Position numbers and translations under genes: made by a program
NCBI RefSeq assembly: GCF_001278805.1
Contig: NZ_CP012602.1
Span: forward strand, 5,088,501-5,152,500
DNA: 64,000 bases
Reading direction: 5' to 3'
Origin: Bacillus sp. FJAT-18017
Lineage (GTDB): Bacteria; Bacillota; Bacilli; Bacillales; Cytobacillaceae
Shown: positions 1-64,000 of the stretch, piece by piece
Numbering within the stretch: position 1 is the first letter of the stretch
Layout: each line of letters begins with the position of its first letter
The notes under the pieces: generated by a model
Seen by the model: only the letters and a program-made list of their open reading frames with translations
The model's database searches: none
What the model was told of the DNA's origin: nothing

Positions 1-1
1 G

Positions 2-118
2 TCCCTGAATGGAAATATCCTTACTGCTCCCGACGAAAAAGGGATTTACGTCTATAGTATGTATGGAAGCTGGGAAAAAGGTTCTTCCGGATATGCGTTT
101 GTGATAGAAGTGAAATAA
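2..118 (+). CDS. C-terminal end of an unknown protein (5' end outside window)
   Basis: An open frame enters from the left edge in frame 2 and stops with TAA at 116-118, giving 38 residues that end in SSGYAFVIEVK. The alternating aromatic and hydrophobic pattern (IYVYSMYGSWEKGSSGYAFVI, split here as IYVYSMYGSW then EKGSSGYAFVI) resembles the last beta strands of small secreted or lipoprotein domains of Bacillus, but I cannot name the family. A terminator follows 10 bases later, which supports a real gene end. It is convergent with the BenE-type gene. Confidence 0.6.
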   Translation, partial: SLNGNILTAPDEKGIYVYSMYGSWEKGSSGYAFVIEVK

Positions 119-128
119 CACTATAAAC

Positions 129-169
129 AGTCTTTTCCGAACTTAACGGGAGAGGCTTTTTATTTTTTT
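129..169 (+). terminator. Rho-independent terminator of the partial gene
   Basis: A 10-bp stem (129-138 with 148-157, including G-U pairs) with a 9-nt loop is followed by a T-rich run to 169. Confidence 0.7.
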
Positions 170-213
170 GAGTAATCGATTCCTTTTTCACTTCTTTTTT
201 TAGTAAAAAATTA

Positions 214-233
214 TTAATCAAACGTTTGATTAA
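214..233. promoter_or_regulatory. Perfect 20-bp palindrome, copy 1 (putative operator)
   Basis: TTAATCAAACGTTTGATTAA is a perfect palindrome. The identical 20-mer occurs again at 42386-42405. This length and symmetry fit a dimeric helix-turn-helix repressor of TetR type, but no such regulator gene is in the window. The site lies between convergent genes, which is unusual for an operator. Confidence 0.5.
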
Positions 234-260
234 ATAGTGTTTAACCCAATGCTGGTGCAG

Positions 261-280
261 GTTTCGAACAATTTCGAAAC
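261..280. other. Inverted repeat GTTTCGAA-CAAT-TTCGAAAC
   Basis: Two perfect 8-bp arms are separated by 4 bases, 28 bp from the palindrome at 214-233. No T-run follows on either strand, so it is not a typical terminator. It may be a second protein-binding site. Confidence 0.35.
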
Positions 281-319
281 GAAAGCTATAACTCCCTTAC
301 CTCCAAGAAACACCTTTAA

Positions 320-1549
320 CTATTTCTCCACTGTTTTAGCAATAATCGCCCCAACTATCAATCCCCATACCGGAGCACTGATATGAAAAAACGATACATT
401 TGATAAGGCAATCAGGAAAGCAAACAACGCACTTAAGCGGAATTTCTCACTGGAAAAACCCATCTGCAAACTGGAAAGGAGCACGCCTAACAGTGAAAAG
501 CCTGCCAATATTGCAATAAAGGCCTGCGGCAAGGCTTGAATGAAGGGCACAATTTTCCACGAGAACACACCAAAGAATAAGGTTAATATTCCTGAAACTA
601 CTGAAGCCATATATCTCTTTTGTTTTTCTCCTGCCTCCGGATTGGAACAGATCGCAGTCATCATTCCTGCAATGTTTGCACTTTGGCCGCCGAAAAAGCT
701 AGCTATTATCGAGAAAATCCCGCTAAAAGAAACCACTTTTCGTATTGGCGTTTTGAATTTCGAACTCTCAAGGGCACCTATCCCGGTTGCTACATCATTG
801 CTCAAAATAAGCATAGCAAGAGGCAATGCAAGCGTGATGAAACCTAGCCATGTAAATTCCGGAACCTGCAGAGATGGTAAAGCAAAGGAAAGCCCATTTG
901 ATGATATAGTGATATCTTCGGTTAACAACATGGCAATAAATGCAACCATAACCGCAACCACAACTGCCGGAATACGTTTTGACATTCTCGTGCTAACAAA
1001 GAATCCAACTAATGCTAAACCGCCTACCATAGGCAGGCCCTTAACTCCCTCGACAAGCTGGACGACATAATTGGTCACTAGCCCAGCAAGCATTGCAGCA
1101 ATCACTTCTTTGGGTACCCACCTGATAATTTTGGTGAAGAGGCCTGAAACGCCGATTAACAAAATTATCAGGCCTGACATTACATAGCCACCTATGAGCT
1201 GAGAATATGTAAAATGTGCTGTTACTGTTGCCAAAAAGGCAACCCCTGAAATTGAATGGCCTCCAGTGATGGGAACTTTAAACCAAAGGGGCATGACAAT
1301 CCCATATAGTCCGCCAAAAACATATACAGCGAACATCCAATTAATCGTTTGCTCACTGGTAAAATTACCCGCCGTCGCTGCTTGTAAAATAATCAATGCA
1401 GGCCCTGTCATTACTAAAGTAGAAGAGATGAGCCCCGCTGAAACCGCTTGGCCCGTTAAATCCTGAAAAGCCGTCTTTTTTTTATTCCCTCTAAATGAAT
1501 CGTCTCGAATATCTACACGCCGTCTTGGCTCCCCCATGTTTGCCCCCAT
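320..1549 (-). CDS. BenE-family (benzoate/H+ symporter-like) membrane transporter
   Basis: This 409-residue polytopic membrane protein has about eleven hydrophobic segments. The segments TGPALIILQAA and ITGGHSISGVAFLAT near the N-terminus fit the BenE branch of the xanthine/uracil permease superfamily, which imports aromatic acids such as benzoate by proton symport. The substrate here is inferred only. The first ATG has no clear ribosome binding site; the in-frame ATG at 1537 is preceded by GGGGGC and is an equally good start (405 residues). The gene stands alone, with no aromatic degradation genes next to it, and is convergent with the gene at the left edge. Confidence 0.75.
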   Translation of the reverse strand: MGANMGEPRRRVDIRDDSFRGNKKKTAFQDLTGQAVSAGLISSTLVMTGPALIILQAATAGNFTSEQTINWMFAVYVFGGLYGIVMPLWFKVPITGGHSISGVAFLATVTAHFTYSQLIGGYVMSGLIILLIGVSGLFTKIIRWVPKEVIAAMLAGLVTNYVVQLVEGVKGLPMVGGLALVGFFVSTRMSKRIPAVVVAVMVAFIAMLLTEDITISSNGLSFALPSLQVPEFTWLGFITLALPLAMLILSNDVATGIGALESSKFKTPIRKVVSFSGIFSIIASFFGGQSANIAGMMTAICSNPEAGEKQKRYMASVVSGILTLFFGVFSWKIVPFIQALPQAFIAILAGFSLLGVLLSSLQMGFSSEKFRLSALFAFLIALSNVSFFHISAPVWGLIVGAIIAKTVEK

Positions 1550-1727
1550 ATGTTAGATAAGTTTGTAGCATTAAACACTTTTTTATCTACTGCCTATATT
1601 AGCGAAGTTTGGATTAAAAACAATAAATTTAGCAAATTTAGTAAGAGCTTTTCAGTCCAAACCCCGCATACATTGGAAGGCATTTGCCAAAAATAACTCT
1701 ATGCTAATTGTGATGGAGGGAATAGGG

Positions 1728-1847
1728 ATGGACAATACACATGAATTTGTGGAAAAGCTTCATGAGAAGCAACGGAAAGATGAAGAAAATAAAAAACGTC
1801 AGGGAAAGGGAAATCCAAGCAGGGAGCTCCCGAATAAACAGCACTGA
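1728..1847 (+). CDS. Small DUF4023-family protein
   Basis: This 39-residue highly charged peptide (MDNTHEFVEKLH... ending NPSRELPNKQH) matches what I know of the DUF4023 family: the FVEKLHE start, the KRQGKGNPS middle and the LPNKQH end. The function of the family is unknown; members are short, soluble and found in Bacillaceae. The start is supported by GGAGG at 1715-1719, 8 bases upstream. An in-frame ATG at 1701 exists but lies before that binding site. A bidirectional terminator follows, shared with the convergent CNNM gene. Confidence 0.8.
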   Translation: MDNTHEFVEKLHEKQRKDEENKKRQGKGNPSRELPNKQH

Positions 1848-1915
1848 GTAGAATTAAAAAGTAATAGCTAAGTTCGAAAATTTAAAAATTCCCGTTATAT
1901 CAGTAAGAGCCAACC

Positions 1916-1953
1916 AAAAAGGCTTTGCAGCCGTTAGCTGCAAAGCCTTTTTT
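1916..1953. terminator. Bidirectional terminator
   Basis: A perfect 11-bp stem (1921-1931 with 1937-1947, loop CGTTA) is flanked by an A-run before and a T-run after, so it serves both the DUF4023 gene and the convergent CNNM gene. Confidence 0.9.
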
Positions 1954-3280
1954 AATCTTCATCCTCTTCAGCTTCGAGAACTTCTGCCCGGACTTTTGTA
2001 ATCCGGCGGTCGTTCATATCCTCGACCGTAAACAGAACATTTCCATGCTGAACTGTATGCTGCTCTAGCTCACTTGGAATATAACCAAGATGTCCAATGA
2101 TGAAACCACTCAGCGTATCGTACTCCTGAATTGGCAAGTCAATCTTAAGCAGATTTTCCACTTCATACAAATTGGTTGTACCGTCAATCATGTATGTCCG
2201 TTCATCAATCATCTTAATTTCTTCTTCTTCATTGCCAGGCTCATCATATTCGTCAAAAATGTTCCCGACAATTTCTTCAATGACATCCTCAATTGTAACA
2301 ATGCCATCTGTACCGCCATATTCGTCAATCGCGATTGCCATATGGACATTGTTTGTTTGCATGTCCCTAAAAAGATGATCGATGCGCTGGGATTCCAGGA
2401 CATAGAACGGATCCCTCAACAGATTCTTCATGTTGAAGGCATCTTCCCCTCTGTTTTCAACAAACTGAATCAAATCCTTTGCATGGAGAATCCCGACAAT
2501 GTTATCAATATGCTCCTCGTAAACCGGAAAACGGGTGTATCCTTCTTCATTCACAACACGGACTGTTTCTAACAGAGTAGAGTCAATCGGCAATGCGACG
2601 ATATTTGTTCTATGCGTCATGATATCTGAAACTGTCTTGTTATCCAACTCAAAAATATTATTAATCATGACACGTTCTTCTTCCTGGATGGTTCCTTTTT
2701 CCTTACCGACATCAACCATCATCCGGATTTCTTCCTCTGTCACATTCTCTTCCTCGGCATTTGGATCAATTCCAAACACACGGACAACACTGTTCATCGA
2801 TAGAGTCAGAAATTTAACAAACGGCTTGGTCACCTTTGATAGAACCGTCAACGGAGTTACCGCAAAAAATGCTATAGGTTCAGCTTTTTGCATTGCAATC
2901 TGCTTTGGTACAAGTTCACCCAGGACGAGGGTAAAATAAGAAATAACAAGCGTAATAACGACGAGGGATAAGGATTCTAGAACACCCCGGTCAAACGGGA
3001 CTCCTACTTCATAAAGCCAGGCAGCAAGCCTGCCAGCAAAACTTTGTCCGGCGAAAGCACTCGCCATGAATCCTGCAAGGGTAATCCCTATTTGAATCGT
3101 TGCTAGGAATCGACTCGGCTGAGACAATAATTTTTCCAGTGCTTTTGCCTTTTTATTTCCGCCTTCAGCCATAATTTTAATCTTATTATCATTCAAGGAG
3201 ATGAGTGCAATTTCGGATGCTGCAAAAAATGCATTCAGAATGATAAGTATAACTAGCACCAGTATTTCCGTTAACAACAA
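1952..3280 (-). CDS. CNNM/CBS/CorC-HlyC membrane protein (MpfA-like, hemolysin-family)
   Basis: This 442-residue protein has the order typical of the family: an N-terminal DUF21/CNNM membrane domain with four hydrophobic segments (about residues 1-195), a CBS pair (about 205-335) and a C-terminal CorC_HlyC domain (about 350-435) with the acidic end LEAEEDED. Bacillus subtilis MpfA (YhdP) and relatives of this architecture export magnesium or control its level; the hemolysin name is historical. Which paralogue this is cannot be told from sequence alone. The gene has its own promoter at 3411-3439 and a 5' leader of about 120 nt with a hairpin, so expression may be controlled after initiation. 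Confidence 0.8.
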   Translation of the reverse strand: MLLTEILVLVILIILNAFFAASEIALISLNDNKIKIMAEGGNKKAKALEKLLSQPSRFLATIQIGITLAGFMASAFAGQSFAGRLAAWLYEVGVPFDRGVLESLSLVVITLVISYFTLVLGELVPKQIAMQKAEPIAFFAVTPLTVLSKVTKPFVKFLTLSMNSVVRVFGIDPNAEEENVTEEEIRMMVDVGKEKGTIQEEERVMINNIFELDNKTVSDIMTHRTNIVALPIDSTLLETVRVVNEEGYTRFPVYEEHIDNIVGILHAKDLIQFVENRGEDAFNMKNLLRDPFYVLESQRIDHLFRDMQTNNVHMAIAIDEYGGTDGIVTIEDVIEEIVGNIFDEYDEPGNEEEEIKMIDERTYMIDGTTNLYEVENLLKIDLPIQEYDTLSGFIIGHLGYIPSELEQHTVQHGNVLFTVEDMNDRRITKVRAEVLEAEEDED

Positions 3281-3310
3281 AGACCAGCTCCCAAGTATGG
3301 AAAGTAACCA

Positions 3311-3328
3311 GGCTTCAGAAATGAAGCC
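3311..3328 (-). promoter_or_regulatory. Leader hairpin upstream of the CNNM gene
   Basis: A GGCTTC/GAAGCC hairpin with a 6-nt loop lies in the transcribed leader between the promoter and the start codon. On the minus strand it is not followed by a T-run (CTGGTTAC follows). I could not match the leader to the M-box or yybP-ykoY riboswitches. Confidence 0.35.
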
Positions 3329-3410
3329 TTTTCTTATCAGTTATCGTATGTTATTCCATTATTATGCAGGATAACCCCTCCCACCAATGGAAGGTTCACT
3401 TTTATATTGT

Positions 3411-3439
3411 ATCGTATTTTCTATGAATAGTCTTGTCAA
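3411..3439 (-). promoter_or_regulatory. SigA-type promoter of the CNNM gene
   Basis: On the minus strand TTGACA (3434-3439) and TACGAT (3411-3416) are separated by exactly 17 bases, about 130 bases before the start codon. Confidence 0.7.
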
Positions 3440-3457
3440 ACAATAATAATCACTCTA

Positions 3458-4123
3458 CTATCGCTGTACCTCTTTGGCATTTCCTACCTTAAAAACGGAT
3501 TTTCTTTCCCTTTTGAAGCTAGGTATAAATCGCTTTTTATAAATCATCGCTATCAGATTTAACAGCTTTTGCGGCAGTTTTTTGGGAAACCAGCCATGTT
3601 TATACAGGAAAGAATGGGCCATTTTCAAGTCTTCCCATTGTTTACACTGCTTGGTCTGTCGAAACCGCGCCACATCGATTATCTTTATTTTTCCGCTAAA
3701 GGTTATAAAAATATTCTTTAAATGGATATCTGAAGGGTTAAGCCCGCGCTGCCGGGCCTGGGAAAGTGCATAATCTATTCCGGTTATTTTTTCTTCCTTA
3801 ATATGAATACCTTTAATCAGGCATTCAAAGAGAGTAACCCCTGCTATATAGTCAATGACAATGTAATTGGTACCGGTTTCGTATAGTTTTGGAAAGTATT
3901 CCAGTCCTTCCAGAAGGCGATAAATTTCTGCCTCTTCATTGGCAATGTGGACAAAGGAGGGATAATATACCTTCAGCACTTTGTCAGTTTTTCCGACCCT
4001 AAACACACAGGCACTGCGTCCTGCCCCAACAAAGGTAAGATTTTCATCCTGATTTAGGATGGCAATTTTCATGCCTCTTTTTTTATACGTCACACTTTGA
4101 GCCAGTTCCTGATATAATCTCAT
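3458..4123 (-). CDS. Degenerate serine/threonine-kinase-like protein (YrzF-type)
   Basis: The 221-residue protein has a kinase-like fold: a glycine loop GAGRSACVFRVG, the lysine strand VLKVYYP, a catalytic-loop relative GLNPSDIHLKNIFI and a metal-site relative KIKIIDVARF. The HRD and DFG motifs are both altered (the Asp residues in SDIH and IDVAR remain), as in small kinase-like proteins of bacilli such as YrzF. It may be a divergent kinase or a pseudokinase. The ATG at 4123 is preferred because AAAGGTG lies 8 bases upstream; the longer frame begins with a GTG directly behind that site. It is a single gene with no evident partner. Confidence 0.6.
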   Translation of the reverse strand: MRLYQELAQSVTYKKRGMKIAILNQDENLTFVGAGRSACVFRVGKTDKVLKVYYPSFVHIANEEAEIYRLLEGLEYFPKLYETGTNYIVIDYIAGVTLFECLIKGIHIKEEKITGIDYALSQARQRGLNPSDIHLKNIFITFSGKIKIIDVARFRQTKQCKQWEDLKMAHSFLYKHGWFPKKLPQKLLNLIAMIYKKRFIPSFKRERKSVFKVGNAKEVQR

Positions 4124-4319
4124 ATCTCTCACACCTTTATTGAAGACTGGCGTTTATGGCCGATAGTCTATTTTATTCACAAGCAGGAAAAGGTGCCTTT
4201 AAGCATCATGATTTCACAAGGGAATAAGAGACTATTTCTTTATTTTATACTTTCCTGAACTAAATAGCATCCGTCCAAAACTACATCAAGCCCAAAAGTA
4301 GTTTCCAGCTCTTTAAAAA

Positions 4320-4348
4320 TATAAAAACTGATACCAATTCGGTATCAG
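4320..4348 (-). terminator. Terminator, minus strand
   Basis: An 8-bp stem CTGATACC/GGTATCAG (4328-4335 with 4341-4348) is followed on the minus strand by TTTTTAT. It would end the transcript of the epimerase gene and of the relic between them. Confidence 0.7.
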
Positions 4349-4409
4349 TCATTACTTTATCCCGCTCACCAACAACCAGGAGATTAATTTCTTAAAGATT
4401 GAAGCTCAC

Positions 4410-4634
4410 TTATTCAATATGCTTTTTTAAGTGATTCTTCGTCATTGAAATCCAGCCGTATTTTTCCAATCTAAGAAAAAGTGATGTAACAACCGGTTTA
4501 CCGGCTGAAATAAACTCAGAGAACTTAATCGGATATGTGCTTTTTCAGTCATTCAGACACTTCCGCCGCTACCGAATTTTTTAAAACATTAATAGCCTCT
4601 GCCGCCTGCTGCTCATACGCATGGTATTTATAAA
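4410..4634 (-). pseudogene. Glycosyltransferase relics downstream of the epimerase gene
   Basis: The 551 bases between the kinase-like gene and the epimerase hold no intact gene. One minus frame (4410-4532) reads PIKFSEFISAGKPVVTS and runs for 40 codons to a stop; this matches the conserved C-terminal loop of GT4 glycosyltransferases (consensus P-K-x-x-E-x-x-x-A-G-K-P-V-V). A second open fragment (4549-4634) reads KYHAYEQQAAEAINVLKNS in another frame. Neither has a usable start. The remains suggest a polysaccharide gene that has been deleted and frameshifted. Confidence 0.55.
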
Positions 4635-4683
4635 CGTACTAACAAGATTTTCCATAAGTAATCCCTATACTTTACCTCTTATC

Positions 4684-5595
4684 TTATGATTTTAAAGACT
4701 CGATGGTTTCTTCTATTCCCTCGATTAATGAAACTCTCGGGAACCAGTGAAGCACTTCAAGGGCTTTCTGATTTAGGAGACAACTATTCCGTATATCGCC
4801 AGCCCGTTCTGGCAACTGGACGATTTCCGGGCGGTTATCTGTTAGCAGGGAAAGGAGAAAAATAAGATCATTAATAGACTTTGTTGTATTGGAACTAATA
4901 TTAATCGTTTGATAATCACCATGATGAATAGCCTGAAGATTGGCAGCAGCTACATCCTTAACAAAAACAAAATCTCTCCGCTGGTTGCCGTCGCCATACA
5001 TTGTCAAGGGCCGGTTAAGCATAAAACTATCCAAAAAACTCCGAATTACTCCCGCTTCCCCTTTAATGCTTTGCCTTGGCCCATATACATTCGCATACCG
5101 TAAAATCGTATAATTTAAGTTAAATAGCTTTGAGTAAAGTTGGATATACGTCTCTCCTGTTAATTTTGACAGCCCATAGAATGACTCCGGAGCAAGTGGA
5201 TGGTTTTCATCAATTGGGATATACTTCGGTGCTCCATATACTGCTGCAGATGATGAATAAATGATTTTTTTCACCTGGTATTTTTGGCAGCAGTCTAAAA
5301 GTTTGATGGTCCCATTAATATTTTGCCTGCAATCATCAAAGGGATTGTCGATCGATTTCTTCACGGAAACTTGAGCTGCAAAATGTATGACAATCTCCGG
5401 TTTTTCTGTCAAAAATACGTTCTCTAAGCCGGAATCGTTCAAATCCATTGCGTAATAGGCAATACCTCCTGGCACATTCCTCTCCATACCGGAAGAAAAA
5501 TTATCAACGACAGCAACTTGGTAGTTCTCCACTAGCAGCATATCGACAACATGGGATCCAATAAAGCCTCCTCCACCTGTTACTAGTACCTTCAA
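4684..5595 (-). CDS. NAD-dependent sugar-nucleotide epimerase (UDP-glucose 4-epimerase-like)
   Basis: This 303-residue extended short-chain dehydrogenase has the NAD-binding GGGGFIG at residues 7-13, the catalytic serine region SSSAAVYG near 114-121 and the catalytic Y140-x-x-x-K144 (YGLSK). The C-terminal half has YANVYGPRQ and YGDGNQRRDF, typical of GalE-like nucleotide-sugar epimerases. It probably makes a nucleotide sugar for a cell-surface polymer. The start is TTG with AAAGG about 10 bases upstream. It is the only intact gene among glycosyltransferase relics on both sides, so its original pathway may be lost. galM at 7.9 kb is not adjacent. Confidence 0.8.
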   Translation of the reverse strand: MKVLVTGGGGFIGSHVVDMLLVENYQVAVVDNFSSGMERNVPGGIAYYAMDLNDSGLENVFLTEKPEIVIHFAAQVSVKKSIDNPFDDCRQNINGTIKLLDCCQKYQVKKIIYSSSAAVYGAPKYIPIDENHPLAPESFYGLSKLTGETYIQLYSKLFNLNYTILRYANVYGPRQSIKGEAGVIRSFLDSFMLNRPLTMYGDGNQRRDFVFVKDVAAANLQAIHHGDYQTINISSNTTKSINDLIFLLSLLTDNRPEIVQLPERAGDIRNSCLLNQKALEVLHWFPRVSLIEGIEETIESLKS

Positions 5596-5705
5596 ATTAT
5601 TTCCGCCTTTCTATTATGAAGGAATTTAACATATCGCCCCCTGGCTATAGGCTGAGGGCCAATTTCGCATTGATTTTTTTAGATAAATAAAAAACAATTC
5701 TTTAT

Positions 5706-5730
5706 ACCCTATGTCAGATAGGGTGTTTTT
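5706..5730 (+). terminator. Orphan terminator-like hairpin, plus strand
   Basis: ACCCTAT (5706-5712) pairs with ATAGGGT (5718-5724) around a 5-nt loop and is followed by GTTTTTG. No plus-strand gene precedes it, so it may be left over from a lost gene. Confidence 0.45.
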
Positions 5731-5956
5731 GTAAGGGCAGATTTACCTGTTAGATTAAGCTAGGGGCTGTTTAACAGTTTCCAAAATTTTTCCAACGGAT
5801 TTATAGAGAGGGTTACTGATTCTAAGAAGGGAGATATAACCAAACACACACGACCATTATTTGGTAAAATTCAAAATTTTTTTAATCTAAAATTCAACTT
5901 CACTACAAAGCTGCAAAAGTGTTCTAACTCCAAAAACAGTTGCCAGTTGCTGTACC

Positions 5957-6079
5957 TTATAAATAAATGACACCTGCCTTGGCAAAGTTTAAGGCAAGAT
6001 GCTGTGGCCGTTGAAAGAGGGGGATATCCCAGTCGATTAAGGTAGGAACATGATTATGATTTTTCAGGTTGATTTCTTA
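5957..6079 (-). pseudogene. Glycosyltransferase fragment (QRPQHL motif)
   Basis: A minus frame reads PTLIDWDIPLFQRPQHLALN and then ends in a TAA. The W-D-x-x-x-x-Q-R-P-Q-H-L stretch is the N-terminal hallmark of a group of GT4-type glycosyltransferases of bacilli. There is no start codon with a binding site and the frame stops after this motif, so only an N-terminal stub survives. Confidence 0.55.
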
Positions 6080-6130
6080 TGATTGGGTCCAGCTCCCCAA
6101 ACATGGCTTTTTGAAAAGACGAGGAAGCCT

Positions 6131-6476
6131 TCACTCTATCAATACAAGCGTTGCTCCTCCCAGGGTATCCGCAGTTTCTTTAATCGCCCCTTCCCCCTTA
6201 CCCGGTTTATATATTGAAAGTAATTCGTCCTCTTTAAAGTAAACTAAATAAGACTTGTATGTTTAACCCCCACATTCAGGCAGGTGCCCAGCGGCATTTC
6301 TTTCGGTAAATGCACGATTTTACAACGGGGATATCAGCAATTAATTCTGTGTCTAATTCATTTATACCGTGCATGACAAGGATAAGCTCTTTCACTTCAT
6401 AATCCTGCCTATTGAAATTACTGTATAGAGTATCCAGAAATCCCGGACGTTTAGTGCAGTTAATAACCGAAACCAT
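6131..6476 (-). pseudogene. Frameshifted GT2 glycosyltransferase gene
   Basis: The relic begins with a good start (GGAGG 7 bases before ATG at 6476) and MVSVINCTKRPGFLDTLYSN, the beginning of a family-2 glycosyltransferase. After about 54 codons the homology shifts frame to LPKEMPLGTCLNVGVKHTS, which fits the LGECLN region of the family. It then shifts again to YFKEDELLSIYKPGK and ends at a stop (6131-6133). The Asp-rich metal site expected between the last two segments is missing, so there is at least one deletion and two frame changes. It is clearly dead. Confidence 0.7.
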
Positions 6477-6538
6477 TTTATCGCCTCCATACTACTATCG
6501 ATATGAATGGGCTAGCTAAGAAATGCCAACGGAAACCA

Positions 6539-6568
6539 TTGACGGGAACTTATGATAGGGTCTATAAT
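6539..6568 (+). promoter_or_regulatory. SigA-type promoter of queT
   Basis: TTGACG (6539-6544) and a perfect TATAAT (6563-6568) with an 18-base spacer precede the riboswitch, giving a leader of about 60 nt. Confidence 0.7.
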
Positions 6569-6588
6569 GGTACCTTCGGGCAAAACCG

Positions 6589-6624
6589 CGTGGTTCGAGA
6601 ACCTCCCACGATAAAAAACTAAGG
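6589..6624 (+). promoter_or_regulatory. preQ1-I riboswitch
   Basis: A short stem CGTGG/CCACG (6589-6593 with 6606-6610) encloses a loop holding TTCGAGAACCT. It is followed by the A-rich tail ATAAAAAACTAAGG that marks the preQ1-I class. The last bases of the tail overlap the AAGGAG binding site of queT, and the CCT of the loop can pair with AGG. Ligand binding is therefore expected to hide the ribosome binding site and shut off translation when the queuosine precursor is plentiful. Confidence 0.85.
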
Positions 6625-6635
6625 AGAGAGACGTT

Positions 6636-7124
6636 ATGAATATTAGAACACTTGCAGTAAACGGTATTATTGCTGCTTTGTACATTGCTGTGACCATGTT
6701 GATCCAGCCTCTGGCATTCTCAGCCGTTCAATTCCGGGTTTCCGAGATGTTCAACCATCTCATTGTATTCAACAAGAAGTACTTCTTTGGCATTATTCTT
6801 GGTGTATTCCTGGCGAACCTTTTCTTTTCAACGCTTGGTGTACTTGACCTTATATTTGGCTTTGGCCAATCCGTCATTGCACTCCTGATTACCATTTTTG
6901 CTTCCCGCTATGTAAAAGGGATTTGGGCAAGAATGGCAATTAACACAACAGTTTTCACGGTAACCATGTTTCTGATTGCCTGGGAGCTGAACATTGCGCT
7001 CGATTTCCCGTTTTTGTATACATGGCTTACGGTGGCTATCGGTGAATTTGTCGTTCTCGCTGTTGGCGCTCCTATCATGTATGCTATCCATAAACGTGTC
7101 AATTTTGAAAAACTTGTTGGATAA
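6636..7124 (+). CDS. queT: QueT-family queuosine precursor transporter
   Basis: This 162-residue hydrophobic protein has about five membrane segments. The segments QPLAFSAVQFRVSEMFNHL near the N-terminus and FGFGQSVIALLITIF in the middle fit the QueT family, predicted substrate-binding (S) subunits that import a queuosine precursor, probably through the shared energy-coupling module. The start at 6636 has AAGGAG at 6621-6626. A preQ1-I riboswitch directly upstream independently supports the substrate assignment. The gene has its own promoter and terminator; no queuosine biosynthesis gene is adjacent. Confidence 0.88.
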   Translation: MNIRTLAVNGIIAALYIAVTMLIQPLAFSAVQFRVSEMFNHLIVFNKKYFFGIILGVFLANLFFSTLGVLDLIFGFGQSVIALLITIFASRYVKGIWARMAINTTVFTVTMFLIAWELNIALDFPFLYTWLTVAIGEFVVLAVGAPIMYAIHKRVNFEKLVG

Positions 7125-7128
7125 AGTT

Positions 7129-7162
7129 AAGACCAAATCGCAAATGCGGTTTGGTCTTTTTT
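7129..7162 (+). terminator. Terminator of queT
   Basis: A 13-bp stem (7129-7141 with 7146-7158, loop AAAT, one G-U pair) is followed by a T-run. Confidence 0.9.
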
Positions 7163-7272
7163 ATGGCAATGACTCTGTTGATATCCGCTCCCCAACGGGA
7201 ATCACAAAGAATTTTAGTACATCCATAATTTTTTCATTTTCTTACAATTAAGGTTTGTGATTTCCATCCATA

Positions 7273-7428
7273 CCCATTATAACTTCCATTATTGGCCTGT
7301 TCTTCGCATTTCTGTAGATAAGTCTGGGTTCCATCATACCGCTTATTATATTGCACTTTCTCATTGATTATATCGGTAAGCTAGACGATGGAGAGGAAAC
7401 TGATTCAGCATCCGAACACATTGCCTGA
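7273..7428 (+). pseudogene. Possible remnant of a small membrane protein
   Basis: In the gap between queT and the DUF454 gene, a plus frame reads PIITSIIGLFFAFL, an in-frame TAG, then SLGSIIPLIILHFLIDYIGK and a charged tail to a TGA at 7426-7428. Two hydrophobic stretches followed by an acidic tail look like a small membrane protein broken by a nonsense codon, but no family is recognised. Confidence 0.25.
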
Positions 7429-7433
7429 GCGCA

Positions 7434-7461
7434 TGCGAAAGCCCCTTTGAGGGCTTTCGCA
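7434..7461. terminator. Strong hairpin between convergent genes
   Basis: A perfect 11-bp stem TGCGAAAGCCC/GGGCTTTCGCA with a 6-nt loop lies 2 bases beyond the stop of the DUF454 gene. There is no T-run on either side, so termination is likely but imperfect. Confidence 0.5.
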
Positions 7462-7462
7462 G

Positions 7463-7867
7463 TCACGCTTCCTGGCTATTGTTTTCGGGTCTAGCCGTTT
7501 TTATTTTTGTGAAAAAATAATAGTATTTGTAAATGACTACAATTGCAAGGAAAACCCTTAGTATTAAGCTGTCAGTAAGAAAAAAAGGAATAGCGATCAT
7601 ACAGTCGGCGAAAATCAGAAGGACTGCCTTTTGTTTTGCTGTCATTTCCCGCTTCTTTACAAAACCTTCGAGATGTTCCTTATAAATCCTGGTACCCTTG
7701 AACCAAATCTCAAACTTTTCAGAACCCCGCATAAAGCAGTAGGACGCAAGTAAGAGCAAGGGGGTGGTCGGGATTACTGGAAGAAATATACCAATTATAC
7801 CTAGGCCCAGTGAAAGGAAGCCGGCCAGAATAAATGCCAGCCGTACCGTTTTTCTTAAAATATCCAC
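7463..7867 (-). CDS. DUF454 (YbaN-family) membrane protein
   Basis: This 134-residue protein has three to four membrane segments. The region GFLSLGLGIIGIFLPVIPTT followed by PLLLLASYCFMRGSEKF is the core signature of the DUF454/YbaN family, inner-membrane proteins of unknown role. The start is GTG with AGGGGGCG just upstream. The gene begins 24 bases after the end of galM and on the same strand, so the two are probably cotranscribed, with no evident functional link. Confidence 0.8.
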   Translation of the reverse strand: MDILRKTVRLAFILAGFLSLGLGIIGIFLPVIPTTPLLLLASYCFMRGSEKFEIWFKGTRIYKEHLEGFVKKREMTAKQKAVLLIFADCMIAIPFFLTDSLILRVFLAIVVIYKYYYFFTKIKTARPENNSQEA

Positions 7868-7891
7868 CGCCCCCTGCTCTTTCCAATAAAA

Positions 7892-8935
7892 CTATTTCGT
7901 TTTAAAGGAGTATTTTGTATAAGAATAATACTCTTCTCCCTTTTCAAGTACTATAGAAGGAAAATCCGGATGATTGATGGCATCTGGATGCTTTTGTGTT
8001 TCAAGGCAGACAGCAAGATAAGGCTGCGGCTTCACTCCTCCATTTAGGGTAAAATCGCCCTCAAGCTGGTTGGAGGTATAAACTACAACTGCCGGTTGGT
8101 TTGTTTCCACCTCCAGTATACGCCCGCTTTCAGGACAAGTTAGCGAGATGCCTTTGGAGCCCGATAGCACAAATGGGTGGTCGTACCCTCGGCCAGCAAG
8201 TAGATTTTGCTCATGGTTCGACACTGTCCCGTCACCTATCTTCCTTCCCATCCTAAAATCAAAGGCTGTACCCTGGGAATCAAGAGTTTTGCCTGTCGGA
8301 ATCAAATCACTGCCAAGTTCAAGGAACCCATCAGAGTCAATTTGCAAAATGTGGTCCAGTATAGTTGATTTAAAATTGCCGCTCAAGTTGAAGTAACTAT
8401 GATTAGTCAAATTAATAAGAGTTTTCTTATCGGTCGTTGCATAATACTCACTAATCAATTCATTGTTTTCAGTAATTGTATAAGCTGTCCTGAATGAAAC
8501 CGTTCCAGGGTAGCCTTCCTCATTTTCCGGGCTTACATATGTAAATTCGATTTTTGCATTCTCACCCGCCCGGCTTGTTTTGGCCGTCCAGACAACCTTA
8601 TCGAGACCTTTTAACCCGCCATGCAGATGATTTTGGCCATCGTTTTGGGCAAGTTGATAGTCCTTGCCATCGAGTGAAAACCTTCCTTTGTTTATCCGTC
8701 CGGCAACCCTTCCGACAACCGATCCAAAATAAGGAGAGTGCTCGATATACTCCTCAATTGACGCAAAGCCAAGGACCACATTTTCAGGTGTTCCCTCTTT
8801 GCCTGGTACATTTAGTTCATTGATAATACAGCCATAATCGAGGCATGTCACACTCATGCCATTATTATTTGTTAGTTTATAAGCATGGACCTCTTGCCCG
8901 CCTGTTTCCCCAAAAAATTTTTTCGTGATTTCCAA
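7892..8935 (-). CDS. galM: Aldose 1-epimerase (mutarotase)
   Basis: The 347-residue protein fits aldose 1-epimerase, which interconverts the alpha and beta anomers of galactose and glucose in the cytosol. Family hallmarks are the substrate-binding NHLHGG near residue 100, the catalytic histidine stretch LTNHSYFNLSG near 180, the acid GYDHPFV near 250 and the catalytic glutamate near the C-terminus (LAVCLETQKHPDAINHPDFP). The start is TTG with GAGGAG 8 bases upstream. Other Leloir genes are not adjacent, so a general mutarotase role is likely. Confidence 0.9.
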   Translation of the reverse strand: MEITKKFFGETGGQEVHAYKLTNNNGMSVTCLDYGCIINELNVPGKEGTPENVVLGFASIEEYIEHSPYFGSVVGRVAGRINKGRFSLDGKDYQLAQNDGQNHLHGGLKGLDKVVWTAKTSRAGENAKIEFTYVSPENEEGYPGTVSFRTAYTITENNELISEYYATTDKKTLINLTNHSYFNLSGNFKSTILDHILQIDSDGFLELGSDLIPTGKTLDSQGTAFDFRMGRKIGDGTVSNHEQNLLAGRGYDHPFVLSGSKGISLTCPESGRILEVETNQPAVVVYTSNQLEGDFTLNGGVKPQPYLAVCLETQKHPDAINHPDFPSIVLEKGEEYYSYTKYSFKTK

Positions 8936-9132
8936 TTCTCCATCTCCTCACCGTATTATTATCACCATCCCTTTTTTAATCAGGATGGTATTATCCCTAG
9001 GCCTTTATACTATTTATAATAAACTAAAAACAAGCCTATTTCCTTTTATACACTTTGATGCTTCTTATTAAGTAAAAAGCATGCCTTTTTAAACTATTTA
9101 GTTCTCGTTAAATCACACAGTAAATAGCACAC

Positions 9133-9165
9133 AAAAAGCATGCCTATTAAACAGGCATGCTTTTT
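9133..9165. terminator. Bidirectional terminator
   Basis: AAAAAGCATGCCT (9133-9145) pairs perfectly with AGGCATGCTTTTT (9153-9165). A near copy of the left arm occurs at 9074-9086. The stem overlaps the last codons of the diguanylate cyclase/phosphodiesterase gene. Confidence 0.85.
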
Positions 9166-11357
9166 GGGAGCAATTCTTGAACAGAAGCAGCAGGTTTGGG
9201 TTGACTGAATAAAAACCCCTGGCCTACAGTACAGCCGCTGGCAACGAGGTAATCAACTTGTTCTTGTCTCTCAATGCCCTCAGCAATAACATGGAAGCCC
9301 ATATGGAGGCCCATATTAAGAATCGTTTTCACCATTGCTCCTCCATCTTCTTCGGTGGAAATGTCATCAATGAACGATTTGTCAATTTTCACTGTATCAA
9401 TTGGAAGATGCTTTAAGTTGCTTAACGATGAATACCCCGTACCAAAGTCATCAAGGGCCAGCTTTACACCAAGCTGATGTAGCTCATTCAAGATATAAAT
9501 TGAGCGGTCAATATTTCTCATAACACTTTCGGTTATTTCAAGTTCCAAGGAACTTGGGTCCATTTCTGTCTCTTCAAGGATTTTTTTAACAGATTCGAGG
9601 AAATTGTCATCCTGAAATTGCCTGACCGAAATATTAACCGAAATCGACATAGGCAAATACCCCTGTCTTCGCCATAGAGTGTGTTGTTCACAGGCCTTCC
9701 TTAATACCCAATTGCCGATCGGAACAATAAGGCCAGTTTCTTCGGCAAGCGGGATAAATTCAGATGGCGGAATCATCCCTCTTATCGGGTGCTTCCATCT
9801 AATCAGCGCTTCAAGCCCAATAATATTGCCGGTACTCAACTCTACCTGTGGCTGGAAAAACAAAGCCAGCTGCTCCTGCTCCAACGCTTTCCTAAGCCCT
9901 GTTTCTAATTCCATCTTCCGTGAGGACAAACCCTGAAGGCGTGAGGTATAGAATTGATAGTTATTCTTGCCTCGGTCTTTGGCCAGGTACATCGCTGTAT
10001 CGGCATTTTTTATCAACGTCTCCCCGTCCTTGCCGTCTATTGGATACATGCTGATTCCAATACTTGGGGTTACATAGAATTCTTCGCCGTTAATCTTGAA
10101 AGGCTCGGAAAATTCATTCAGGATTTTCCTGGCTATTTGAACGGTTTTTTCACGATCTATATTTCTTAGGAAAATAGTAAACTCATCTCCACCCTGGCGC
10201 GAAACAACCCCCGCCTCCGCAACGGTATGAGCAAGCCTTGATGCAACACCCTGCAAAAGCATATCTCCTACCGAATGGCCTTTTGTATCATTAATTATTT
10301 TGAACCTATCAAGGTCCAGAAATAAGACGGATATTGCCTGGCTTGGATTATGCTGCAGTGCTTCAATTAATTGAGTCCGGAATCTATAGCGATTCGGAAG
10401 GCCGGTAAGGCTATCAAAATACGCCATTTGTTGGATTGTCTCTTCCGTCTTCTTGCGTTCGGAAATATCCCTTCCAACTATTTGACGCGCAGCCCTGCCT
10501 TCAAAAAATATTGGCATTGATATCATTTCAATACTAATTTCTTCACCATTCAACCGTTCAGTCTTAAACTCAATACTGATTTTTGTATCGGGTTCATCAA
10601 TTGAAAGCGCTCTGTATCTTAACTCGTTTAATACAGATTCTGGTATTAACCTTGAAAGAGGCCTGCCGATCAGCTGCTTTGGGGAATTGTATCCAAACAC
10701 TATAGCACCTGTCTCATTAATATAATCAATATGGCTTCTGCTATATACCGCAATGATGTCAGGGGACATTTCGACGAGTGTCCTATAACGGTTTTCACTC
10801 TCCATTCGCTCTGTAATATCAAAAAGAACAGAACTGAAGTCGATAAGTTTGCCATCTTCATTAGTCGGGATTCCCCTGTCCTGTATCCAGCGGATTTCCC
10901 CATCAGAACGGATAATCCGATAAATACTAGTGATAGCTTTACCCTTTTCAAGAGCGGATTCCCTTTCCTTTAAAACAACAAGATCCTCAGGATGGATAAC
11001 TTTTTTCCATAATTCATGATCTTCATAAAAATCGCTCAAGGAATACCCGTATAGTTTTTCAATTCCCGGTGTAATCATCAAATGGTTTGACTTCATATCG
11101 TGTGACCATATAGCGACATCAAGTGTTTCAAAAATATTCTTAAGCCTTTGCCGGTTCTTTTTCAGCTCTGCTGTCGTCAGGTCAATACCATTTATGACCC
11201 CAAGAATCAACACACCGGCAATAGCCAGCAACAGAGCATGGACAATTTTTTCATTCACAGAAAAAAGTATGGAACTAGTTTCAGCAATCAACCCCACGAT
11301 AATTGCCGAAATTAATAATAGTTTCCTAGTGTCCCTGAAAATTGCTTTTAACCTCAT
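9147..11357 (-). CDS. PAS-PAS-GGDEF-EAL cyclic di-GMP protein
   Basis: This protein of about 736 residues has two N-terminal membrane segments (about residues 10-60), two PAS domains (about 75-185 and 190-305), a GGDEF domain with an intact GGDEF active site (RQGGDEF, about 387-393) and an EAL domain with intact [25 protein letters not shown] and AEGIE motifs. Both synthesis and breakdown of cyclic di-GMP look possible. No RxxD inhibitory site precedes GGDEF. PAS input suggests redox or ligand sensing at the membrane. The ATG at 11357 is chosen because GAGGGG lies about 5 bases upstream; the longer start at 11387 has no binding site. It is monocistronic. Confidence 0.9.
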
Positions 11358-11458
11358 TGTTTCCCCTCGATTGCCATTTATCGACATTTTAATCTATGTG
11401 TTAAACATACCAAATATGAACCTTCTTCACAATGAAGTTTTTATCGTCCTGGCTATAG

Positions 11459-11490
11459 AAAAAAATAACTGCATGCCTAAAGACATGCAG
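11459..11490 (-). terminator. Terminator of the candidate selenoprotein gene
   Basis: CTGCATG (11469-11475) pairs with CATGCAG (11484-11490). On the minus strand it is followed by TTATTTTTTTC. Confidence 0.75.
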
Positions 11491-11498
11491 CAGTTTGG

Positions 11499-11999
11499 TT
11501 ATTGGCCAGTTACTTTACTAGCGGCGTAAGGAATAATCTCAGCGATTTGATCACCAAAAGGGTCCAGCTGCTGAGATTCGAGAACATTTCCTTTCTTATC
11601 AAGGATAGCGAAACCCCTAAGAGATTTAGGGCCACTAGGGTCTTTTAATTCTGCCTTTTCGATCAATACAAGGTATTTGTCAGAAAGAAGGGTATAATCA
11701 AGCCCCAGGTCTTCCTTCATTTCCTTGTGATCCTCAGGTGAAGACGCACTCAAAGCATATACATCCCCAGGAAACTGATTAAATAATTCTTTGTTCTTCT
11801 GCAGCTCGACCAGCTGCGATTTACAATAGTCTCAGGTATTGCCTGTAAAAAAGAATACGAGCGTAGGCTTGTCCTTCTTTTCAAGTGATACCTCTTTGCC
11901 TTGGTCATCAAGTATAGCTTTGTTCCCTGAGCAGCCTGCCAGGGTAAAAACAACTGCCAATATTACGTAAAAACCCACATAAAGGCTGCGTTTCTTCAT
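11499..11999 (-). CDS. Candidate selenocysteine-containing thioredoxin-fold lipoprotein (in-frame UGA, UxxC motif)
   Basis: Read through one UGA, the frame encodes 166 residues. It has a lipoprotein signal (MKKR, hydrophobic core, lipobox LAGC with Cys23) and then PTLVFFFTGNT, UGA at codon 56 (11832-11834), and DYCKSQLVELQKN. The UGA replaces the first cysteine of a CxxC motif in an otherwise normal thioredoxin/peroxiredoxin-like fold, which continues with VYALSASSPEDHKEM and GFAILDKKGNVLES. A hairpin with a GGUCG loop follows the UGA at SECIS distance. Insertion of selenocysteine would give UxxC, a common bacterial selenoprotein motif. The alternative is a Cys-to-UGA nonsense mutation. No sel genes are in the window. 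The gene has its own terminator. Confidence 0.65.
11801..11817 (-). promoter_or_regulatory. Candidate bacterial SECIS hairpin
   Basis: On the minus strand GCAGCT pairs perfectly with AGCTGC around the loop GGTCG. The stem begins 14 nt after the UGA codon and the loop begins 20 nt after it. The E. coli fdhF SECIS also presents GGUC in a small apical loop about 18 nt after its UGA. Confidence 0.55.
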
Positions 12000-12047
12000 T
12001 TTTTCCCACACCTTTCACCAATTCATCGATAAACCCTCATTGGGGAT

Positions 12048-12180
12048 TTACCTTATTATATCCCACCTAATACCCATTGGAGTATTAAATTTATTTGAAA
12101 CATAAAACAAGCCACACATTGCTGCAATATTTATAACGACACCTGGAACATTGCTCCACCCTCAAATATTTAGCCCCGCT
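12048..12180 (-). pseudogene. Possible membrane-protein remnant
   Basis: Between the methyltransferase stop and the lipoprotein gene, a minus frame without a start reads SNVPGVVINIAAMCGLFYVS and then KFNTPMGIRW to a TAA (12048-12050). An in-frame TGA lies just before it, behind AGLNI. This looks like the end of a decayed small membrane protein. No hairpin like the one at 11801 follows this TGA. Confidence 0.25.
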
Positions 12181-12216
12181 ATCCTTTGTCCAAGAGCTGT
12201 ACTGCAGGAGAGAGTC

Positions 12217-12828
12217 CTATAAAGAGTAACGGTATATCAAAAACCGTTCATTAATATTTTTTTCAGCAAGCCCGGGCAAGGGGACATCCTGAACCATTTC
12301 AAACGGTGTTTGGTATTCAAGAAAATGAACATAGTCACCAGAAGGATAATATAAAATTAAATCAATAGTCCGAGGAACCTCTTCCGCGGAGGCCAGGATA
12401 TTTTGGATAACTTTTATAAAAATGGCGACTGTAAAAGGGTTGAAAAAATAAAACCTGTTCTCTTCAGGCTGCACTATATATTCCTCTGCAAGCCCACAGT
12501 GGAAACGGACCCTGTCTCTACGCTTTTTATACTTAGTAAGATATCCGTTTAAATTCTCCACTGCATCATGATAGAAGACCTCATTAAATTCAACACCTAT
12601 TGCAGTAGTATTAAACAAATAGTTTACATAAAACGGGAGCCTTCCTTTTCCGCTCCCAAAGTCAACGACCACATCGCTCTTAATTAACTGATACTCCGAG
12701 AAAAGTATATCAAGCGCATTATAGGGGGTCGGCTCATAAGGATGGTAATGGATTGATTTCAAAAACCCTTTCTGATTGCCGACAGTTTTTATATTCATTA
12801 ATGTATCCGTATACCGTTCATCGTCCAA
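12217..12828 (-). CDS. SAM-dependent methyltransferase (class I)
   Basis: This 203-residue protein has the SAM-binding motif VVDFGSGKGRLPFYV (about residues 53-67), an acidic second motif GVEFNEVF and the later YFFNPF. The last resembles the NPPF-type loop of N-methyltransferases but lacks the second Pro. The substrate is unknown. The inferred start is TTG with only a weak binding site, and an internal start is possible. Its 3' side is followed by a decayed segment and its 5' side by a dispersed repeat. Confidence 0.7.
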   Translation of the reverse strand: MDDERYTDTLMNIKTVGNQKGFLKSIHYHPYEPTPYNALDILFSEYQLIKSDVVVDFGSGKGRLPFYVNYLFNTTAIGVEFNEVFYHDAVENLNGYLTKYKKRRDRVRFHCGLAEEYIVQPEENRFYFFNPFTVAIFIKVIQNILASAEEVPRTIDLILYYPSGDYVHFLEYQTPFEMVQDVPLPGLAEKNINERFLIYRYSL

Positions 12829-12850
12829 TTAGCTCTCAAACCTTCCTATA

Positions 12851-12872
12851 AGAAAAGCGCAAGCGCCTTGCC
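12851..12872. repeat. Dispersed intergenic repeat, copy 1 (AAAAGCGCAAGCGCCTTG type)
   Basis: The core AAAAGCGCAAGCGCCTTG occurs here in plus orientation and again at 42209-42232 in minus orientation. Elements with this core are common between genes in Bacillus genomes. They may form RNA hairpins (GCGC-AA-GCGC). Confidence 0.6.
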
Positions 12873-12950
12873 AGCGTAAAGGCAGCCCCCCAAGCGTTCA
12901 CTGCCTTCACCGTCTCATACTAATACTATAGCAAATCCATACGCAGTCAC

Positions 12951-13697
12951 CTATTTCAATGTCCGGGTCAAGAAAGCCTTTGTCCGTTCATTGCGAGGAT
13001 TTGTAAAAATTTCATCGGGGTGTCCTGACTCAATAATTTCGCCATTATCCATGAAAATAACCTTATTGGCAACTTCGCGGGCAAAACCCATTTCATGAGT
13101 GACAACGATCATCGTCATGTGCTCCTCTGCAAGCTTTTTCATAACTTGCAGAACCTCACCTGTCAACTCGGGGTCTAATGCAGATGTTGGCTCATCAAAG
13201 AGGAGGATATCAGGATCCATCATCAGAGCCCGGGCTATCGCAACCCTTTGCTTTTGACCGCCGGAAAGTTTGGCAGGGTAAGCATTGGCATGGCCTGTGA
13301 GGCCGATTTTTCCTAGCAGTTCGGTACTTCGATGCTGTAAATCCCCAAGCTGTTCATTCTTTACTAACTTCGGTGCAAGCTCAAGATTTTCCTTAACCGT
13401 TAGATGAGGAAACAGGTTAAAATGCTGGAATACCATACCCATCTTTGCGGTAATTCGTTTTGTTTCCTGTGGCTTCGGATAGATTCCATCCCTGGCCAGA
13501 AAATCGCCTTCTACCTGAATTGACCCGCCATCGATTTTCTCTAAATGGACAAGGCTTCTAAGCATAGTACTTTTTCCCGAACCTGAAGGGCCGATTACGG
13601 CAACAACATCATTTTTACTAACCTCGAACGAGATTTTCTTAAGGACATCAAGCGCCCCGTAAGATTTTTTAAGATTGGAGACTTCGATAATGGCCAT
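12951..13697 (-). CDS. Polar amino-acid ABC transporter, ATP-binding protein
   Basis: This 248-residue ABC ATPase has Walker [10 protein letters not shown] (about 33-41), the Q-loop [11 protein letters not shown], the signature [15 protein letters not shown] and Walker [16 protein letters not shown]. This subtype (GlnQ/ArtM/TcyN) energises import of polar amino acids. It is the last gene of a substrate-binding protein, permease, ATPase operon and starts 11 bases after the permease stop. The exact amino acid cannot be told from the ATPase. Confidence 0.92.
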
Positions 13698-13708
13698 ATT
13701 CAGCCCTC

Positions 13709-14368
13709 CTATTCAAACGTAAATCGGCGTTCAATCCACTTAAAGAAAGCAGTAAGCACCAGAGTCATAATTAAATAAATCACGCCAGCCACGAAGAATG
13801 GCACGATAGTAAAATCACGGTTAACAGCAGTCTGGGCGAAATGCAGCAATTCCGGTACTGCTACCGCATAAAGCAGGGCTGTATCCTTTACCAGTGTTAT
13901 GGATTCGTTGGCTACGGACGGAAGTGCAATCCTGAACATTTGCGGAAGGACAACCCTCGTTGTAGTTTGCCATTTGCTGAGTCCCAGTACTTGGGCTGCT
14001 TCGAATTGTCCTTTGTCAATGGCGAGCAGGCCACCCCGGAAGATTTCCGCAAAATATGCGGCATAATTAAGCACAAAGCCCAAGCTTGCCGCGACAAAGC
14101 GGTCGAGTACAAGATATTCCCCCACCACAGGAATCATCGGTAATCCAAAACATATAAACAAAAGCTGCAAAAGAAGCGGTGTTCCGCGCATAACATATAT
14201 GTAGCCCTGAGCCAGCCAGGATAATGGCCTAAAACTGCTTCTAACTGCTAGTGTAAGTAGAAATCCCAGCGGAATTGACAAGATGATCGCAATGAAAAAA
14301 AGCAGAACGGTCATCTGGGCGCCTTCAAGCATCGGGCCAAGGATTTCTAGAATATAGTCAAGTGTCAT
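13709..14368 (-). CDS. Polar amino-acid ABC transporter, permease
   Basis: This 219-residue permease has five membrane segments. The loop [20 protein letters not shown] near residue 130 is the EAA motif that docks on the ATPase in His/Glu/Gln/Arg-type importers. The ATG at 14368 is chosen because GGAGG lies 8 bases upstream; the upstream ATG at 14383 has no binding site. A single permease suggests a homodimeric channel. A long hairpin separates it from the binding-protein gene. Confidence 0.9.
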
Positions 14369-14408
14369 AAGGATTTCCTCCATTTAGCAAGTGCCAATGC
14401 AAGCGTAA

Positions 14409-14441
14409 CAAAACAGGGTTTCCTGAGGAAATCCTGTTTTG
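14409..14441 (-). promoter_or_regulatory. Long hairpin between binding-protein and permease genes
   Basis: A 15-bp stem with a 3-nt loop (CAAAACAGG...CCTGTTTTG) lies between the two genes and is followed by only TTACG. Such hairpins often stabilise the upstream message or end part of the transcripts, so that more binding protein than permease is made. Confidence 0.6.
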
Positions 14442-14461
14442 CCCACTGTTCTTATTACGTA

Positions 14462-15241
14462 TTATTTTAGTACTTTATCTTCGCCAAACCATTTCTTTGA
14501 AATGTCAGCGGCTGTGCCATCTTCATTCATCTCATCAAGCGCTTTTTGCAATTTTTCGAGCAGCTCTTCATTGCCTTTTTTCACGCCAACACCATATTCC
14601 TCTGGAGCAAGTGATTCTTCAAGCACCTTAAAGGATTCCTCTTCCTTCTCCATATAATAGTTAATGACTACTTCATCAATAATTACCGCATCAAGGCGGC
14701 CGCTTTTTAAATCATTCAAAGCCATAACATTATCAGAGAACTCGGTTACTTCCCTAATCTTCCCACTGATTGGGTTTGCTTCAAGAGCGTCTTTTGCTGA
14801 AGAAAGGGACTGCAAGCCAACTATCTTACCTTCGAGATCTGAAAGCTTTTCCAACTTTGAGTCAGCCTTTGTCACGACCACCTGCGCGTTTTTCAAATAC
14901 GGCTTTGTAAAAAGAACTTTTTGCTTCCGTTCGTCTGTGATAGTATACCCATTCCAAATTAGGTCAATCCTGCCGCTTGAAAGCTCGGACTCTTTTGTTT
15001 TCCAGTCAATCGGCTGGAATTTCACTTCAAGACCCATCTTGTCTGCGGCTGCTTTGGCGTAATCAATATCGAAACCGACAATCTCATTGTTTTCATCACG
15101 GAAACCCATTGGAGCAAATTTATCATCAATGCCCACTATCAACGTATCATCAGATTCCTTCCCAGAAGTAGAACTGCCTGAACATGCTGCCAGGACTATA
15201 AATAAAGCTGAAATTAAAAGCATCATAGCTGTACGTTTCAT
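14462..15241 (-). CDS. Polar amino-acid ABC transporter, substrate-binding lipoprotein
   Basis: This protein of about 259 residues has a lipoprotein signal (lipobox VLAAC near residue 19) followed by a type-2 periplasmic-binding fold. The strand LIVGIDDKFAPMGFRDENN, the segment GFDIDYAKAAADKMG and the conserved GRIDLIWNGYTITDERK are typical of cystine, glutamine or arginine binding proteins (TcyJ/TcyK/ArtP group). The start at 15241 has AAAGGATGG 8 bases upstream. It is the first gene of the operon, with its own promoter and a CodY-like box, so it is probably repressed in amino-acid-rich medium. Confidence 0.9.
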   Translation of the reverse strand: MKRTAMMLLISALFIVLAACSGSSTSGKESDDTLIVGIDDKFAPMGFRDENNEIVGFDIDYAKAAADKMGLEVKFQPIDWKTKESELSSGRIDLIWNGYTITDERKQKVLFTKPYLKNAQVVVTKADSKLEKLSDLEGKIVGLQSLSSAKDALEANPISGKIREVTEFSDNVMALNDLKSGRLDAVIIDEVVINYYMEKEEESFKVLEESLAPEEYGVGVKKGNEELLEKLQKALDEMNEDGTAADISKKWFGEDKVLK

Positions 15242-15320
15242 TTTGTATACCATCCTTTAATAGATTATTTTAATAGATTTAAAAATCCTTTAGTACGTTA
15301 CCGTATTATCACACTATCAG

Positions 15321-15349
15321 ATTATAACACTAAAATTCATAGTGGACAA
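15321..15349 (-). promoter_or_regulatory. Promoter of the amino-acid ABC operon
   Basis: TTGTCC (15344-15349) and a perfect TATAAT (15321-15326) on the minus strand are separated by 17 bases. Confidence 0.7.
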
Positions 15350-15359
15350 TACCCCAGCA

Positions 15360-15374
15360 TATGTTCAGAAAATT
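15360..15374 (-). promoter_or_regulatory. CodY-like box
   Basis: AATTTTCTGAACATA on the minus strand matches 13 of 15 positions of the CodY consensus AATTTTCWGAAAATT. It lies 10 bases upstream of the -35 element of the amino-acid transporter promoter. Confidence 0.5.
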
Positions 15375-15428
15375 TTCTGCTTAAGGCTTCTTTTTCAGCT
15401 AAAATGAGCTTCTTGATCCATAAATTAA

Positions 15429-15469
15429 ACCAGCACTTTCCTCGGGATTTTCCGTAGGGAGGTGCTGGT
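15429..15469 (-). terminator. Terminator of the MFS gene
   Basis: ACCAGCAC (15429-15436) pairs with GTGCTGGT (15462-15469), with further partial pairing inside (CCT with AGG). It is followed on the minus strand by TTTAATTTA. Confidence 0.65.
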
Positions 15470-15487
15470 TTTGTTTATTTTAAAAAT

Positions 15488-16714
15488 TTAGACGCTATGT
15501 TTAGCTTTCTTCAGTAAAAAGGCAAAGAGAGCAACGACCGGCAGCAGCAGTAGGCCCGAAACGATAAGAGAAAGCTCCATCGTGGCCTTGTATGCAATAT
15601 ACCCGATGATTGGACCGCTAATGATTTGTCCGAAAGCATCCAACTGGCCATAGGTTGAAAGAACGGTTGCTCTTACACTAGATTCAATGTTTTCATTTAG
15701 CCATGCACTATATATTGGCCCATTTGTGGTTCTAAGAATATAGAATAATAGATAGGAAGAAAAAGCTGTCCCATAATGGCCCGCCATTGCAAATACAATA
15801 ATACTTAAGGCCATGACCGCATTAATAACAACAAGCAGCCAGACCTTTTGAAGCTGCCCAGTTTTCTCGAGCCTTCTCTTTATGTATTCAACCGCAAGAA
15901 TACTTGCAATAAGGGCGGTCCCGTTAATCAAACCGACCCAGACAATCGGCTTAACATTTATATCCGGAAGTGTTACATCCTGCAGGATATGGGCAATCCA
16001 AAGCCGGTCTAGCCCTTCACTATACAATCCATAGAAAAAGGTAATACACGCCATAACAATTAGAAACTGGCTTTTTTTCATAAAACGAATGCCTGCCGCA
16101 AAGGTGGAGGCCATTTGCTGAAAGTAGCTTCCCGCTTCTGATGCCAGGGTTGGTTTAAAGCCGGTTTCAGGCATATATATAAGCAGGAATAGGCCTAATA
16201 AAATAAAAAGAATGCCACCCACAATCATCGGCAGGTTAATAATATACGCACCTATCGCCGTACTAAGGACGATGGCAATCAAGGCACCAACTTGCCGGAC
16301 TTGCGCTCCTTTTAAAAATAACCCCGTCAATTCTTTTCCGCCAACCTCATCCGATATCCACGCTTCAAACGCACCGCTTGTAAACGTGTATCCTATACCC
16401 CAAATAACCTGGCATAGAAGAATGACCATAAATACCGGCACAAGTCCTTCTATCAGGAAACCCATTCCGATTAGAATGACCCCGATAATCACAGATAATT
16501 TCCTGCTCTTTAAGTCAGCCAGGATTCCAGTTGGAATTTCAAAAATAAAACAGGATAATTCGAGTGCGGTGCCTACTATGACCAGCTGCCATGGTGAAAA
16601 GCCAGCTGCCTCAAACCTGTACACCTCATTTACGGTAAAGACCATCTCAAATAAAAACGCAGTGATTCCAGCATACAAAAAATATACTGTTTGTGCAGGC
16701 AGTTTTCTTGCCAT
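15488..16714 (-). CDS. Major facilitator superfamily transporter
   Basis: This 408-residue protein has about twelve membrane segments. The loop after helix 2, IPTGILADLKSRKLSVIIG (about residues 60-78), is the MFS motif A region. The beginning resembles bacillar MFS proteins annotated as tetracycline/drug or unknown exporters, but no substrate can be given. The start ATG is preceded by GGGGGAAC. A terminator lies behind it and the gene appears to be monocistronic. Confidence 0.8.
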   Translation of the reverse strand: MARKLPAQTVYFLYAGITAFLFEMVFTVNEVYRFEAAGFSPWQLVIVGTALELSCFIFEIPTGILADLKSRKLSVIIGVILIGMGFLIEGLVPVFMVILLCQVIWGIGYTFTSGAFEAWISDEVGGKELTGLFLKGAQVRQVGALIAIVLSTAIGAYIINLPMIVGGILFILLGLFLLIYMPETGFKPTLASEAGSYFQQMASTFAAGIRFMKKSQFLIVMACITFFYGLYSEGLDRLWIAHILQDVTLPDINVKPIVWVGLINGTALIASILAVEYIKRRLEKTGQLQKVWLLVVINAVMALSIIVFAMAGHYGTAFSSYLLFYILRTTNGPIYSAWLNENIESSVRATVLSTYGQLDAFGQIISGPIIGYIAYKATMELSLIVSGLLLLPVVALFAFLLKKAKHSV

Positions 16715-17126
16715 GCATGTTCCCCCAAATCCCCTTAGTATTCTTTTCTTTCTGCTAGAATACCAAAAGCCGCCAAAAGTAACTATCAGAAATTTAATTT
16801 GTCGTTAATCGGATGAAATGGATTTTAAAATTGAGACTTCACTGTGATTTGTCTTTATTTACCTGTTTAGATACACATCTATGCGTGGCTCCAAGATTAT
16901 CAAAGGTGCTTATTAAAAGAAACAAAAATTGACTGATGAATTGGCATACGTCTTTTCTTTATTTATCAAGGTTTCTACAAATACCATTGACATCATTCTA
17001 TGGGGACAATAAATTTGTACAATTAAAAAGAGGGTCAAAGCTTCTGTCATTTGCAGTGCTGTTTTGATTACAATTTTCTTTATAGCTAGTCGATAAAAGC
17101 TGCTGATACCCGCATGTAGAATCAAG

Positions 17127-17373
17127 AGGATCCGCCCTTATCGGTTAGGCGAGCACGTTAAGCTCCCAAGCTGATAAATAGACGGAAGAATTCCGCTTAA
17201 TTAGTTAATGGCATTAAAAATTGCTTAAATAGGCGGAGAGATTCTGCCTATTGACCTCGAGACATATCAATACGGGTACGGGTGCTTTTGCTTTGCATAA
17301 CCGGAAATTCTCCCCTTATATACACCCCCATTCAAGCTCCTTTATACATATAACAGGAAAATCTCCGCTTATT
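17127..17373. repeat. Array of short imperfect palindromic repeats
   Basis: The gap of about 800 bases between the MFS gene and the amino-acid permease holds no gene I can support. It contains four full and one partial copy of a unit approximating ATAARCGGAGAAATTCYCCGCTTAT: 17174-17200, 17227-17252, 17297-17320 and 17349-17373, with a partial copy at 17127-17141. Start-to-start distances are 53, 70 and 52 bases. Each copy is an imperfect palindrome centred on AGAATT, AGATT, AAATT or AAATC. No cas genes are near and the spacers are of uneven length, so this is not a CRISPR. Confidence 0.55.
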
Positions 17374-17416
17374 TTTACATTAACTGGTTACTTGATTTTT
17401 TATGGATTCCTATTAA

Positions 17417-17450
17417 AGAAACCCGCCAAGCGGCGAGTTTCTCCTTTTTA
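17417..17450. terminator. Terminator-like hairpin downstream of the permease gene
   Basis: GAAACCCGCC and GGCGAGTTTC form a GC-rich stem with the loop AAGC. It is followed by TCCTTTTT on the plus strand and TTTAAT on the minus strand. It probably ends the amino-acid permease transcript. Confidence 0.55.
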
Positions 17451-17524
17451 TAATGAATGCCCAACAACGGTCATTTCGGCACATATTTTAAGAAAAGCAC
17501 CTTAAAGCGGAAACCTTCAGGCCA

Positions 17525-18961
17525 TTAGGTTTCTTCATTATCTATCTTCCGAGTCAGTTCAGCAGAGGCCTCGGTCAACAATTCGCCCTGATAATTGCGG
17601 CTTTTGGTGCCTGTTTTTTCTTCTCCTCGAGTTTGAGCTTTTTTTCTCGATCTTATCAATACATAAACGGATGAAAAAAAGATAACCATGATAAGTCCTG
17701 AAATAAGACCTGCTTCCTGCCCCGGGATAAAAGGCATGCAAAGGAGTATGACTACAATTGCCACCAGAGCGATCCAGGAGGTGTACGGGAATCCGGGCAT
17801 TTGGCATATCCCATTGGGCGGGCAGCCGTTCCGTTTACGAAACTTTATATGGCTGGCCATAATGACACCGTAGGTAAAGAGCAGGGCAAATCCCCCTGTT
17901 GTGATTAGGACAAGATAAACTCTGGGAAACAGAAGTCCAAAACCAAGGCCAAGCAGCATGGCTACTCCTGAAAACAATATTCCCCGATAAGGGACATCCT
18001 TCTTATCTATCAGGAATTTTGGAGCATGTCCTTCATCCGTGAGCGAACGAATCATTCTTCCAAGCCCAAAAATTGCTGCCAGCATAGCCGAAAGAATTGC
18101 CGTAATCAAGACAATATTAAGTGCTCGCCCAGCCCATCCGATACCCCATCGTTCCAGCGAAGCAACCATCGGTGAGACATTTTCATTTAAGGCAGAAGTC
18201 GGGATAAGCGGCAGCAAGACTGCGGCATAAACAACATATAGACCAACCAGAGCAATAACGGTGTAGCGAATTGCTTTTGGTATAGTCTTTGCAGGGTCCC
18301 TTGTTTCAGACGCAGCCAGGCCTATAATTTCAAAACCTGCATATGCAAACACGACCAGCAGCATACTTCCAGCCAATCCGCCTAACCCTCCCGGCATTAG
18401 CGGCTCTCGTACAAGTTCCCCCGCCCCTACAGCTGGAGTTCCAGGGAAAAGCCCGAAAATCAGCATTAAGGCGGTAACAATAAAAAACACGATGGCTAAT
18501 AATTTTATTGAGGAAAGGCCGCTTGTCAGTTTTCCAATTTTATCTGCACCCAAAAGATTTACAAGCGTGACACCAATAATGATTGCTCCTCCCAGGAGGC
18601 CAATTGATACATTTGGATACCATTCACGGACAAGAATGGAAATCGCGGCTGCTTCACTCGACATTGACAGAATCGTCCCAGTCCAATATAGCCAGCCAAC
18701 CACAAACCCTGTCCCCGCCCCAAGTTCCCTTGCGGCAAATGTACTGAATGAGCCAACGTTTGGGGCAGCCACAGTCATTTCCGACAAAGCGTATAAAATG
18801 ATAAAAATCAATGCTCCCGCAACAATATAAGAGATTAAAATTGAAGGGCCAGCCGCATTAATTGCTACAGAGGAACCGAGGAAAAACGATCCCCCAATGA
18901 CACTCCCCAGCGCCATCATCGTAAGCTGTACTGCAGAAAGCCCTTTTTGCGTTTTTTGCAT
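17525..18961 (-). CDS. Amino-acid permease (APC superfamily)
   Basis: This permease of about 478 residues has twelve membrane segments. The N-terminal GSVIGGSFFLGSSVAINAAGP corresponds to the unwound substrate-binding helix 1 of APC transporters, and FAYAGFEIIGLAASETRDP to helix 6 and its loop. It resembles YvbW/GabP-type permeases; the substrate is unknown. The ATG at 18961 has GGGGG 8 bases upstream; the longer frame begins with a TTG placed right behind AAAAAGG. The C-terminus carries a charged tail of about 40 residues. No T-box or riboswitch is visible upstream. Confidence 0.8.
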   Translation of the reverse strand: MQKTQKGLSAVQLTMMALGSVIGGSFFLGSSVAINAAGPSILISYIVAGALIFIILYALSEMTVAAPNVGSFSTFAARELGAGTGFVVGWLYWTGTILSMSSEAAAISILVREWYPNVSIGLLGGAIIIGVTLVNLLGADKIGKLTSGLSSIKLLAIVFFIVTALMLIFGLFPGTPAVGAGELVREPLMPGGLGGLAGSMLLVVFAYAGFEIIGLAASETRDPAKTIPKAIRYTVIALVGLYVVYAAVLLPLIPTSALNENVSPMVASLERWGIGWAGRALNIVLITAILSAMLAAIFGLGRMIRSLTDEGHAPKFLIDKKDVPYRGILFSGVAMLLGLGFGLLFPRVYLVLITTGGFALLFTYGVIMASHIKFRKRNGCPPNGICQMPGFPYTSWIALVAIVVILLCMPFIPGQEAGLISGLIMVIFFSSVYVLIRSRKKAQTRGEEKTGTKSRNYQGELLTEASAELTRKIDNEET

Positions 18962-19069
18962 ATTTCTTTCCCCCAACCTTTTTATATGTCAGGGATATTA
19001 TTTGCCTAAAGAGGAAAAATGATTCGGCTATGGCTACTCCATCCAATTGTGCAGAGGCCTGTAATCTCT

Positions 19070-19106
19070 TATAAAAAAAGAAAGGACGGCAACTTGCCAT
19101 CCTTTC
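19070..19106 (-). terminator. Terminator of spx
   Basis: GAAAGGACGGC (19080-19090) pairs with GCCATCCTTTC (19096-19106). It is followed on the minus strand by a run of seven T. Confidence 0.85.
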
Positions 19107-19124
19107 TTCCTGGATCATTGATTT

Positions 19125-19547
19125 TTACATTCCGACGCTTTGGCTTTCAATCGCATCAGCCATCTGATGTGTTTCATGGCGAATGATAGTCCGGACACTC
19201 CTGGGAAGGAACCTGCGAATTTCTTCCTCGTTATAGCCGACGTTCATCTTTTTTTCATCTTTTATAATCGGCCTTCGAAGCATACCCGGGTTATTCTTGA
19301 TAATTTTATACAACTCCTGGAGCTGGAGAGACTCCAAATTCACATTCAAACTCTTGTAAGTTTTCGAATTTATCGAGATGATTTCATCCGTTCCTTCCTC
19401 CGTCATTGAGAGAATTCCCTTAATCTCATCTGTTGTCAATGGTTCGGAGAAAATGTTTCGTTCAATATATTCCACATTGTGCTCTTCAAGCCAAGCCTTC
19501 GCTTTCCGGCATGACGTACAACTAGGTGACGTATACAAGTTAACCAT
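19125..19547 (-). CDS. spx: Transcriptional regulator Spx
   Basis: This protein of about 140 residues is an ArsC-fold regulator that binds the C-terminal domain of the RNA polymerase alpha subunit and controls the thiol-stress response. It has the redox switch C10-x-x-C13 (SPSCTSC), the RNA polymerase contact region TDEIIS and the conserved RRPII and [13 protein letters not shown] segments. It is about nine residues longer than typical Spx at the C-terminus. The ATG at 19547 with AGGGAG upstream is chosen; a GTG lies two codons earlier. Genomes of this group often carry several Spx paralogues, so this may not be the main copy. Confidence 0.85.
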
Positions 19548-19647
19548 ATACACAAAACTCCCTAACGTTATAGTTTATTTGTATATCTTCAATTGGAGTA
19601 TTTTTAATTAAAATTAATTATACAGCTCTCCAAAAATGTATGTCAAA

Positions 19648-21471
19648 TTACAGGGTACCATTTGGCTTTCCAGTAAGAATCATCATAAACTCCTCGCCAG
19701 ATATGGTTTCTTTTTCAAGAAGATATTTTGTCAGTTCATGCAGTTTATCCTGGTTTTCTTCAAGGATTTGTTTTGCCCTTTGATAGCATGACTTAATAAT
19801 TTTCAGAACTTCAGTATCAATTTTTGAAGCTGTTTCCGGGGAAACTAGCAAGGTTGTGTCCCCGCCTAAATATGGATTATTGACTGTTTCAAGCGCCATC
19901 ATTCCAAATTCATCGCTCATTCCATATCGGGTGACCATTGCACGCGCAATTTTTGTTGCTTGTTCAATATCATTTGAAGCTCCTGATGTAATGGAATTGA
20001 AAATTAGTTCCTCAGCAGCCCTGCCACCCATGAAGGTCGTGATTTTGTCTATAGCTTGTTCCTTGCTGAGCAAGACACGCTCACCTTCGTCAATCTGCAT
20101 TGTATAACCAAGTGCACCGGAAGTCCTTGGAATAATCGTAATCTTATGGACTGGCGCGGAGTGGCTTTGTTTGGCAGCGACCAGGGCATGGCCAATTTCA
20201 TGGTAGGAAATGATTAACTTATCCTTCATCGAAATCATGGCATTTTTGCGCTGATAACCAGCAATTACTACCTCTACCGACTCCTCAAGGTCGCTTTGGT
20301 TGATCATTTTTCTGCCAAAGCGAACAGCACGCAGGGCAGCTTCATTTATAATGTTGGCAAGATCTGCTCCAGATGCACCAGCAGTTGCTCTGGCAATTGC
20401 ATTAAAATTAATGTCTTCTCCCAGTTTTACCTTTTTAGCATGAACGTCAAGAATTGCCTCCCGGCCAGGCAAATCAGGTAATTCAACGGGGACACGCCTG
20501 TCAAAACGGCCCGGTCGGAGCAGTGCCTTATCAAGTGTTTCCGGACGGTTTGTCGCCGCGAGGATAACTACGCCTTTATCCGCATCAAAACCATCCATTT
20601 CAGTCAAAAGCTGATTCAATGTCTGCTCGCGTTCATCGTTTCCGCCCATTCCGCCAGAGTTTCTGCTTTTCCCAATTGTATCGATTTCGTCAATAAAAAC
20701 GATGCAAGGGGCCTTAGCCTGGGCCTGCTTAAATAGATCTCTCACTCTGGCAGCACCCATACCAACAAACATCTCAACAAACTCCGAGCCGGAAATTGAG
20801 AAGAACGGTACTTTTGACTCTCCAGCCACTGCTTTCGCAAGCAGGGTTTTTCCTGTTCCCGGGGGTCCCACCAGCAAGGCACCCTTCGGAATATTGGCCC
20901 CAATTTCCTTATATTTTTTCGGATTATCAAGGAAGTCGACAATTTCCTTCAATGCTTCTTTTGCCTCTTCCTGTCCCGCTACATCAGCAAAGGATTTGCC
21001 GGTCTCTGCTTCCACATAGACCTTTGCATTGCTTTTGCCAAATGTCATTGCTCCTCCGCCCATTTTCCCTTGCATCTTACGCATAAAGAATTGGGCAATT
21101 GCGATAAAAATTGCAAATGGCAATATCCAGGTTAATAGGAAGTTCATTAAAGGTGAAGTTTCTTTCGGTATTACCTGTGTAAACTTCACATCTGCCTCAT
21201 ACAGACGATTGACTAGCTCCGGGTCATCCACCCGTCCTGTCACATATGTCCGCTCGTCATCAGGTACTTTATAGCCAATTTGCTTTTCCTGAATTTCTAC
21301 AGTTGTTACGTCTCCTTTTTCAACTTGTGAAAGGAATGTCCCATAATCAACCTGTTTTATTTTCCGTTCCATAATGACTGGAAAAATAAACGCATTTAAT
21401 AACAACACTATCATAGTTGAAACAAGCACATAGTAAACAAGTGGCTTTTTCGGGTTTTTTTGAACCTTCAT
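19648..21471 (-). CDS. ftsH: ATP-dependent zinc metalloprotease FtsH (paralogue)
   Basis: This 607-residue membrane AAA+ protease has two membrane segments (about 12-32 and 108-130), Walker A GPPGTGKT (202-209), Walker B IVFIDEID, the second region of homology with arginine finger (RPGRFDRR) and the zinc site HEIGH (424-428). The sequence [18 protein letters not shown] near the C-terminus and the HEIGH variant (usual HEAGH) look more like clostridial FtsH than the standard Bacillus enzyme, whose gene sits beside hprT and tilS. It follows a marR gene by 21 bases. I infer an extra, possibly transferred copy under MarR control. Confidence 0.88.
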
Positions 21472-21492
21472 TAATCAATCCCCTTTTGGTCT

Positions 21493-21936
21493 TTACTGTT
21501 TATTGACATTTTCGAGAATTTCATTCAGTTTCGTCATTCCATTGATAATCACAAACAGAGTTTCTTCTGGTACTCCGTTAATCGACGTGGATATTTTTTC
21601 TAGTAACATCTTGTCCATTTCCTCAACTGCGATAATTCCTTTGTCAGTTAGAGCTACTTTAACAACTCTTTCGTCACTTCGATCCCTGACTCGTTCCAGG
21701 TAGCCCAGCCCCTCTAGCTTTTTGCACATTGTTGAAATATTGGTACCAGCCATATTTAAACATTGAGCAAGACTTCCAATTGTATGGGAGCCATGCTGCT
21801 TTATTTCGACTAGAATTCTAACTTGCACTATAGTTAAGTCAAGATTTTCACAAAGAGAAAGTGTAAGGATGTTCGTATGTTCACCTATTTTTCTTGTATA
21901 GTCCCACAAGAGATTTTTAAATTCGATGACATCCAT
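21493..21936 (-). CDS. MarR-family transcriptional regulator
   Basis: This 147-residue winged-helix protein has a recognition region HTIGSLAQCLNMAGTNISTMCKKLE and the wing DERVVKVALTDKG, both typical of MarR. It is the first gene of a two-gene operon with ftsH (21-base gap), so it probably controls the protease and itself. The palindrome at 21967-21983 just after the promoter is the likely operator. The start is ATG with GGAGGGG close upstream. The ligand is unknown. Confidence 0.82.
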   Translation of the reverse strand: MDVIEFKNLLWDYTRKIGEHTNILTLSLCENLDLTIVQVRILVEIKQHGSHTIGSLAQCLNMAGTNISTMCKKLEGLGYLERVRDRSDERVVKVALTDKGIIAVEEMDKMLLEKISTSINGVPEETLFVIINGMTKLNEILENVNKQ

Positions 21937-21966
21937 AGTTCCCCTCCGTTACATATAAATATAGAA

Positions 21967-21983
21967 ATATATGATTCATATAT
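21967..21983. promoter_or_regulatory. Putative MarR operator
   Basis: ATATATGA-T-TCATATAT is a perfect 17-bp palindrome placed just downstream of the -10 element of the marR-ftsH promoter, a usual position for autorepression. The AT-rich surroundings weaken the case. Confidence 0.45.
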
Positions 21984-21988
21984 ATTAT

Positions 21989-22017
21989 ATATTATATTAT
22001 TTTAGCATAATTATCAA
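21989..22017 (-). promoter_or_regulatory. Promoter of marR-ftsH
   Basis: TTGATA (22012-22017) and TAATAT (21989-21994) on the minus strand are separated by 17 bases. Confidence 0.5.
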
Positions 22018-22029
22018 ACTGGAACACTT

Positions 22030-22062
22030 ATATAAATGAAAGAGGCCCCAGCTTCAACTGGG
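22030..22062 (-). terminator. Terminator of the pot operon
   Basis: A GC-rich stem (minus strand GGTCCCAG...CTGGGGCC) is followed by TCTTTCATTT, 15 bases after the potD stop. Confidence 0.7.
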
Positions 22063-22076
22063 ACCCCTGCCAATTC

Positions 22077-23150
22077 CTATTTCCGGTGCATTTTAAATAG
22101 CAAAAATAGCTCATTATAATAAGCAAGGTTCTTTTGCCCAAGATTTTCATACACTTCAAGCTTTTCCGTCAGCTCGGCTGGAGGATAGAACCGCTCATCC
22201 TCAGTCATTTCCTCCGGCATTAGCTTAATAGCTTCCTTGTTCGGCGTCGAATAGCTTACCCACTCTGTATTTTGGGCGGAAACCTCAGCATCAAGCATGA
22301 AATTGATAAACTGGTGGGCACCCTCTATATTTTTGGCGGTTTTGGGAATGACCATGTTATCAAACCACAGATTGGACCCTTCGCTTGGAACAACATAATC
22401 AAGGTTTTCATTTTCAGACATGATATCAGCAGCATCGCCCGACCATACAAGTCCGATGCTTGCTTCCTCGTTAGCAAGCAGGATTTTAATTTCGTCTCCA
22501 ACTATGGCCTTTATATTCGGAGTAAGTTTATCAAGCTTTTGTTTGGCCTGTTGCAAATGCTCCTTATCGATATCATTCAGGGAAAACCCCAAGCTGTTAA
22601 GCCCCATTCCCATGACCTCACGAGCGCCATCCACAAGCAGGATTTCGTTTTTCAACTCAGGATCCCATAAGTCATTCCAGCTTGTGAATTTTCTCCCATC
22701 AAGCATCGAGGGGTTATAGACAATCCCGACTGTACCCCAAAAATATGGAACAGAATACGCATTACCCGGGTCGAATGGAAGGTCCATAAATCGCTCATCA
22801 ATATTTTTCAGGTTTGGTATCTTGCTGTGGTCAAGTGGTATCAGCAAGTCCTCCTGTCGCATTTTATCAATCATATACTCCGATGGGACTGCTACATCAT
22901 AAGACGTGCCGCCCTGCTGGACTTTTGTCATCATTGCTTCGTTTGAATCAAAGGTTTCATAAACCACACTGATGCCCGTCTCTTCCTCGAAGCGCTCAAT
23001 CAGCTCCGGGTCAATATAATCACCCCAGTTATAGACAGTCAGTGTATTGTCCCCTGAATAGCCTTCCGCAGAATTCAATTGCGAGATTATTGCCAACAAA
23101 ATCACCGAAGCGCTAATAACCCCAACAAATACTCTTACTAGCTGCTTCAT
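22077..23150 (-). CDS. potD: Spermidine/putrescine-binding protein
   Basis: This 357-residue type-2 binding protein has the start of mature PotD (LTVYNWGDYIDPELIERFEEE), the ligand-site segment SYDVAVPSEYMIDKM and VGIVYNP. It captures polyamines for the PotABC importer. The N-terminus is one hydrophobic segment without the lipobox cysteine found in most Gram-positive PotD proteins, so it may be held by an uncleaved anchor or released. It overlaps potC by 4 bases and is the last gene of potABCD. Confidence 0.88.
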   Translation of the reverse strand: MKQLVRVFVGVISASVILLAIISQLNSAEGYSGDNTLTVYNWGDYIDPELIERFEEETGISVVYETFDSNEAMMTKVQQGGTSYDVAVPSEYMIDKMRQEDLLIPLDHSKIPNLKNIDERFMDLPFDPGNAYSVPYFWGTVGIVYNPSMLDGRKFTSWNDLWDPELKNEILLVDGAREVMGMGLNSLGFSLNDIDKEHLQQAKQKLDKLTPNIKAIVGDEIKILLANEEASIGLVWSGDAADIMSENENLDYVVPSEGSNLWFDNMVIPKTAKNIEGAHQFINFMLDAEVSAQNTEWVSYSTPNKEAIKLMPEEMTEDERFYPPAELTEKLEVYENLGQKNLAYYNELFLLFKMHRK

Positions 23151-23950
23151 TGCTTCACCCCCATCGAAGTCGGCTTATGGCGCTGATTGATGAAGTAATA
23201 GATAACAACAAGAATTGTTGTAAACAGGAATAAAAGTGTCGATAAAGCATTGATGTTCAACGACACCCCTCGGCGTGCCAATGAGTAAATCTCAACCGAC
23301 AGTGTACTGAAACCATTGCCTGTTACGAAAAATGTCACCGCAAAGTCATCAAGCGAATAGGTCAGAGCCATGAAAAAACCAGCCATGATTCCAGGGGCAA
23401 TGTACGGCAGAATTACCTTCACCAACACATCCTTGCTGCTCGCTCCCAGGTCCTTTGCAGCATCGACTAGTGACGGACTCATTTCAGAAAGCTTTGGAAG
23501 AACCATTAGTACGACAATCGGAACACTAAATGCAATGTGCGAAAGCAAAACTGAGTAAAACCCAAGTTTATATCCCGAAATTGTAAACAAAATCAAAAAT
23601 GATGCCCCAATAATGACATCCGGGCTGACAATCAAGACATTGTTTAATGAAAGAAATGTATTCTTTGCAGACCGCTTCCGCATGGAATGAATCCCAAGTG
23701 CACCGACAACCCCAATAATTGTCGCAAAAAGTGCTGATAAGAGCGCTACAACCAACGTGTTCAGTACAATAATCAACAGTCTTGTATCACCGAACAATTC
23801 CTTATACCAATCCAGTGTGAATCCTTCGAAATCATACATAGTTCCGCCACTGTTAAAAGAATAAAAAATCAAAAAGAAAATCGGCGCGTAGAGAATGGCA
23901 AATACAAGAGCCAGAAATGACTTCGCCAAAGCGGATGATTTATTTTCCAT
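23147..23950 (-). CDS. potC: Spermidine/putrescine ABC transporter permease PotC
   Basis: This 267-residue permease has six membrane segments. SLVDAAKDLGASSKDVLVKV near residue 165 is the EAA loop that contacts PotA, followed by the conserved LPYIAPGI. The family pairs PotB and PotC as a heterodimeric channel. Its start overlaps the end of potB by 11 bases and its end overlaps potD by 4, so the genes are translationally coupled. Confidence 0.9.
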   Translation of the reverse strand: MENKSSALAKSFLALVFAILYAPIFFLIFYSFNSGGTMYDFEGFTLDWYKELFGDTRLLIIVLNTLVVALLSALFATIIGVVGALGIHSMRKRSAKNTFLSLNNVLIVSPDVIIGASFLILFTISGYKLGFYSVLLSHIAFSVPIVVLMVLPKLSEMSPSLVDAAKDLGASSKDVLVKVILPYIAPGIMAGFFMALTYSLDDFAVTFFVTGNGFSTLSVEIYSLARRGVSLNINALSTLLFLFTTILVVIYYFINQRHKPTSMGVKQ

Positions 23951-24755
23951 TCAACACACCCCGCTTACCTTTACCTGTCAGGGCCATAAACCCAAACATG
24001 GCAATAATCAGGAACACTGCTATAACCGACCCCATTCCCCAATCTTGGGTAACAAGAAAATGCTGCTCAATTGCTGTTCCAAGTGTAATTACCCTGTTCC
24101 CTGCAATAAGCCTTGTCAGCATGAACAGGGATAGTGCAGGAATGAAAACAACCTGGCAGCCCGATTTTACACCTTCAATTGAAAGCGGAAAAATAACCCT
24201 GCTAAACGTCGTCCATTTGGAAGCACCAAGGTCATTGGCCGCATCGATCAGCGCGGGGTTTAGTTCATTCAATGAATTGAAAATCGGCAAAATCATAAAT
24301 GGAATGAAAATATATACAGAAACAAATACGAAGCTGAAGTCCGTGAACAGGATTTGCTGCGTTCCAATTCCGATTGCTTCAAGAAAGGCATTTGTCATTC
24401 CATACGTCCCGAAAATACCAAGGAACGCATATGCCTTAAGAAGCAGATTGATCCAGGATGGGACGATAATCAGCAAAAGCCATAGCTGTTTATGCCGTGT
24501 TTTCGTCAGCAAATATGCAGTCGGATACGATACTAGCAAAGAGAAAAATGTAATTAAAAATGCATACCAAAAGGAACTCAATGTCATCTTTAAATAGACA
24601 GGAGTGAAGAATTTCTGGTAGTTTGCCAATGAAAAATCGCCATCAACATTTAGAAAAGAATAATAGACAACCAATACAATTGGTGCGATAACAAAGAAAA
24701 CCATCCAGAGCGAGTAGGGAAGCATGTACAACTGGCGATTCAGCTTCTGGTTCAT
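23940..24755 (-). CDS. potB: Spermidine/putrescine ABC transporter permease PotB
   Basis: This 271-residue permease has six membrane segments. The EAA loop reads [20 protein letters not shown], followed by VIFPLSIEG. It forms the polyamine channel with PotC. The start overlaps the end of potA by 4 bases. Confidence 0.9.
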
Positions 24756-25852
24756 CGCTCTTCCCCATCCTTATACCTTTCCAGCCTGCGGTCAAATTCT
24801 TCTTCTGTCTCACCCAGCCTCATGACATGAATGGCTTCGGGATCGAAGTAAAGCCCTATTTCATCACCAACTGCTGCCTTTTTCGTAGAGTGAACCAGCC
24901 ACTCATTGCCTTCCTTATCATAGCAGCTTAATTCATAATGAACGCCACGGAACAATTGAGAATCAACCCGGACCTGGAGTTTGCCCTTATCAGTTGCGGT
25001 AATTTCCAGATCCTCCGGGCGGATAACAATCTCGACTGGCTCATTTGGGTGCAACCCCTGGTCAACACATTCAAACTGCTTGCCAGTAAACTCGACTAGG
25101 TAATCTCTTGTCATTGTGCCCTGAACAATATTCGATTCGCCAATAAAATCTGCGACAAATTGATTTATAGGTTCATCATAAATATCGGTAGGTGTACCGC
25201 TTTGCTGAATCTTCCCCTTATTAATGACAAAAATCTCATCCGACATCGCAAGGGCTTCTTCCTGATCATGCGTAACAAAAATAAACGTAATCCCGAGCCT
25301 TCTTTGCAGTTCGCGAAGCTCGTATTGCATTTCAGTTCTCAGCTTCAGGTCCAGTGCCGACAATGGCTCGTCAAGGAGGATAACCTCAGGCTCGTTAACA
25401 ATTGCCCGTGCGATGGCAACCCGCTGCCGCTGACCGCCAGACATCTCTCTGATTTCCCTGTTTTCATAACCCGCAAGATTAACAAACTCCAGTGCTTCTT
25501 TCACCTTCGCAGTAATTTCCGCATTTTTCATTTTTTTAATCCGAAGCCCAAATGCTATATTTTCAAACACATTCAAATGTGGAAAAAGAGCATAATCCTG
25601 AAAGACCGTATTCACCTGCCGCTTATTGGCAGGAACGTCATTTATCCGTCTTTCATTGAAGTAAATATCCCCTTGTGAGGCTTCCGTAAATCCGGCAATC
25701 AGTCTTAGGATTGTCGTCTTTCCACAACCGGAAGGGCCAAGCAGTGTGTAAAATTTCCCCCGTTCAATTTCAAAGCTGACATTATCAAGGACTGGCGGAT
25801 CGTTATCATATTGCTTCGTCACGTTCTTGAACTGGATAATAGTTGAATTCAT
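24752..25852 (-). CDS. potA: Spermidine/putrescine ABC transporter ATP-binding protein PotA
   Basis: This 366-residue ABC ATPase has Walker [10 protein letters not shown], the signature [15 protein letters not shown] and Walker [15 protein letters not shown]-terminal TOBE regulatory domain from about residue 270 is typical of PotA and distinguishes it from short amino-acid ATPases. The ATG at 25852 is chosen because GGAGG lies 6 bases upstream. It is the first gene of potABCD. Confidence 0.92.
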
Positions 25853-25859
25853 GTGCAAC

Positions 25860-26205
25860 CTCCTTTTGTTAAGTTTTTATAGAACATGGTAAAAACACCA
25901 ATTGAATTGATGATGAACAGTGATGGAACTCCTTCAATTTATTACTATACTATTAATATAAAAAAATTAAAGAGAAGAAACGATATATTGACAAAATGCG
26001 ATATGGAAAGTGTAGTTAATTTTTCGTTTTATCTACTATATAGGTTAAGCTTTCCGGTAATTTCCGCTCCATAAAGGGAGGTTTTAAGAATCAATGGCGC
26101 AGGTCTCCTCTGGCTGTTCCAAAGCACTTCGTTTCCGGTTGTTCAAGGGTATCTTGTAGTAATTCGGGGAGCATAAATGGGGTTATTCTCGTCTGGGCAT
26201 TTTAT
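25860..26205. other. Noncoding gap upstream of potA
   Basis: The stretch between potA and the LLM oxidoreductase terminator is AT-rich and holds no supported gene. A plus-strand TTGACA at 25988-25993 has only a weak -10 and no gene behind it. I see no riboswitch or clear operator. Confidence 0.4.
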
Positions 26206-26238
26206 TGAAAAAGAGCCCTTCATCATCAAAGGACTCTT
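26206..26238 (-). terminator. Terminator of the LLM oxidoreductase gene
   Basis: AGAGTCCTT pairs with AAGGGCTCT on the minus strand (one mismatch) and is followed by TTTTTC. Confidence 0.7.
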
Positions 26239-26298
26239 CTCGTAAATTTTCTTTATTATATAGAACACATGCATTTTTTCTGTTTAATTTAGACCTGC

Positions 26299-27300
26299 TT
26301 ATCTTCCATCGACAACTTCTTTTAAGATTTCATAGGATCTGATTTGCTTACCTCTATCGTACATGTAGGTCACAGCCATTATCTCATCAACGTTGTACTT
26401 ATCCTGAAAACTTTGGAACTGACTACGGATGGTTTCTTTACCCCCCACAAACGAAACACTGGTCATCGACAAGGCCATTTCCTTCTCTTGTGGACTCCAG
26501 ATTGCCTCTATATCTTCAATAGGGGGCTGAAGCGGCGTTTGCGAACCCCGGACAACATTCAGGAAAAACTGCAGCAAAGTAGTTGACTCCCGCTCTGCCT
26601 CTTCATCACTTTCAGCTGCAATGACATTCAAACATACCATCATATACGGTTTGTCCAGATAAGCCGACGGCTGGAACCGATTTCGGTAAATTTGAATTGC
26701 TTCCGCCATATGGCGTGGCGCAAAATGGGATGCAAAAACGTAAGGAAGTCCCAGGCTTGCAGCCAGATAAGCGGAATCAGTCGATGATCCTAAAATGTAG
26801 ATTGGAATTTGGGTTCCGGCTCCTGGATAGGCCTTGACATAGCCTTGCTGTTCATCAGAGCCAAAATAATTAAGAAGGCTTTTCACATCCTCAGGAAATG
26901 TATAGACCGAGTCATGTTTTGATCGCCTCAATGCACTAGCTGTAAGCATATCAGTACCAGGCGCGCGGCCAAGTCCAAGGTCAAGTCGGTCTCCATAAAT
27001 CGTTGCCATTGTACCGAACTGCTCGGCAACAACTAATGGTGAATGGTTGGGCAACATAATTCCTCCAGAACCTAAACGGATTTTCTCCGTATGTTCAAGA
27101 GTATGATTAATTAAAATTGAAGTCGCAGAACTTACCAAATTCGGTGCGTTATGATGTTCAGCGATCCAGTACCGGGTATAGCCCATCTGTTCAGTCGCCT
27201 GTGCCAGTTCAACTACTGCATTTATAGCTTCCCTTGGGCCTTCTCCCTGGCGAATCGGAGCTAGGTTTAGGACAGAAACTGGTATATTTAAATTAGACAA
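26299..27300 (-). CDS. LLM-class flavin-dependent oxidoreductase (luciferase-like)
   Basis: This 333-residue TIM-barrel protein belongs to the bacterial luciferase-like monooxygenase family. It has [17 protein letters not shown] near residue 42, [20 protein letters not shown] near 97 and [13 protein letters not shown] near 125, all typical of the group of small, single-component members related to Bacillus YwcH. It would use FMNH2 and oxygen on an unknown substrate. The start is TTG with AAGGAG 8 bases upstream. It is monocistronic and divergent from the UDG-like gene. Confidence 0.85.
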
Positions 27301-27471
27301 GAGATTTTCTCCTTTCGATAAGAAGGTTCGCCTTTATTGTAACCAATCTTTCTCTGAAACCCGATTAATCTGCCTGTTTAACTAATCATCTTTTTATTAA
27401 GTGTTTAGTTATAAAAAGCTTTAGGCTAAGGGGCATGATAAAAATGAGAATGAATTAGGAGGGTTAAGTAT

Positions 27472-28062
27472 TTGCAAAATTTTTGTATCTCATTGTGGCC
27501 AGAGGAACCAACACCTGAACATTTAAAGGATTGTGATGAGTGCGGGCTCATTAAGCATGGTACGCGAATGGTTTGGGGTGAAGGGAATCCAAATGCTCCA
27601 ATCATGATTCTATTGGACAACCCTGGATCTCGCGAGGATAGGGAAAACAAGCCTTTTGTCTGTGGGACAAGGCAAACATTACAGCAAGCTGTATATGAGG
27701 TCGGAATAAATGCCGGCGACGTTTATGTAACCTATATTTTAAAAAGAAGACCTGTAAAGAAGTATGATAAAGAAGCAACTAGAGAAATTTGCGTAAAACA
27801 CCTGAAGGAGCAGATATTGTCGAAGCAGCCTGAATTTATCATTTGTCTGGGCAACATAGCGGTCCAATCCTTTTTCCATAGCCAGGAAGTTGATGTGAAA
27901 TCATTGCGTGGGAAAGTACATACTATTGATGGGTTCAGAACAGTTGTCGCCTACCACCCTCTGGCAGTAAGGCGCCGCCCTAATCTCTGGCCGCTCTTTT
28001 TAGAGGATTGGAAGCTTTTAGCCAAACATTATCTTCATGATTCACCCTCGCACAATAGTTGA
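27472..28062 (+). CDS. Uracil-DNA glycosylase superfamily protein (family-4-like)
   Basis: The 196-residue protein has the superfamily layout: a CxxC at C21-C24, motif 1 GEGNPNAPIMILLDNPG, the PFVCGTRQ region, the FIICLGNIA strand and the final motif VAYHPLAVRRRP. Family-4 enzymes bind a 4Fe-4S cluster through four cysteines. Here the KCRPP cysteine is arginine (LKRRPV) while the following EIC cysteine is kept, so at most three usual ligands remain. It may remove damaged bases or have another DNA role. The start is TTG with GGAGG 9 bases upstream. It is a single gene with its own terminator. Confidence 0.75.
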   Translation: MQNFCISLWPEEPTPEHLKDCDECGLIKHGTRMVWGEGNPNAPIMILLDNPGSREDRENKPFVCGTRQTLQQAVYEVGINAGDVYVTYILKRRPVKKYDKEATREICVKHLKEQILSKQPEFIICLGNIAVQSFFHSQEVDVKSLRGKVHTIDGFRTVVAYHPLAVRRRPNLWPLFLEDWKLLAKHYLHDSPSHNS

Positions 28063-28077
28063 CAATCCGGATCACCG

Positions 28078-28108
28078 AAAAAGGAGAGCACGGATGCTCT
28101 CCTTTGTT
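28078..28108 (+). terminator. Terminator of the UDG-like gene
   Basis: A perfect 11-bp stem AAAGGAGAGCA/TGCTCTCCTTT with the loop CGGA is followed by GTTGT. Confidence 0.75.
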
Positions 28109-28115
28109 GTAAAAG

Positions 28116-28313
28116 CTATATATATTGCTCATAAATACGAACCAATTGATTTGTACACTTCCTGTTATCATAAATCTTCCGCATAACGAAGGATTCTTTA
28201 GCTGATCTAGTTAACTCGTTTTCATTCTTTAAGACGTTTACAATTTCTCTCGTTAGCGCAGCATCACTCAGCTTTCGAAACGCATTGCACATCATGATTA
28301 AATCATAATTCTC
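28116..28313 (-). pseudogene. C-terminal relic of a glycosyltransferase
   Basis: In the 390-base gap before dus, a minus frame of 65 codons without a proper start reads ENYDLIMMCNAFRKLSDAAL, then REIVNVLKNENELTRSAKES and RIYEQYI, ending at TAG (28116-28118). The pattern (segment switch, LSD, a helix with V-x-N-x-x-x-L-x-x-x-A, and a final YE) fits the C-terminal helix of GT4 glycosyltransferases. The upstream bases continue in another frame, so the gene is truncated and frameshifted. Confidence 0.5.
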
Positions 28314-28453
28314 CTTTGTTGCAAAAATTGGCTGGAATGAGTACGGTTCAAACCGCCTTCACACCAGCCAACTACTGCTAGGTATAAAATCTAACTTTTG
28401 GAGAGCACATCAGACTTAGGAGCTGCTTAGCTTTTAGCTGAAATAGGGCACTT

Positions 28454-29437
28454 CTACTGTTCTCCCATTATTTCGGAATTCTTTGCTTCAAAGTTATCAA
28501 GCAATGCCCGCACTTCATCTGTTGACTCGGTGTTCATTAATTGATTTCTTAATTCACTCGCCCCTCGAAATCCTTTGACATATATCTTAAAAAAGCGATG
28601 AAGAGCCTTAAATGAACGCAGTTGTAATTCTGAATATTCCTCATGGAGATTCAGATGCAGCCTTAAGAGATCAAGTAATTCCTTACTGCTATGATCTTTC
28701 GGCTCCCTTTCAAAGGCAAATGGATTTTTAAAAATACCGCGTCCAATCATAACCCCATCAACACCATATTGATGAGCCAGCTTCAAGCCAGTCTGACGGT
28801 CAAGAATATCTCCATTAATCGTCAAAAGTGTATCTGGTGCCACTTGGTCACGAAGTTTCTTAATCTCCGGAATCAGCTCCCAATGGGCATCTACTTGACT
28901 CATTTCCTTTCTTGTACGCAGATGAATGGAAAGATTGGCAATGTCTTGTTTCAATATGTGTGTAAGCCAGTCGCGCCATTCGTCCACATTCGTGTAGCCA
29001 AGCCTTGTCTTAACACTTACAGGCAATCCACCGGCTTTCGCTGCCTGTATTAAATCTGCAGCCACTTCCGGACGAAGGATGAGGCCGCTTCCCTTCCCAT
29101 GCTGTGCGACATTGGGTACAGGGCAGCCCATATTGATATCGATACCCTTAAACCCAAGTTCCGCCATCCCAATACTCATTTTCCGAAAGTTTTCAGGCTT
29201 ATCCCCCCATATATGGGCTACAATGGGCTGTTCATCCTCTGTAAAAGTCAAACGCCCACGCACACTGCGAATTCCCTCGGGGTGACAATAACTCTCACTG
29301 TTTGTAAACTCAGTGAAAAACACATCCGGTCGGGCTGCCGCGCTTACTACATGGCGAAAAACAACATCCGTCACATCTTCCATTGGTGCTAGTATAAAAA
29401 AAGGCCGTGGTAAATCACGCCAAAAATTATCTTTCAT
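28454..29437 (-). CDS. dus: tRNA-dihydrouridine synthase
   Basis: This protein of about 327 residues reduces specific uridines in the tRNA D-loop using FMN. It has the N-terminal [11 protein letters not shown], the catalytic loop [20 protein letters not shown] with its Cys, the FMN-phosphate region [13 protein letters not shown], and a C-terminal helical tRNA-binding domain from about residue 240. The ATG at 29437 fits the family N-terminus ([13 protein letters not shown]). A TTG four codons upstream lies very close to AAAGGA, so the start is uncertain. Bacilli often have two or three Dus genes and I cannot tell which this is. Confidence 0.88.
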
Positions 29438-29680
29438 ATTGCCATTCAAATCCTTTCATTACGGGATTCCAGCCAACCCTTTTATCCCAAAATTAAAAAG
29501 CAAAATGTCTCTGCTTATTTTACACTAATACCATCTTGGGCACTTGTTATCAACTGGTTGGAAAGGTTTATTTAATTTCACAAAACCCCTGCAACCATTG
29601 CATCTTCCGCTAAAAAGCACTGATAAAAAATATGAGTTGTTCTGAACCCCGCTACATGTTCAAGCTAATAAAGTCCAAAC

Positions 29681-29715
29681 CTCAAAAAACAAACAGAAAC
29701 CATATACGGTTTCTG
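29681..29715 (-). terminator. Terminator of the stress-protein gene
   Basis: CAGAAACC/GGTTTCTG with a 6-nt loop is followed on the minus strand by TTTGTTTTTTGAGG. The rest of the gap between dus and this gene (29450-29846) shows nothing else. Confidence 0.7.
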
Positions 29716-29846
29716 CTTAATTTAACACTATTTTTACGACTGATTCAACATGTGTAAACTGTTGTTGACAACGCCTAGAGATGCTGCTGGGTTTATTCCT
29801 TAATAAAGAAGCACTTTAAATGGATGATAAAAAATGAGCATTACTA

Positions 29847-30335
29847 TTATTTATTTAATTCAATCGTTTCATTAATATCAGCCGATTTAGAATTTTTCCC
29901 TGTCATTTGTTTATACATAAAGGCGATTTTCTTCGTAAAATTACCGGTCTCCCAGTATTCCGCTGCTTCCGCTTTTATCTTTATCAAGACCACGTTAGGA
30001 TCGTCATAAGAAGTTTGCATAATTTTCTCGTATGCTTTGCTCCACAGTTCTTTTTTCTTGTCTAAATCCTCAACGATTTCTGCTTTTCCCCGGACGGAAA
30101 CATACGATTTACCTGCATATGCTACATTCACATCCTGATCATCTAAAATTTCTTCATATTTATTAGTCTCTTTTTTAGTAAAAAACCATAAATCACCATC
30201 AAACTCTACCTCTTGCGTTTTCATAGGTCGAGAAACAAGACCTTCATCAGTTACGGTAGTCAGCATGGCCGTATCCACATCTTTAATTAACTCTCTTAAA
30301 GTTTCCATTTCTTCTTGTTTTATTATGTTAGACAT
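29847..30335 (-). CDS. Pyridoxamine 5'-phosphate oxidase-like protein (general stress protein 26 family)
   Basis: This 162-residue split-barrel flavin-binding protein is of the GSP26/YdaG type. Characteristic segments are AMLTTVTDEGLVSRPMKTQ, LWFFTKKETNK and VNVAYAGKSYVSVRGKAEIV. Members are usually SigB-dependent stress proteins with FMN or F420-like binding and no settled reaction. The start has a strong AAAGGAGG. I could not find a convincing SigB promoter; GGGTAG at about 30370-30375 has no matching -35. Confidence 0.82.
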   Translation of the reverse strand: MSNIIKQEEMETLRELIKDVDTAMLTTVTDEGLVSRPMKTQEVEFDGDLWFFTKKETNKYEEILDDQDVNVAYAGKSYVSVRGKAEIVEDLDKKKELWSKAYEKIMQTSYDDPNVVLIKIKAEAAEYWETGNFTKKIAFMYKQMTGKNSKSADINETIELNK

Positions 30336-30577
30336 TTCCTATACCTCCTTTACTATTTTTCAGAGGTATACTACCCTTCACACCAAATTTTATTCAGGTA
30401 CGGGGGTTTACTTTCTAACTAGTTCAAACCAAACTACCCCAACGGATAGATGGGGTAACCTTTTATGGTAGATTACTCAAACCTAAAAATTTATATAGAA
30501 TTATGAAGAATAATAGCAAAACGAAGAGAATCTATCCGGCAGAAATAATAAGAGGGGCTAGTTCGATGATTATTAAT

Positions 30578-30612
30578 TAAAGGCAACAACCATAATGGTT
30601 AGTTGCCTTTTT
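30578..30612. terminator. Orphan terminator hairpin
   Basis: AAAGGCAAC pairs with GTTGCCTTT, with an inner AACC/GGTT stem, and has T-runs suitable for either strand. The gap 30336-30742 contains no gene I can support, so the hairpin either ends the gene of the stress protein's neighbourhood or is a leftover. Confidence 0.5.
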
Positions 30613-30742
30613 AAAAACTATTCTCGCGATCTCAACCAGTACCGAGTATATGTTGGGGACACAATAAAATGTGCTGGAAGTATCTTATATTTAAGTTTAT
30701 TATCCGTTAGTCCCCGTCATTCTTACTATCAACGGGTAATCT

Positions 30743-31597
30743 TTAAATACGCATTAATGCGCCATTAGGCTTAGGTAAATCTTGGTCCATTATCTGATTC
30801 ATTTTACAGAAATGCTCAAAAAACTGCTGTGCCAACTCTCGTTCTGTTGGGTCACTTTTCAGTGAAACTATATCAAGCAAAATTTGAGCCATCCATAAAT
30901 TTTCAAAATAACGGTATTTACCTGTATTCCATGTCATTTTGTTCGGATATTTTTCATTCACATAATATTTCCAGAAATGCATCTGATCCGATTCTTGTTC
31001 TGTAAGTTGGAGTCTGTACGTTGAATGCGCAGGAATATATCCATCTTCACTAAGCTTACCGATAAAATCTTCATTCACCATATAGACACCCAAGATACGC
31101 CTGTCTTTTTCAGGCATGCCGGCATCTACTGCCGTTAACAGGACAGCGCTATTTTGGTGCAAGCGGATCGGTTTGTTGGGTTTTCCCTGGTTATTGCCAC
31201 TTTTTATTACGCCTGAAAAAACCTTCCACTCTGAAAAAGAACTATTCTCTTCTTCTGCGTCACACCAAAAAACCATTTGTGATTCGGGATGAAGTTTATG
31301 ATTTTTCATAAGTTTTTCATGTTCTAAGCGAAGTTCAAGGTTTTTTTGTTGCAGTTTTTTTTCCTCTTCCTTCTTCCATTCTTCTTCCTGTCGTTCGGCT
31401 TCCCTTTTTTGTATAATTTTTTCAAGTGAATTAGCAACCATTTTATCATGCAGTTTTAAGTGCTTTCCAAATACATCGGGGTAAACAAACTTTTTATTTT
31501 CCGATGCGAAATTAATTTCGATAACAGAATCGTTATGTTTTACTATACTACCCATGCCAAATCGCTTGTGTGTAACTTTCTTATTGATTAGATTCAA
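30743..31597 (-). CDS. Unknown protein with N-terminal Tudor-like domain and coiled coil
   Basis: I do not recognise a named family for this 284-residue protein. Residues 1-50 (KKVTHKRFGMGSIVKHNDSV) resemble the small Tudor-like fold seen at the C-terminus of PcrA (here [20 protein letters not shown]), a domain that in PcrA touches RNA polymerase. Residues about 55-95 are a charged coiled coil (REAERQEEEWKKEEEKKLQQ). The C-terminal 180 residues look globular, with WKVFSGVIKSGNNQGKPNKP and the basic, aromatic WKYYVNEKYPNKMTW. It is cytosolic by composition and stands alone. Confidence 0.6.
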   Translation of the reverse strand: MNLINKKVTHKRFGMGSIVKHNDSVIEINFASENKKFVYPDVFGKHLKLHDKMVANSLEKIIQKREAERQEEEWKKEEEKKLQQKNLELRLEHEKLMKNHKLHPESQMVFWCDAEEENSSFSEWKVFSGVIKSGNNQGKPNKPIRLHQNSAVLLTAVDAGMPEKDRRILGVYMVNEDFIGKLSEDGYIPAHSTYRLQLTEQESDQMHFWKYYVNEKYPNKMTWNTGKYRYFENLWMAQILLDIVSLKSDPTERELAQQFFEHFCKMNQIMDQDLPKPNGALMRI

Positions 31598-31841
31598 TAT
31601 TCTAGTCCTCCTTGTAGAATAAAAACTCGATTACTTTTAAATAGTAAATTGATAATTTTATTCGACTCAATTCCTTTAAAGCTCACACAACTGTTTGATT
31701 TTTTCTTCGGTTTACAAAAATATATTAAAAAAACGCATCCATAATTCTTTCTGCAAAAAATACAGCGGAATTCGGAATACGATTAAAAAAACAATTGTAA
31801 GACTATTGTAACATTTTTCCGAAAAAATTGCAAACTCCTTA

Positions 31842-31871
31842 TTGACAATACATTTTATTGTGAGGTAAAAT
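31842..31871 (+). promoter_or_regulatory. Promoter-like sequence without a gene
   Basis: TTGACA (31842-31847) and TAAAAT (31866-31871) with an 18-base spacer face a region with no ORF. Confidence 0.4.
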
Positions 31872-31905
31872 GAAGTTTTTTATTCTCTTACTCACTTGAA
31901 ATAAA

Positions 31906-31929
31906 CGCATTCAAAATTTCTTGAATGCG
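31906..31929. other. Perfect hairpin in the 31598-32049 gap
   Basis: CGCATTCAA/TTGAATGCG forms a perfect 9-bp stem with a 6-nt loop about 30 bases behind the promoter-like sequence. On the minus strand it is followed by TTTATTTC. It could end a short plus RNA poorly or a minus transcript well. No other feature was seen in this gap apart from the duplication at 31939. Confidence 0.4.
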
Positions 31930-31938
31930 CCTATAAAA

Positions 31939-31968
31939 AATTATTGACTGCCGAATTATTGACTGCCG
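31939..31968. repeat. 15-bp tandem duplication
   Basis: AATTATTGACTGCCG is repeated head to tail without change, except that the first two bases of copy 1 are shared with an A-run. Confidence 0.7.
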
Positions 31969-32049
31969 GTGACAAGTGGCACATGTACGTGTAGTGAAAA
32001 TGAAATAAATACTTGAAACCTCAGTAAATTTTCTTAGCGGGTCTGGAAA

Positions 32050-32082
32050 CTATAAAAGCGTTCCCAACTTGAAGGAACGCTT
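32050..32082 (-). terminator. Terminator of rlmD
   Basis: AAGCGTTCC (32056-32064) pairs with GGAACGCTT (32074-32082) and is followed on the minus strand by TTTATAG. Confidence 0.75.
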
Positions 32083-32125
32083 CGGCTAACTATTCCCAGT
32101 CGTTATAAGGAACGTGGCTCAATCA

Positions 32126-33493
32126 CTATAAAGTAATTTTCGCCACACACTCAACATGTGTCGTCTGCGGAAACATATCGACAGGCTGGACTTCGATGGT
32201 CTTATAGCCGCCATCCTCAAGTATCCGTAAGTCTCTTGCCAGTGTCCCCGGGTTACAGGACACATAAACTACCTTTTTTGGCTTCATTTCTATAATAGTC
32301 CGCAGCAATGCCTCGTCGCAGCCCTTCCTCGGCGGATCGACAACGAGCACGTCCGCTTCATTACCCGCTTTGTACCATCGTGGGATTACTTCCTCGGCTG
32401 GCCCTGCTTCGAACTCCGCATTGGTTATTCCATTCAATTCGGCATTCCTCTTCGCGTCTTCAATCGCCTGTGGAACAACCTCAACACCAAAGACACTTCC
32501 CGCCTTTTGTGCGAGGAACAATGAAATCGTACCAATTCCACAGTAGGCATCAATTACAGTTTCACCGCCATTTAATCCTGCAAACTCAAGCGCTTTTTCA
32601 TATAGTACTTTTGTCTGAACAGGGTTAACCTGGTAAAACGACAATGCTGATATGGCGAACTTCACTTCACCAATATAGTCGTAAATGAACTCATTGCCCC
32701 AAATCACCGTTGTTTTCGGGCCCATTATCACATTCGTCCGCATTGAATTAACATTATGGATAATCGACTTTACCTTTGGCAGTTTAGCGATGATTTCCTC
32801 AACTAGCCTATTTTTATGGGGAAGCTCCGCTGTCCTCGTTATCAGTACAATCATGAGTTCACCGGTTTGCTTGCCGTACCGGGCCATTATATGGCGTAAA
32901 TCCCCTTTATGGGTTTGCTCATCATAGGCTCTGATTCCAAACCTCCCACATATTTCCTTCGCGGTATTAATTGCTTCATTCACCTCAGGAAGCTGAATCA
33001 AGCTTTCATTTGTATCAACAATTTCATGGCTTCTTGGCTTGAAGAATCCTGCAATCAGTTTGCCATCCTTCTCGCCAACAGGAACTTGAGCCTTATTCCG
33101 ATAATGCCATGGCTCATTCATGCCAAGCACGGGATGGACCACAACATCCTCAAGCTTGCCAATCCTCATTAAAACTTGCCTGACTTGCTTTTCCTTGTAT
33201 TTCAGCTGGCCTTCATAAGACATATGTTCAAGCTGGCAGCCGCCATATTTATGTTCATCACCAGGCATAATTTCAACTCTGTACGGGCTTTTTTCACGGA
33301 GCTCAATCAGCTTTCCAATTGCATAGCTCTTCTGGGTTTTAATGATTCTAACATTTGCTGTTTCCCCAGGAAGTGCTCCGGCTACAAATACCGGAAAACC
33401 GTCCACTTTGGCGACACCTGCACCATCATGGGTTAAATCCTCAAACCGCACATCTATATGTTCATTCTTTTTAACAGGGATTTGTTTATTCAT
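32126..33493 (-). CDS. rlmD: 23S rRNA (uracil-C5)-methyltransferase RlmD/RlmCD type
   Basis: This protein of about 455 residues methylates uracil C5 in 23S rRNA; in Bacillus one enzyme (YefA) modifies both U747 and U1939. It has an N-terminal TRAM RNA-binding domain (about 5-62), the SAM site [14 protein letters not shown], the substrate motif DPPRKGC and the nucleophilic Cys in [12 protein letters not shown]. The Fe-S cysteines of E. coli RlmD are not all present. The ATG at 33493 has GAGGG 7 bases upstream and is preferred over a start 13 codons earlier. B. subtilis also has this gene near dagK (yerQ). Confidence 0.92.
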
Positions 33494-33549
33494 GCCAACG
33501 CCCTCACTATTTTGATAAAAGAATTTTACCATAACCGGAGGGGGAATGC

Positions 33550-33577
33550 GAAAAGCCTTGTATCATCAACAAGGCTT
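33550..33577 (-). terminator. Hairpin downstream of the 33604-34224 gene
   Basis: AAGCCTTG (33553-33560) pairs with CAAGGCTT (33570-33577) and is followed on the minus strand by TTC only, so termination may be weak. Confidence 0.5.
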
Positions 33578-33603
33578 CTTCTGGTTATATTTGGGATAGT
33601 ACT

Positions 33604-34224
33604 CTAATCTTTGCTAATTACGATCGGAAAATGAGGCTCCAGCTTTTCATTAGCAAACTTTAACAGCCCTCTCACCTGGACGAATAAGTATATGATAAAT
33701 ATTATTATCGGAATGATGATAAAAAGGCCTCCCCCTCCTATATCCACCGTTGTATGATTTTCAACTAAAATGATTGTTACCGCGGAGATACCAGTCAGAA
33801 CAACCTGGAAAATGCAATAAAGATTGAACACCTTATCAGCTTTTTCAGCAAGATCTGTTTCCTCGACCTTTAGCGCCTCTTCCTTAATCCCTCTCGTAAG
33901 CTTATAGAAAAAGTAAAGTGATAAGGATACCATAGTCAGAAGCAAAATTACCGAGAAAAATCTTCCGAAAACCGATGGACCGATGACCGTTCCACTCATC
34001 ACCGAAGAATTTTTTAAAAATAAATCCAAGAGCCCAAGGGTTAACAGCAGAATGCTCGCTTTCTTTATAACTGAAAAATGAGCGTTGCCTATCCTTCCCG
34101 CTACTTCATTCGCTCCCCAAACCAATAATGCGTATCCAACAATATCAGGAAAAATATTCAATGGCCCCACATTAAAATTAAAAAACAAAAAGAAATACCC
34201 AGCGATCAAGATTCCGAACCCCAT
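33604..34224 (-). CDS. Unknown membrane protein
   Basis: This 206-residue protein has about six hydrophobic segments, starting with MGFGILIAGYFFLFFNFNVG. The middle loop (residues about 113-135, KEEALKVEETDLAEKADKVF) is charged and probably cytosolic. The FPDIVGYALLVWGANEV segment resembles a motif in several unnamed bacillar membrane proteins. I cannot assign a function. It is divergent from the gene at 34309 and upstream of rlmD on the same strand. Confidence 0.65.
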   Translation of the reverse strand: MGFGILIAGYFFLFFNFNVGPLNIFPDIVGYALLVWGANEVAGRIGNAHFSVIKKASILLLTLGLLDLFLKNSSVMSGTVIGPSVFGRFFSVILLLTMVSLSLYFFYKLTRGIKEEALKVEETDLAEKADKVFNLYCIFQVVLTGISAVTIILVENHTTVDIGGGGLFIIIPIIIFIIYLFVQVRGLLKFANEKLEPHFPIVISKD

Positions 34225-34308
34225 TGATTTCCCCCTAACGTAAATTCAGGATGTAATGTATAATATTGGTATTATTATACTATCTTTCGCAAGGAAGCAG
34301 GGGCGTTA

Positions 34309-35145
34309 TTGAAAATTAATTTTAGCTTTCTCCGCATTGCTGGTTCCCTTACAATCTTTCTATTTTCTTATGCTGGAATCACATACCTCGACCAAATTTC
34401 TCATAGCGTGGTTGTTACGGATTATAGCAAGCTTACAAAACCAGGAAGTGTTTCTAAGAGCGATTTCCGGCACCTAAAGCAGCTTGGTTTTTCCGATATG
34501 TCCATTACCCATTTGAATGAGGGGGAAATAGAAAACTTAAAAGGTGTAAACGGAAAAGTTGTTGCGGAAAATGATATTTATCGGGAATTAAACGGTGATG
34601 GTGAAACACGCTTTACAAAAGAAGAGTATGAGCAACGCCTAAAGTATTATTCTGGCTCGGTTTTACCCAAATTCAAGACGCTCCAACAAATTCATTTGAA
34701 ACTGATTGACGAGGGCAACCATAGATATCTCGCTATAACTGAACACCACTTTGATTTTAATCCGATGTCCGGAAAACCATTGGTAATCGAACTGCAATTA
34801 AATTCCCACTATACACTCCTAGAGCATATGGCAAGGCAAATCGCCTGGACCGTTCCAAGCTTCAATTATGATAAAATTAAGTCCAGTACTGCTGCCGTCC
34901 AAGCCGGGGACCCACCAAATGCAAATGAAGATTATCCCTTTTTTGACAATAGTTCAGCTTCCTCTTTATTTTATACCGTCCCATGGAAACAGGCTGGGCT
35001 GCTTCACGAAACAGTTGGGCTGTACTTTTTTACAGTCACCCGTTTTGAAGTGCCAGAGGACTGGCTGGTTGTCGATATGTATGTGCAGGGCCAAAACCCC
35101 CATCTGTCAGATGTAGTGCAATATGACTTGCAATCGGCTCAATAA
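34309..35145 (+). CDS. Unknown exported or membrane-anchored protein
   Basis: The 278-residue protein begins with a basic N-terminus and one hydrophobic segment (residues about 8-27, FLRIAGSLTIFLFSYAGITYL), consistent with a signal anchor. It continues as a soluble domain rich in charged and aromatic residues. No cysteine and no lipobox are present. I do not recognise the family. The start is TTG, with AGGGG about 5 bases upstream. It has its own bidirectional terminator and faces pncB. Confidence 0.6.
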   Translation: MKINFSFLRIAGSLTIFLFSYAGITYLDQISHSVVVTDYSKLTKPGSVSKSDFRHLKQLGFSDMSITHLNEGEIENLKGVNGKVVAENDIYRELNGDGETRFTKEEYEQRLKYYSGSVLPKFKTLQQIHLKLIDEGNHRYLAITEHHFDFNPMSGKPLVIELQLNSHYTLLEHMARQIAWTVPSFNYDKIKSSTAAVQAGDPPNANEDYPFFDNSSASSLFYTVPWKQAGLLHETVGLYFFTVTRFEVPEDWLVVDMYVQGQNPHLSDVVQYDLQSAQ

Positions 35146-35146
35146 T

Positions 35147-35184
35147 AACAAGCCCCGGGAAGTATTTCTCCGGGGCTTGTTTGT
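35147..35184. terminator. Bidirectional terminator
   Basis: A 12-bp stem AACAAGCCCCGG/CCGGGGCTTGTT is followed by TGT on the plus strand and by TTATTG on the minus strand. It separates the convergent unknown gene and pncB. Confidence 0.8.
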
Positions 35185-35207
35185 GGTAACAATGGAATAC
35201 CATCAAT

Positions 35208-36680
35208 TTATTGGTTCTTCTGAATTACGGCAACTTTTTCCTTTACTTCCTCAATATTGCGCATCTTGTTGTCCCAGCACTTTTGGCTCAAGTCCACTGG
35301 GTACTCCTCAGGATTAGAAGTTCGCTTGTACTCATCCCAAATCTCTGCAAGGTTCGAACGGAGGAATTCGCGAGTCTCCTCCAGGCATGGGACCTCATAA
35401 ACCAGCTCGCCATTCACAAAAACATCCTTTTGAATCTCCTTGGCTGTAAAGTTGGTGACGAATTTGCTGATATAGGTGTGGGTAGGATGAAACATCTTCA
35501 AACGGCCCTCATTTTGCGGATTTTCATCTTCCATTGTGATGTAATCCCCTTCTGAGTAGCCATTCGTATTATTGATAATTCTATAAACCCGTTTCAGTCC
35601 CGGTGTTGTGACCTTTTCGGGATTTGAGGAAATCTTGATCGTATCCCTCATTACACCAGTTTCATCTTCAATTGAGACAATTTTATAGACTGCCCCCAGT
35701 GCAGCCTGGTCGAACGCCGTGATCAGCTTTGTGCCGATTCCCCAGCTATCAATCCTGGCTCCCTGAGCCTTCAGGTGTAGAATCGTATTTTCATCAAGGT
35801 CGCTTGAGGCAAAAATTTTCGCATCTTTGTATCCGGCATCATCAAGCATCCTTCTTGCTTCTTTGGACAAGTAAGCCAGGTCTCCGCTGTCGAGGCGAAT
35901 TCCACCAAAGTTAATCCTGTCACCCATTTCCTCAGCGACGCGAATTGCTGCGGGAACCCCGGAACGGAGCGTATCATACGTATCCACAAGGAACGTGCAA
36001 TCTTTATGGGTTTCAGCGTATTTTTTAAACGCTGTATAATCATCACGGTATGCCTGGACCATGGAATGCGCATGGGTGCCCGCAACCGGAATGCCAAATT
36101 TCTTGCCTGCCCGGACATTGCTTGTGCCATCAAAGCCAGCAATATAGGCAGCCCTGGTTCCCCAGATCGCCGCATCAAATTCATGTGCCCGCCTCGTTCC
36201 AAACTCCATGGCGATTTCATCTTTAATAACCTGTTTAATCCTGGATGCTTTTGTGGCTATCAGCGTTTGATAATTAACAATATTAAGGAGCGCTGTCTCA
36301 AGAAGCTGTGCTTCAGCAAGAGTCGTATCCACCCTGACGAGCGGCTGGTTTCCAAAAACCAACTCACCTTCCTGCACCGACCTTATCCTGCCGGTAAAAC
36401 GCAAATCCTTTAAATAGTCTAGAAAGTCCTCAGCATAGCCAACTTCATTTCTTAAATAGGCGATATCCTCTTCTGAAAAGCGGAATCCTTTAACATATTC
36501 AATAATCTTTTCAAGTCCAGCAAAAACAGCATAGCCATTCCCAAATGGAAGTTTTCGGAAAAACAGTTCAAATGCAGCCTTCCTGTTATGAATCCCGTCT
36601 CTCCAGTAGGTTTCAACCATATTAATTTGGTATAGATCAGTGTGAAGGGCGTAGCTGTCATCCATATATATATGCTTCAT
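35208..36680 (-). CDS. pncB: Nicotinate phosphoribosyltransferase
   Basis: This 490-residue cytosolic enzyme joins nicotinate to PRPP to give nicotinate mononucleotide in NAD salvage. It has the N-terminal SYALHTDLYQINM, EFGTRRAHEFDA with the catalytic His region, VDTYDTLRSG and GGIRLDSGDLAYLS, and the C-terminal PRPP site GIGTKLITA. The length fits the bacillar enzyme (YueK). The start has GGAGG 8 bases upstream. It follows pncA by 29 bases in the same operon, so nicotinamide is first deamidated and then captured. Confidence 0.95.
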   Translation of the reverse strand: MKHIYMDDSYALHTDLYQINMVETYWRDGIHNRKAAFELFFRKLPFGNGYAVFAGLEKIIEYVKGFRFSEEDIAYLRNEVGYAEDFLDYLKDLRFTGRIRSVQEGELVFGNQPLVRVDTTLAEAQLLETALLNIVNYQTLIATKASRIKQVIKDEIAMEFGTRRAHEFDAAIWGTRAAYIAGFDGTSNVRAGKKFGIPVAGTHAHSMVQAYRDDYTAFKKYAETHKDCTFLVDTYDTLRSGVPAAIRVAEEMGDRINFGGIRLDSGDLAYLSKEARRMLDDAGYKDAKIFASSDLDENTILHLKAQGARIDSWGIGTKLITAFDQAALGAVYKIVSIEDETGVMRDTIKISSNPEKVTTPGLKRVYRIINNTNGYSEGDYITMEDENPQNEGRLKMFHPTHTYISKFVTNFTAKEIQKDVFVNGELVYEVPCLEETREFLRSNLAEIWDEYKRTSNPEEYPVDLSQKCWDNKMRNIEEVKEKVAVIQKNQ

Positions 36681-36709
36681 CTAAAAAACCTCCGCAATTT
36701 GCGCATCTC

Positions 36710-37261
36710 TTATGTAACTTCCGCTCCAAGTGAACCGGTAAAATGACCGAGCGCCCAATCGTGTCCAGCCTGATTGAAGGAAGCGACCGCATCTTTATAC
36801 ACAACAATTTTAAAGCCTTTATTGTAGGCATCAACTGCTGTGTGCAGGACACAAATATCCGTACATACACCAACAAGATGAACCTCGGTAATTCCGCGTT
36901 CCCTCAGCTTGATTTCAAGGTCTGTTCCGGCAAAAGCGGAATATCTCGTTTTATCGATATAATACACATTTTCCGCATCCTTATGCTCTTCGTACACCGA
37001 TTGAAGCGCACCATAAAGGTCCCTTCCGCTTGTTCCCCGGATATTATGGGGAGGAAACAGCTTTGTTTCTGGATGAAGTTCATCACCAGCATCATGGACA
37101 TCAATTGCAAAGATTGTATAATCGCCATTCGTAATGAATTCCTCAGTTAAATCTGTTATACGCTTTTCAATCGCCCTGCCTGGCTCACCGCAAGTCAAGG
37201 CACCTGCATCTGCAACGAAGTCATATGTATAATCGACATTGATTAAAGCCCTTTTCGTCAT
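36710..37261 (-). CDS. pncA: Nicotinamidase
   Basis: This cysteine hydrolase of about 183 residues converts nicotinamide to nicotinate. The catalytic triad is visible as Asp in NVDYTYDFV near residue 10, Lys in YYIDKTRYSAF near 104 and Cys in VGVCTDICVLHTA near 140. The metal ligands would be in FAIDVHDAGDELHPE. The ATG at 37261 with GGGGTGG close upstream gives the family N-terminus MTKRALINVDY; a longer frame starts six codons earlier. It is the first gene of pncA-pncB. Confidence 0.92.
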   Translation of the reverse strand: MTKRALINVDYTYDFVADAGALTCGEPGRAIEKRITDLTEEFITNGDYTIFAIDVHDAGDELHPETKLFPPHNIRGTSGRDLYGALQSVYEEHKDAENVYYIDKTRYSAFAGTDLEIKLRERGITEVHLVGVCTDICVLHTAVDAYNKGFKIVVYKDAVASFNQAGHDWALGHFTGSLGAEVT

Positions 37262-37365
37262 TTTGCCACCCCGTTTCATAAAATAACTATCTTTTCTAAT
37301 ATTGTATCAATTCTGGCAGAGCAACGCCATTTCTCGGTATTCTCGGATGCTAAATGATTGAATAG

Positions 37366-37397
37366 TAAAAATCCCGCCATCACGGCGGGATTTCTTT
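37366..37397. terminator. Bidirectional terminator of dagK
   Basis: ATCCCGCC (37371-37378) pairs with GGCGGGAT (37384-37391). An A-run precedes it and TTTCTTTTT follows. Confidence 0.8.
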
Positions 37398-38339
37398 TTA
37401 GCTGTAGACTTTTCCTGGTATCCAATCGGCTGGCAGGTCTTCTGGTCGAAGCGCGTCCAACGGAGCAAACACTTCAAAATGCCTGTATAAATTTTCAAAC
37501 TCGGCAGGCAGCAAGCCCCCGTACTCCCCATCAAGATTGAGGAGGACCTTATCATTAGAGCGGATTTTAATCCGATTAGCTTTCGTATAAATGACATTTT
37601 CATCTTTGATATGTTCACCACGAATAGCCAGTGTAGCCACCCTGATGAACTCCGCAAGATTTACCTTTTTTAAAATCAACAATGAAAACATTCCGTCATT
37701 CAAAGACGCATCAGGAGCTATTTTTTCAAAGCCCCCAATCGAGTTAGTCAGACCAATCAAAAAGAGCATGGCCTCTCCCTCGAACAGTTTCCCATCATAT
37801 TCAATGCAAACATGGCTGGCATTTATCGATGGCAGCATTTCCATACCCTTAAGATAATAAGCCAGCTGGCCCAGTACGGTCTTTAGTTTGCTTGGAACAT
37901 CATATGTCAGTTCGGTCAGCCGTCCTCCACCAGCAATATTGATGAAATATTTATCATTCATCCGTCCAATATCGACCGGGATTCGGTCACCCTTTACAAT
38001 AATATCAGTTGCTCTCTCAATATCCCTTGGAATGTGCAGGGCACGTGCAAAATCATTTGTTGTCCCCATCGGGATAATCCCCAGTTTCGGGCGGTAATCC
38101 TGCTGGGCAAGGCCATTGACTACTTCATTAATGGTCCCGTCCCCTCCGGCAGCAATCACTACGTCATATCTCCGCTCAACAGCAATCTTTGCTGCCAGTA
38201 TCGCATCCCCTTCCCCGGCAGTTGCGTGGCAGGATGCTTCATAGCCAGCCTTTTCAAGCTTTTCAAGCACATCAGGAAGGTGCCTTCTGAATGCTTCTCT
38301 TCCGGATGTTGGGTTATATATGATTCGCGCTCTTTTCAT
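37398..38339 (-). CDS. dagK: Diacylglycerol kinase (DgkB/DagK family)
   Basis: This protein of about 313 residues phosphorylates diacylglycerol to return it to phospholipid synthesis after lipoteichoic acid production. It has the nucleotide-binding AAGGDGTINEVVNGL (GGDGT at 65-69), IPMGTTNDFARAL and the C-terminal LNLDGEYGG. The ATG at 38339 is preferred because AAGG lies 9 bases upstream; the longer start sits right behind it. In B. subtilis dgkB (yerQ) is likewise next to rlmCD and near gatCAB, so local synteny is partly kept. Confidence 0.92.
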   Translation of the reverse strand: MKRARIIYNPTSGREAFRRHLPDVLEKLEKAGYEASCHATAGEGDAILAAKIAVERRYDVVIAAGGDGTINEVVNGLAQQDYRPKLGIIPMGTTNDFARALHIPRDIERATDIIVKGDRIPVDIGRMNDKYFINIAGGGRLTELTYDVPSKLKTVLGQLAYYLKGMEMLPSINASHVCIEYDGKLFEGEAMLFLIGLTNSIGGFEKIAPDASLNDGMFSLLILKKVNLAEFIRVATLAIRGEHIKDENVIYTKANRIKIRSNDKVLLNLDGEYGGLLPAEFENLYRHFEVFAPLDALRPEDLPADWIPGKVYS

Positions 38340-38713
38340 CGATATCATCCTTATAATAAATTACAAAAATAGTCTTATTCCACCATTTACCATCATAGCT
38401 CAAAACTTCACTTTCCGCAATTCTGCAGGAAGTCCGATACTAATCATACTCCCTGGAAAAATCTTTTGTAAAGAAAATTCATGCGAGGTACCATTCCAAT
38501 TTTTAGGAAAGCTTTTTATACTATTTGAACAGGAATCCTTTTACAAAAGTTGAAACGAAATCAAAATTACAAGGATGGCATTAAGGCGGAGAGCTATTCT
38601 GTCTGTAAGATCCTTTTCTTTAATAATACTAATGAATTGTGAGTGCCACCCCATTCAAAACATACCGCCCCTCATTTTCCTCCGCCTTCCCTTTCCTTTT
38701 AAACAGGAGCGTC

Positions 38714-38884
38714 ATGAGCGCCCCCGTAAGCATCACCATTCAAATCACGACTTTAATCCAGTTTATATTCATCTATGTGTCCTTTTTAACCAACAAACTG
38801 AAAGTATGGTTATTCCCGGCCAGCATCTTTCAATTAATCAGTATCACTGCTCTCTTTCTTCCCTCTTTTCTCCCATGCTATTAG
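38714..38884 (+). CDS. Possible small membrane protein
   Basis: In the gap of about 730 bases between dagK and plsY, a 56-codon frame begins at an ATG with AGGAG 4 bases upstream. It encodes two hydrophobic segments (TLIQFIFIYVSFL and WLFPASIFQLISITALFLP) joined by TNKLKV. The binding site and clean two-helix pattern argue for a real product. No family is recognised and no terminator follows, so it may be chance. The rest of the gap shows nothing. Confidence 0.35.
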   Translation: MSAPVSITIQITTLIQFIFIYVSFLTNKLKVWLFPASIFQLISITALFLPSFLPCY

Positions 38885-39070
38885 ACGGAACAGATATGGT
38901 AATCCCTACAAGTAAATAAAAATTTCTTTCTACTAATTTGAACTGTCCTGAATATATTTTTATTGAAGGACAAGAAGCTAAGGATGTCTTTATTTTTCCA
39001 AAAAAGGTAATTATAATGCAATTCTTATGGTAAAATGGAATCCAATACCGGTGTTCAAAGGAATGATTCT

Positions 39071-39703
39071 ATGATTGTAGTCTATTTTCTGGCAGCCTAT
39101 CTTATCGGCTCTTTTCCTACCGCGTTGATTGTCGGCAAACTGGTTTACGGCGTTGACATCCGTGAACACGGAAGCAATAATCCCGGGGCAACGAACACAT
39201 TGAGGGTGTTCGGAAAGGCAGCGGCAGTTTTTGTATTAATTTTTGACCTTGGCAAGGGAGCCCTGGCCGCCTCCATGCCGCTTTTGTTTTCAATTTCAGC
39301 CGAACCTATTTATCTTGGGCTAGTTGCAGTAATTGGGCACTGTTTTCCGATATTTGCCGGGTTTCGCGGTGGAAAGGCGATTGCCACGACTGCCGGTACT
39401 CTCCTAGTTGCGAGCTTCCCCATGCTTGTCGTTGCATATGTTTCATTCTTTCTAGTCATTTTTGTAACAAAGTATGTTTTTCTCGGTTCCATTTCAGTTG
39501 GACTGTCATTATTCATTTATTCCTTATTTGTACCAACCGAAGGATTAACATTGCTGTTCTGTGGATTTACTCTACTTCTTATATTCCTGCACCGCTCGAA
39601 CATCCGGAATATCCTTCTAGGAATTGAGCCAAAAATTAACGACAAGAATTTAAAGAAAGACCGTATACCGCCCTCAGGTGGAGGAACACTGCCTTTCAGC
39701 TAA
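39071..39703 (+). CDS. plsY: Glycerol-3-phosphate acyltransferase PlsY
   Basis: This membrane enzyme of about 210 residues transfers an acyl group from acyl-phosphate to glycerol-3-phosphate, the first step of phospholipid synthesis. It has five membrane segments and the three conserved motifs: IGSFPTA, EHGSNNPGATN and GHCFPIFAGFRGGK. The ATG at 39071 has AAAGGA 8 bases upstream; an in-frame ATG 12 codons earlier is less likely. It has its own terminator. Confidence 0.93.
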   Translation: MIVVYFLAAYLIGSFPTALIVGKLVYGVDIREHGSNNPGATNTLRVFGKAAAVFVLIFDLGKGALAASMPLLFSISAEPIYLGLVAVIGHCFPIFAGFRGGKAIATTAGTLLVASFPMLVVAYVSFFLVIFVTKYVFLGSISVGLSLFIYSLFVPTEGLTLLFCGFTLLLIFLHRSNIRNILLGIEPKINDKNLKKDRIPPSGGGTLPFS

Positions 39704-39712
39704 GCATGAAAA

Positions 39713-39774
39713 AGGCCAAAGCGCCCATTTAGCGGTGTTAGAGTGAAGATTTTTGCCGCTGGGGCTTAGGCCTC
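39713..39774 (+). other. Long imperfect inverted repeat after plsY
   Basis: AGGCC, AAAGC, GCCC and AGCGG on the left find partners CCGCT, GGGG, CTT and GGCCT on the right, giving a long bulged stem. It is followed only by CCTT and then by the true terminator, so it may be a mobile palindromic element or an RNA-stabilising structure. Confidence 0.35.
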
Positions 39775-39784
39775 CTTAAAAATG

Positions 39785-39811
39785 AAAAAAGCAGCCACTG
39801 GCTGCTTTTTT
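39785..39811. terminator. Bidirectional terminator
   Basis: AAAAAGCAGCC and GGCTGCTTTTT pair perfectly around ACT, between convergent plsY and the thioredoxin-like gene. Confidence 0.9.
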
Positions 39812-39818
39812 CTATCGA

Positions 39819-40373
39819 CTAACCCGCAATTTTATTAATAATACTATCTGAAACAGTCTGCCAGATTCCTTTATCTGTCACGTAAGACTCTGTCAGTGTC
39901 GTGTAAAACTCCCTTTGCTTCCCTTCAAAGTCCGGATCTTCCTTGGCAGGCAGTTCAGCACGTCCACGCTCAACCAACTCTTGAACTTGTAAGGCACGGG
40001 GTCCCCACACTGCATATTCAGTTCCATCATGATTTATGAAAATAAAAATTGGAATTGCCCGTGATGTTCCATTCGTGAGATATTGGTCCATCAGCTCGAG
40101 GTTTTGATCGCGCAACAGGAAACGAACCTCCATGCCGCCTGCTTCAGCAATCTTCATAAGGATTGGGTTATTAAGCATAGCATCCCCACACCAGTCCTCG
40201 GTAAGGACAAGGACTCTTAGCTCTTTTTCCTTCAGCGATTCAAGTCGGGCTTTCTGAGGCTCGGCCAATTCAAACTTCTCCAAAATTTTAAGCATGCTCT
40301 CTTTATTTTTTTCCATGCCTTCTATATACTCATCTGCAGTAAGTCCTTTTTCAAACCAGCTATTCAACTCCAT
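39819..40373 (-). CDS. Thioredoxin-like family protein with a single active-site cysteine
   Basis: The protein of about 184 residues has a thioredoxin fold core: LRVLVLTEDWCGDAMLNNP, the cis-proline strand SRAIPIFIFINHDG and then AVWGPRA. The motif is WCGDA, with only one cysteine instead of CxxC, so it cannot act as a classic dithiol reductase; this is normal for this bacillar family. The function is unknown. The ATG at 40373 has AAAGG 9 bases upstream; a longer frame begins 13 codons earlier. Confidence 0.75.
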   Translation of the reverse strand: MELNSWFEKGLTADEYIEGMEKNKESMLKILEKFELAEPQKARLESLKEKELRVLVLTEDWCGDAMLNNPILMKIAEAGGMEVRFLLRDQNLELMDQYLTNGTSRAIPIFIFINHDGTEYAVWGPRALQVQELVERGRAELPAKEDPDFEGKQREFYTTLTESYVTDKGIWQTVSDSIINKIAG

Positions 40374-40486
40374 CCTAGCCACCCTTTCTGTTTTTCTTCC
40401 ATCATACCTCACTTGTTAGAGATATCAAGTTCCTGGTTCATAGTTTTCCATTTACTTACTATTATTATATTGGAATATTTTTAGAT

Positions 40487-40515
40487 TTGACGAGGATATC
40501 CAAGTTATATTATAT
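40487..40515 (+). promoter_or_regulatory. Promoter of putP
   Basis: TTGACG (40487-40492) and TTATAT (40510-40515) are separated by 17 bases. Confidence 0.5.
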
Positions 40516-40591
40516 ATAGTAAATGAAGAATTTTTTTTATATGCTGAATATTTTAAAAATATTCTTCTAGAAATATAAAGGGGGATACATT

Positions 40592-42085
40592 ATGTCAAAT
40601 GAGGCGTTACAACTCATCTCGATAGGCATTTATATGGCCGCGATGTTATGGATCGGCTGGTACGCTTATCGGAAGACTAGCAACCTGACCGACTATATGC
40701 TTGGGGGACGCTCATTGGGTCCGGCAGTAACAGCTTTAAGCGCTGGCGCAGCCGATATGAGCGGATGGCTGTTGATGGGGTTGCCGGGAGGAATTTATGT
40801 AAGTGGTTTAGCGGATGCCTGGATTGCAATCGGCTTGACAATAGGGGCGTATATCAACTGGCTTTTCGTCGCTCCACGCCTTCGTTCCTACACCCAGGTA
40901 TCGAATGATTCAATTACGATACCGAGCTATCTTGAAAACAGATTTAAAGATAATACAAACCTGTTAAGAATAGTATCCGGAATTGTTATTTTAATTTTCT
41001 TCACTTTTTATGTCTCATCTGGTTTAGTATCAGGTGCTGTATTTTTTCAGAGTTCCTTTGATACAGGCTACCTCACCGGACTCTTGATTGTAGGTGGTGT
41101 CGTTGTAGCCTACACGCTGTTTGGTGGTTTCCTGGCGGTCAGCTATACTGACTTTATTCAAGGGCTTATGATGCTGATTGCCCTCTTGCTTGTACCAGCC
41201 ATCGGCATTTTTGCAACTGGAGGACCTTCTGAAACATTTGAGACCGTTCGTATGGTAAATCCTGAATTCATGAGTCTCTTTAAAGGTGCAACCATAATTG
41301 GTGTCATTTCTGCACTGGCCTGGGGGCTAGGCTATTTTGGCCAGCCGCACATCATCGTCCGCTTTATGGCAATAACCAATGTAAAAGAAATGAAAAGCGC
41401 ACGGAGAATTGGAATGGGCTGGATGATTTTCTCGTTACTCGGGACGATTTTTACTGCACTCGTCGGTATTGCCTACTTTAAACAAAATCCTGATGTTGAA
41501 CTGGCCAATCCGGAAGCTGTGTTTCTTCTATTAGGGCAGCTTTTGTTCCATCCAATCTTTGCCGGATTCATGCTTGCGGCGGTTCTGGCTGCTATTATGA
41601 GTACTGTCTCTTCCCAGCTTATTGTTACATCAAGTGCATTGGTTGAGGATCTTTATAAAGTCCTTGTTAAAAAGGACGCTTCAGATAAGCAGCTTGTCTT
41701 TCTCGGCAGGTTGGCAGTCCTCGTTGTCGCACTCGTTGCCGCTCTTCTTGCTTTGAATCCAGACAACACCATTTTGGATTTGGTAGCGTACGCCTGGGCG
41801 GGGTTTGGGGCTTCCTTTGGTCCAATCATACTGCTTAGCCTGTTCTGGAGGAAAATGACTGGCCAGGGCGCCATCGCAGGTATGATTATCGGTGCTGTTA
41901 CGGTCATTATCTGGGCAGAGCTTGACCTTGGCAAGGTATTATTTGGCGAAACACTTTATGAAATCGTTCCTGGCTTCCTGCTGAACCTCCTGGTTACCTG
42001 GCTTGTAAGTAAGGCAACCTATAAGAAGGATCCGGCTATCGAAAAAGAATTCGACGAAAGTATCCGATTGTTAACACAAGATTAA
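40592..42085 (+). CDS. putP: Sodium/proline symporter (PutP/OpuE type)
   Basis: This 497-residue sodium:solute symporter has thirteen membrane segments. The early stretch DYMLGGRSLGPAVTALSAGA, ADMSGWLLMGLPGGIY and VSYTDFIQGLMML carry the sodium and proline site residues typical of PutP. In B. subtilis the osmostress proline importer OpuE is located next to gatCAB, as here, so a role in osmoprotection is as likely as catabolic uptake. The start has AAAGGGGG upstream. A strong terminator follows. Confidence 0.92.
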   Translation: MSNEALQLISIGIYMAAMLWIGWYAYRKTSNLTDYMLGGRSLGPAVTALSAGAADMSGWLLMGLPGGIYVSGLADAWIAIGLTIGAYINWLFVAPRLRSYTQVSNDSITIPSYLENRFKDNTNLLRIVSGIVILIFFTFYVSSGLVSGAVFFQSSFDTGYLTGLLIVGGVVVAYTLFGGFLAVSYTDFIQGLMMLIALLLVPAIGIFATGGPSETFETVRMVNPEFMSLFKGATIIGVISALAWGLGYFGQPHIIVRFMAITNVKEMKSARRIGMGWMIFSLLGTIFTALVGIAYFKQNPDVELANPEAVFLLLGQLLFHPIFAGFMLAAVLAAIMSTVSSQLIVTSSALVEDLYKVLVKKDASDKQLVFLGRLAVLVVALVAALLALNPDNTILDLVAYAWAGFGASFGPIILLSLFWRKMTGQGAIAGMIIGAVTVIIWAELDLGKVLFGETLYEIVPGFLLNLLVTWLVSKATYKKDPAIEKEFDESIRLLTQD

Positions 42086-42092
42086 ATGAATT

Positions 42093-42130
42093 AAGGAGCC
42101 AGGCATCTCAGTGCCTGGCTCCTTATTTTC
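42093..42130 (+). terminator. Terminator of putP
   Basis: A 13-bp stem AAGGAGCCAGGCA/TGCCTGGCTCCTT is followed by ATTTTC. Confidence 0.85.
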
Positions 42131-42208
42131 GTTATTATATTTCGCGATTGCAGTTGGCTTTTTTATCTAGTTTGTCTACGTCTAGCTCCACCCCGAAGTT
42201 GCATCTCA

Positions 42209-42232
42209 CCAAGGCGCTTGCGCTTTTGTTCT
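42209..42232. repeat. Dispersed intergenic repeat, copy 2 (reverse orientation)
   Basis: CCAAGGCGCTTGCGCTTTTG is the reverse complement of the core of the element at 12851-12872. On the minus strand the element continues downstream with GGAGCTAGAC at about 42180-42190, as in many Bacillus copies. It directly follows the 3' end of tRNA-Pro. Confidence 0.6.
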
Positions 42233-42233
42233 A

Positions 42234-42307
42234 TCGGGATGACAGGAATTGAACCTGCGACCCCTAGCACCCCATGCTAGTGCTCTACCAAGCTGAGCTA
42301 CATCCCG
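42234..42307 (-). tRNA. tRNA-Pro (anticodon GGG)
   Basis: On the minus strand a 74-nt cloverleaf begins with the acceptor CGGGATG and closes with CATCCCG plus discriminator A. The anticodon stem CTAGC/GCTAG encloses the loop ATGGGGT with anticodon GGG (codons CCC/CCU). The T-arm has GGTTCAATTCC. CCA is not encoded. It is a lone tRNA gene, with the 42383-42408 palindrome about 76 bases upstream. Confidence 0.95.
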
Positions 42308-42382
42308 CAGCGATCAAGATTAGTATAGCTCCAAGCTAATTCAAATTCCAGAAGATTAATATATCGTTTTTCGACAAAACCC

Positions 42383-42408
42383 AATTTAATCAAACGTTTG
42401 ATTAAATT
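42383..42408. promoter_or_regulatory. Perfect 26-bp palindrome, copy 2 (putative operator)
   Basis: The core TTAATCAAACGTTTGATTAA is identical to 214-233; here symmetry extends by three more bases on each side. On the minus strand its edge touches a possible -35 (TTGGGT) of tRNA-Pro, with TATTAA 17 bases later. It may regulate the tRNA or be a remnant of a lost gene pair. Confidence 0.5.
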
Positions 42409-42464
42409 TTTAAAAACCCCTGCTGCAAGTGCTTTTTAACCAAACTTGGTCTGCAGGAATCGTC

Positions 42465-42493
42465 GAAAAAACAGGCGGGAAACTCCCGCCTGC
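42465..42493 (-). terminator. Terminator of gatCAB
   Basis: CAGGCGGGA (42472-42480) pairs with TCCCGCCTG (42484-42492) and is followed on the minus strand by TTTTTT. Confidence 0.9.
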
Positions 42494-42495
42494 CT

Positions 42496-43923
42496 TTAAC
42501 GTTTGGTTATTTCCTCTGCGAGGATTTTATTGACCAGCTGTGGATTTGCCTGGCCCTTCGTAGCTTTCATAATCTGGCCGACAAGATAACCAGTTGCTTT
42601 ACTTTTTCCATTTTTGAAATCCTCAATCGATTGAGGATTTGCATCAAGTGTTTCGTTGACGATTTTCAGCAAGGCCCCTTCATCGGAAATCTGAACCAGG
42701 CCTTTTGCCTTAACAATTTCTCCTGCATTGCCCCCGTTTTCAATCAGTTCCTTGAAGACAGTCTTGGCAATCTTGGAGGAAATCGTACCATCACCAATTA
42801 GCTTAATCAATCCAGACAGATTTTCTGGGGTCAGCTTTGTTACCCCCAATTCTTTCTGTTCGGACTTTAAATAAGCTGAAACCTCACCCATCAGCCAGTT
42901 CGATGCTTGTTTGGCATCCGCCCCGGCAGCAACAGTGGCTTCGAAGAAATCTGCCATTTCCCGAGTCGCCGTCAGCACCTTCGCATCATACTCAGGCAAT
43001 CCAAGCTGGGATACATACCGCTCAATCCGGGAATCCGGAAGCTCCGGTATTTCCGCCTGGATTCTTGCCTTCCACTCTTCATCGATTACAACATCAAGAA
43101 GGTCAGGTTCCGGGAAGTAACGGTAATCATCAGAACCTTCTTTTACCCTCATCAGAATTGTCGTGCCGGTTGCTTCATCGTAACGGCGTGTTTCCTGGCG
43201 GATTTCCCCTCCTGCGCTTACGACTTCCCGCTGGCGTTTTTCTTCGTGTTCAAGGCCCCTTCTCACGAAGTTAAAAGAGTTAAGGTTTTTCAATTCTGTT
43301 TTTGTACCGAACTCTTCCTGTCCAACAGGGCGGATTGAGATATTCGCATCACAGCGAAGCGAGCCTTCCTCCATCTTGACATCGGACACTCCAGTGTACA
43401 GAATGATTGATTTCAACTTTTCAAGATAGGCATATGCTTCATCCGGGGTTCGGATGTCTGGTTCAGAGACGATTTCAACTAGCGGAGTACCCTGCCTGTT
43501 GTAATCGACAAGTGAAGCACCTGAAACATGGTTTAGTTTCCCTGCATCTTCTTCCAAGTGAAGCCTTGTAATACCGATTTTTTTCTTATATCCGTTTACT
43601 TCAATCTCTATCCAGCCATTTTCTCCAATCGGCTTATCAAATTGTGAAATTTGAAACGCTTTTGGATTATCGGGATAAAAATAATTTTTCCGGTCGAACT
43701 TCGTAACTGGCGCAATTTCACAATTCAGCGCCATCGCCGCTTTGATTGCATATTCAACAGCCTTTTTATTCAGTACGGGCAGGACACCCGGGTAGCCCAA
43801 GTCGATGACGGTTGTATTTGTATTTGGTTCGGCACCAAAATGATTGGGGCTAGTTGAAAAAATTTTCGACTCGGTTTTTAATTCAACGTGGACCTCAAGG
43901 CCAATGACTGTTTCAAAATCCAT
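42496..43923 (-). CDS. gatB: Asp-tRNA(Asn)/Glu-tRNA(Gln) amidotransferase subunit B
   Basis: This 475-residue protein is the kinase subunit of the amidotransferase that turns mischarged Glu-tRNA(Gln) into Gln-tRNA(Gln). It starts with [20 protein letters not shown], has [20 protein letters not shown] and [12 protein letters not shown] in the ATP/zinc cradle, and a C-terminal YqeY-like tRNA-binding tail from about residue 330. The ATG at 43923 has AAGGAGG upstream and matches the family start; the longer frame is rejected. It is the last gene of gatC-gatA-gatB. Confidence 0.95.
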
Positions 43924-43936
43924 TCTGTTCCCCTCC

Positions 43937-45376
43937 TTAAAGCGCCGGCCGCTGTTTATGATAGTTGGTTGCCTGTTCAAAAGCATACGCGGCCCGATAA
44001 ATCGTTGCTTCATCAAAATGCTTGCCGATTATCTGCAAACCAAGTGGAAGCCCATTACTAAACCCGCACGGCACCGAAATTGCTGGTACCCCTGCTAGAT
44101 TGACTGGTATAGTCAGGATATCATTCGCATACATTGTCAGCGGGTCATCAATAATCTCGCCAATTTTAAAAGCTGGAGTAGGAGTGGTTGGCCCGACTAT
44201 CAGGTCATACTTTTGGAATACATCCTCAAAGTCCTTTTTAATCAAAGTCCGAACTTTTTGCGCCTTTTTGTAGTACGCATCATAGTAACCCGAGCTTAAT
44301 GCAAAAGTCCCAAGCATAATGCGGCGTTTTACCTCGTCACCAAAGCCTTCTGAACGTGTCTTTTTGTACATGCTGAGCAGGTCTTCGGCGTGTTCGGTGC
44401 GATGTCCGTATCGTACCCCATCAAAACGCGCAAGATTAGCCGATGCTTCTGAAGAAGATAAAATATAGTAGGCCGCTAAAGCATACTTCGAATGAGGCAG
44501 GGATACTTCTTCAATGATAGCCCCTTGTCCCTCAAGTACATTTAACGCCGCCTTGATCGAGTTTTTCACTTCTTCTTGGACACCTTCGCCCAAGTACTCT
44601 TTTGGAATCCCAATTTTCATTCCTTTTATATCGCCCGTTAACCCATTTGTGAAATCCGGAACCTCCATGTTTGCAGATGTTGAGTCCATTGGGTCAATTC
44701 CGCAAATTGCATTCAGGAGATACGCATTGTCCTTCACGTTCCTTGTAATTGGGCCGATTTGATCAAGTGATGACGCGAAAGCAACAAGGCCATAGCGCGA
44801 TACGCGGCCATATGTAGGTTTCATCCCGACAACTCCACAAAAAGAAGCCGGCTGTCGAATAGATCCGCCTGTATCGGAGCCAAGCGAAAACAACACTTCC
44901 CCCGCAGCAACCGATGCCGCAGAACCGCCAGAGGATCCGCCGGGTACCCTTTCCAGGTCCCATGGGTTCCGAGTCTTTTGATAAGCAGAGTTTTCGTTTG
45001 ACGATCCCATTGCAAATTCATCCATATTGAGTTTGCCAATTGTAATCGTTCCTGCAGCATCAAGCTTTTCCATGACAGTCGCATTGTATATAGGGTCAAA
45101 GTTGCCAAGTATCTTACTTGAGCATGTTGTTTTAAGTCCCTTAGTGACAATGTTGTCCTTTATGCCAATCGGCATTCCAGATAGAATTTCATTAGCAGTT
45201 TGTTGCTTTTGTGCCTTGGCACGGGCACCATTCTCATCGAGTGTCAGAAAGGCCTGAACCTTCCCATCTACCTCGGCAATCCGCTTATAAGACTCCTCAA
45301 CAAGATCCAAGGAGGATAGTTCCTTTTTCTGCAATAACTCCCTTAAATCCTCGAGAGTATGATCAAATAAACTCAC
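43937..45376 (-). CDS. gatA: Asp-tRNA(Asn)/Glu-tRNA(Gln) amidotransferase subunit A
   Basis: This 479-residue amidase subunit releases ammonia from glutamine for the transamidation by GatB. The amidase signature [16 protein letters not shown] is at about 145-159. The catalytic triad is Lys73 (GIKDN), Ser148 (GGSSGG) and Ser172 (TGGSIRQP). The start is GTG with AAGGAGG 7 bases upstream. It follows gatC by 12 bases and precedes gatB by 13. Confidence 0.95.
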
Positions 45377-45388
45377 AAACGTTCCTCC

Positions 45389-45682
45389 TTATTCCTCTAA
45401 AATTGACGGTACCCGAAAGTAACCATCCTGCTGGTCTGGTGCATTCTTCAAGACCTGTTCCCGAGGAAGGCCTTGTCTAGCTTTATCGTCTCTTAAAACA
45501 TTGGTCATCGGAAGCACATGAGACGTTGGCTCAACGCCTTCCGTATCCAGTTCATTCAACTGTTCGGCAAAAGTAATAATTGCATCCAGCTGGTGGGCAA
45601 ATTTTTCCGCTTCCTCACTGGTAATATCAAGCCGGGCAAGGTTCGCCACATGCCGGACCTGATCAAGTGAAATTCTCGACAT
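45389..45682 (-). CDS. gatC: Asp-tRNA(Asn)/Glu-tRNA(Gln) amidotransferase subunit C
   Basis: This 97-residue protein wraps around GatA and GatB to stabilise the complex. [20 protein letters not shown] at the N-terminus and DALRDD-like [20 protein letters not shown] near the C-terminus are family hallmarks. The ATG at 45682 with GGAGG 7 bases upstream is chosen over an ATG two codons earlier. Confidence 0.93.
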
Positions 45683-45688
45683 CCTCAT

Positions 45689-46015
45689 TCCTCCCGTTCA
45701 ATCATAATACTATTGATAATAACAGAAACTTCAGTAGGATTAAAATGGGGAGTAGTAAGATTTCTCTTTGTAAAATAATCCTATATCTAGAAGTAACCAT
45801 TTATCTGAAAAAATAGCCCCTTTTTAGTGGCTTTATTTGTGGAATCGAGCTACATTATACAGCTATGGCATGAGCATTTGTAGCTAGAGCAACTAAGCCT
45901 TATGTCTGCGGGTTAGACATTAGCTGGCCTCTTTCTTTTATAAATAAATCTCGTTCTCGGAAAGCTTAATTAATCCCATATAGCTTAAATAAGGATATTT
46001 ATTCTTTTAAAATAA
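45689..46015. other. Noncoding stretch between gatC and the VanW gene
   Basis: This AT-rich stretch should hold the gatCAB promoter, but I could not choose one with confidence. No gene, riboswitch or repeat was recognised. Confidence 0.4.
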
Positions 46016-46043
46016 ATAAGAGCACCCGCACATGGAGCGGGTA
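46016..46043 (-). terminator. Terminator of the VanW gene
   Basis: ACCCGC (46024-46029) pairs with GCGGGT (46036-46041), extended by AGC/ACC partial pairs, and on the minus strand is followed by TGCTCTTATTTATTTT. Confidence 0.65.
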
Positions 46044-46047
46044 CCCT

Positions 46048-46869
46048 TTACTCTGCCTTTTGTTCCAGCTGAGGCTCATACATCATTATAGCATTATTTT
46101 CAGTAATAAATTCTTCGCTGACAAGCTTATGCTGGCGGTTGTACGCTTTACGCCAGAGCTCATTATGCCGTATATAGCCACCCCAAAAGGCTCGGGTAAT
46201 GCTATGGTCTTTTTCATAAATATGATACGCATGGACTTGAGGCTCCACGCAGCGCCACTCACCCACAAGATGGGTATCAGTCATTCGGACATGTAGCTGG
46301 TAAGGCACATCCGTTTCATTTTTAATCCGTAAATCACGGTCATTATATGAACAGGTTGCTCCGCTCCCAAATGGCTGTGTACGGTTAGAATCCGGAAACA
46401 CATCGAAACTATGGCGATGGCGTTCTGTCACCGACAAAGGTGTGTGGAGTGCCATCCAGTATATTAAATTAGAAAGCTGGCATAACCCACCACCAGTGTC
46501 CTTCAAATAGCGTCCATAATGGAGGACCATTCCGTCGACATACCCTTTTCTTTTAGTAGGATTGCCTATCAACTTCCAATAGGAAAACGTCTCACCGGGC
46601 TTAATAATAATCCCATTTACCTTCTCTACCGCAAGCTTGAGATTCTTTATTTTATTTTGCTGGCACGTTATATCCACACCCTGTAATTCTCGCATCAAAG
46701 GGGTTTGATGTCCGAAGGCCGAGTAGGGCAGAAGAACCCTGTCTCGTTCTTTCGCATATATATTCCCATCTATCAACCATTCAAAATATCGTTTCCATGT
46801 ATAAAATGTCTTACCAAGCTTGATCCTTAACTCAGAACGCTCTTTTGGCCGTATTTCAGCCATGTTCAT
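46048..46869 (-). CDS. VanW-family protein
   Basis: This 273-residue protein has the VanW core GIIIKPGETFSYWKLIGNPT, then GGGLCQLSNLIYWMALHTPL and the histidine-rich RHRHSFDVFPDSNRT. The VanW name comes from glycopeptide-resistance clusters, but its role is unknown, and chromosomal copies such as this do not imply vancomycin resistance. There is no signal peptide. The start has AAGGGG upstream. No van genes are adjacent. Confidence 0.85.
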   Translation of the reverse strand: MNMAEIRPKERSELRIKLGKTFYTWKRYFEWLIDGNIYAKERDRVLLPYSAFGHQTPLMRELQGVDITCQQNKIKNLKLAVEKVNGIIIKPGETFSYWKLIGNPTKRKGYVDGMVLHYGRYLKDTGGGLCQLSNLIYWMALHTPLSVTERHRHSFDVFPDSNRTQPFGSGATCSYNDRDLRIKNETDVPYQLHVRMTDTHLVGEWRCVEPQVHAYHIYEKDHSITRAFWGGYIRHNELWRKAYNRQHKLVSEEFITENNAIMMYEPQLEQKAE

Positions 46870-47031
46870 TTGTTTTGGCCCCTTTTCTTCAAATCTTTTA
46901 AACCATATACTAATCTCTTTTATCTAAAAAAGAAAGGGGGTTTTCTGAGCAATTTAATCCAAAACCTGCCAAAATTGTGAAATACGAATTCGACCGCCTT
47001 AGGACCCCACAAGTCATTACAGCTTAAAGCG

Positions 47032-47060
47032 AAAAAAAGAACCCCGATTATTCGAGGTCC
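47032..47060 (-). terminator. Terminator of the YueI-family gene
   Basis: An 8-bp stem (minus GGACCTCG with CGGGGTTC, including G-U pairs) is followed by a run of seven T. Confidence 0.75.
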
Positions 47061-47064
47061 AGAT

Positions 47065-47508
47065 TTATTTTCGTACCCAGCCAAACACCTTTCCAAAAAA
47101 ACCCTTCTTCGCTTGAGGCTTTATTTCTTCCTGAACTACATTGGCTTTCACGTAAATTTCTTCCTTATCTACTGCATACGGGCAAGCTAACACCAATCCA
47201 AGATCTGAATCGTGTTCTTTGTTGGTTACAATTGTATACTCGATATTATTTTCCCTGGCCATTTTCAGGTATTTGGAAAAATCCTCATAAGAGAGAGTAC
47301 CGTTCATGTATAAATGGGCGTCCTGGAATTCCTTCATTAACTGTTCCACCTGGACGTATGTTCCTTCAGCAAGTACTTGGCCCTTTTTTAGCGCAATGAG
47401 CACACGCTCCCTGATTGTTCCCAGGAATTTACGCCGTTCCTCGGGCTTCAGCTGCTTTTGCCCATGAATCCCCTGCTGCAGAACATCCTCCACCGTTGGC
47501 TTCCCCAT
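47065..47508 (-). CDS. YueI-family (DUF1694) protein
   Basis: This 147-residue cytosolic protein has the family pattern: VEDVLQQGIHGQKQLKPEER, FLGTIRERVLIALKKGQV and later DLGLVLACPYAVDKEEIYVK. It resembles B. subtilis YueI; the function is unknown. The YueI genes of B. subtilis lie near pncA/pncB (yueJK), whereas here about 10 kb separates them. The gene appears monocistronic. Confidence 0.8.
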   Translation of the reverse strand: MGKPTVEDVLQQGIHGQKQLKPEERRKFLGTIRERVLIALKKGQVLAEGTYVQVEQLMKEFQDAHLYMNGTLSYEDFSKYLKMARENNIEYTIVTNKEHDSDLGLVLACPYAVDKEEIYVKANVVQEEIKPQAKKGFFGKVFGWVRK

Positions 47509-47624
47509 CGCTTCACCCCGTCTCCTGTTTCTTATTATGTATGATTATTCCCAAAAAACCGTGCAACTTCCCTTCATACTAGTAAAAAAACTGAACTCTT
47601 GCCAGCTTTTTAATCTTGAGGAAA

Positions 47625-47650
47625 CAAAAAGCAGCCCCCTGGGGGACTGC
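47625..47650 (-). terminator. Terminator of aceA
   Basis: GCAGCCCCCT and GGGGGACTGC form a near-perfect stem and are followed on the minus strand by TTTTTG. Confidence 0.85.
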
Positions 47651-47657
47651 CTATCAA

Positions 47658-48941
47658 TTATTTAGCAGGCGTGAATTGTTCCGCTTCCGTAGAACCCTTG
47701 AGGGCAACTGTTGAGGATGTGCCGCCGGAAATAACCATTGCCACCTCATCAAAGTATCCCGTACCTACCTCACGCTGATGCCTTGTCGCGGTATAACCAT
47801 GTTGTTCGCTTGCAAACTCTGCCTGCTGCAACTCAGAGTAGGCTGCCATTCCGCGTTCCTTGTATCCGCGAGCAAGCTCAAACATGCTGTGGTTAAGGGC
47901 GTGGAAGCCTGCTAATGTCACGAACTGGAACTTGTAGCCCATATTGCCGAGCTCAACCTGGAACTTTTCTATTGTCTCCTGATTAAGCTTCTTCTTCCAG
48001 TTAAAAGAAGGTGAACAGTTATATGCGAGCAGCTTGCCTGGGTATTTTTCATGAATCGCTTCAGCAAAAAGCCTGGCTTCCTCAAGATTCGGCTCTGAAG
48101 TCTCACACCAGACAAGGTCAGCATAAGGAGCATACGCCAGCCCTCTTGCAATTGCCTGATCAAGGCCGGATTTTGTTTTGAAAAATCCTTCAGGTGTTCG
48201 TTCACCAGTCAGGAATTCGTGATCATATGGATCAATGTCACTTGTAATCAAGTCAGCAGCATTGGCATCTGTGCGTGCGACAATAACAGTTGGAACACCC
48301 ATTACATCAGCTGCCAGCCTGGCTGCAATCAGATTTTTAACCGCAGTCTGAGTTGGCAGGAGAACCTTTCCACCCAAATGCCCGCATTTTTTTTCAGAAG
48401 AAAGCTGATCCTCAAAGTGAACACCCGCCGCACCCGCTTCAATCATGCCCTTCATCAGCTCAAAAACATTCAGCTGGCCGCCAAAGCCTGCTTCGGCATC
48501 GGCCACAATCGGCACAAACCAATCTGTCGAAGTATCTCCTTCACTGTAGTGAATTTGATCAGCACGCTGAAGCGCCTGGTTGATACGCTTGACGACGCTT
48601 GGCACGCTATTTGCAGGATAGAGGCTTTGATCAGGATACATATGGCCTGAAAGGTTTGCATCAGCCGCTACCTGCCATCCGCTTAAGTATATTGCCTTCA
48701 GGCCTGCTTTGACCTGCTGGATGGCCTGGTTCCCAGTCAAAGCGCCCAAGGCGTTAATATAATCCTCTTCCTGAAGAAGGTTCCAAAGCTTTTCAGCTCC
48801 CCTTCTTGCAAGTGTATGTTCAATGTCAAGCGACCCCCGCAGCTTAACAACATCTTGTGCAGTGTAAGTTCTCTCCACTCCGTTCCAGCGGCTGTTCAGC
48901 TGCCAGCTTTCCTCCAATTGCTTTACACGTGAATTGTTCAT
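47658..48941 (-). CDS. aceA: Isocitrate lyase
   Basis: This enzyme of about 427 residues splits isocitrate into glyoxylate and succinate in the glyoxylate shunt, needed for growth on acetate or fatty acids. It has the active-site signature KKCGHLGGK with the catalytic Cys at about residue 186, the Mg site [10 protein letters not shown] and [12 protein letters not shown] near the C-terminus. The ATG at 48941 has GGAGG 9 bases upstream. Malate synthase is not next to it, although the pair is often adjacent in bacilli. No convincing catabolite-response element was found. Confidence 0.95.
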
Positions 48942-49083
48942 CTCCAAAATCCTCCTTAAATTTTCTGTTATAATACAACTTTATTAAACTATTAGTATTA
49001 TATAACACGACTTTCAAAAAGGAAACTATTTTAAGTATAAAATTTTCACTTTTTTACCAAAATCCTGAAAAGTAGGACTAAAG

Positions 49084-49119
49084 AAATAAAAAGTACCCAG
49101 GTCATAAAACCCTGGGTAC
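49084..49119 (-). terminator. Terminator of the pcrB-pcrA-ligA-camS operon
   Basis: A perfect 9-bp stem GTACCCAGG/CCTGGGTAC with a 9-nt loop is followed on the minus strand by TTTTTATTTC. Confidence 0.9.
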
Positions 49120-49127
49120 AAACATGT

Positions 49128-50297
49128 TTATTCATAGATATGGACAAATGGTTCTTTCTGGTCTGCCTTTTTTACAATTAATGCCTCTGGACCATTTACC
49201 GAATTGATATCGACCGATACTGAAATGTATTCTGGGAAGTATTCCATGATAAGCCCGGTTACATACTGGGTAAAACCGATTGCCTCTGCCTTCCCATAAA
49301 ACTGAATTGGGATTGATATACTTAATTCTTGGAGTTCATCCTCAAGATAATGGGCTTTACCTACAACACCATTATAATTCGGAAAATACTTCTCAACATC
49401 CATCTTAAAGTTTTCAAATGCAACAACGTCTTCACGATGTTTTTCTTTTGCCTCATCATCTGTCGGGAATAAGTAGTATTTTTCATTTACTTTTTCCCAG
49501 TCGCTAATGGAGTTTCCCTGTTTTACGGTTGTGTATGCAAAAAAATTACCCGGCACTACAGAATCACTGCTCGCTTGTTCAAAGAGGGCAATTGTAATTG
49601 GAATATTCTTTAATTGGTTCATTGAGCGGAGCCTTTTAAGAACTTCCTGAGCGATTTTCTTGCCTTCCCGCTCCATATCAGCCCTCTTTATATTCACATC
49701 AAAAACATCGCCATACTGCTCTTTTTGATAATAATGAACCGAGTTAAGGGCAAGGCCAATCGTTACCCCAGCCAGCTTCATTTTGTCGTCCTCACCCTTG
49801 ATCAAGTAATTATGTTCAAGGATATGAGCGAGGTAAATCGGCGCTTTTTCATTTCGAGCCTCTATGGAACCTGTACCTGGGTCAACCGGATTTAAGCCAA
49901 GATTTTCTTCTTCTTTTAACTTCAACTCAGCTAGCTGCTTTTTTGTATATTTCCTTGCGAGCCAGGACTGAACTGTTTTCTTCTTCAATTGCTGCCCTTC
50001 GCGAAACACATACGTATCAGGGTCGAATGTGTTTTGGGCAATCCGCATCAAGCCCATTTCAAATTCATTGATATCATATCGGGTGTTAAGATTATTTACT
50101 GTCAAACCTCTTGCTTCACTTGGTTCAAAAGGAAGCAGCGTCCTATAAAACTTATCTGATATTTGGTATTTCGGAATAATCGCATTTTCCTTGGATTTAG
50201 TCGAATTGTCTATGACTTCCTCCTGCTTATCAAAGTTCGGGGCACAGGCCCCAAGCAGAAGGGCCAGGGATATAAGCGCGACTGATAGCTTTCTCAC
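49128..50297 (-). CDS. camS: CamS-family lipoprotein (sex pheromone precursor-like)
   Basis: This 389-residue lipoprotein has a signal peptide ending in LLLGAC, with Cys18 the lipidated residue. The CamS domain follows, including FYRTLLPFEPSEARG, DTYVFREGQQLKKKTV and LEDELQELSISIPIQFYGK. In enterococci and staphylococci the cleaved signal peptide acts as a sex pheromone; in bacilli (YerH) the role is unknown. The start is GTG with GAGGTG 8 bases upstream. It is the last gene of the operon, 14 bases after ligA, as in B. subtilis. Confidence 0.92.
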   Translation of the reverse strand: MRKLSVALISLALLLGACAPNFDKQEEVIDNSTKSKENAIIPKYQISDKFYRTLLPFEPSEARGLTVNNLNTRYDINEFEMGLMRIAQNTFDPDTYVFREGQQLKKKTVQSWLARKYTKKQLAELKLKEEENLGLNPVDPGTGSIEARNEKAPIYLAHILEHNYLIKGEDDKMKLAGVTIGLALNSVHYYQKEQYGDVFDVNIKRADMEREGKKIAQEVLKRLRSMNQLKNIPITIALFEQASSDSVVPGNFFAYTTVKQGNSISDWEKVNEKYYLFPTDDEAKEKHREDVVAFENFKMDVEKYFPNYNGVVGKAHYLEDELQELSISIPIQFYGKAEAIGFTQYVTGLIMEYFPEYISVSVDINSVNGPEALIVKKADQKEPFVHIYE

Positions 50298-50311
50298 GTT
50301 TCCTGCACCTC

Positions 50312-52318
<2,007 letters not shown>

Positions 52319-52343
52319 TCAATCCCTCGTTTCGCAGAAATTG

Positions 52344-54611
52344 TTACAGTTTCTTAATCGGGGCGAATTTAGCTAATAGCCTCTTGATACCAACCGGGCT
52401 AGGGAAGGCAATATCAAGCTCCATGCCATCTCCCTCGCCTTTTACTCCAACGACCGTACCAATTCCCCATTTTCCATGTTCAGCCTTGTCACCGGCCCCC
52501 CAGGCAAGCCCTTCACCACCGGTTGCAGCTGGCCGTGAAACTGGTTTCCTAATAACGGGCTGTGCAGGCTGGCTTTGCCGCGCAGGCTGCCATCTGCCGG
52601 AATCGGAATACCCAATGCGGCCCCTGTCGTTCCCGAATGGGCTAGAACCAAATTGCCTTTCAGCAGGTTCCACCACTTCTAGCAGTTCTGATGGGATTTC
52701 TTTAATAAATCTCGAGGAAGGATTCATGTTGGTCCGTCCAAATAGCGTCCTCATTTGGGCGTTTGTGAGATACAGGATCTTTTCAGCCCTTGTTATCCCA
52801 ACATAGGCAAGCCTGCGTTCTTCTTCCATTTCTCCTTCATCCATCAACGAGCGGCTGTGAGGGAATACACCTTCCTCAAGCCCAATTAGGAAAACAACTG
52901 GAAACTCCAACCCTTTGGCAGAGTGGAGAGTCATTAAGGTGACCTTCTCTGTCTTTTCCTGCCCTTCTTCCATTGAATCAATATCGGCTACCAGCGCCAA
53001 ATCTGTCAAGAAAGAGACAAGGGTCTTGTCTTCACTTGTTTCCTCAAAATTCTTTGTAACCGACAGCAATTCTTCAAGGTTCTCAAGCCGGCTTTGAGCC
53101 TCAATCGACTTTTCAGCTTGAAGCATCTCCCTGTAGCCTGATTTATCAAGCAAGTCCTCAACAATTTCAGTAACAGACAGGAATTCCTGCATCCGGTTGT
53201 AGTTGCCAATCAAATCACGGAAACCAGCTGCTGCTTTAACAGCTTTAGGACTAAGCCCAATCAACTCGACAGATTCCAGTGCCTGGTATAGTGTCAAATC
53301 ATGCAGCGCAGCAAAATCAATTATTTTGTCCACAGACGTGGCTCCAAGTGCGCGTTTCGGAACATTGATTACCCGGAGAAGGCTGATATCATCATCAGGG
53401 TTTGATATAAGCCTTAAGTAGGCAAGGATGTCCTTGATTTCCTTCCGATCATAGAACTTAATGCCTCCAACGATGTGGTAATCAATGATCGATTTAAGTA
53501 AAACTTCCTCCATTACCCGTGATTGAGCGTTCGTTCTGTATAAAATCGCAATATCAGAGGCGCTGTAGTCCCCCGATTCAGTAAGCTCTTTAATTTTTCC
53601 GGCGACGAACTGAGCTTCTCCCTGTTCACTGTCCGCTCTGTAATAGACGAGCTTATTTCCTTCAGGATTCTCTGTCCACAAATTCTTAGGTTTTCGGTTT
53701 AGATTCTTTGCAATCACTTCATTTGCCGCGAGAAGAATTCGCTTAGTGGAGCGGTAATTTTGTTCCAATAAAATCACTCTTGCATTAGGATAGTCTTTTT
53801 CAAAAGAAAGTATATTGGCAATATCAGCTCCGCGCCATTTATAGATGGACTGATCGGAATCACCGACAACACATAAATTCTTGAACCGTGCCGCAAGCTT
53901 TTTAACGAGCGTATACTGCGCCCGGTTTGTATCCTGGTACTCATCCACATGGATGTACTGGAATTTTCGCTGGTATCTCTCTAAAACATCCGGCACCTGG
54001 TCAAATAGCTTGATCGTCATCATAATCAAGTCGTCAAAGTCCAAAGCCTGGTTCTTGCGCAGCTTCTTCTGATATTCCTTATACACGGCAGCAATCTGCC
54101 TCTGGAAATAATCACCGGCCATATTTTCATATTCCTCTGGGCCTGTCAGTTCGTTTTTTGAAGAAGATATGGCACCAAGGATAGCTCGTGGATCAAACTT
54201 TTTCGGATCAAGATTCTGCTCTTTGAGAATTCCCTTAATTACCGATTGCTGGTCAGTAGTATCAAGTATTGTAAAGTTCCGGTTGAAACCAATCCTGTCA
54301 ATATCGCGCCGTAAAATCCGCACACACATCGAGTGAAATGTCGAAATCCAGACTTCTTCCGCTACACCGCCCATCATTCTTGCAACACGTTCCTTCATTT
54401 CACGGGCAGCTTTATTTGTAAATGTGATTGCCAGAATGTTATAGGGATTGACCTCCTTTTCCAGCATCAAATACCCGATTCGATGCGTCAGAACCCGGGT
54501 CTTTCCACTTCCTGCCCCTGCCATAATTAATAGGGGGCCATCTGTTGCCTTAACAGCTTCCTGTTGCTGGGGGTTAAGCCCGCCAAGCAGTTTATCCTTA
54601 AGATATTGCAT
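52344..54611 (-). CDS. pcrA: ATP-dependent DNA helicase PcrA
   Basis: This protein of about 755 residues is a superfamily-1 helicase for repair, plasmid replication and removal of stalled RNA polymerase. It has Walker A AGAGSGKT (31-38), motif Ia [10 protein letters not shown], Walker [24 protein letters not shown] and motif [10 protein letters not shown]. The C-terminal Tudor-like domain ([15 protein letters not shown]) binds RNA polymerase. The ATG at 54611 has GGTGG 7 bases upstream. A LexA-like box lies 18 bases before it, so SOS induction is likely. Confidence 0.96.
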
Positions 54612-54629
54612 CTCTACACCACCATAACA

Positions 54630-54641
54630 AAACATATGTTC
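54630..54641 (-). promoter_or_regulatory. LexA (SOS)-box-like site before pcrA
   Basis: On the minus strand GAACATATGTTT matches the Bacillus SOS box (GAAC-N4-GTTC) except for the last base. The flanking bases A and T differ from the preferred C and G. Confidence 0.5.
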
Positions 54642-54677
54642 TAATTTCATTTTAATCTATTTATGAACAATACGCAC

Positions 54678-55370
54678 TTATTTTCCAGAGCGAACTGCTT
54701 TTACAGTTTCAAGTGCCTGTTGCAAGTTTTCATATATGATATTGCCAACAACAATTACATCAGCATGCCTGGACATTTCTACTGCCTGCTCCTTTGTCCG
54801 GATTCCTCCTCCATAAAAAAGAATGGATTTCTCAAGACTTGTTTTCGCAGCAGACACTATTTCTGGGTCACCAAAGGCTCCACTATATTCAAGATAAACA
54901 ATTGGCATTCCAAACATCTTTTCCGCCATCATTGCATAGGCCTGTACATCCTCGACTGACAGAGTTGTATCTGCTTTTGTCAGTCTTGCTGCCTTGCAGT
55001 CTTCGTTAAGAATAATATACGCTTCCATGGCGAACTCGTCCCAATCCACCATATGCCCAAATTCCCTAACTGCCTCAAAATGAAGGCCATTGATCCACTT
55101 TGGGTCGCGGCTATTCAAAACAGACGGAACGAAGTAGAGATCAAACCCAGGCGAAACAGAATCAAGATTCGAAATCTCCAGGACACATGGAACGGTATAA
55201 CGGCGAACTCTTGCCATCAAGTCAAGTACCTTTTCAAGTGTGACTCCGTCCGTTCCCCCTATCATAACGGCATCCGTACCTGATTCACAAATTATTTCAA
55301 GGTCCTTATCAGATAGCTCCTTGGCCGGGTCAAGCTTGAATACATGGCGCCATTCGCGGTAATCGTACAT
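54678..55370 (-). CDS. pcrB: Heptaprenylglyceryl phosphate synthase PcrB
   Basis: This TIM-barrel enzyme of about 230 residues joins heptaprenyl diphosphate to glycerol-1-phosphate, making an archaeal-type ether lipid found in Bacillales. It has WRHVFKLDPAKEL, the phosphate site SGTDAVMIGGTDG, VVYLEYSGAFGD-like IVYLEYSGAFGDPEIV and GGGIRTKEQA. The ATG at 55370 has GGAGG 8 bases upstream; an ATG five codons earlier with GGAG is a second option. It is the first gene of the pcrB-pcrA-ligA-camS operon. Confidence 0.94.
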   Translation of the reverse strand: MYDYREWRHVFKLDPAKELSDKDLEIICESGTDAVMIGGTDGVTLEKVLDLMARVRRYTVPCVLEISNLDSVSPGFDLYFVPSVLNSRDPKWINGLHFEAVREFGHMVDWDEFAMEAYIILNEDCKAARLTKADTTLSVEDVQAYAMMAEKMFGMPIVYLEYSGAFGDPEIVSAAKTSLEKSILFYGGGIRTKEQAVEMSRHADVIVVGNIIYENLQQALETVKAVRSGK

Positions 55371-55568
55371 TGATGAATCCTCCATTCACTACTCCATTAG
55401 TCCATTATAGCATCTGGTAAAACGATACAAAAACAAAACGGGGAAAACAGATTTAGAAATGATAACCAACACAAAGAAGCACAAGCGAATCGATGTTGAC
55501 TTACCGTAATGAGAGGACCGAATTAAATTATACGCTCCTCGAAAATCCTCATTACTCTATCACGTAAT

Positions 55569-55651
55569 TTCGTGCAATGTACTTTCGGTGAAGCTTTCCT
55601 TATGCTACCGTTTTTCTTCGTGCGATGTTAATGCTACTGAAGCTTTCCTTG
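55569..55651. repeat. Degenerate direct duplication upstream of pcrB
   Basis: TTCGTGC-ATGT and TGAAGCTTTCCTT occur in the same order in two units (55569-55601 and 55617-55651), offset by about 48 bases. It may be an old local duplication. The remaining bases between pcrB and yerC (55386-55710) show no gene. Confidence 0.5.
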
Positions 55652-55710
55652 TGAAGCTAGACAGTTCTCAAAAGTAAGGATATACAATATACTTTCATAT
55701 ATTATGAACA

Positions 55711-55742
55711 AAAGAAAAACCGGCGCTTTTCTGCACCGGCTG
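55711..55742 (-). terminator. Terminator of yerB-yerC
   Basis: CCGGCGC (55720-55726) pairs with GCACCGG (55733-55739; one G-U on the minus strand) and is followed by TTTTTCTTTTG. Confidence 0.85.
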
Positions 55743-55751
55743 TCATTCCTA

Positions 55752-56066
55752 TTATTCTTCCGTTACTGTCCCGGCTGGCTCCTTAACCCGTTCAAGCACC
55801 ATTTCATACCCATCGTTTCCATAATTCAGGCAGCGCTTAACCCGAGAAATGGTTGCTGTGCTTGCTCCTGTCTCACTTTCTATCTTGTGGTAGGTCTTGC
55901 CTTCACGAAGCATTCTTGCCACCTCAAGCCGCTGAGCAAGCGACTGGATTTCATTGACTGTACATAAATCATCGAACAATCGATAGCATTCCTCAAGGTC
56001 TTCCAAAGAAAGGATTGCATTGAAAAGCTGGTCTAGTTCTTTTCCTCTTAATTTATTGATTTGCAT
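55752..56066 (-). CDS. yerC: YerC/TrpR-superfamily DNA-binding protein
   Basis: This helical protein of about 104 residues has a Trp-repressor-like helix-turn-helix: CTVNEIQSLAQRLEVARMLR, then GKTYHKIESETGASTATISR, and VKRCLNYGNDGYEMVL. It belongs to the YerC/YecD group. The regulated genes are unknown. The ATG at 56066 with AAGGGGTG upstream is chosen over a GTG three codons earlier. It follows yerB, and the two share the terminator at 55711-55742. Confidence 0.88.
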   Translation of the reverse strand: MQINKLRGKELDQLFNAILSLEDLEECYRLFDDLCTVNEIQSLAQRLEVARMLREGKTYHKIESETGASTATISRVKRCLNYGNDGYEMVLERVKEPAGTVTEE

Positions 56067-56107
56067 GGATTTCACCCCTTTTTAAACCTCTGTTATTGTT
56101 CTGGTTC

Positions 56108-57145
56108 CTAGTTTGCTTCAAGCGATACGCTTCCAGGAATTCCGGGATCCTGCGGGATAATGTTGACCCAGGTTTTACCCGGTACAAGCCCCGCCTCCGC
56201 TCCATTTAAATAGGGCAGGATTCTTCCACCGCTGTTTTTCCACTCAACCTCAATGGCTTTTCCCCTTTGTAAAAGGAGGCCCTTGCCTCCGCTTTCAAGG
56301 TCAATATCACGCAGGCCGCCCTCTCCTGCTGGTGTGTGGCTCATTTCTGTTATAAAAATATTATCCAGTAGGATAGGCTGTTTTGTATCAAGGTCAATAG
56401 TTAGTTCGCCGTTGCTATAACGCTTATATTTCCCCAGCGCAGTATCATATTCATAAACAGAGGTGTAAATATCATTTGAAAAATAGGCAACACTGGCATA
56501 AGAAGCTTCTTTCCCCGAAAGTCCCTTAACAGCATTTTCTTTCAAGAAAGTAAATGGCCTTGGCGTCTTATAAAGGTCAAATCCGAGCTTCTTTGATCCT
56601 TTTAGCATATTATCGAAAGTGATGTATGAATTATGCGGTGCCACTCTAAAATCTGCGCGCTTGAACAGCGTCCCATCATAGGCAATTCCATTAATGTTGT
56701 CAATGAAACCGTTGCTGAGCATCTGTTTTGCTTCCTTGCTGTACCCATGAGCTATAAAAATACTGTCCAGGCCTTTGGCAAGATGAAGATAATAATCCCG
56801 TGCGCTCCTGACTGGTCCTACCGTTTCCGGCTTTTCACTTTGAAACACTGCAAGGAATCGGGTGATTTCCCCTTCTGCGAGCATTTCATAAACAATATCT
56901 GCCTTGTGCAGCCCGGATTGCGGCCTGGCCTTTGGAAAATTATTAATCATAACAGCAAATGCCCTGCCATCGGTAGAACTTTCTGAGCCGATCCCTGTTA
57001 ACGGGAATGTGTACGGAAGATCCTTCCCTTGCTTTTCAGAAGCTACAGCTTTTTTCTTTTCTTTATCTGCTGTCTTTGGTGCTTCTTTGCTGCATGCCGA
57101 TAAAAGCAGCAAACATGCCACTAATGCAACAGCCCATTTTCTCAT
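56108..57145 (-). CDS. yerB: YerB DUF3048 lipoprotein
   Basis: This lipoprotein of about 345 residues has a signal peptide with lipobox LLSAC (Cys near residue 18) and a DUF3048 domain. The segments GRAFAVMINNFPKARPQSGL, ADIVYEMLAEGEITRFLAVF and GPVRSARDYYLHLAKGLDSI are conserved family features. The function is unknown; it acts outside the membrane. The ATG at 57145 has GAGGTG upstream. Confidence 0.9.
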   Translation of the reverse strand: MRKWAVALVACLLLLSACSKEAPKTADKEKKKAVASEKQGKDLPYTFPLTGIGSESSTDGRAFAVMINNFPKARPQSGLHKADIVYEMLAEGEITRFLAVFQSEKPETVGPVRSARDYYLHLAKGLDSIFIAHGYSKEAKQMLSNGFIDNINGIAYDGTLFKRADFRVAPHNSYITFDNMLKGSKKLGFDLYKTPRPFTFLKENAVKGLSGKEASYASVAYFSNDIYTSVYEYDTALGKYKRYSNGELTIDLDTKQPILLDNIFITEMSHTPAGEGGLRDIDLESGGKGLLLQRGKAIEVEWKNSGGRILPYLNGAEAGLVPGKTWVNIIPQDPGIPGSVSLEAN

Positions 57146-57214
57146 TTCCACACCTCAAATTTATCATCTATCTCTCTATCACAACTAGTTTTTATTTACT
57201 TTTACTTTACCATT

Positions 57215-58957
57215 TTAACGCATTATTGACGGAAAGAGTATATTTTTATTCATAACATCATACATTCCCTGCTGCGTAATCCTTACATAGGGAAGATGGG
57301 TTGAAGAAAAGAACAGCAGGCTATAAACAGGATCGCCAAACGAATAGCCTCTCTCCTTTAAAACATCATGAAGAATTTGTTCTTTTTCAATTAGCTTTTC
57401 AAGTGGCTCTTTAGTCATTAGGCCGCCAAGTTCCAATGGTAGTTCACAAATGGTTTCTCCACCTTCAGCAATCACAATCCCACCGCCAATTTCCTTCATT
57501 CGACGGAAGGCGTGGAGAAGATCGGCCTTGCTTTTGCCAATCAACAAAATATCGCCAGTATTTGAAAAAGAGCTCGCCATCCCCTGAAGCTTATTCGCAA
57601 AACCTTTAAGGATCGTGTTAATTCTCCATTTCCCTTTCCTGTCTATCAACATAAAAAAGCATTCGTCATGGCTATCAGAAAGTGTGTCTCTCGAAACTTC
57701 CAAATTAATTGAGTACGGCTTTGTAATTACAGCGTTTTCTAATTTTATTCCAAACGGCATCGAGAATTGAAGATCATCCATTGATAACTCCCAATCCAGT
57801 TCAAGCGAGTTTAAGCCATAACTGTCCCAATCCAGTTCAGGGAAATGCTCAACAACTTCGCCATCTCTTTTCACCCATTTTCCTCTAGCGAGAACCGATA
57901 CCGGACAAGGCTCTTCAATGCTATCCAGGAAATTGATATTCGCGACTCTGCCGGTAGCAATATTCCCATGGATATGGCCAATATTGTAATACCTTGCTGG
58001 ATTAATGGTTGCCATATTGTAAGCATCGATAGGGGGAATACCTTTTTCAATAGCAATCTTAATCATCATGTCGATGACCCCATCCCTATGAAACCGTGAA
58101 GAAGAGCCATCCGTGGTAAAAATCAAACGATCATACACATCTATGCCCAAGTCGTTCATTTCGTCCAAAAGCTTGGGAAGATCAGGCCTGATAGAAGAAT
58201 GCCTCAAGGAAACAGTGTAGCCCTGGAGGAGCCGTTCATATACTTCCTCACCTGTCATCGCTTCATGGTCACAATCCGCACCTAGCAGCATCATTTTTGC
58301 CAAGGTTTTCTCAGATGCCCCTGGAAAATGCCCTTCAATTTGCTTCCGCATCCGCTTTGCTTCCTGAATCCAGTGGAGCATCATGTCGTCCCCGGCTAGC
58401 AGTTTCGGCCAGCCTGTTAATTCCCCGCCCTGAAGGACTGCGTCATGCTCCAGCCAGGACTTGATTGTTCCGTGTGAAAAAACCTCTTCCTCATTCCGAA
58501 TTTCTGTTTGCGGATCGAATCGGCACCACCAAAATATGCTCGCTGGTAAACTTCGCATATCTTTCATTAATGAAAATGCCTGTTTTCTTTCCAAAAGAAG
58601 GATTAATGATAGATTGTCATTCAAAATGGTTGTTGTCCCCCGAAGTGATGCATAGGCAGCAAACGAGTGGGGATTATATAACTGAAATGGATGTGCATGC
58701 GGTTCAATATATCCTGGAACAAGATATTTACCGGAACAATCTATTGTGCTGCTATTCACAAGATTAGACGGCAGTTTGTTTCCTACATATACTATCCGGT
58801 CTTCATAAATCCATATATTAGCCGTCATCCATTTATTAAATGCCTGGTTTAAATAGGTTGCATTTGTTAAAACGATGGTTGGGGCACGTTTGCCATCCAA
58901 CACTTCAACGTGTTCGCGAAGTTGCTTATTTTTCCAACGGTATCGTTGTTCAAGCAT
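57215..58957 (-). CDS. yerA: Adenine deaminase-like amidohydrolase YerA
   Basis: This 580-residue metal-dependent hydrolase has the metal site EPHAHPFQLYN (HxH) early on, YLVPGYIEPHAH before it, DCDHEAMTG and the late RDGVIDMMIKIAIEKGI. It resembles adenine deaminase (AdeC), but YerA-type proteins differ in several active-site positions and their true substrate is uncertain. If it deaminates adenine to hypoxanthine it would serve purine salvage, which matters because the pur operon looks lost here. The start has GGGAGGG upstream. It starts about 150 bases from the DUF2892 relic. Confidence 0.85.
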   Translation of the reverse strand: MLEQRYRWKNKQLREHVEVLDGKRAPTIVLTNATYLNQAFNKWMTANIWIYEDRIVYVGNKLPSNLVNSSTIDCSGKYLVPGYIEPHAHPFQLYNPHSFAAYASLRGTTTILNDNLSLILLLERKQAFSLMKDMRSLPASIFWWCRFDPQTEIRNEEEVFSHGTIKSWLEHDAVLQGGELTGWPKLLAGDDMMLHWIQEAKRMRKQIEGHFPGASEKTLAKMMLLGADCDHEAMTGEEVYERLLQGYTVSLRHSSIRPDLPKLLDEMNDLGIDVYDRLIFTTDGSSSRFHRDGVIDMMIKIAIEKGIPPIDAYNMATINPARYYNIGHIHGNIATGRVANINFLDSIEEPCPVSVLARGKWVKRDGEVVEHFPELDWDSYGLNSLELDWELSMDDLQFSMPFGIKLENAVITKPYSINLEVSRDTLSDSHDECFFMLIDRKGKWRINTILKGFANKLQGMASSFSNTGDILLIGKSKADLLHAFRRMKEIGGGIVIAEGGETICELPLELGGLMTKEPLEKLIEKEQILHDVLKERGYSFGDPVYSLLFFSSTHLPYVRITQQGMYDVMNKNILFPSIMR

Positions 58958-59107
58958 GGTCCCTCCCCCTTATAAAAGTGTCTCTATAATATTTTTCTGA
59001 AGATTCTATAAAAAGTAAGCCCTTTCATTTAATAATAACACATAATTTTCTTTCGTACAGTAGTGTTTAACAGTATTAAATAAGAAAATTGTGAAGGAGT
59101 GAACAAG

Positions 59108-59473
59108 TTGAAGATGAGACAAAACATTGGCATAGTTAATGCCATGATTCGAATTACTGCAGGGTTGGCTATTCTCTCCTAGTGCACGGCCAAAATGGTC
59201 AAAAAACCTTGGCGTGACTCGTATCTAGCCCTTTCTTTTTTGGCAGCCATGAAGGTGGCAGAAGGAATGGTCAGGTATTGCCCGGTTACGGATTTTATTC
59301 AAAATAGTGGAGATAAACAAAAAGAATCCAAGGAGCAAAGGCCTTCTAAAGAAAAGCAAAATGAAGAACATCGAAAACAAGGGGAAAATTCGGATTATAA
59401 AGAGGAAATGTCTTCATATGAAGGGAAGGCTAATTCAATACGATATAGAAGAGAAGGAGCATCCACTCGATAG
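59108..59473 (+). pseudogene. DUF2892 (YgaP-like) gene with an in-frame amber codon
   Basis: A TTG start with AAGGAG 8 bases upstream opens MKMRQNIGIVNAMIRITAGL. At codon 25 there is TAG (59180-59182). After it the same frame continues with CTAKMVKKPWRDSYLALSFL, AAMKVAEGMVRYCPVTDFI and a Lys/Glu-rich tail to 59473. DUF2892 proteins have Trp where the TAG stands, so one TGG-to-TAG change explains the break. The body is otherwise well kept, so the mutation is recent, or a sequencing error. Confidence 0.7.
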
Positions 59474-59488
59474 CGGATGCTCCTTTTC
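59453..59488. terminator. Bidirectional terminator
   Basis: AAGGAGCATCC (59454-59464) pairs perfectly with GGATGCTCCTT (59475-59485), between convergent DUF2892 and purB. Confidence 0.85.
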
Positions 59489-59492
59489 CTTT

Positions 59493-60785
59493 TTATAATC
59501 CAAGCCTTTTGAAAATTGTATCGACATGTTGTAGATGGTAGCTATAATCAAAGCACTCATTCAGTTCCTCTTTTGTTAAAAGAGATGTCACAGCTTCATC
59601 CGTTTCCAATAATTCCTGGAATGGAACTTGCTTTTCCCATGCCTCCATCGCCCGAGGCTGTACTGTATCGTAAGCCTTCTCTCGAGAAAGACCCTTGTCG
59701 ATTAGTGCAAGCAGGACTCTTTGAGAGTAGATTAGTCCCAGTGTGCTACCCATATTCCTCTTCATGTTCTCCGGATAGACTGTCAGGTTCTTCACAATAT
59801 TACTAAATCGGTTAAGCATATAATTTAGAAGAATCGTCGCGTCAGGAAGGATAATCCTTTCCGCAGAAGAATGAGAAATATCCCTTTCATGCCATAACGG
59901 TACGTTTTCATAAGCAGTCAGCATATGTCCGCGAATAACCCTCGAAAGACCCGCCATATTTTCCGAACCAATTGGGTTGCGTTTGTGCGGCATTGCCGAT
60001 GATCCCTTTTGGCCTTTTGCAAAAAACTCCTCTACTTCACGAGTTTCGCTTTTTTGAAGCCCGCGGACTTCCACAGCAAATTTTTCAATGGAGGTAGCAA
60101 TCAAAGCCACTATAGATAAGTAATGGGCATGCCGGTCACGCTGAAGTGTTTGTGTGGATATTGGAGCCGGTTCAAGGCCTAAATTTTCGCAAACATATTT
60201 TTCAACAAAAGGGTCAATATTCGCATAGGTACCAACTGCACCGGAAATTTTACCGGCTTCCACACCTTTAGCCGCCTCATTAAATCTATTCAGATTCCGT
60301 TTCATTTCTTCATGCCACAATGCCAGTTTAAGTCCAAACGTAGTAGGTTCAGCATGGACTCCATGGGTACGGCCCATCATGACAGTGTACTTGTGCTCCT
60401 GAGCCTTTTCCTTCAAGACCGCGATAAACCTCCCGATATCCTCCCTGATAATTTCATTTGCCTGTTTGAGAAGATAAGATAAAGCCGTGTCAACGACATC
60501 TGTAGAGGTCAGTCCATAATGAACCCATTTTCGCTCTTCACCAAGTGTTTCCGAAACAGCCCTTGTAAAAGCCACCACATCATGACGGGTTTCTTCCTCG
60601 ATTTCTTTAATACGGCTTACATCAAATCCAGCGTTTTCACGGATTTTCCGAACATCTTCATAAGGAATATCACCCAATTCGGCCCATGCCTCGCACGCTA
60701 ATATTTCCACTTCCAGCCATGCGCCAAATCTGTTTTCTTCATTCCAAACTTTACCCATCTCAGGTCTAGTGTAACGGTCTATCAT
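59493..60785 (-). CDS. purB: Adenylosuccinate lyase
   Basis: This enzyme of about 430 residues acts twice in purine metabolism: it releases fumarate from SAICAR in IMP synthesis and from adenylosuccinate in AMP synthesis. It has [28 protein letters not shown] with the catalytic His, and the signature [11 protein letters not shown]. The ATG at 60785 has GGAG 5 bases upstream, giving the usual length. Unlike the standard pur operon, no purE/purK precedes it and no purC follows. It keeps a PurR-type promoter. It may now serve only the IMP-to-AMP step. Confidence 0.95.
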
Positions 60786-60850
60786 TCCTTCTCCCCCGTT
60801 TTTCTTTAAGTATGAAGCCAAGCAATCATTCTCGGCACTAGTCACTTTCT

Positions 60851-60879
60851 ATCTTAACAACCCGATTGGAACTAGTCAA
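60851..60879 (-). promoter_or_regulatory. Promoter of purB
   Basis: TTGACT (60874-60879) and TAAGAT (60851-60856) on the minus strand have a 17-base spacer. The leader of about 60 bases is too short for the guanine riboswitch that precedes the B. subtilis pur operon. Confidence 0.65.
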
Positions 60880-60884
60880 ACAAG

Positions 60885-60928
60885 GAGGCGAACTATCCAA
60901 ACAAAAAACTTGATAAATGTTCGTTTTT
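60885..60928 (-). promoter_or_regulatory. Pair of PurR boxes
   Basis: On the minus strand a box with AAAACGAACATT (60915-60928) and an inverted box with ATAGTTCG (60885-60897) have their CGAAC and GTTCG cores 25 bases apart. This equals two 14-bp PurBoxes with a 17-base gap, the arrangement bound by Bacillus PurR. The boxes lie directly upstream of the -35 element. Confidence 0.7.
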
Positions 60929-60950
60929 GAGAGCTTTAATCTCGATTTTT

Positions 60951-61139
60951 TCACTCTTTTTCCAAAGGTTTTCCTTCAAATAGAAATTTTCGGCCCACAG
61001 GAACTATGTCCGAACCCTCTTCTTTGAAAATAGGCCGTTCAATTCGGCCTACCGGGCGAAACCCTTGTGCTTTCATTCGATTGAGACAATCATTAATTGA
61101 TTCATTTTCAAGCACTTCAAATAGCTGCTTTTTCCCCAT
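60951..61139 (-). CDS. NETI-motif-containing small protein (YebG-like)
   Basis: This basic protein of about 62 residues reads FEVLENESINDCLNRMKAQG, then FRPVGRIERPIFKE. The family is named for its N-E-T-I motif (here NESI). The function is unknown. The ATG at 61139 has AAAGGA 9 bases upstream. In B. subtilis the homologue YebG sits directly before purE, so its place here before purB marks the position of the ancestral pur operon. Confidence 0.8.
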   Translation of the reverse strand: MGKKQLFEVLENESINDCLNRMKAQGFRPVGRIERPIFKEEGSDIVPVGRKFLFEGKPLEKE

Positions 61140-61194
61140 AACACTCTTTCCTTTCATTCATCTTCATGTCTTATTATTCCCCCGTAGCGGTTCA

Positions 61195-61890
61195 TCAACC
61201 GCGGCATTCTTCTTTTTCAAATTCTTTGATATAAAAGCCGCCCTGCTTGGACCATTCGGCGTAATAGATTGTACTGATATCATCATATCCTTCTTTCCTT
61301 AACTCATCCTTAAGCCATTTTTCATCCTTGCCGGTTTTCTTCAGGTCTTCTTCTACAATTCTCCCCTCGTCAACAAGCATTAACGCAGGCTCCTCATCTT
61401 TTGTATCTACGTTCAAAATTTCCGGGGTTACCGGATCCGCACTTGCATATTTCATAACACTGATTTGACCGCCTGTTTCCATAAAGACATATTTTACTTC
61501 TTTTAATGAAAAGACACCCTGAGTTCTAAGCAAGGAGCGGAGCTGCTCCATTTCTAAAGAGTTTTTCTTCATTTCCTTGTGGTCTATTTCCCCGTCCTTT
61601 ATAAGTACAGAGACGGAACCTTTTAAAGGCTTGCGAATTTTATCATATTTTTCGGTTAGCTTTTCTACTGCAAATATGACAATACCCCATACTGCGACTC
61701 CAAATAAGACATGAAGTATGGATACTTTTTCATCATAAATCGATTCCTCGATTATCCCGCCTAAAATTATTGCGTATACAAAATCGTACGGCGTCACCTG
61801 GGACATTTCCTTCTTCCCAAGAATTCTTGTTACAGCCACCAAGGCAAAAAATCCAACTATAAGTTTCAGTGCAATAGTTCCGTATAACAT
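61195..61890 (-). CDS. DUF421 membrane protein
   Basis: This 231-residue protein has three N-terminal membrane segments (about residues 5-80) and a soluble DUF421 domain with KPLKGSVSVLIKDGEIDHKE and EMEQLRSLLRTQGVFSLKEV. The conserved early segment RILGKKEMSQVTPYDFVYAI is typical. Relatives (YetF/YdfS type) act in spore or membrane lipid functions, but the role here is unknown. The start has GGAGG 8 bases upstream. It precedes the NETI gene on the same strand. Confidence 0.85.
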   Translation of the reverse strand: MLYGTIALKLIVGFFALVAVTRILGKKEMSQVTPYDFVYAIILGGIIEESIYDEKVSILHVLFGVAVWGIVIFAVEKLTEKYDKIRKPLKGSVSVLIKDGEIDHKEMKKNSLEMEQLRSLLRTQGVFSLKEVKYVFMETGGQISVMKYASADPVTPEILNVDTKDEEPALMLVDEGRIVEEDLKKTGKDEKWLKDELRKEGYDDISTIYYAEWSKQGGFYIKEFEKEECRG

Positions 61891-62112
61891 ATGGACAACC
61901 TCCCAATCTCTTTATGTCCATTTACCCCACTTCGATAAAATTAACGATTCCTTCTTCTGGTATATTGACGTGTTTTTTTGATAACAGAGCAGCCATTTTG
62001 GCAATTCGTCCTTCAAAGCAGTGATAGTTTGGCTGGCTGGTTCGTAAAACTTAATAAGCGCGAAATGTTAGATACGGCCGGATAGCTAAACGCTTTTTTT
62101 ACTTTTCCATAA

Positions 62113-62145
62113 CAAAAAGGGCAACCCAATATGGGTTGCCCTTTT
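62113..62145 (-). terminator. rRNA operon terminator
   Basis: AAGGGCAACCC and GGGTTGCCCTT pair around a 5-nt loop and are followed on the minus strand by TTTGTTATGG, just beyond the 5S gene. Confidence 0.85.
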
Positions 62146-62151
62146 GTTGTT

Positions 62152-62268
<117 letters not shown>

Positions 62269-62342
62269 CTATATGAGGGTTGTTCCCTCAAAACTGGGTA
62301 ATCGTAAAGGAAGAATCAGAAGAACATCAAGTCATCAAATAT

Positions 62343-64000
<1,658 letters not shown>

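Follow-up and report, generated by a model that had tools for sequence, protein, structure and literature searches.

The window, by which we mean the whole 64,000-nucleotide stretch of Bacillus sp. FJAT-18017 DNA that was analysed, holds on its minus strand a frame that runs from 11999 down to 11499. It comprises 166 codons and a TAA stop (167 codons counting the stop), translates as MKKRSLYVGFYVILAVVFTLAGC..., and is interrupted once, by a TGA at codon 56 (11832-11834) that lies within GNT-UGA-DYC. The plus-strand frame at 11499-11999 has several stops and is not open. An earlier note made from the sequence had described a frame of 167 codons with a single UGA at codon 56, and this description was borne out on the minus strand, with the stop included in the count. 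Based on the frame, domain matches, orthologues and synteny, we annotate 11499..11999 (minus strand) as a selenoprotein gene encoding a 166-residue, selenocysteine (Sec)-containing AhpC/TSA (redoxin) lipoprotein. A hairpin with a T-run that resembles an intrinsic terminator lies directly 3' of the gene (11468-11491, minus strand). A promoter scan at the gene returned nothing convincing (3 sites versus 2.2 expected).

We observed the same neighbour order in four relatives (Bacillus sp. EB01, Bacillus sp. FJAT-27225, Neobacillus notoginsengisoli and Bacillus sp. FJAT-27445): first ABC transporter genes, then a gene that matches no Pfam family and the Sec gene, and after these a GGDEF-EAL gene and a galM-like gene. 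The GGDEF-EAL gene and the Pfam-less gene were assigned by Pfam search; the ABC transporter and galM-like genes were named by resemblance. In one of the four relatives (locus L058), extra DNA lies upstream of the Sec gene. Because the neighbour order is the same, we regard the Sec genes of these relatives as positional orthologues. A DNA-level search of plasmids for the gene gave no match.

A predicted peroxiredoxin-like lipoprotein with a UxxC motif

Codons 1-22 (11934-11999, minus strand) read as a lipoprotein signal peptide with a KKR n-region, a hydrophobic core and LAG. The signal peptide (MKKRSLYVGFYVILAVVFTLAG-C, judged by eye) ends in the lipobox LAGC, whose Cys23 (11931-11933) is the expected lipidation site and is invariant in all 30 aligned members. 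In the predicted model, residues 6-20 of the signal peptide form a helix, with low confidence in that part. The protein matched the Pfam families AhpC-TSA (PF00578; 64.1 bits, cut-off 26) and Redoxin (46.9 bits, cut-off 26.6), and PF00578 was matched at E up to 0.001 by 30/30 clade members. The predicted fold was peroxiredoxin-like (pLDDT 87.3), with AhpE, BCP and PrxQ as the nearest solved structures. These data agree with the signal peptide and lipobox before the UGA, and with the thioredoxin/peroxiredoxin-like body, that the earlier note had read from the letters.

Six residues were invariant across 30 diverse Sec members: Thr52, Sec56, Cys59, Ser84, Asp107 and Arg128. Cys59 (11823-11825, minus strand), the second residue of UxxC and the presumed resolving cysteine, was also Cys in 92/92 distinct sequences. 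Arg128 (11616-11618) aligns with the arginine of the peroxiredoxin RG(L)F stretch in the solved chains 6e0f and 4kb3, which we take to be the catalytic active-site arginine. Of the marks of a peroxiredoxin, the fold (as predicted) and the active-site arginine are thus present and the T/S-x-x-C(P) motif is absent, with Sec56 three residues before Cys59. U-D-Y-C would fill the four places of the PrxQ motif T-P-G-C (seen in locus L158 and others), so that Sec stands at the place of the peroxiredoxin threonine.

The UGA codon is conserved across relatives

In the genus, the orthologue carried one TGA in 8/8 genomes, the window's own included. At the family level, 38 of 151 genomes matched at E up to 1e-20; they gave 39 loci, all of which carry a TGA, and the TGA fell in one alignment column in 39/39.

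For the order, a profile from 18 family loci was searched against 348 genomes, with the best 10 first-look candidates scored per genome. We obtained 91 matching rows in 85 genomes, and a TGA lay inside 65 of the rows. In one further row (locus L099; G024:C1:1667027-1667323, genome G024), the TGA lies just before the matched stretch; the N-terminus is shifted, TUGLC and the hairpin described below are kept, and either gene decay or an assembly fault may explain the locus. The 25 rows truly without TGA included 19 that were examined as sequences, with 6 left out; all 19 have [S/A/E]WCPVC, and the stretches inspected contain no lipobox. The 76 order loci examined thus comprise 57 with Sec, all UxxC, and these 19 without. 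Together with the 39 family loci and two second copies (L032 and L033), this gave 98 Sec loci, all UxxC. The frame was otherwise open in nearly all of them; the exceptions seen were L068, where an extra TAG cuts the frame, and L099.

For the phylum, 398 genomes were searched with the best 9 first-look candidates scored per genome. Three of the 34 rows were clade members, each in the window's own family, and no clade member outside that family was found among the 398 genomes (27 of the 31 non-clade rows examined, 4 left out). The non-clade rows scored 58.6 bits and below. The 27 examined resemble general peroxiredoxins, PrxQ, one SWCPVC protein, a Sec-PrxQ (L164) and a ResA-like CPYC lipoprotein (L179). 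The last contains Cys, comes from another class of the phylum and scored 48.7 bits with the clade profile. Because genomes were sampled and only the best 10 or 9 candidates were scored in each, absences at these levels are not exhaustive.

A conserved hairpin follows the UGA

A candidate SECIS hairpin, GCAGCU-GGUCG-AGCUGC (11801-11817, minus strand), begins 14 nt after the UGA. Like the bacterial SECIS elements described in PMC1088965, it lies a short way 3' of the UGA and has a G in its small apical loop. The 98 loci reduce to 92 different sequences of 60 nt. All 92 form the five inner pairs and 84 of them the outer pair, which occurs as G-C, U-A and C-G. With the 3' side in register, 98.6% of the cells are paired; with that side slid by 1-6 positions, no more than 67.0% are. 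In the fourth pair, the wobble base of the Gln codon at +6 meets position one of the Leu codon at +10. Both sites can vary silently, and they covary (CAG/CTG 68, CAA/TTG 20, CAG/TTG 4, CAA/CTG 0; Fisher p 1.3e-16, relatedness disregarded). On the tree, which has many unresolved forks, the fourth pair requires at least 11 changes; once relatedness is allowed for, the covariation comes down to about 5 informative pairs, which agree 5:0 in most draws (median p 0.0625).

We also observed synonymous conservation over the hairpin. Among the family loci (39), same-codon fractions were 0.85-1.00 for codons +4 to +10, whereas conserved residues elsewhere included two invariant Leu at 0.20 and 0.23, a Gly at 0.25 and a nearly conserved Arg at 0.18; a few codons outside the hairpin were equally fixed, however (+1 Asp 1.00, -25 Asp 0.95). 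In the 92-sequence set, the fractions at +5 to +8 and +10 were 0.41-0.69, not above those of several flanking codons; in this wider set, it is the pairing that is kept, not the letters. Some points speak against the hairpin as a SECIS. It is short, and the folding energy of the single sequence was only modestly better than that of shuffles (z -1.85, 8/200 shuffles equally good). Rfam, run on the gene region with E as high as 10, recognised no SECIS and gave only two snoRNA matches at chance level. In the same genome a hairpin also follows the UGA of SelD, but its shape is different, and no SECIS consensus common to the two was found.

Selenocysteine machinery and the link to SelB

SelA, SelB, SelD and tRNA-Sec, which the earlier note had named as the genes to look for, were all present in the window's genome (5,265,381 bases, one contig). 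Of the 14 genomes used as controls, 2 had SelA, SelB and SelD over their cut-offs, and 5 passed the gathering score of the Rfam tRNA-Sec model. Because this model alone is therefore not specific, the tRNA call also leans on ARAGORN, which independently called a tRNA-SeC(tca) at the top-scoring tRNA-Sec place. The SelD of this genome has its own in-frame TGA (motif KAGUGCK), so that at least one other gene of the genome seems to need UGA as Sec; UxxK is a known Sec place of SelD (PMC9312934, Table 1). The selD gene adjoins selA in opposite orientation (L002:10051-11118 (+) and 8069-9565 (-)), and selB and tRNA-Sec are located elsewhere in the genome, away from this pair.

SelB was over its cut-off in 63/63 order-level carriers of the Sec form versus 157/348 genomes overall, and in 38/38 family-level carriers versus 129/151 genomes (hypergeometric P 3.2e-26 and 9.5e-4, respectively, relatedness ignored). 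Among order-level genomes with TGA-less relatives only, SelB was found in 9/22. The SelB match was interrupted by stops in 2 of the 38 family carriers (G067 and G132). The statement in the earlier note that selenoproteins are rare in Bacillaceae does not hold for this family, in which Sec decoding is common: SelB was over the curated cut-off in 129 of the 151 genomes sampled. SelB was lacking in 22/151 family genomes, and 13 of the 20 listed belong to a single genus.

Database proteins and the search for a cysteine form

Two database searches (5.8 billion proteins, word-sharing candidates) gave at least 18 and at least 43 matches, of which 14 of 18 and 31 of 43 were examined as sequences. In the second, 7,996 candidates were scored, matches were listed at E up to 1e-6, and the 12 unexamined matches were 84-105 aa long. 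Among the matches examined, the 15 full-length proteins with identities of 50% or more all had W at the UGA place. None of these 15 proteins lies on a contig longer than 2,339 bases, and the W looks like the product of gene callers using code 4. Four distant full-length homologues (P0024, P0025, P0027 and P0029) have S, Y, Y and N, respectively, in place of Sec and Ser in place of Cys59, with the rest kept. The only non-Sec relatives found at the clade's similarity level lack both redox residues. Degenerate homologues sought with P0029 in the 151 family genomes were not found, and all 39 returned rows contain TGA.

The remaining examined matches were fragments that start after the UGA, such as P0026 (Mesobacillus subterraneus), P0033 (Neobacillus niacini) and P0034 (Bacillus sp. 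FJAT-27225), except for the distant protein P0044. At least eight rows of the second search were NCBI-sourced (87-108 aa), and 7/7 examined start after the UGA. The earlier note had predicted that ordinary gene calling would split or discard the gene. The mechanical ORF list gives two pieces at the locus, an 84-aa piece after the TGA and an overlapping, out-of-frame 67-aa ORF. In P0044 the UxxC place reads W-G-I-W, which may reflect a UxxU selenoprotein whose gene was called under code 4.

No Cys form of the clade was seen in the 39 family loci, in the order and phylum rows examined, or among the protein sequences examined from the two database searches; the only Cys relatives were distant (~50-58 bits). 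Orthologues with Cys at codon 56, which the earlier note had named among the possible supports for its reading, were thus not found among the family, order and phylum loci examined. Its placing of the UGA at the first active-site cysteine stands for the first position of UxxC, but the position is formal only, because no Cys form was seen. The nearest Cys relatives examined in the order were the [S/A/E]WCPVC redoxins of Bacillales, at ~50 bits. In a quick tree, the 98 Sec rows and the 19 Cys rows of this type were split by a branch of support 100; 45 of the 114 inner branches were open, the columns were few, and the tree carries a warning of long branches meeting at the Sec/Cys junction.

Discussion

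Overall, our data are best explained by a selenoprotein gene whose product is an exported, lipidated, peroxiredoxin-like U-x-x-C redox enzyme (probability roughly 0.88). The gene is almost certainly intact and its product very probably a real selenoprotein with Sec at the UGA. The selenoprotein reading of the earlier note is supported by the machinery, the conserved UGA (same codon in 39/39) and the conserved hairpin (inner pairs in 92/92), and we hold Sec insertion at the UGA to be nearly certain. That the product is a redox enzyme of the proposed type is likely. For peroxide rather than disulfide as the substrate, we see the odds as even.

We propose the following course of events. The mRNA would present the UGA and then a small bacterial-type SECIS hairpin, and SelB with selenocysteyl-tRNA(Sec) would read the UGA as Sec, as the complete machinery and the conserved hairpin suggest. 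Judging from the signal peptide and lipobox, the protein would leave the cytoplasm, receive its lipid at Cys23 and stay anchored to the outside of the membrane. According to the predicted model, it would adopt a BCP/AhpE peroxiredoxin-like fold with U-x-x-C in place of T-x-x-C. Sec56 would most likely attack an oxidised substrate (a peroxide or a disulfide, at a guess), Cys59 would act as the resolving residue by forming a selenenylsulfide, and the enzyme would be re-reduced outside the cytoplasm by a partner of thioredoxin type, our guess for the reductant.

An alternative with a sizeable share of the probability, somewhat under half, is a selenoprotein whose Sec-Cys pair acts as a disulfide reductase or isomerase, or in selenium or metal handling at the membrane, and not in peroxide reduction. 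The UxxC motif is thioredoxin-like, unlike the TxxC/TxxU of peroxiredoxins, and the nearest family is named 'Prx-like thiol:disulfide oxidoreductase' (PMC9312934, Table 1). Against it, the predicted peroxiredoxin fold and the invariant Arg128, aligned with the peroxiredoxin Arg, agree equally with peroxidase chemistry.

The UGA could also be a true stop, with a 55-residue lipopeptide and/or a re-initiated downstream fragment as the product and a regulatory role for the hairpin. Databases do list the downstream fragment alone, as the 84-aa P0041 (on a 5,282,259-base contig) and the 87-aa A8F94_17910. Against this, a single AhpC/TSA domain and one confident predicted fold span both halves, residues invariant in 30/30 lie on both sides of the UGA, Cys59 completes UxxC with Sec, and SelB occurs in all 63 order-level carriers. 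We rejected a true stop on these grounds as very improbable.

Reading of the UGA as tryptophan, by a code 4-like code or near-cognate read-through, would agree with the W of the 15 database proteins, but their short contigs suggest code 4 calls, and no Trp codon occurs at that place among the loci examined. This reading also leaves the hairpin unexplained and is at odds with the presence of tRNA-Sec, SelA, SelB and SelD and with the excess of SelB among order carriers; we rejected it as extremely improbable. A nonsense mutation or sequencing error that turned a Cys codon into TGA and left a pseudogene, the competing explanation of the earlier note, needs a single base change from TGC or TGT, but we rejected it, with next to no probability, because no Cys version of the clade was found among the loci and proteins examined and the same UGA is conserved across several genera (39/39 family loci, 98 loci in all) in a frame that is nearly always open otherwise and with the hairpin kept.

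Returning to the selenoprotein reading, the window protein can be compared with known families. A 2022 review (PMC9312934) counts 87 selenoprotein families in prokaryotes and includes one named 'Prx-like thiol:disulfide oxidoreductase' (PF00578, UxxC/UxxU). By domain and motif the window protein fits this family, whose members likewise have an AhpC/TSA domain, Sec first in UxxC and a predicted redox role. Compared by description only, the window clade appears to differ from that family (representative WP_010940744.1) in being a lipoprotein, in occurring only in Bacillales in the samples searched and in having no Cys form found. A PF00578 UxxC group goes by the name Prx-like 1 in PMC2398784, with 225 Sec and 2,740 Cys homologues in the Global Ocean Sampling data, whereas no Cys form was seen for the window clade. 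No NCBIfam model was over its cut-off for the window protein. The thioredoxin-fold models NF053656 (redoxin_TUGYCR (seleno)protein; 18.1 bits, cut-off 100) and NF040769 (SelL-related redox protein; 18.2 bits, cut-off 120) matched part of the window protein weakly.

The part that looks new is a Sec-only, membrane-anchored lipoprotein clade that is widespread in Bacillales. We found no description of such a clade in the open-access literature searched; subscription papers were mostly outside the search. A 2006 survey assigned Bacillales 3 selenoproteins, which belong to 3 families (PMC1794560). According to the 2022 review (PMC9312934), Cys homologues exist for nearly every known selenoprotein; none was found for this clade, a point that counts against the selenoprotein reading. 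Searches for selenoproteins often pair a UGA with a Cys homologue, and the Sargasso Sea survey required at least two (PMC1088965). A Sec-only family escapes such pairing and is annotated as a downstream fragment; the databases searched hold the clade shortened or with Trp at the UGA. On balance, we lean towards a large, Sec-only Bacillales clade of membrane-anchored UxxC redoxins in which no Sec/Cys exchange was seen. Such a clade would be invisible to the usual Sec/Cys-pair searches and, as an extracytoplasmic selenium-dependent enzyme, would give one reason for keeping the Sec machinery.

If this is true, an exported, selenium-dependent redox enzyme would be added to many Bacillales. Of the 129 family genomes with SelB, 38 have a close orthologue, and for these it would offer one possible reason to retain SelB. 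It would also allow UxxC and TxxU to be compared on one fold, as a way to study why Sec is preferred to Cys in extracytoplasmic settings. Sec-peroxiredoxins of the PrxQ/BCP type (TxxU) are likewise selenoproteins of the same fold class. By motif alignment, their Sec lies three residues after the Sec place of the window clade, and their T is the Sec here. We observed this contrast directly between L164 (TPGU), from another class of the phylum, and the window clade (UxxC).

The window's genome also holds a second, diverged lipoprotein of the same kind (G000:C1:4145682-4146143; L032, L153). It has an in-frame TGA in the motif TUTHC and a compensated hairpin, GCAACU-GGUUC-AGUUGC.
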